Virus record (IMG/VR): IMGVR_UViG_3300030101_000694
Coordinates: 1 to 21,483 of that record
Origin: a virus
Strand: one strand, 5' to 3'
DNA: 21,483 nucleotides
Both the position numbers and the translations under genes were made by a program. Below are positions 1 to 21,483 of this stretch, one piece after another. How positions within the stretch are numbered: the stretch's first letter is position 1; each line of letters starts with the position of its first letter. Under the pieces are notes generated by a model that saw only the letters and a list, made by a program, of their open reading frames with translations, had not been told where the DNA came from and did no database searches.

Positions 1-13
1 ACCATGGTCGAAT

Positions 14-37
14 AATCGCGTTTTTTTTTTCGCGATT
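14..37. repeat. Perfect 7-bp inverted repeat around a T10 loop
   Basis: AATCGCG at 14-20 is followed by ten T residues and then by CGCGATT at 31-37, so the arms pair perfectly. The T run lies in the loop rather than after the stem, so this is not a standard intrinsic terminator. It sits 19 nt before the small terminase gene, where many phages carry their cos or pac region, so a packaging-related role is possible but is only inferred from position. Confidence 0.55.
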
Positions 38-56
38 TGGCAACTAGCTTTGAAGT

Positions 57-419
57 ATGAACGAATTAACACCTAAGCAGCGCCTAGCGTATAGCAGAAT
101 AAAAGAGGCGTTACGTAGTGCTCGACACATCGGCGCGCTCGATGAAGATTTATTAAAAATGGCCGCCTGCCTTTCGGTCGAGGTGCGCGAGCTGCAAGAA
201 ATAATAGACACCAAGGGCTATACCTACGAGTTTACGAACCGTGACGGCGGCACGATGACAAAGCATAGGCCAGAACATCAGATGCTAGTTGAATCACGAT
301 CTAAGTATCTTGTTGTTTTAAAAGAACTAGGCATGACGCCAGCAGCACGTAAGCGCATTGAAGTAGACGTTGAAATAGATGACGAGTTAGAGCAGCTACT
401 TACCTTCAATGATGCATAA
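57..419 (+). CDS. terS: Terminase small subunit, P27-like
   Basis: This 120-aa protein is probably the small terminase subunit, which recognises phage DNA and hands it to the large subunit for packaging. The C-terminal signature LGMTPAARKRI is characteristic of the P27 small-terminase family, and the N-terminal half is helical and charged, as expected for a DNA-binding and oligomerising region. The size is normal for the family. The gene lies directly before the large terminase and overlaps it by 11 nt, the usual order, which suggests translational coupling. The ATG at 57 is the first plausible start and has no Shine-Dalgarno sequence. Family assignment rests on the C-terminal motif and the neighbour. 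Confidence 0.85.
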   Translation: MNELTPKQRLAYSRIKEALRSARHIGALDEDLLKMAACLSVEVRELQEIIDTKGYTYEFTNRDGGTMTKHRPEHQMLVESRSKYLVVLKELGMTPAARKRIEVDVEIDDELEQLLTFNDA

Positions 420-2106
420 GGATGAGGCGCACCAATATGCTTTAGACGTAGTGCATGGCAAGATATTGGCGAGCAAGTACACGCGCAAAGCGTGCCAACG
501 ATATCTTAACGACCTGGACACCGCTGAAGAGCGAGGGCTAGAATTTAGACCCAACACAGCGCGCGCCTACATAGCTTTTTTTCAAAAGGCTTTACGTCAT
601 ACGGTCGGCGAATGGGACGGCAAGCCTTTCAATCCTTTGCCATGGCAAAAATTTATATTGTGGAATCTTTACGGCTGGTTTCGTGAAGACGGCACAAGGC
701 GCTTTAATTATGCTTATGTAACGGTTGCGCGAAAGAATGGCAAAACTACGCTTATGGCTGGCGCTGCTTTGGCGGCTCTTTTCTTTGATCAAGAAAAAGC
801 TGCGGAAGTTTATTTTGCAGCAACGAAAAAAGACCAGGCTAAAATAGGCTTTGATGAAGCGCAACGCATGGTTACATTTTCGCCGCTTTTACGTAAGCAC
901 CTACGAGCAGGCAAGCACGATATAAAAGCGCCTAAGCTTTCGGCGCGATGCACTTACCTAAGTTCAGAGCGTGACACGCTTGACGGTCTCAACGTACACT
1001 TTGCAGGCATTGACGAGTACCACGCACACAGTACCGATGGCGTCGCTAACGTCTTGCGGTCCGGTATGCAAGCGCGCCGCAATCCTTTGCATTTTACAAT
1101 TACCACGGCTGGCTTTAATCGCGAATCGCCGTGTTTTGAATTACAAAAAACGTGCAAAGAAATATTAGACGGCATAAAGCACGACGATGCGCAATTTGCT
1201 ATCCTTTATGAATTAGATGAAGATGACGACTGGACCGACAGTAAGACATGGTTAAAAGCAAATCCATCGTTAGGTTCTGCCTTGCGCGCGCAGTTGCTGG
1301 ATAGTCAGTTGCAGCAAGCTATAAACCTAGGCGGCTCGCGCGAAGTAGAATTTAAAACTAAACACCTGAACAAATGGGTCACGGCTTCGAAGACTTGGAT
1401 ACAGGACGAAGTTTGGGTACGCAATGAGCGCGCTGCAAACCTTGACGGCCTGAAATGCTGGGGCGGCCTTGACCTTGCCAGCGTCAGCGACATGACGGCG
1501 CTAGTGATGGTGTACCCAGAAGGCGGCGGCTATCATGTGCGCGGTCACTACTTCTTACCTAGCGACACAGTGCAACAGGTACTAGAGCGCGACCCATCGC
1601 ACATTTACCGCACGTTCCTTGAGCTGCCTAATGTACATCTGACAGATGGCAACGTTACCGACTACGCTAGTATACGCCGAAAGGTAAGCGGCGTAATGAA
1701 TAAACCAGAAGGACAAGTAGTAGAATCAACAAGCTTGATGCACAAATACAACGTTCAAAAAATTGCGTTCGACAGATACAACAGTACGCAAATTGCCATA
1801 GACTTAGTTGATGACGGCGTGCCGCTAGTCCCATTTGGTCAGGGCTTTGTTTCTATGAGTTCACCGACCAAACAACTAGAAGTTCTAATACGGACGGGCA
1901 AACTGTGGCATGATGGCGATCCTGTTATGCGCTGGGCGCTTGGCAACGTCGAATTAAAGATGGACCCAGCCGGAAATATAAAAGCCGACAAACAAAAAAG
2001 CGGCGGAAAGATAGACCCAATAGTAGCCATGATAATGGGCATAGGCGAACACATGAAAAGCCCAGCAGAGGACGAAGGCTATTTTGAAATTATCAACCTT
2101 TCGTAA
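409..2106 (+). CDS. terL: Terminase large subunit (ATPase and nuclease)
   Basis: The 565-aa large terminase pumps DNA into the prohead and cuts it. The ATPase half shows a variant Walker A, ARKNGKTT, at residues 107-114, a Walker B region ending in acidic D202-E203 within HFAGIDEY, and the coupling motif ITTAG at 231-235. The nuclease half shows the RNase H-like acidic positions: D355 in GGLDLASVSDMTAL, D455 in IAFDRYN and D536 in GKIDPIVAM. Length and motif order are those of HK97-type (Terminase_1) large subunits, and nothing is missing. Two adjacent ATG codons (409 and 412) are in frame, and either could start the protein. The portal gene follows directly. Confidence 0.96.
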   Translation: MMHKDEAHQYALDVVHGKILASKYTRKACQRYLNDLDTAEERGLEFRPNTARAYIAFFQKALRHTVGEWDGKPFNPLPWQKFILWNLYGWFREDGTRRFNYAYVTVARKNGKTTLMAGAALAALFFDQEKAAEVYFAATKKDQAKIGFDEAQRMVTFSPLLRKHLRAGKHDIKAPKLSARCTYLSSERDTLDGLNVHFAGIDEYHAHSTDGVANVLRSGMQARRNPLHFTITTAGFNRESPCFELQKTCKEILDGIKHDDAQFAILYELDEDDDWTDSKTWLKANPSLGSALRAQLLDSQLQQAINLGGSREVEFKTKHLNKWVTASKTWIQDEVWVRNERAANLDGLKCWGGLDLASVSDMTALVMVYPEGGGYHVRGHYFLPSDTVQQVLERDPSHIYRTFLELPNVHLTDGNVTDYASIRRKVSGVMNKPEGQVVESTSLMHKYNVQKIAFDRYNSTQIAIDLVDDGVPLVPFGQGFVSMSSPTKQLEVLIRTGKLWHDGDPVMRWALGNVELKMDPAGNIKADKQKSGGKIDPIVAMIMGIGEHMKSPAEDEGYFEIINLS

Positions 2107-2116
2107 CTTGCGCGCA

Positions 2117-3304
2117 ATGGCTAACCTGTTTCAAAAAATTTTCCGGCGCAACTCTGTAAACGTAGCATATACAGGCGGCGCTGGTTTTGCATCACATCTA
2201 CGCGGCATTAGTACACGCGCGGGCGCTTTTGTAAATACTGAAAGCGCTATGGGTTTATCTACTGTTTACGGTTGTGTCCAACGCATTAGTAGCACTATAG
2301 CGCAACTACATTTAGACGTAATGCAACGCACCGCTAACGGTGTACAGCCTAGCGTAGGTCACGCCATACAGGACCTCATCAGCGTAGAGGCCGAGGAAGG
2401 ATACACAGCTTACGATTTTTGGCAGACTTACGTGGCAAACATTTTAATTTATGGTAAGGCTTACGCGATTATCAAGCGCCTGCCTAATGGCAACCCGTTT
2501 GAGCTTTGTATAGTTAACCCTAAGTCGGTCAAGGAAAAAATGGTTGACGGGCAGGTTATGTATGAAGTTAAGGACCGCGGCGTGTATATACACGCCGACA
2601 TGCTGCGCGTTTGCAACTTATACGGTCAAAGCCCTATAGAATTGCACCGCGAGATGTTAGGGCTTGCTAAGGCAGCGCAAGACTTTGCTGCTGAATTCTT
2701 TGGCAGTTCTGGAAATATGACAGGAATACTATCAAGCAATGAGCCGCTAAAAAAAGAGCAGATAGATATTATTAAAGACAGTTGGAATAATAGCGGTGAC
2801 CAGCTCGGCACTAAGTTGCTTCCGTTTGGTTTTCGATATGACCGCATTGCTGTTGATCCTGAAAACGCTAGCTTAACTGAACAGCGTGACTTTTTAAACC
2901 AAGAAATTTGCCGAATCTTTGGCGTGCCTCCTAGCCTTGTCGGTGTGCAATCAAACGTAACATACAGCAACACAGAACAGCAGGCTATCCAATTTGCTAA
3001 GTATACTATTGTGCCTTGGACGCGGCAGATTGAGCAGGAGATGAATTCTAAGCTAATTGCACCTGACGAGCGGTCGACACACTTCACACGCTTTGACCTT
3101 GCTGACCTTTTGCGAGGCGATAGCGTAAGCCGCGCTCAGTATTATGACACGCTTGTTAAGGCGGGCATAATGAGCATTAACGAAGCACGACGCACGGAGG
3201 ACCTAAACGGCGTAGAAGGCGGTGACGCTCACATGGTGCAAGTCAATCAGATTGCGCTGGACAAGCTCGACGAGTACAGCACAAAACTTAGCAGCGGTGT
3301 CTAA
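2117..3304 (+). CDS. Portal protein, HK97-type
   Basis: This 395-aa protein is the portal, the dodecameric ring at one capsid vertex through which DNA enters and to which the neck attaches. Segments such as GLSTVYGCVQRISSTIAQ near the N-terminus and FGVPPSLVG followed by NVTYSNTEQQ in the C-terminal half are hallmarks of the Phage_portal family. I start it at the ATG at 2117, which gives MANLFQKIF and begins 10 nt after the terminase stop. An upstream in-frame TTG at 2084 would add 11 residues and overlap terL. Position between terminase and protease/capsid is standard. The gene end overlaps the next coding region by 8 nt. Confidence 0.93.
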   Translation: MANLFQKIFRRNSVNVAYTGGAGFASHLRGISTRAGAFVNTESAMGLSTVYGCVQRISSTIAQLHLDVMQRTANGVQPSVGHAIQDLISVEAEEGYTAYDFWQTYVANILIYGKAYAIIKRLPNGNPFELCIVNPKSVKEKMVDGQVMYEVKDRGVYIHADMLRVCNLYGQSPIELHREMLGLAKAAQDFAAEFFGSSGNMTGILSSNEPLKKEQIDIIKDSWNNSGDQLGTKLLPFGFRYDRIAVDPENASLTEQRDFLNQEICRIFGVPPSLVGVQSNVTYSNTEQQAIQFAKYTIVPWTRQIEQEMNSKLIAPDERSTHFTRFDLADLLRGDSVSRAQYYDTLVKAGIMSINEARRTEDLNGVEGGDAHMVQVNQIALDKLDEYSTKLSSGV

Positions 3305-6131
3305 AGACTATCCTGACAGCGCAGTAAACAACGCTAGGCGTGTGCTTGAGTACGTCGAAGAAAATGGCTGGGGGAGTTGTGGCACGCCAGTAGGTAAGCG
3401 CCGCGCGAGCCAAATAGCAAGCCGCGAAAGCCTAAGCAACGACACCATAAAGCGCGTTTACAGTTTTCTAAGTCGGCATGCACAGAATGCTGACGTGCCT
3501 TATGACGAAGGCTGTGGCGGTTTAATGTATGATGCGTGGGGCGGTAAATCTATGTTACCCTGGGCAAAGAAAAAAGTCGAAGAGATGAACGAACGCCAAA
3601 AGCGCAACCGTGCCAAGGCGCTAAAGAATAAAGTCAAGGAACACAACGAAAGCGTAAGCCCAGCACATAAAAAAGCTACTGTTGCAATGCTAGAGAAGGT
3701 GTATGATCGCGGCGTAGGTGCATACAAAACCAACCCGGGTAGCGTGCGGCCGTCAGTTAAGACGCCTGAACAGTGGGCGATGGCTAGGGTAAACAGCTTT
3801 ATTTACGCATTAAAAAACGAACGCTTTCGAGGTGGCAAACACGACACTGATTTATTTCCAAAAGGTCACCCGCTACGATCAAAAGAAAAAGAAAAAAAGA
3901 TGAGCGATAAAAACACAGAAGCCGCGCAGCGTGAGCGCGTAGGCACGCTAGACGGTGAACCCGTTTTTAGCACTATAGAAGAAGCTTTAGAGCAGGCAAA
4001 GCGTCAAGGCTGTGAAGGATACCACACGCACGAATTCGAAGGGCAAACAGTTTACATGGCTTGCGAATCGCACCAAGTGGCAACCAATGGCAAGAAGAAA
4101 GAAAAGGAAAAGCCATATAGAACAGCAGAAAAGCACGAACAAGAAATCCGCGCTAAGTATGGCGATAATGTCGAATTGCGCACCTCTGAAGTTCGCGCCG
4201 CTGTTGACGACTCCTTAGTTATAGAAGGTTACGCCGCTAACTTTGAAGAGCGCACAGACCTAGGATATTTCAAAGAAGAAATTGCGCGTGGTGCATTTGA
4301 TGAGGTTATGGAAGATGATGTGCGGCTGCTGCTCAATCATGACGGCGCACCGATGGCACGCACAACGAACGGCACGCTAGAAATAAGCGTAGACGCAAGC
4401 GGCTTAAAGTACCGTGCGGCTTTAGCGGATACGCAAGACGGTCGCGACCTGTACAAGCTGATTAAGCGCGGCGATATAACTCAAAGTAGTTTTGCCTTTA
4501 CTATTGGCGAACAAGAATTTAGTGAGGACCGTAGCGTGCGCCGCGTGCTAAAGGTCGCTAGGCTATTAGACGTAAGCCCGGTAACATATCCAGCTTACCC
4601 AACTACTACAGTAGCAGCGCGACAGATGGCAATGCAAAAGCCTGAGCCAGTAGAAGAAATTCAAACTCCTTCACAGGAAAAACCTATAAAAAAGGAGTTA
4701 CGTACCTTTGAGCAAACCGCGGAAAGTAAGCCCGCAAAACATTTTAAAAATATGAACTTACGCAATTCAAATGATGCGGCCCGCTACATTTCCCAGTTGG
4801 AGGACAAGTTGGCTAACATCAACGCCCTCGCAGAAACCGAGGAGCGCGCGTTAACTTCTGAGGAATTGGAAGAAACGCAAGAAATTCACACAAAGCTAGA
4901 AGGTGCAGAGCAACAACGAGACGCCCTAGCAAAAAACGAACAGCGCCTAAAAGCTCGCGCCGTTGCTGCTGATGCAGTAGTGCGAAGCGATAAAGAGGCC
5001 ATAAAAGCAAACGCCCGCTTTGATTTCTCTAAAGCAATGCGAGAGCTGTCTAACGGTCAGCCCTTGACAGGTTTAGAAAAAGAAGCTTTTCAAGAAGCAC
5101 GCGAAGAGGCAACAAGCCGCGGCCTAGAGATTCGCGGAAACTTTGCGATTCCCCAAAGCATGCTAGTAGAGGCTCGTAATGTATACGGCGTTGACTCATC
5201 ACAGTCAGGCGTAAACACTGCAGTAACAACTGTAGCGACTGAGGTAACCGAGTTGGTAGGCGCATTGCGTGCAAACTCTTTGTTGACTGCTACAGGAGCC
5301 ACACAGCTTAATGGCTTTGTTGGTGATATTAAAATGCCGTCACTACCGAATGATGCGGCTAGCACACCCGTAGAAGGTGCTGCGGCGACGGCCAACAGCG
5401 GCGCCATGGGTTCAGCTACTTTGTCACCGCAGCGCATTGCGCAGCAAATGACAGTTACAAAAGAAGCTTTGAACCAAACTAGTGGCAACATGAGTAATGT
5501 CATTGCCGCTGACTTTGGGCGAGCTATTGCTATTGCGCAGGACAAGATTGCTTTGAACGCTATTCACGGTGTAGGTGGCGCTGCTGCTTTGGCAGGTAAA
5601 ACTGGTACTGTGGTAGGTCGTATTGAAACAGGTGACAACGACATCCCAGCTATCACTGCTGACAATGTCCGCGACTTGTGGAGTACAATTACGGCAAACG
5701 GCGCAGAGAACAACACAGCTTTTGTTGCTCATCCGTCTGACTTTGCCTATTTAATGAGTCTTCCTAACGTTTCTAATGTGAGCGCATTAGTTGAGAATGG
5801 GCAAATCATGGGTTACAATGTGTTATCCAGCGGTACGGTCCCTTCTATTGACGCTACTAGTGTGCAGGCCTCACAATTCTTGAGCGATGCAGAGGACGTT
5901 GCATTTGGTGCAAACGGCGCTGCTTTGCGCTTCTTGTACTACGGTGACTGGACAGACTTGTTTTACGCTAACTGGGGCGGCCTTGACGTAAGTATTGACC
6001 CATTTAGTCAATTATCAGAAGGCAACGTAAAGATTGTAGTTGATACTTTCTTTGATGCAAAAGTGCGGCGCGCTGAGTCCCTTGGTGCTATGGTCTTTGC
6101 TCAAGCTACTATTGAAGGAGCTGACGCATAA
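3297..6131 (+). CDS. Prohead protease and major capsid protein fused in one ORF with three extra N-terminal domains
   Basis: One uninterrupted 944-aa frame carries five blocks. Residues 4-100 contain a phage domain (YPDSAVNNARR, TIKRVYSFLSR, AWGGKSMLPWAKK). Residues 125-190 contain KATVAMLEKVYDRGVGAY, QWAMARVNSF and HDTDLFPKGHP. Residues 215-260 contain GCEGYHTHEFEGQTVYMAC. I have met such blocks in phage structural genes but cannot name them safely. Residues 308-445 are an HK97-type prohead protease with H348 in LLNHDG and S397/S398 in QSSFAF. Residues 500-555 form a coiled-coil scaffold-like region, and 575-944 an HK97-fold capsid protein. I start at GTG 3297, overlapping the portal stop by 8 nt, because an earlier GTG at 3222 lies deep inside portal. 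The fusion may be cleaved by its own protease, or capsid protein may also start internally at 4752. A strong terminator follows. Confidence 0.9.
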   Translation: MSKDYPDSAVNNARRVLEYVEENGWGSCGTPVGKRRASQIASRESLSNDTIKRVYSFLSRHAQNADVPYDEGCGGLMYDAWGGKSMLPWAKKKVEEMNERQKRNRAKALKNKVKEHNESVSPAHKKATVAMLEKVYDRGVGAYKTNPGSVRPSVKTPEQWAMARVNSFIYALKNERFRGGKHDTDLFPKGHPLRSKEKEKKMSDKNTEAAQRERVGTLDGEPVFSTIEEALEQAKRQGCEGYHTHEFEGQTVYMACESHQVATNGKKKEKEKPYRTAEKHEQEIRAKYGDNVELRTSEVRAAVDDSLVIEGYAANFEERTDLGYFKEEIARGAFDEVMEDDVRLLLNHDGAPMARTTNGTLEISVDASGLKYRAALADTQDGRDLYKLIKRGDITQSSFAFTIGEQEFSEDRSVRRVLKVARLLDVSPVTYPAYPTTTVAARQMAMQKPEPVEEIQTPSQEKPIKKELRTFEQTAESKPAKHFKNMNLRNSNDAARYISQLEDKLANINALAETEERALTSEELEETQEIHTKLEGAEQQRDALAKNEQRLKARAVAADAVVRSDKEAIKANARFDFSKAMRELSNGQPLTGLEKEAFQEAREEATSRGLEIRGNFAIPQSMLVEARNVYGVDSSQSGVNTAVTTVATEVTELVGALRANSLLTATGATQLNGFVGDIKMPSLPNDAASTPVEGAAATANSGAMGSATLSPQRIAQQMTVTKEALNQTSGNMSNVIAADFGRAIAIAQDKIALNAIHGVGGAAALAGKTGTVVGRIETGDNDIPAITADNVRDLWSTITANGAENNTAFVAHPSDFAYLMSLPNVSNVSALVENGQIMGYNVLSSGTVPSIDATSVQASQFLSDAEDVAFGANGAALRFLYYGDWTDLFYANWGGLDVSIDPFSQLSEGNVKIVVDTFFDAKVRRAESLGAMVFAQATIEGADA
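3881..3902 (+). promoter_or_regulatory. Possible internal translation start (ATG 3900) behind an A-rich leader
   Basis: An almost pure A/G tract at 3881-3899 leads into an in-frame ATG at 3900, beginning MSDKNTEAAQ. A-rich leaders replace Shine-Dalgarno sequences in many Bacteroidota genes. If used, this start would yield a 743-aa product lacking the first two domains. The tract also encodes the charged linker KEKEKK, so it may be simple coding sequence. Confidence 0.3.
4738..4754 (+). promoter_or_regulatory. Possible internal start of the major capsid protein (ATG 4752)
   Basis: The in-frame ATG at 4752 follows the A/T-rich stretch ATTTTAAAAAT and begins MNLRNSNDAARY, directly ahead of the coiled-coil region of the capsid block. 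A product from here would have 459 aa, a normal size for an HK97-type capsid precursor with its delta domain. This would allow capsid protein to be made in excess of protease. It is inferred from sequence context only. Confidence 0.4.
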
Positions 6132-6150
6132 GGCTAAAGTAATTCTACTA

Positions 6151-6185
6151 AAAAGGGCCGTGCAACCATGCGCGGCCTTTTTTTT
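6151..6185 (+). terminator. Intrinsic terminator after the capsid gene
   Basis: GGCCGTGC at 6156-6163 pairs with GCGCGGCC at 6170-6177 (one G-T pair) around a 6-nt loop AACCAT. Eight T residues follow at 6178-6185, and the preceding A residues could extend the stem. It lies 19 nt after the capsid stop codon and probably reduces transcription of the neck genes relative to capsid. Confidence 0.9.
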
Positions 6186-6196
6186 ATCTTGCAGTC

Positions 6197-6769
6197 ATGT
6201 ATTACACCCTAGAAATAAATGGAGCGGCAAATGAAGCTAGTATAGTAAGTACGGCGGATTTAAAAACTTTTTTGCGCGTAGATCACAGCGACGAAGATAC
6301 AATGATAGAGGCGCTACGTAGCGCAGCCATTGAATACGTGCAAAACTATTGTAATGTTCAACTGGGCGATGTTACGGCGATTATGTACTTAGACGGCTTT
6401 ACAGGTACTTGGGAAATACCAATTGGCCCGGTGCGCAGCATCACTAGTATAGTTTACAATAACACGCCAAGCACCACGCTAACACTGGCGACCTCGCAAT
6501 ACTATACGGACCTGAAGCGCAAGCCAGCGCGCATAACAACAATATCACCGCCAACGGTCCACCCAGACACAAGTAACGGCGTACAGGTAACCATGGAACT
6601 AGGGTATTTAGAGGCCGAAATACCTGACGGCTTAATACATGCTGTAAAATTACTTGTTGCGCACTTCTACGAAAATCGCAATATTGTTGTTGTGGGTACT
6701 ATAAGCAGCGAAGTGCCAAACCTGATTCACAGCTTACTAAATCCATACCGCGTAATTTCTGACCGATGA
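6197..6769 (+). CDS. Head-tail connector (gp6-like adaptor)
   Basis: This 190-aa protein resembles the adaptor that docks under the portal (HK97 gp6 / SPP1 gp15 type). The signature is the N-terminal helix with ADLKTFLRVDHSDEDTMIEAL at residues 21-41, followed by IEYVQNYC, a central beta region and a C-terminal helix with IHAVKLLVAHFYENR, ending in LLNPYRV. All of this is typical of the family. It is the first gene after the capsid terminator and overlaps the head-closure gene by 4 nt (ATGA). No convincing promoter was seen between terminator and start, so read-through or an unseen promoter must supply transcription. Confidence 0.88.
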   Translation: MYYTLEINGAANEASIVSTADLKTFLRVDHSDEDTMIEALRSAAIEYVQNYCNVQLGDVTAIMYLDGFTGTWEIPIGPVRSITSIVYNNTPSTTLTLATSQYYTDLKRKPARITTISPPTVHPDTSNGVQVTMELGYLEAEIPDGLIHAVKLLVAHFYENRNIVVVGTISSEVPNLIHSLLNPYRVISDR

Positions 6770-7098
6770 GGATAGGCAAAAGCGACAGGCGCATTACAAT
6801 ACAGCGTTACACGACTACAGCGAACGTGTACGGTGAAAGGCGTTTAGATTACGCGAATTTTATTACCGTATGGGCTGAGCTGATGAAGACGGGCGAAGGT
6901 ATGACCGAGCGCATCACTACAGATCAGGACATGCCTGTGCAGCGTGTACGCTTTAAGATTAGGAGCAGCACAGACAGCAGGAGCATCCAAGCAAACGACC
7001 GCGTAGTGTATGACTCCAAAATTTATAACATACAAGGTATTGAAGAGATAGGCCGAGAAGATCAGCTTGTTCTGCTTTGTCAAATAACAGGTACGTAA
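6766..7098 (+). CDS. Head closure / head-tail joining protein
   Basis: The 110-aa product matches the small beta-barrel head-closure proteins (SPP1 gp16-like, Phage_H_T_join). It opens with IGKSDRRITIQRY, continues with VYGERRLDYANFITVWAEL, and ends with a segment of the type DRVVYDSKIYNIQGIEEI, a common order in this family. Such proteins form a ring below the adaptor that keeps DNA in the head until the tail joins. The start overlaps the connector stop by 4 nt, and the stop overlaps the next ATG by one base (TAATG), so translation of these neck genes is probably coupled. Confidence 0.88.
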   Translation: MRIGKSDRRITIQRYTTTANVYGERRLDYANFITVWAELMKTGEGMTERITTDQDMPVQRVRFKIRSSTDSRSIQANDRVVYDSKIYNIQGIEEIGREDQLVLLCQITGT

Positions 7099-7634
7099 TG
7101 GGCGCAGGTAGTTTAGAAGGTAAAGGGGCAGGCGTAGGCTTTGAAGGTATTGGCGCAGATATAAAGCCGCTGATGAAGCAGTTCGAAGAATTGCGAAAGC
7201 AGGTTAAGGATAAGGACGTGCAGAAGCGCATCCACCGATCCGTTGGCAACATCTACAAAAAGGAGATGGTGAACAACATTAAGGACGCGCGGGAGGTTAT
7301 CCGCATTCGTAGAGGTCAGAAGGAAATTAAGGAAACCGACAACATTGAAATTGGTACGCTGCGGCGTTCAATTCGCGTGTGGCTCATCGACAAACAGGCC
7401 AGCACCTATTGGGTCGGTCCTCGTGTAGGTAAAAGAATGAAACACGAAAATGACGGCTGGTTTGCAAACATCGTTGAAGGTGGTGACCAAAAGTTTGGCG
7501 GCGGCAGAAACAAGGGCGTGTTTGAGCGCTCTATTCGCAACAAGCGGCAGGAAGCGCTGACAAAGATGCGCAAGAAGTACGAGTTTCAAATTCGCAAGGC
7601 AGCACGCAAGGCGGCAAAGAAGACAAAGAAATGA
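7098..7634 (+). CDS. HK97 gp10-like tail completion protein
   Basis: This 178-aa basic protein is probably the gp10-type tail completion/neck protein. Its position between head closure and tail terminator is where HK97_gp10 family proteins occur. Features include a helical N-terminal region (LMKQFEELRKQV), a central block with GTLRRSIRVWLIDK and TYWVGPRVG, then WFANIVEGG, and a strongly basic helical tail ending KAARKAAKKTKK. I start it at ATG 7098, which shares one base with the previous stop. A TTG at 7077 would add seven residues with no benefit. The end overlaps the following gene by 4 nt. Confidence 0.82.
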   Translation: MGAGSLEGKGAGVGFEGIGADIKPLMKQFEELRKQVKDKDVQKRIHRSVGNIYKKEMVNNIKDAREVIRIRRGQKEIKETDNIEIGTLRRSIRVWLIDKQASTYWVGPRVGKRMKHENDGWFANIVEGGDQKFGGGRNKGVFERSIRNKRQEALTKMRKKYEFQIRKAARKAAKKTKK

Positions 7635-10090
7635 ACGCAGGAAAAGCAGTATATGGAATTTTAAGCACTAACAGCAACGTCACCGCTTTAGTGGGTACTC
7701 GGATATTTCCGGAAATTGCAGAACAAGAAGCGGCAACGCCTTTTATTGTTTATCAATTGCAAAGCGTTGATCCAGATGACACGCACGACGGACCAAGCGA
7801 ATTAGACGAAGTACGATTTGAATTTTTGTGTTATGCTGATACTTATGACCAAGCGGCCGACCTAGGCGAAAAGGTGCGCGGCGCCTTAGATAGAATAAGC
7901 GGCACTTATAACGGTGTTAACGTAGAGAGCGTTCAATTTAATGATGTAGATATAGAGATAGAATATCAACCAAGGCGCTACAGTCAAGTCTTAAAATTTA
8001 CATTTCGCATCAAGCGCGATGACATTACCATAGCTTTAGGCACGCCAGTAACTGGCGCTGTACTAGGCGATTTAAGTGACGTTGATGTTACAGGAGTAAG
8101 CAACGGTCAAGTAGTTGCGTACAACGCCACTAGCGGAAATTGGGAGGCGGCAAACGCAGGCGGTGGCGCAAGTCAATTGAATGATTTAGATGACGTTACA
8201 ATAGACGGCCCGGCAAACTTTGATATTTTACTAAGTGATGGCAGCGGCAACTACGTTAATAGTTCTGTCTTTAATGATGTTTACACCAATATTAAATTAG
8301 GCACTAGTACATCCTTTAATGACGGAGCAAATACAAACAGTCAATTAGAGCTAACAGGGACAACGGCAAAACTTAAAACAGGATCAACACAGTTGTTGCT
8401 TACAGAAGCTTCGCCAGGAGATATAGAATTTATTGTAGCTACAGACGTCAATGGTAATACGGCATTTACAGCTTTACATATAGACGGCCAAACAACTGCA
8501 AGCGTAGCAGATACTATTGTAAAAGCTGGCAACAGTTTAAAATTTGAGGATTCAAGCGGCGATAAAATTTGGTTACGAGTACCCAACGTTTCTGGTGATA
8601 CAACTGTGCTGTTGCCTGCTACTGCTGGGACCCTTGCGCTTACAAGTGATATTGCACATGATTCAGCGGTGCAAGCTAATACCGCAAAGACCTCTTTTCC
8701 TGGCTTTGGAACGAGCGCAGGAACAGCCCTCGAAGGAGATACCGCGATTTTGCAACTGGGAACTACAAGCACGACCGCGCTAGCTGGAGATACCACTACA
8801 ATAAGCACGGCACAAGCTAACGCCATAACAGCAAACACAGCTAAAGTAAGCTATACAGACGCGGCCGCGGTTGCAGCAAATACAGCTAAAACAGGAATAA
8901 CCACCGAGCAAGCAAATGCGATAACGGCCAACACAGCAAAAGTTAGCTATACCGATTCAGCGGCGGTAGCTGCGAACACAGCTAAAACATCATTTCCCGG
9001 CTTTGGCACATCAGCAGGCACAGCCTTGGAGGGAGATACTACATTGTTGCAGTTAGGCACTACGAGTACAACGGCTTTAGCAGGTGACACGACCACTATA
9101 ACAACAGACCAAGCGAATGCAATAACGGCGAACACAACAAAAAATACTTACCCAAGTGCGGACGCCTCTAAGCTCGCAGGTATCGAAACGGGAGCAGATG
9201 TAACGGACGCAACCAACGTACAAGCAGCAGGCGCGTTGATGGCATCAAGCGCACAATTGACGGGAAACCTTGACGTACAAACCAACCAAATAAATACAAC
9301 TACTGCGGACGGTAATATTAAAATAAATCCGAATGGCACGGGCTGCGTTGAAATTATGGGCGATGGTACTGATGACGGTACAACGGGCGCAATACAATTA
9401 AACTGTAGCAACAACCAACACGGTGTAAAAATACAAAGCCCAGCGCACGCAGAAGGCGCAACCTATACATTAACCTTACCAGACTCAGACGGCGAAGCAA
9501 ACCAAGTATTGAAGACAGACGGCAGCGGCGGTTTATCTTGGACGAATCAAACAAGCGGCAGCGGTGGCGGTTTAACTGAAACGCCCTTAGCAACAGTTAC
9601 GGGCCGCGCTCAATTTAGCTCATCTGATGATGGAGAAAGCGTAATATTGGGCGGGGTTTATGGTGTAAATTATTTTAATATGAGCACCGAGCTAGGGAGT
9701 TATGATAGCTCTGCAATTGTCGATACTACTACACTAAACCAACACAACTACAAACACGTATATAGCGCGATATTATTACCGAGCGACAGTAAAAAAGTAC
9801 GAGCAAAAATTACTTACAGAATAGATGACCCAGTAGTAGGTCAAACATGGGGATTTAGTATGTGGAGCGCAAACAATCCAAGCGGCTCAGGTTCTTATGA
9901 CATGACACTAAGAGCACGCAGTAGCGACACAACGCCGCCCAATGATCAATCCATCTATGTATATAACAAAGAATTCACCACAACAAGCGACATAGACGAC
10001 GACGCAATCTATTTTGTTGTTGATCACAGAAGCGGCAGCATAGACGCAACGACCTATATCTATTTTTCTCTTCAACTTTTTCTAGTATAA
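7631..10090 (+). CDS. Tail terminator (DUF3168-like) fused to a long fibre-like region
   Basis: The first 130 of 819 residues resemble DUF3168/SPP1 gp17-type tail terminators: KAVYGILSTNSNVTALVGTRIFP, then TPFIVYQLQS, FEFLCYADTYDQA and VLKFTFRIKRDD. This matches its place after the gp10-like gene. The frame then continues without a stop into sequence typical of marine-phage tail fibres: LSDVDVTGVSNGQVVAYN at about residues 149-166, T/A/N-rich repeats at 350-510, DASKLAGIETGADVTDATN, and a beta-rich C-terminal region from about 650 to 819 that may bind a receptor. No A-rich leader plus ATG was noticed at the junction. If the fusion is real, the fibre part would sit at the neck like a whisker. 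Separate translation or cleavage cannot be excluded. Confidence 0.85.
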   Translation: MNAGKAVYGILSTNSNVTALVGTRIFPEIAEQEAATPFIVYQLQSVDPDDTHDGPSELDEVRFEFLCYADTYDQAADLGEKVRGALDRISGTYNGVNVESVQFNDVDIEIEYQPRRYSQVLKFTFRIKRDDITIALGTPVTGAVLGDLSDVDVTGVSNGQVVAYNATSGNWEAANAGGGASQLNDLDDVTIDGPANFDILLSDGSGNYVNSSVFNDVYTNIKLGTSTSFNDGANTNSQLELTGTTAKLKTGSTQLLLTEASPGDIEFIVATDVNGNTAFTALHIDGQTTASVADTIVKAGNSLKFEDSSGDKIWLRVPNVSGDTTVLLPATAGTLALTSDIAHDSAVQANTAKTSFPGFGTSAGTALEGDTAILQLGTTSTTALAGDTTTISTAQANAITANTAKVSYTDAAAVAANTAKTGITTEQANAITANTAKVSYTDSAAVAANTAKTSFPGFGTSAGTALEGDTTLLQLGTTSTTALAGDTTTITTDQANAITANTTKNTYPSADASKLAGIETGADVTDATNVQAAGALMASSAQLTGNLDVQTNQINTTTADGNIKINPNGTGCVEIMGDGTDDGTTGAIQLNCSNNQHGVKIQSPAHAEGATYTLTLPDSDGEANQVLKTDGSGGLSWTNQTSGSGGGLTETPLATVTGRAQFSSSDDGESVILGGVYGVNYFNMSTELGSYDSSAIVDTTTLNQHNYKHVYSAILLPSDSKKVRAKITYRIDDPVVGQTWGFSMWSANNPSGSGSYDMTLRARSSDTTPPNDQSIYVYNKEFTTTSDIDDDAIYFVVDHRSGSIDATTYIYFSLQLFLV
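8690..9136 (+). repeat. Two 50-codon peptide repeats with scrambled codons in the fibre region
   Basis: Codons at 8690-8839 and 8987-9136 encode nearly the same 50 residues (residues 354-403 and 453-502), starting TSFPGFGTSAGTALEGDT. By hand alignment, 4 residues differ, 15 codons are identical and 31 are synonymous changes. A shorter peptide unit, ANAITANTAKVSYTD, also recurs between them. The peptide is repeated, but the DNA is not closely so. Confidence 0.9.
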
Positions 10091-10230
10091 TGGCACATTT
10101 ACAAAACCCAATACCGATAGAAGAGCTAGCAAGCAATGCAACAAAAGCTGAGCAAACGGAAAAGATAAACGAGCTAGTACGCTTGTTGAATCAAACATGG
10201 TTTACTGACAAAACAATACACACTAAATAA
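10090..10230 (+). CDS. Small protein of unknown function (46 aa)
   Basis: A 46-aa frame starts with an ATG that shares one base with the fibre gene's stop (TAATG), a coupling arrangement used by several genes here. The product, MAHLQNPIPIEELASNATKA at its start, is hydrophilic and largely helical, with no membrane span or known motif. The location after a fibre suggests an assembly role, but nothing in the sequence proves it. It is short enough that chance is possible. The tight start-stop coupling favours a real gene. Confidence 0.6.
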   Translation: MAHLQNPIPIEELASNATKAEQTEKINELVRLLNQTWFTDKTIHTK

Positions 10231-10235
10231 ATATT

Positions 10236-10448
10236 ATGGAACAGATGACGGCGGCAATGATATTTGAATTCATTGCATTACTTGGAGGCGGTATAGCTGC
10301 ATGGACAAAAATTAACCAAGAGGTTACTGTTTTAAAATCGCGTATAATTAATTTAGAAAAGCGCGACGATGACATGGCGAAAAAGCTAGACACCTTACTA
10401 GAAGCTGTCAACGAATTAAAAATTTTACTTGCAAAGCAAGGCATTTAA
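10236..10448 (+). CDS. Small membrane-anchored coiled-coil protein
   Basis: The 70-aa product has an N-terminal hydrophobic segment (about residues 7-22, MIFEFIALLGGGIAAW) followed by a charged helical heptad-like region (EVTVLKSRIINLEKRDDDMAKKL and beyond). This layout, one membrane helix and a cytoplasmic or periplasmic coiled coil, occurs in small phage proteins related to lysis or infection, but the family is not certain. It sits between the fibre and tail-tube genes rather than beside the endolysin. The ATG at 10236 follows an AT-rich spacer of 5 nt after the preceding small gene. Confidence 0.75.
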   Translation: MEQMTAAMIFEFIALLGGGIAAWTKINQEVTVLKSRIINLEKRDDDMAKKLDTLLEAVNELKILLAKQGI

Positions 10449-10479
10449 CCAATGAATCATTTTACCGTAAATTGCACGC

Positions 10480-10647
10480 ATGAAGGTTAAAATAATTAAG
10501 GCTTGTAAGCTTGCAGGTAACAACTGGAAGAAAGGCGATCAGCCTAGCGTGCACCCATTCTTTGCTAATGAATTATTAGAAAGGGGTTATATTGCAGGCG
10601 AAATAGATTTTGAACAAGAAGAATTAGAAAACAATGGCGATATTTAA
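10480..10647 (+). CDS. Small conserved-type protein upstream of the tail tube (55 aa)
   Basis: This frame encodes MKVKIIKACKLAGNNWKKGD at its start, then a helical stretch with FFANELLERGYIAG and an acidic tail. The pattern of a short beta strand, a G-x-x-W/Y-K-x-G-D turn and a helix ending in L-x-x-R-G-Y resembles small phage proteins often found between head and tail genes. Their function is unknown to me. It overlaps the tail tube gene by 14 nt in another frame, which suggests coupled translation with that highly expressed gene. Confidence 0.65.
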   Translation: MKVKIIKACKLAGNNWKKGDQPSVHPFFANELLERGYIAGEIDFEQEELENNGDI

Positions 10648-11044
10648 CGGCACAGATTTAGGCGTGTACATCGGCACTACATTGATAGCCGCGGCCACTG
10701 ATGTAACATTATCTTTAAACGCTGAAACAATTGATATTACAACTAAAGACAGCTCTGCATTTCGTGAACTTTTGCCCGGATTGCGAAGCGGCTCAATGTC
10801 TGTAAATGGTTTAATTGATTACGTTGACGCTTCTAACAAGGACTTTCTAGATTTGTATGGTGCATGGGAGGCACGAACAGAACTTACTTTAAAATTTAGT
10901 AAAGCGACACTTGCAACTGGCGAGGCTAGTTTTTCAGCCAATGCATATATAACCAGCTTAGAACAATCAGGAGGCACAGAAGACACAGCAACTTACAGCG
11001 CTACCTTTGAACTGACTGGAACAATAGACGAAACTGTAGCTTAA
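10634..11044 (+). CDS. Major tail tube protein
   Basis: The 136-aa product matches the TP901-1-type major tail protein family: it opens with a beta strand and loop (MAIFNGTDLGVYIGTTLIAA), continues with TLSLNAETIDITTKDSSAF and a central LPGLRSGSMSVNGLIDY, and ends with beta strands (AYITSLEQSGG, ATYSATFELTGTI). Hexameric rings of this protein stack to form the tail tube around the tape measure. Length is normal for the family. It precedes the tail chaperone genes, the classical order, and shares one base with the next start codon (TAATG). Confidence 0.92.
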   Translation: MAIFNGTDLGVYIGTTLIAAATDVTLSLNAETIDITTKDSSAFRELLPGLRSGSMSVNGLIDYVDASNKDFLDLYGAWEARTELTLKFSKATLATGEASFSANAYITSLEQSGGTEDTATYSATFELTGTIDETVA

Positions 11045-11328
11045 TGATAGAAATTGATGGCAATGAATACCCGGTGCGGTATTCTATGAAGGCGTTAAAG
11101 AAGTTTGAACGCAAAGCAAAAGTGAACGTTTTTAGCTTGTCCGATCCTTCTAAGCTGTCGGCAGATGCTTGCGCCTTTCTTTGTTACGTTGGTGTTGAAT
11201 GCGGTTGCAAATTCGAAGGCATAGATTTTGATATTGAGTTGCAAGATTTTGAGGAGTACATAACGCTTGCACACGTCACACAATGCTTTGACGTGCTTGG
11301 CGAATACAGCGACCAAAAAAAAGCGTAG
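11044..11328 (+). CDS. Tail assembly chaperone, short form (gpG-like)
   Basis: This 94-aa protein lies exactly where siphophages encode the first tail assembly chaperone, between tail tube and tape measure. It begins MIEIDGNEYPVRYSMKALKK and contains an acidic helical region, typical of this loosely conserved class. The frame ends with CAA AAA AAA GCG TAG. The run of eight A residues just before the stop allows a -1 slip into the frame that encodes the next domain, giving a 207-aa long form. Both forms usually coat the tape measure during assembly in related phages. Confidence 0.82.
   Translation: MIEIDGNEYPVRYSMKALKKFERKAKVNVFSLSDPSKLSADACAFLCYVGVECGCKFEGIDFDIELQDFEEYITLAHVTQCFDVLGEYSDQKKA
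11315..11322 (+). promoter_or_regulatory. A8 slippery site for -1 ribosomal frameshifting
   Basis: Eight A residues at 11315-11322 contain the slippery heptamer A AAA AAA in the zero frame of the upstream chaperone, four nucleotides before its stop codon (GCG lies between). After a -1 slip, reading continues as AGC GTA GAC and stays open to 11666. No pseudoknot was identified by eye. Confidence 0.85.
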
Positions 11329-11666
11329 ACGGTGCTGAAAAGGCTGTAAGCTGGCAGGACATTATTAAAATGGGGTTAGGTGTATTACGCTTAACCCCTT
11401 CTGCTTTTTGGTCTATGACGTTTGGCGAATTAAGTTTAGCCTTAGAAGCCAACAGAGAAACCGCAGAAATGCAAGAGCGTTTTGAATGGGAGCGCACAAG
11501 ATGGCTTGCAACTATATTTATGCAACCTCACCTGAAAAAAGGCCGTAAATTGCGTCCTAAGGATTTAATGTTGTTCCCTTGGGAAAGGCCAAAGCGAAAC
11601 CAACATAACTTAACGCAGAAAGAATTAATACAACGAATTAAGGAACGCGACGAATGGCAAAGTTAA
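11322..11666 (+). CDS. Tail assembly chaperone extension (gpT-like), made by -1 frameshift
   Basis: This is the second part of a predicted join(11044..11322, 11322..11666), 207 aa in total. The extension reads SVDGAEKAVSWQDIIKMGLG and then VLRLTPSAFWSMTFGELSLA, a pattern seen in tail chaperones of gene-transfer-agent type (W-x-x-x-x-x-x-GLG-x-LRL-x-P-x-x-FW-x-M-T). Part of that pattern, SWQDIIK, lies upstream of the only ATG (11370), so independent initiation there would cut the domain. This supports frameshifting. The extension ends 13 nt inside the tape measure gene. Confidence 0.8.
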   Translation, partial: SVDGAEKAVSWQDIIKMGLGVLRLTPSAFWSMTFGELSLALEANRETAEMQERFEWERTRWLATIFMQPHLKKGRKLRPKDLMLFPWERPKRNQHNLTQKELIQRIKERDEWQS

Positions 11667-13654
11667 ACGAGCTCATTGTAACGATAGGCGCAAAAACAAC
11701 GCAATTTGACAAAGCACTAGGCGCGAGCATGTCCAAAATGCGAAACTTTGGACGCAACACAAAGCGTCTTGGGGAATCTATGACGCGCTCATTGACAATG
11801 CCAATAGCTGGCCTTGGTTTAGCTGCAGTAAAATCAGCCGCAGATTTGGAAGCTATGGAAACAAGCTTTATTAGCTTGACTGGTGGAGCGAAAGAGGCGG
11901 CCGACATGATGCAGAATTTGAACGAGTTTACTGCAAAGACACCGTTTCAAATTGAAGCCGTTGCCAAGTCAGCGCGCCAGCTTATTGCGTCAGGTACAGG
12001 TATTAATGATGTTAATGAACAGTTGCAATTTCTTGGAGACATTGCGGCAACAAGCGGTCAACCTATTGATGAGATTGCTGCAATCTTTGCTAAGGTAAAT
12101 GCAAAGGGCAAGGTTGAGCTTGAGAACCTGAACCAGCTTGCAGAGCGCGGCATACCAATCTTCACCGCATTAGCTGACGCTACGGGCTTGCCAGCCGACA
12201 AGCTTGGCGCAGGTGCTGTAAGCGTTGAACAATTTAATGATACGTTAAAAGGGTTTGCAACAGAAGGCGGTTTTGCTGCTGGCGCTATGGAACGTCTAAG
12301 CCAAACAGCATCCGGCAAATTTAGCACAGCACTTGATAATCTGAAGCTGGCAGGCGCAGCTTTAGCCCAGGATTTAATGCCTGTTGTAAAAGATATATTA
12401 GACGGCTTTGTTAACTTGATGCAAGCAATAACAAGGCTGTCACCAGAAACAAAAAAGTTTGCACTTATTGCGGCAGGCGTCGCGGCTGCTTTAGGTCCGT
12501 TACTTATGGTGTTGCCTGCGTTGCTTAGTCCAATTGGTTTGGTCGTTGGTGCGGTTGTGGCGCTAGGTATTGCCATAGTGACTTTTGCCGATGAGATTGC
12601 AGGACCATTAACAAAGGTCATAAACTTCTTTGTCACACTATTTAACGAAAGTTCAGCAGTGCGGGCTATTATTGGCAGCATCAAGGCGGTTGTGCAATTT
12701 GTATTTAGTTTTTTTGCGTTTGCAGTGGAAAGCGTAATTGGGGCATTCACTGACCTCGGCAAAATTATAAGCGCCATATTGTCCGGCGATTTAGACGAAA
12801 TAGGCAAATCTATAAGTAATGCTTTTTCCAATGCAGCAGAACGAACTGCAGAGTTTGGTAGAAAAGCAGCAGAAAATTTTAAGGAAACTGTTGAAGATTT
12901 TTTAACGCGCGAGCCTATAGAGTTGTTTACCAAGGAAGGTGTTGCGGAATCCCTGAAGACTCTTGGAGGTTTGACTAACTTGCTTCCTAGTGCGCCTAGT
13001 TCAGGTCAAGCAAGTACAGCAGAACCTGCTATACAACGTATAGATAACGGCATACCAAGCCCTGAACTAATCAAACGGGCAAGCACCGCGGTAAGTGATT
13101 TAACAGAAGGACAAGCAAATTTAAATAGTGAAATAGGCGTAAGCGTTAGTATGGCAGGTCAAATGGAATCGGCTTTTGTTGGAATTGGTTTAGCGCTTGG
13201 CGGTTTAATTACTGGTACTGCAACTTTAGCTGAAGTATTCGGGCAAACTATTGCAGGGCTAGCAAACTTATTGATTGATTTAGGCGCCCAGTTTATTGCG
13301 GCAGGTGTGGCAGCAACAGCTTTTTACGCTAATCTTATAGCCAACCCTATCGCCGCTATTGCAGCAGGGGTTGCGCTCGTTGCTGCTGGCGCAGTTATCA
13401 AAGGCTTACAGTCTCGAATGGAAGGCTCGCCGCCAGCGCTTGCTGAAGGTGGTTTAGCTTTTGGCCCTACGCTTGCAATGGTAGGCGATAACCAAGGCGC
13501 CGGAGTTGACCCGGAAGTAATAGCGCCATTGAGTAAATTACAGGGTATGATGGGCGGCCAAGCTGTACAGGTGACAGGCAAAATTTCAGGCCGTGACATA
13601 TTGTTAACGAGTGAACGCAATGCAATTGACCGTAACCGCGTAAGAGGGTTTTAA
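11654..13654 (+). CDS. Tape measure protein
   Basis: The 666-aa protein sets tail length and is ejected with the DNA. The N-terminus (residues 1-65: ELIVTIGAKTTQFDKAL, then TRSLTMPIAGLGLAAVKSAA) and the block up to residue 240 (FTAKTPFQIEAVAKSARQLI, AKGKVELENLNQLAERGIPI) are characteristic tape-measure sequences. Hydrophobic stretches lie at about 269-311, 340-365, 505-520 and 550-585, as expected for the membrane-inserting part. The C-terminal part has ALAEGGLAFGPTLAMVGDN, also common in this family. At about 0.15 nm per residue it predicts a tail near 100 nm. It overlaps the chaperone extension by 13 nt and is followed without a gap by the next gene. Confidence 0.95.
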   Translation: MAKLNELIVTIGAKTTQFDKALGASMSKMRNFGRNTKRLGESMTRSLTMPIAGLGLAAVKSAADLEAMETSFISLTGGAKEAADMMQNLNEFTAKTPFQIEAVAKSARQLIASGTGINDVNEQLQFLGDIAATSGQPIDEIAAIFAKVNAKGKVELENLNQLAERGIPIFTALADATGLPADKLGAGAVSVEQFNDTLKGFATEGGFAAGAMERLSQTASGKFSTALDNLKLAGAALAQDLMPVVKDILDGFVNLMQAITRLSPETKKFALIAAGVAAALGPLLMVLPALLSPIGLVVGAVVALGIAIVTFADEIAGPLTKVINFFVTLFNESSAVRAIIGSIKAVVQFVFSFFAFAVESVIGAFTDLGKIISAILSGDLDEIGKSISNAFSNAAERTAEFGRKAAENFKETVEDFLTREPIELFTKEGVAESLKTLGGLTNLLPSAPSSGQASTAEPAIQRIDNGIPSPELIKRASTAVSDLTEGQANLNSEIGVSVSMAGQMESAFVGIGLALGGLITGTATLAEVFGQTIAGLANLLIDLGAQFIAAGVAATAFYANLIANPIAAIAAGVALVAAGAVIKGLQSRMEGSPPALAEGGLAFGPTLAMVGDNQGAGVDPEVIAPLSKLQGMMGGQAVQVTGKISGRDILLTSERNAIDRNRVRGF

Positions 13655-16045
13655 ATGGCTGATCCTATCCGACTACATGCCGAGTTTACTGATGACCTCG
13701 GCACTACGTACAAGTTAAATATTCATCAGCAAGGGTTTGGTGCAAGCAGCACAGAATTTAATTTAGGTGCTGACGGCTTCACCTTACGTTATAGCGGCAA
13801 CAATGAAGACCGCATGCAGCCAATCATAGGAAGTGAGGTTACATTTACATTCATAGAAAACGTAGCAGCGCACACTACCTTTCTCACGGCCTTAGCCACA
13901 AGCGAAGACGCCGACTTTACAGTTAGCATATTCAAAGACCCAGACGGGGCAAATACTTTGTTTTGGACTGGCGTTTTATTGCATGAGCAGGTCGAGCTAC
14001 AAGATGAAGCCTTTCCAATTCAAAACACCTTGACGGCGGTGGATGATTTAGGCAATCTTAAAAACATTAAATACGATGACAACGGCTCATTTTATACAGG
14101 CCAAGAAACTATAGCCGCACACCTTAACAGGTTATTAAATAAAACACGCGCTTTGCACGTATATGCTAGTGGCGATGTGTTTCTAAAGTATGCTAACGAT
14201 TTTAAACCTACAACGTTTTTGAGCGTTAACGCTTTTGTAGAGCTGTTAATAGCTCACGGCGCATTTTATAATCAAGATAATGCAGGCAACGCGCAAGGGT
14301 TAGACTGTTTTACGGTGCTCAAAAATTTTGCTATAACATTTAATGCTCGCGTCTTTTTCGCTGAAGGCTGTTTCTATTTTGTGCCCCTTGGGTCTGTTGA
14401 AAATAACAGTACAATAGATTTTTTTACTGTGACAAAAGCAGGTACTGTTAGCGCTAGCGCTACCGCAATAAACACGCTGCTTACGGTTGATACTGATATG
14501 AAGCGCTTGCGCGGCGGTGTTACTACATTTTTGCCGCCTCTTAACAAAGTTCAAAGGGTTTGGCGAACAGATGCAAATTTACCTTTATTGGGTCCTGTAA
14601 CGCAATATTTAAATACTACTGGAATACTTTTTGCAGAGGCGTTAGGCACTGTTATAAATGATGACCAGTTAGCTTATGATAATGGGACAGAATTTAGAAT
14701 CAGGTTTGCGTATGCTCACGAAATTGAGGGTGATTCTTCAATAACAGGTGAAGATCGTTGGGCTTATCTGGTCCTAAAAATACAGATTAAAGTGGGCAAT
14801 TTGTATTATAACAACACACTGTCTGCTGGTCAAGAATTTACTATTTTTTATAATCCTGACGAGACTTTTAATGTGAATAGTATGAGCTTTACTAATCCGG
14901 CCTGGAGTTCCTCGCCCGGTCATTTTCATATACCTGTGACCGCTGGTAATAGTTATATCGATTTAGAAACTGGTTTCTGTTACGCAGGCAATGGCGGGGG
15001 GGTTGACACATCTATTAATCTTGGGACTTCTGGAAACCCTACTATTATAGATTTACAACCAATAACAAGTGCGCAAACAGGCATAAGCGTTACGGTCAAT
15101 GTGCAAGGTTATGACCGTACAGTTACGGAAATTCCAAATTTAACAACCTCTAGCGCTTTTGGTTTTTTAGAAAATTTTGGGATGCATGCAATAAACGGAG
15201 GTGCGACAAACGGTGACCAAGTTGTTTACGAGGCAAATACAACTTCTCAAAACCAAGAAGTTTTAACGCAAGACGAAGTAGTTATAGGTTCTGGTGTCTT
15301 TCCGCATTATCGTAATTTTAAAAGAAATGATGTTAACACTGAAAACGTTGACAGCTTTGCAAGCTTTGCAAATAGTAGTGCAACACTAAGCATACATCAA
15401 CTAGCCGTTAAGGAAATTTTAGCAGGTCAAAATAATAGCATTCGTGTAAAACGTGGCACTTTATACAAAACTTTTGTAAGCCCTTTAAACGTTGTCAAAT
15501 TTAGTACGCGCAATTTTTTGCCGTTTGAAACTGCCTTTATCGCTAGGGCTGTGCAAGCTGAATATGAAGCGTTTCATATTGCTTCAGACAATACAAATAT
15601 AAGCACACCAACACCCGTAATAATTGACACACATGAGCCAATTAATGGGGGTGAACCTTCGCACGGCTTTTTTGGATTATTGGAAACCTCAGAAGACACT
15701 ATTGCACCGCACATATTCGAGCGCTTTTTACAGCAGCCGGTTCACACACTAACTACTAGGTCCACCCGTACCGATGCCCTTACAAGCGTGCAACAAGTTA
15801 CCTTAGTTGGATATGCTGGCTCCGCTGGCACTGGTACAATACAATTGCCAGCCGTTGCAAATTATGACGGTGCAATTATTACAATTGTTGCGAACGACAC
15901 AGTAAGCGCTAGCAATATTGTTAGTGTAGTACCAGCATCAGGCGATACAAGCGCAACCATTAACGGCGCTTCTAGTTTCAGCCTAAATACGGCTTACGAA
16001 TCTGTTCAATTTTTGTGCAGCGGTGGGCAGTGGTATATAGTTTAA
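13655..16045 (+). CDS. Large distal tail / baseplate protein
   Basis: This 796-aa protein begins at the base after the tape measure stop, a position used for distal tail and tail-hub proteins. Residues 38-66 (LGADGFTLRYSG, MQPIIGSEVTFTF) and the following strand-rich block with GVLLHEQVELQDEAFPI look like the N-terminal ring domain of large tail-tip proteins in Bacteroidota phages. The C-terminal 87 residues (710-796) begin with TSVQQVTLVGYAGSAGTGTI and end GGQWYIV, resembling the tip of fibre proteins that display a small beta domain. The protein may combine hub and receptor-contact roles. No enzymatic motif was seen. The family is inferred mainly from order and general character. Confidence 0.75.
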   Translation: MADPIRLHAEFTDDLGTTYKLNIHQQGFGASSTEFNLGADGFTLRYSGNNEDRMQPIIGSEVTFTFIENVAAHTTFLTALATSEDADFTVSIFKDPDGANTLFWTGVLLHEQVELQDEAFPIQNTLTAVDDLGNLKNIKYDDNGSFYTGQETIAAHLNRLLNKTRALHVYASGDVFLKYANDFKPTTFLSVNAFVELLIAHGAFYNQDNAGNAQGLDCFTVLKNFAITFNARVFFAEGCFYFVPLGSVENNSTIDFFTVTKAGTVSASATAINTLLTVDTDMKRLRGGVTTFLPPLNKVQRVWRTDANLPLLGPVTQYLNTTGILFAEALGTVINDDQLAYDNGTEFRIRFAYAHEIEGDSSITGEDRWAYLVLKIQIKVGNLYYNNTLSAGQEFTIFYNPDETFNVNSMSFTNPAWSSSPGHFHIPVTAGNSYIDLETGFCYAGNGGGVDTSINLGTSGNPTIIDLQPITSAQTGISVTVNVQGYDRTVTEIPNLTTSSAFGFLENFGMHAINGGATNGDQVVYEANTTSQNQEVLTQDEVVIGSGVFPHYRNFKRNDVNTENVDSFASFANSSATLSIHQLAVKEILAGQNNSIRVKRGTLYKTFVSPLNVVKFSTRNFLPFETAFIARAVQAEYEAFHIASDNTNISTPTPVIIDTHEPINGGEPSHGFFGLLETSEDTIAPHIFERFLQQPVHTLTTRSTRTDALTSVQQVTLVGYAGSAGTGTIQLPAVANYDGAIITIVANDTVSASNIVSVVPASGDTSATINGASSFSLNTAYESVQFLCSGGQWYIV

Positions 16046-16053
16046 AGTGCAAA

Positions 16054-16176
16054 ATGGTTTATATTATCTTAGCGACAGTCATTGTTAATATTATCTACAA
16101 GGCTAGACAATACGGCCGAGGTGATTTAGCTGACGTTATAATTTTTATTGCAGCTATTTCTTTAGTTCTATTGTGA
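16054..16176 (+). CDS. Two-span membrane protein of 40 aa, candidate holin
   Basis: The frame from ATG 16054 encodes a 40-aa peptide with a hydrophobic helix at residues 2-14 (VYIILATVIVNII), a basic turn KARQYGRG, and a second hydrophobic helix at 26-40 (ADVIIFIAAISLVLL). A hairpin of two membrane helices next to an endolysin gene is the typical form of a class II holin. Its stop overlaps the GTG start of the peptidase by 4 nt (GTGA), supporting a coupled lysis pair. It is shorter than most holins (about 65 aa or more), so the call stays tentative. Confidence 0.6.
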   Translation: MVYIILATVIVNIIYKARQYGRGDLADVIIFIAAISLVLL

Positions 16177-16532
16177 GATACTTCAATTATCATGAGTTCA
16201 GCAGCCCCGACGCAATTAACAGCGGTGAGCAAATGATGGATGAGGTATTTTTAGAGATGTTAGATAAGGCTCGACACCTTAGCGGCATACCGTATATAAT
16301 AAATAGTGGTTACAGAACGCCGGATTATAATCGCAAGGTAGGCGGCAAAAAAGACAGCGCACATTTAAAAGGGTTGGCAGCTGATATACATTGCATAGAT
16401 TCCAGGAGCCGCGCATATATAATAGGCGGCCTTATAGACGCAGGATTTAACAGAATTGGCATAGCTAAGACATTTATACATGTAGATGATGACCCTAGCA
16501 AAGACGCAGATGTAGTTTGGCTTTATGATTAG
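16173..16532 (+). CDS. Peptidase M15-family endolysin
   Basis: The 119-aa protein is a zinc peptidase of the M15 (D-Ala-D-Ala carboxypeptidase-like, Peptidase_M15_3) family, a common phage endolysin that cuts peptidoglycan peptides. It has the motif SAHLKGLAADI with zinc ligands H64 and D71, and the third ligand H103 in FIHVDDD. The N-terminal INSGYRTPDYNRKVGG is also diagnostic. No signal peptide is seen, so a holin must release it or its substrate access. The GTG start at 16173 gives MRYFNYHEF, a typical beginning, and overlaps the holin candidate. A phosphoesterase gene follows with 8 nt overlap. Confidence 0.93.
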   Translation: MRYFNYHEFSSPDAINSGEQMMDEVFLEMLDKARHLSGIPYIINSGYRTPDYNRKVGGKKDSAHLKGLAADIHCIDSRSRAYIIGGLIDAGFNRIGIAKTFIHVDDDPSKDADVVWLYD

Positions 16533-17238
16533 GCAACACAGACCGCGATTAAGTGCGCAACAAGTCAAAGCCCTGGATTTTATAAGGGCAAACGAACGGC
16601 GCATTTTAATTGTTGGTGATTTGCATTGTCCCTTTGAGCTTGACTGCTATTTAGATTTTTGCCTAGAGCAATACAATAATTACAATTGTAATGCTGTTAT
16701 TTTCATCGGTGACATTTTAGACAACCATTACGCGAGCTACCACGAAACCAACGCAAACGGTATGAGTGGTGGATCAGAATTACATGCGGCAATCAAGCAC
16801 GTTGACAAGTGGGCTAGCGCTTTTCCTGTTGCTGACGTCATAATAGGAAATCATGACCGTTTAATTATGCGTAAGGCGTTTAGTTCATCAGTCCCTCAAG
16901 AATGGATTAAAGACTATAATGAAGTCTTAGGCACTACTTGGAACTGGTGTAACCGGATTGTATATGATGGCGTGCAATATGTACACGGTGAAGGCGGCAC
17001 GGCACGCACAAAAGCAAAAAACGATATGCAAAGCACAGTGCAGGGCCATATACACACCCAAGCATATTGCGAATGGAACGTAGGCAACACCTTTAAAATT
17101 TTTGGGATGCAAGTCGGTTGTGGTATTGATCGCAACAGCTACGCCGCTGCCTACGCTAAACACTTCAAAAAACAGGCTATCGGCTGCGGTGTCGTATTGG
17201 GCGGCCATACTGCTATAAATTGTTTAATGCATTTGTAA
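16525..17238 (+). CDS. Calcineurin-like metallophosphoesterase
   Basis: All canonical metal-binding motifs are present in this 237-aa protein: GDLH at 31-34 (D32, H34), GDILDNH at 62-68 (D63), GNHD at 108-111 (N109, H110), H154 in VHGEGG, and GHIH at 174-177 (H175, H177). It should therefore hydrolyse a phosphoester with two metal ions, but the substrate (nucleic acid, nucleotide, other) cannot be told from the motifs. It lies just behind the endolysin, between late and early regions, and overlaps the endolysin gene by 8 nt. Phages often carry such enzymes near DNA-metabolism genes, so co-transcription with lysis genes may not indicate shared function. Confidence 0.92.
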   Translation: MIRQHRPRLSAQQVKALDFIRANERRILIVGDLHCPFELDCYLDFCLEQYNNYNCNAVIFIGDILDNHYASYHETNANGMSGGSELHAAIKHVDKWASAFPVADVIIGNHDRLIMRKAFSSSVPQEWIKDYNEVLGTTWNWCNRIVYDGVQYVHGEGGTARTKAKNDMQSTVQGHIHTQAYCEWNVGNTFKIFGMQVGCGIDRNSYAAAYAKHFKKQAIGCGVVLGGHTAINCLMHL

Positions 17239-17265
17239 TGTACCTTGCTCAAGAAATTTTAAGAC

Positions 17266-17439
17266 ATGCAACAAATATTACTTACATACTGGGCTGAGAT
17301 TGCTTTAGCTATTCTTACCGCTGCCGGAACAATAACGGCACTTACGGAGACTGACAAGGATGACCGAGTTATAGATATATTAAAACGAATTTTAAATGCT
17401 GTTGTTTTGGGTCGCAGTAAGCGCAGACGAAAAAAATAG
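17266..17439 (+). CDS. Small membrane protein with a basic tail (57 aa)
   Basis: The frame from ATG 17266 encodes a hydrophobic helix at about residues 9-27 (WAEIALAILTAAGTITALT), an acidic and polar middle (ETDKDDRVIDILKRIL) and a very basic end (GRSKRRRKK). A single span with a positively charged cytoplasmic tail is compatible with a lysis accessory such as a spanin-like or holin-related product, or with another membrane role. I do not recognise a family with certainty. It starts 27 nt after the phosphoesterase stop, and a TATCTTTG box begins two bases after its own stop codon. Confidence 0.7.
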   Translation: MQQILLTYWAEIALAILTAAGTITALTETDKDDRVIDILKRILNAVVLGRSKRRRKK

Positions 17440-17440
17440 T

Positions 17441-17448
17441 TATCTTTG
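17441..17448 (+). promoter_or_regulatory. Candidate Bacteroidota promoter -7 box (TATCTTTG)
   Basis: TATCTTTG matches the Bacteroidota -7 consensus TAnnTTTG exactly and is followed by TAACAG. No TTG stands 17-23 bp upstream, so the -33 element is not convincing. Expected transcription would begin a few bases downstream and run into the hairpin at 17482-17513. Confidence 0.5.
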
Positions 17449-17462
17449 TAACAGAGTTTCGT

Positions 17463-17478
17463 GATTAGGTTTGATTAG
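17463..17478 (+). repeat. GATTAG direct repeat with 10-bp spacing
   Basis: GATTAG occurs at 17463-17468 and 17473-17478, one helical turn apart, directly downstream of the -7-like box. This could be a repressor site for a regulator such as the HTH protein encoded at 19345-19578. It is short enough to arise by chance. Confidence 0.35.
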
Positions 17479-17481
17479 CGG

Positions 17482-17513
17482 GCGGCATCCTTGGGAGGGG
17501 GTGCCGCTTTTTT
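17482..17513 (+). terminator. Intrinsic terminator at the late/early boundary
   Basis: GCGGCATCC at 17482-17490 pairs with GGGTGCCGC at 17499-17507 (one G-T pair) around an 8-nt loop TTGGGAGG, and six T residues follow at 17508-17513. It is well placed to end the late transcript of tail and lysis genes before the replication module. Confidence 0.9.
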
Positions 17514-17523
17514 GTGCAATAAT

Positions 17524-17554
17524 TTGCAATGCTGTCATAAACATTGTATTATTG
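17524..17554 (+). promoter_or_regulatory. Possible promoter for the replication genes
   Basis: TTG at 17524-17526 and TATTATTG at 17547-17554 are separated by 20 bp, close to the Bacteroidota arrangement TTG / TAnnTTTG; the -7 box has one mismatch. The box ends only 4 nt before the ATG at 17559, so a transcript from here would be nearly leaderless. GCAA-TAAT-TTGC (17516-17527) forms a small inverted repeat over the -33 element. Confidence 0.4.
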
Positions 17555-17558
17555 ACCC

Positions 17559-17684
17559 ATGAACAACGTACTAATACTATCAATGTGGCGCGAGGGTTAC
17601 GATTACCCAAGCGATGAAGAAGAGCAACTTGAAGATTTCATGGAACGCGCCGACCACGATTACGAACAGCTAAACGATAAGTAA
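17559..17684 (+). CDS. Small acidic protein (41 aa)
   Basis: The first frame after the late terminator encodes a 41-aa peptide starting MNNVLILSMWREGYDYP and continuing as a strongly acidic helix (SDEEEQLEDFMERADHD). No known domain is recognised. Its place as the first gene of the replication module and its acidity would suit a small regulatory or inhibitory phage protein, which is only a guess. It is separated from the next start by one base. A stop codon two nucleotides before the next ATG suggests coupled translation. Confidence 0.6.
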   Translation: MNNVLILSMWREGYDYPSDEEEQLEDFMERADHDYEQLNDK

Positions 17685-17685
17685 A

Positions 17686-17841
17686 ATGAACAAACCTATT
17701 TGCGTACAAAGCAGCGTACATGTAAAGTCCACAAAAGACTTTAACGCATGGCAACAAGAATTAGCAGAAGAGCGTCGATTTCAACGGCTAATGCAACAAT
17801 TTAAAGATGAGTTAGTAAAAGCATATATCAAAAACCGATGA
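17686..17841 (+). CDS. Small hypothetical protein (51 aa)
   Basis: This 51-aa frame begins MNKPICVQSSVHVKSTKDFN and continues as a charged helix (WQQELAEERRFQRLMQQFKD). No domain is recognised. The gene fits tightly between neighbours: it starts one base after the previous stop and its own stop overlaps the next start by 4 nt (ATGA). This packing is the main reason to regard it as real. Confidence 0.62.
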   Translation: MNKPICVQSSVHVKSTKDFNAWQQELAEERRFQRLMQQFKDELVKAYIKNR

Positions 17842-18362
17842 ACGTAAACGATATTTATGTTAGCGCCTGCCGTGGCGCTTTCGATAAGAATGTGCAAGAT
17901 GTGCGATTGATTGACTGGCTTGAAAACGTCCGACCTGAACAGCCGCGAAACGACTGGGAGAAAAAGCAGTTACCTGCTATTATGCCTCACGGCCTTTTCA
18001 TGAACCGCAAACAGAACACCTTTCAAGCTGCAAGCGGTTTAATACAGATTGACATTGACGCAAAGCACCAAGATAAAGAGCTTAACATGAATGAGATTCT
18101 GCACCATGTAGCTTACAGTAATTGCATTGTAGCCGCTGGGAAGAGCTGCAGTGGTACAGGTTTGTATATGCTGATAGCTGTAAATGGCATAACTGTAGAC
18201 AATTTTACAGACTGTGCAGACAAGGCCATTTTATACGTTGAAAAAGCGTACGACATTAAGTGTGATTCACCAGTGAGCATGAATTTAAGCAGCTTGCGGT
18301 TTGCCTCACCATACGCGCCTTACATCAATTATGACGTAGAACCTTTAACACTAGAAGTATGA
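17838..18362 (+). CDS. Stand-alone VirE_N / BT4734-like primase-fold protein
   Basis: The 174-aa product resembles the N-terminal domain of Bacteroidota VirE/BT4734-like proteins, which has an archaeo-eukaryotic primase-like fold. Visible landmarks are the acidic strand GLIQIDIDAKHQ (about residues 67-78, with the D-x-D pair), GKSCSGTGLYMLIAV (about 101-115), and MNLSSLRFASPYAPYINYD near the end. In cellular relatives this domain is usually joined to a VirE C-terminal or helicase domain, absent here. A role in priming or processing phage DNA is likely from family and context, but activity of the isolated domain is unproven. It overlaps both neighbours by 4 nt. Confidence 0.8.
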   Translation: MNVNDIYVSACRGAFDKNVQDVRLIDWLENVRPEQPRNDWEKKQLPAIMPHGLFMNRKQNTFQAASGLIQIDIDAKHQDKELNMNEILHHVAYSNCIVAAGKSCSGTGLYMLIAVNGITVDNFTDCADKAILYVEKAYDIKCDSPVSMNLSSLRFASPYAPYINYDVEPLTLEV

Positions 18363-18730
18363 GCGTAATTGATGAATTAAAGGCCTTATCCGATAAGTAT
18401 AAAATGAAACCAGACCACTTTCATAAAGATCCGCGAGGCTTTGTAATTATGACTAGGCGAGGCATAGAACACGTACAAGCCAAAATAAAGGCCGTGGTGA
18501 CCTTTACTACGGTTCCTGAATGGTCAGACCCAAGCGACGGGCGTTATTGCGTTAAAGCGTACGCAAAATGCCAAATAGGACACGTTGAGACATACGGCGA
18601 GGTTAGTAAGTCGAATAACCGTAATCAGTACCCTATCGCAATGGCCGAAAAACGGGCGTTGTCGCGTGCTATTTTAAAGCTGGCTGGTTTTTATCAGTTC
18701 CAAGTATTTGGAGAAGATGAAATTGAATAA
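18359..18730 (+). CDS. Conserved phage protein, possibly recombination-associated
   Basis: This 123-aa protein has a fingerprint near the C-terminus, YGEVSKSNNRNQYPIAMAEK followed by RALSRAILKLAGFYQFQVFGEDE, that I associate with small phage proteins of DNA recombination modules. The A-E-K-R-A-x-S-R-A-I-L-K-L segment is reminiscent of single-strand annealing proteins. The N-terminal half (LKALSDKYKMKPDHF, FVIMTRRGIEHVQAK) is unlike anything I can name. Placement between the primase-fold protein and the DUF3127-like protein supports a DNA-metabolism role. The annealing-protein link is weak and is offered only as a hypothesis. Confidence 0.6.
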   Translation: MSVIDELKALSDKYKMKPDHFHKDPRGFVIMTRRGIEHVQAKIKAVVTFTTVPEWSDPSDGRYCVKAYAKCQIGHVETYGEVSKSNNRNQYPIAMAEKRALSRAILKLAGFYQFQVFGEDEIE

Positions 18731-18735
18731 AGCGC

Positions 18736-19011
18736 ATGAATCTGGACGAATTTTTTGAAGACGTTAAAGCCGATCAGCACGCGCACCAGGAGCGCCTCAA
18801 AGATTACGCGCTTTTCTTGCTACTAAATAGCACAATGCGCGATGAAGATGAAGGCCTAGAAGACGAAATAATTGACACAGAACCCACGCTTTTGCGCTGG
18901 CGTGAAATATTTGAGCGCTTAAAACGTAACCAATTACGGACCATTGACCTGCCTAGTTGGTCGCAAACATCATTTAATAAATCTTATAAATACCATGGAC
19001 TGGATAATTGA
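18736..19011 (+). CDS. Hypothetical protein in the replication module (91 aa)
   Basis: The 91-aa product, starting MNLDEFFEDVKADQHAHQER, is hydrophilic and mostly helical, with an acidic central region (RDEDEGLEDEIIDTEP) and a C-terminal basic helix (WREIFERLKRNQLRTIDLP). No domain is recognised. It lies in a run of replication genes and ends 17 nt inside the following gene, which suggests coupling. Its role is unknown. Confidence 0.7.
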   Translation: MNLDEFFEDVKADQHAHQERLKDYALFLLLNSTMRDEDEGLEDEIIDTEPTLLRWREIFERLKRNQLRTIDLPSWSQTSFNKSYKYHGLDN

Positions 19012-19357
19012 AGGAGAGGTACACAGAATTTGCAAACCCTTTGAGCACGAAAGCGGATTCCGTCGCTGTGCTGTACATGTTAAAATTACAGACGGAAAAT
19101 ATAGCCAAATAATACCGTTAGAATTTCTACAAGACATGACAGATGAAGCTATGACCTTAACAATTGGGTCACATATTAAAGCTCATTGTAACCTGCGAGG
19201 CCGCGAGTATATCAATAAACAAGGTGATCATGCCGCATTTATGAATTTGCAGGTTTGGAACTATGATATAGAAGAAAAAACCATTAAACAAAAGGTTATG
19301 GAGAAAGCGCAACAAGCGGCAGAAACAGAAGTAAATGACATGCCATGGGACAAGTAA
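18995..19357 (+). CDS. DUF3127-like single-stranded-DNA-binding protein
   Basis: Started at ATG 18995, this 120-aa protein looks like the DUF3127 family of OB-fold proteins thought to bind single-stranded DNA: WIIEGEVHRICKPFEHESGF, a central strand pattern with FRRCAVHVKITDGKYSQIIP, and GSHIKAHCNLRGREY before a final strand ending LQVWNYDI. The C-terminal tail is polar and ends VNDMPWDK, faintly like the acidic tip of bacterial SSB (DDDIPF). A longer frame from a TTG at 18944 would overlap the preceding gene by 68 nt, so I reject it. The gene overlaps the HTH gene by 13 nt. Confidence 0.78.
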   Translation: MDWIIEGEVHRICKPFEHESGFRRCAVHVKITDGKYSQIIPLEFLQDMTDEAMTLTIGSHIKAHCNLRGREYINKQGDHAAFMNLQVWNYDIEEKTIKQKVMEKAQQAAETEVNDMPWDK

Positions 19358-19578
19358 ACCTAAAAGAGTATTTACAGCAGCATTACGGCAGTATTGAAGC
19401 GTGCGCAGACGCTATAGAGGTAAGCAGACGGACGGTATATAATTACATAGCTAAAAACCCGGAAGGCGTGTTACGTCACGCAAGCCGATTGATTGAAAAA
19501 GAAGGCGTGGACGTAATGCAATTGATTGCCGCAGTCGTAACATCACAAGTGCAAATAGGTGAAGCGCAACTATCTTAA
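19345..19578 (+). CDS. Small helix-turn-helix DNA-binding protein
   Basis: The 77-aa product contains a helix-turn-helix at about residues 16-36, SIEACADAIEVSRRTVYNYI, with the typical pattern of a short first helix, a turn around E25-V26-S27 and a recognition helix. It could be a repressor or activator of early transcription. The only plausible target sites noticed in the window are the GATTAG pair at 17463-17478 and the dyad at 17516-17527, a link that is purely speculative. It overlaps the gene before by 13 nt and the initiator gene after it by 20 nt. Confidence 0.8.
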   Translation: MGQVNLKEYLQQHYGSIEACADAIEVSRRTVYNYIAKNPEGVLRHASRLIEKEGVDVMQLIAAVVTSQVQIGEAQLS

Positions 19579-20290
19579 AATACCAATTGAGATATGGAAT
19601 ATGGCAGATCTTGCACCTAATGAGCGCATTTTACTAGCAGAGGTTGCAAGCTTCGATCAATGCTGGGCCGGAAATGACCATTTTGCGCAATTGTTGCACG
19701 TATCAGAAGACACCGCCAGAGGATACATTTATAACCTCATCGAAAAAGGTTATTTAATTAGAGAGGGCACAAGATACCGCAGGCGATTGCGTAAATCTAC
19801 GCAAACGAACGAGCAAATTAGCGCAAACGAATGCGCAAATCCACGCAAACGAATGCGTAAATCTACGCAGACGAGTGCGCAGAATTGCCCACAGACTAAT
19901 AAAAAGACTAATACAACTACTAATACAATTACTAAAGGCGCACAAGTGCGCGGTGTTGTTCTACCTTTTGAAACTAAAGAGTTTGCTAAAGCCTGGACCG
20001 AATGGCTAGAATATAAACACACTGATCACCGATTTAGATATAAATCAGCCCAAACAGAACAAAGGGCATTAATAACACTTGCTAATGAACACAGTACAGA
20101 AAGTGCAGCAATCCAAGCAATTTATACAGCAATTGCAAACGGCTGGAAAGGCCTCATATTTAGTGCATCCAAGGGCCGGAGACCTCGCGCCAGCGGAAAG
20201 GCAGCAATTGAAGGCCGCCAGCTTAGCAATCAGCTTAGAGAACTTGCAGAAACAGGAAATATCGCAGGTGACAATAGAAACCGCCTTTAA
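19559..20290 (+). CDS. Winged-helix replication initiator-like protein
   Basis: This 243-aa protein starts at GTG 19559 with MKRNYLKIPIEIWNMADLAP and has an N-terminal winged-helix region (to about residue 72, with NDHFAQLLHVSEDTARGYIY and NLIEKGYLIREG) typical of phage replication initiators of Bacteroidota. Residues 77-125 form a low-complexity linker, rich in R/K/S/T/Q/N, that is encoded by tandem DNA repeats resembling an origin. The C-terminal part (FAKAWTEWLEYKHTDHRF, AIYTAIANGWKGLIF) is a common ending in such proteins. A phage initiator carrying its own origin inside the gene is known, for example lambda O. The last 206 nt overlap a second coding frame. Confidence 0.83.
   Translation: MKRNYLKIPIEIWNMADLAPNERILLAEVASFDQCWAGNDHFAQLLHVSEDTARGYIYNLIEKGYLIREGTRYRRRLRKSTQTNEQISANECANPRKRMRKSTQTSAQNCPQTNKKTNTTTNTITKGAQVRGVVLPFETKEFAKAWTEWLEYKHTDHRFRYKSAQTEQRALITLANEHSTESAAIQAIYTAIANGWKGLIFSASKGRRPRASGKAAIEGRQLSNQLRELAETGNIAGDNRNRL
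19789..19876 (+). repeat. Four tandem 22-bp repeats (candidate origin iterons)
   Basis: Units at 19789-19810, 19811-19832, 19833-19854 and 19855-19876 are each 22 bp with no spacer, and 14 of 22 positions are invariant. The core is ACGCAAACGAAT or close to it. Units 1 and 4 begin with an inverted repeat GCGTA-AATC-TACGC. Because the unit is not a multiple of three, copies are read in different frames; the peptide repeats only every 66 bp (RKSTQT). Confidence 0.88.
19895..19934 (+). repeat. 12-bp AT-rich tandem repeats (candidate DNA unwinding element)
   Basis: ACTAATAAAAAG at 19895, ACTAATACAACT at 19907 and ACTAATACAATT at 19919 form three 12-bp units, followed by a partial unit ACTA at 19931. 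They lie 18 bp after the 22-bp repeats and consist almost entirely of A and T plus the repeated AC. Together the layout is iterons then AT-rich repeats. Confidence 0.75.
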
Positions 20291-20795
20291 AGGAACGAAC
20301 GTACGAACAGCGTATAAATTAGACGAACAGGCCACAAGGGCCGCCCTTATCGGCATGTTAGCGAAATGTGTGCGTTTTGTAGATGCAAATAAGACTTTGA
20401 CAGAAGGCGATGAGTATAAAATGGTGCTAGAAGAGCTTATAAAAAGCTTTCCAACGCTTACTATTGAGGACTGGCGCCTTTGCCTTTACATGATGGCTAA
20501 AGAAACCTTCGGCGGCTATTATGAGCGCCTAAAGCTGGCGCAGTTCGTTGAGTGCTTTACCAAGTATGAGCAGCTCAAGCAACCAATAATAACGAAGATT
20601 CGCCAGGACGAGGCGGCAGATTTTGAGCGCATGCAAACAGAGGCCTTAAGGCATATAACGCCAGAGTATGCAACAGAATTTAACCCGATCGCGGCGCGCG
20701 TAACGCCGCAGGACTGGTTGAGAGGCGAAAACCGCCTGACGTACACCGAGCGCGAGGAAATGGACAAACGAGCAAAAGCACGCACCAATGATTGA
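20085..20795 (+). CDS. DUF6633-like / helicase-loader-like protein
   Basis: This 236-aa frame overlaps the initiator by 206 nt when started at ATG 20085; later GTG codons at 20163 and 20268 are alternatives, the last giving only 23 nt overlap. The C-terminal core has TLTIEDWRLCLYMMAKETFG and GYYERLKLAQFVECFTKYEQ, a pattern resembling DUF6633-type phage replication accessory proteins, where a residue run before a G-x-x-Y-x-R-L is common. In lambda-type modules the gene after the initiator loads the helicase, which fits here. The assignment is moderate. The last bases overlap the methyltransferase by 8 nt. Confidence 0.7.
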   Translation: MNTVQKVQQSKQFIQQLQTAGKASYLVHPRAGDLAPAERQQLKAASLAISLENLQKQEISQVTIETAFKGTNVRTAYKLDEQATRAALIGMLAKCVRFVDANKTLTEGDEYKMVLEELIKSFPTLTIEDWRLCLYMMAKETFGGYYERLKLAQFVECFTKYEQLKQPIITKIRQDEAADFERMQTEALRHITPEYATEFNPIAARVTPQDWLRGENRLTYTEREEMDKRAKARTND

Positions 20796-21408
20796 GCTGC
20801 ACAACATCGACTGCATGCAATACCTTGCAACGCTGGACGATAATGCGTTTGACTTAGCAATAGTAGACCCTCCTTATGGTATTGGCGAAGGAAAGAAAAC
20901 TATAAGAACAAGAAAGAAGCATAATAACAGAATAGTTCATAAAAATAAGGACTGGGACAGTTCTATTCCGAATAAAGAATACTTTAAAGAATTAAAAAGA
21001 GTAAGTAAAAATCAAATTATTTGGGGTGCTAACTATATGGTCGAACACTTACCCCCAAGTATGGGGTGGATATTTTGGGAAAAAAAAATAGGAGGTGATT
21101 TCTCAGACGGTGAACTAGCTTATACAAGTTTTAATAGAGCTTTAAAAATGTTTACTAAATGGAGTGGAGGAAACAATAAGATACACCCAACGCAAAAACC
21201 TATTAAACTTTATGAATGGCTTTTAATGAATTACGCAAAAGAAGGAGATAAAATACTTGATACACACTTAGGAAGTGGTTCTATCGCCTTAGCCTGTCAC
21301 AATTTAGGCTTTGAGCTTACTGCCTGTGAACTTGACAAAGAGTATTACGAAGCTGCAATGAAACGGCTAAAACAACACCAGTTACAACTACGAATTCCCA
21401 TGCTATGA
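20788..21408 (+). CDS. DNA methyltransferase (N6-adenine or N4-cytosine, DPPY type)
   Basis: The 206-aa protein shows the beta-class layout: catalytic DPPYG at 27-31 first, then the target-recognition region, then HPTQKP at 133-138, the S-adenosylmethionine-binding DTHLGSGS at 158-165 and ELD at 181-183. It probably methylates adenine or cytosine at a short site to protect phage DNA from host nucleases; specificity is not visible. The recognition part is short. GC content drops to about 32% across 20881-21240, against about 53% for 20521-20760, and its arginine codons there are AGA rather than CGC, suggesting the interior was acquired by recombination. The start overlaps the gene before by 8 nt. 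Confidence 0.9.
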   Translation: MIELHNIDCMQYLATLDDNAFDLAIVDPPYGIGEGKKTIRTRKKHNNRIVHKNKDWDSSIPNKEYFKELKRVSKNQIIWGANYMVEHLPPSMGWIFWEKKIGGDFSDGELAYTSFNRALKMFTKWSGGNNKIHPTQKPIKLYEWLLMNYAKEGDKILDTHLGSGSIALACHNLGFELTACELDKEYYEAAMKRLKQHQLQLRIPML

Positions 21409-21483
21409 CAGATTTAGAGCGCTTTTGGCTCGACCTCATCGACGGGCGGCGCTACATCATTAACGAAGTATATGGCAATGAGG
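21405..21483 (+). CDS. Start of a further gene, cut by the window end
   Basis: From ATG 21405, overlapping the methyltransferase stop by 4 nt (ATGA), an open frame of 26 codons runs to the window edge without a stop, beginning MTDLERFWLDLIDGRRYII. No domain can be assigned from so little sequence. The tight coupling with the previous stop suggests a real gene. Confidence 0.55.
   Translation, partial: MTDLERFWLDLIDGRRYIINEVYGNE

Follow-up and report, generated by a model that had tools for sequence, protein, structure and literature searches.

We sought to explain why a predicted phage initiator gene carries in its middle an array of short direct repeats followed by AT-rich repeats. The window, by which we mean the whole stretch of DNA analysed, is a 21,483-bp virus record that is classed as linear and carries no completeness estimate. 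The gene occupies positions 19559 to 20290 on the plus strand and encodes 243 amino acids, arranged as an N-terminal winged helix, a disordered linker and a C-terminal helical domain. Our reading of the sequence evidence is that the region is very probably the replication origin of the phage, embedded in the stretch of its own initiator gene that codes for the linker, and resembling ori-lambda in its working.

The iteron array spans 19784 to 19891 on the plus strand, with 22-bp units starting at 19788, 19810, 19832 and 19854, a degenerate fifth unit starting at 19876, and the dyad core TGCGYAAATCYACGCA. TRF assigned it a period of 22 with 4.5 copies at 19784-19881 (score 124). An earlier sequence-only reading had described four adjoining 22-bp units that share 14 invariant positions, and exactly this count is obtained in any phase from 19784 to 19794, including 19789. 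In dyad register the units read TGCGTAAATCTACGCA (19788), a diverged unit (19810), TGCGCAAATCCACGCA (19832), TGCGTAAATCTACGCA (19854) and TGCGCAGAATTGCCCA (19876), with AACGAR-like spacers between them. The last of these ends at 19891 and lies inside the gap of about 18 bp between the 22-bp and 12-bp arrays. The dyad TGCGYA-AATC-YACGCA is present in three of the four full units, the second being a diverged form, and no exact dyad was found elsewhere in the window. Nor did the window contain a DnaA box (TTATNCACA). Matches at a lag of 22 were observed at 53 of 66 positions, compared with 38.5 +/- 3.4 after synonymous codons were shuffled within the gene (maximum 48 in 300 shuffles). This excess over the shuffles indicates that the array is neither a product of chance nor a by-product of the peptide. 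A 90-aa minus-strand ORF at 19750-20022 stays open through the array, and is probably an artefact of repeat composition.

About 18 bp past the array, as the earlier reading had it, TRF recovered AT-rich 12-bp repeats ACTAATACANNT at 19895-19935 on the plus strand (period 12, 3.4 copies), which form the predicted unwinding element. Of all 40-bp stretches in the gene this one is the least stable, at the 99.96th percentile of the window and with the minimum at gene nucleotide 338; 70 of 73 genes have their stability minimum at the AT repeats. Directly behind them is a perfect inverted repeat, GCGCA-CAAG-TGCGC (19938-19951). Its arms vary yet remain complementary in many type A genes, two type B genes and one type C gene (the iteron types are defined below), with pairs such as GCGCA/TGCGC, GCACGC/GCGTGC, GGGCG/CGCCC, GCGCG/CGCGC and GGCGC/GCGCC, and it is absent in other genes. 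We therefore rejected the idea of a hairpin kept in all relatives, since it occurs in much of type A and in part of B and C and is missing elsewhere, and only some shuffle tests were significant. The inverted repeat is an optional feature of these genes.

The product of the gene had been described as a winged-helix initiator-like protein, and profile searches agreed. It matched Pfam HTH_36 with an E-value of 1.5e-6, which exceeds the curated cut-off, and PHROGs families for replication initiation and O-like proteins with E-values of 6e-13 and 5e-12. RepA_N (PF06970) gave no match in the protein up to an E-value of 1, HTH_36 being present instead. The AlphaFold2 model contains a winged helix-turn-helix at residues 10-79, a stretch with pLDDT below 50 at residues 83-131 and helices at residues 140-194. 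The winged-helix-encoding part (residues 1-79, recognition helix about 50-62; HTH_36 and AlphaFold2) corresponds to 19559-19795 on the plus strand; the conserved C-terminal domain (about residues 133-205; phrog_678, O-like) is encoded by 19955-20173 on the same strand. All 37 family members scanned matched phrog_678, with a best E-value of 3e-16, and the C-terminal domain is presumed to contact the helicase loader or the helicase. A Foldseek search with the initiator returned generic winged helices only, none with an E-value below 0.01. In the gene, the DNA element falls where the disordered linker is encoded, the AT repeats encoding part of that linker; coding costs least there.

Relatives were collected with one scan using the protein and one using its alignment, which together gave loci on approximately 80 viral contigs, and duplicates were removed. 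The array was found in all 72 distinct homologous genes from viral contigs, at about nucleotides 205-378 of intact genes, right after the winged-helix (HTH_36) part and right before the AT-rich stretch. A TRF period of 22 scored best in 69 of the 72; the other three, which are among the most distant genes, gave 18 and mix 22 and 18 bp. Five iteron types could be distinguished: A (TGCGYAAATCYRCGCA), B (GCTCAAAAATGAGC), C (AGGGTGGTAYAAACGTAMCAC), D (GGGTGGGYRCAAACGGAC) and E (GTAGCGTGGACGCGAC). Types A and B show clear dyad symmetry, C and E a weak form of it, and D none; in a shuffle test, equally good dyads arose in 13 of 300 shuffles for type A and in 0 of 300 for type B. Aligning homologues had been suggested as a check on whether the 22-bp period outlasts changes in the linker, and it does, persisting while both the iteron sequence and the linker residues vary. 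The presence of the array throughout these relatives, together with the AT tract and the constrained synonymous sites described below, strongly supports the origin that the sequence-only reading had proposed.

Several relatives depart from the common arrangement. L018 shares the C-terminal domain only, the winged helix and the array being absent from the same ORF. The type E initiators (L092, L093 and L095-L097) carry their own iterons and an unrelated-looking winged helix (NYLQIPHHVFG...) joined to the same C-terminal domain as the family of the window, and that of L093 groups with type A genes. In L353 (record G007, a 40-kb relative), a second winged-helix initiator-like gene at 16551-17243 has its own 21-bp array in the linker, with the dyad GCAAC-N4-GTTGC, and a type A initiator is present as well at 37825-38559. 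This record may hold two candidate origins or be a chimeric contig.

The repeats might instead be a coding feature, that is, a flexible and repetitive peptide linker produced by slippage and devoid of any role as DNA. This explanation draws on the predicted disorder of the linker, on the growth of low-complexity linkers by slippage, on the in-frame 12-bp repeats of the window and on a search with the pure ACTAATACA pattern, which matches mostly structural proteins with TNT repeats. The 22-bp units behave differently: since 22 is not a multiple of three, they are read in three frames, as had been pointed out from the sequence. Among type A genes of two sub-families, synonymous codons differed at frequencies of 0.268 and 0.348 in the winged helix-turn-helix, and the C-terminal domain gave 0.145 and 0.273. 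The array, at 0.055 and 0.080, and the AT repeats, at 0.006 and 0.016, lie lower; constraint on their synonymous sites is 3 to 40 times that in the winged-helix and C-terminal parts. Both arms of the dyad differ jointly between types A and B, which also speaks against this explanation. Synonymous shuffling failed to reproduce the 22-bp period in the type A-D genes tested. Type E did not pass this test, its array being short and mixing 22- and 18-bp steps, and because shuffles reproduce its period it is weaker evidence for conservation of the DNA.

The argument that DNA and not peptide alone is conserved is thus borne out by synonymous sites that are nearly frozen in the array and the AT repeats. 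As far as it was drawn from the repeats themselves, it stands for the 22-bp units and fails for the 12-bp repeats of the window, which are in frame. For the AT repeats the case is made instead by the synonymous rates and by relatives of types C and D, in which ACTAA motifs are spaced 11 or 13 bp apart in 17 of 32 spacings and so cross reading frames with the motif kept. The array and AT repeats are under selection beyond coding, and the coding explanation is already largely refuted; we give it very little weight.

The iteron types also bear on how the protein and its presumed site evolve together. Mapped on a tree of the winged helix, iteron type requires four changes, the minimum for five types, as against seven on a tree of the C-terminal domain, where at least four gains or losses of type A are forced by the starred branches, although both trees rest on few columns. 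One pair of genes shows the exchange most clearly. L036 (type B) and L021 (type A) share 74-94% DNA identity over the 600 bp before the gene and 80-92% over its first 100 nt; identity falls to 50-76% at gene nucleotides 100-450 and returns to 84-100% beyond. The exchanged stretch of about 350 bp comprises the recognition half of the winged helix, the iterons and the AT-rich linker. With reader and address lying within about 350 bp, the two can recombine as one cassette, and the comparison shows what is presumed to be a working unit of reader and site travelling whole between phages. We propose that such an exchange alters origin specificity and leaves the helicase-loading half untouched. The co-change is not proof of binding, because physical linkage alone keeps neighbours together.

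Co-change of protein and site would be equally expected if the array were an operator for autoregulation, through which the initiator controls its own expression while replication begins elsewhere, and winged-helix proteins do often repress their own genes. The location speaks against this. The array is situated about 230 nt into the gene rather than at a promoter; it is overlapped by no promoter-like match, and the region as a whole contains about as many of these as shuffled sequence does. An operator would also leave unexplained the frozen AT repeats, the stability minimum and the order of iterons followed by AT tract that is common to lambda and SPP1. We consider an operator improbable, and retain the origin as the preferred reading.

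The neighbouring genes were inspected for partners in replication. Upstream of the initiator gene and on the same strand, 18944-19357 encodes an SSB-like protein (DUF3127; PF11325 with an E-value of 1.8e-9, phrog_4932 SSB with 2.4e-15). Further upstream, at 17838-18362, a 174-aa protein resembles only the N-terminal part of BT4734-like primase-helicases (E-value 1.9e-7), the helicase part being absent, and the window showed no replicative helicase. The DUF3127 and BT4734-like proteins hint at a Bacteroidota host. The next gene, at 20268-20795 on the plus strand, overlaps the initiator gene and encodes an all-helical protein of 175 aa (AlphaFold2 pLDDT 72) that is a candidate helicase loader. 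An ORF lies directly 3' of the initiator gene in 60 of the genes examined, and the 29 that were aligned give a conserved all-helical protein. Sequence and fold searches with the 175-aa protein returned no significant match to a known loader: a gp39-like model reached an E-value of only 2.0, the best PDB match in the fold search was no better than 2.8, and the best viral matches were unnamed or uncharacterised.

The surroundings bear as well on whether the array might serve a plasmid-like phage as a site for partition or incompatibility. Iterons resemble centromere-like repeats, and the centromere-binding winged-helix proteins AspA and that of pNOB8 were among the weak Foldseek matches. Among eight proteins checked around the array, none was a relative of ParA or ParB, and the AT-rich neighbour and the O-like initiator seen in each of the 37 relatives scanned fit an origin instead; a partition site strikes us as highly unlikely. 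GC skew does not change sign at the array in the window or in two relatives, all of these genomes being incomplete, and with no complete genome among those examined the skew is uninformative on the origin and may here reflect one-way coding only.

Elsewhere in the window, about 600 bp at 17239-17837, ahead of the replication genes, hold no listed gene. A terminator-like hairpin with a T tail occurs there at 17480-17509 with promoter-like matches right behind it, and the interval is a possible start of the early operon. A 96-bp tandem repeat of 1.8 copies (8813-8989) lies within a gene for 819 aa (7631-10090), whose product is probably a repetitive structural protein. Megablast of the whole window found no match among named phages, and a profile search of genome contigs with the family alignment found no relative.

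For the origin that we favour, the following course of events can be proposed. Dimers of the winged-helix domain would bind the dyads side by side and on one face of the helix, 22 bp being about two helix turns. The complex of initiator and array would then melt the adjoining AT repeats, the initiator or its partners would hold the exposed strand, and the C-terminal domain together with the product of the next gene would load the replicative helicase.

A strand-fixed AATAATACA element recurs behind differing iterons in the HTH_36 initiators of many phages. Thirteen of 15 named phages with HTH_36-like initiators, identified by protein similarity, have a 21-24-bp tandem array at approximately the same place in the gene, and 13 of the 15 have TAATAC after the place of the array on the coding strand. 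A DNA scan for AATAATACANNNATTAATAATACA found at least 31 non-redundant places among the matches listed; HTH_36 was present in 26 of the 30 containing ORFs that were scanned, and at 20 of the 31 places a detectable 21-24-bp array ends just before the motif. Other C-terminal domains among the listed proteins were Phg_2220_C in at least six and DnaB_2 in at least one. All initiator matches of AATAATACANNNATTAATAATACA are in one frame, and its conservation may therefore be partly at the peptide level or by descent. That DNA matters too in AATAATACA-type linkers is indicated by a codon test in three GC-rich Pseudomonas phages, where ACA accounts for 7 of the 10 threonine codons in the linker and for none of the 36 elsewhere in the gene. 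The short ACTAATACA pattern was rejected because it is not specific. A literature search of partial coverage on the AATAATACA element found nothing relevant.

Unannotated iteron arrays of 21-24 bp with AATAATACA-type AT repeats behind them were seen inside the initiator genes of named Lysinibacillus, Cellulophaga, Fusobacterium, Lactobacillus and Butyrivibrio phages (L101:1768-1915, L102:1707-1805, L224:981-1110, L227:979-1113, L231:961-1095 and L232:955-1058), and these are candidate origins. We put forward, as a proposal with even prospects of being right or wrong, that the HTH_36 initiators of phages of unrelated hosts share a strand-specific unwinding element, approximately AATAATACA every 12-15 bp on the coding strand, directly after phage-specific iterons. 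The NNT/TNT peptide of the linker would be the footprint of this element, and the motif would locate origins and pair each with its reader. If this is true, origin finding in many tailed phages becomes a simple DNA search. For the family of the window, the analysis supplies an exact predicted origin for a group of uncultured phages. The genes of this family are otherwise similar but pair five winged-helix types with iterons of their own, and this natural protein-site series is a ready means of learning how winged-helix initiators select the sites they bind.

Origins embedded in initiator genes are already known from lambda O, SPP1 gene 38 and pSK41/pPR9. The lambda origin in gene O contains iterons and an AT tract, and O dimers bind 19-bp inverted repeats (PMC5043065, PMC7466680). 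Lambda and the window each have four iterons midway along the initiator gene, followed by an AT-rich tract and then an inverted repeat, the latter (TTCTGGC...GCCAGAA in lambda) at the same relative place. The layout proposed for the window, with the DNA-binding part before and the loader-contact part after, is also that of lambda, where the loader gene P lies directly downstream. As a control, the stability score in lambda peaked directly after iteron 4, the annotated iterons in O being spaced 20-24 bp. The spacing in lambda is irregular (20, 24 and 23), in contrast to the strictly regular 22-bp direct repeats of the window, and TRF misses the degenerate iterons of lambda, so that the lack of a TRF array does not mean a lack of iterons. 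The window differs further in iteron sequence, in its downstream protein and in an AT element built of 12-bp repeats.

SPP1 oriL in gene 38 likewise combines direct repeats with an AT-rich unwinding element inside the initiator gene, with gp39 as the loader, and the loader and helicase genes belong to the same replication system (gp38/gp39/gp40) (PMC6316719). SPP1 has a second origin 13 kb away, whereas none was found in the window. The pSK41 origin occupies the centre of rep, and the linker that it encodes is dispensable (PMC5703833). In pPR9 about 500 bp covering the N-terminal domain and the origin are replaced by a phage-type HTH_36 (pfam13730) domain and origin, the C-terminal domain remaining more than 97% identical; its mini-replicon is able to replicate and is compatible with pSK41 (PMC5703833). 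This chimera is the same kind of cassette exchange as in the family of the window, where origin specificity appears to move between phages as a small cassette. pSK41 is a RepA_N plasmid of a Gram-positive host, whereas in the family of the window all partners are phage genes; types A-D can be aligned with one another, and the type E winged helix is very different. By its anatomy and its O-like protein family, the window system appears to belong to the lambda-type origins.
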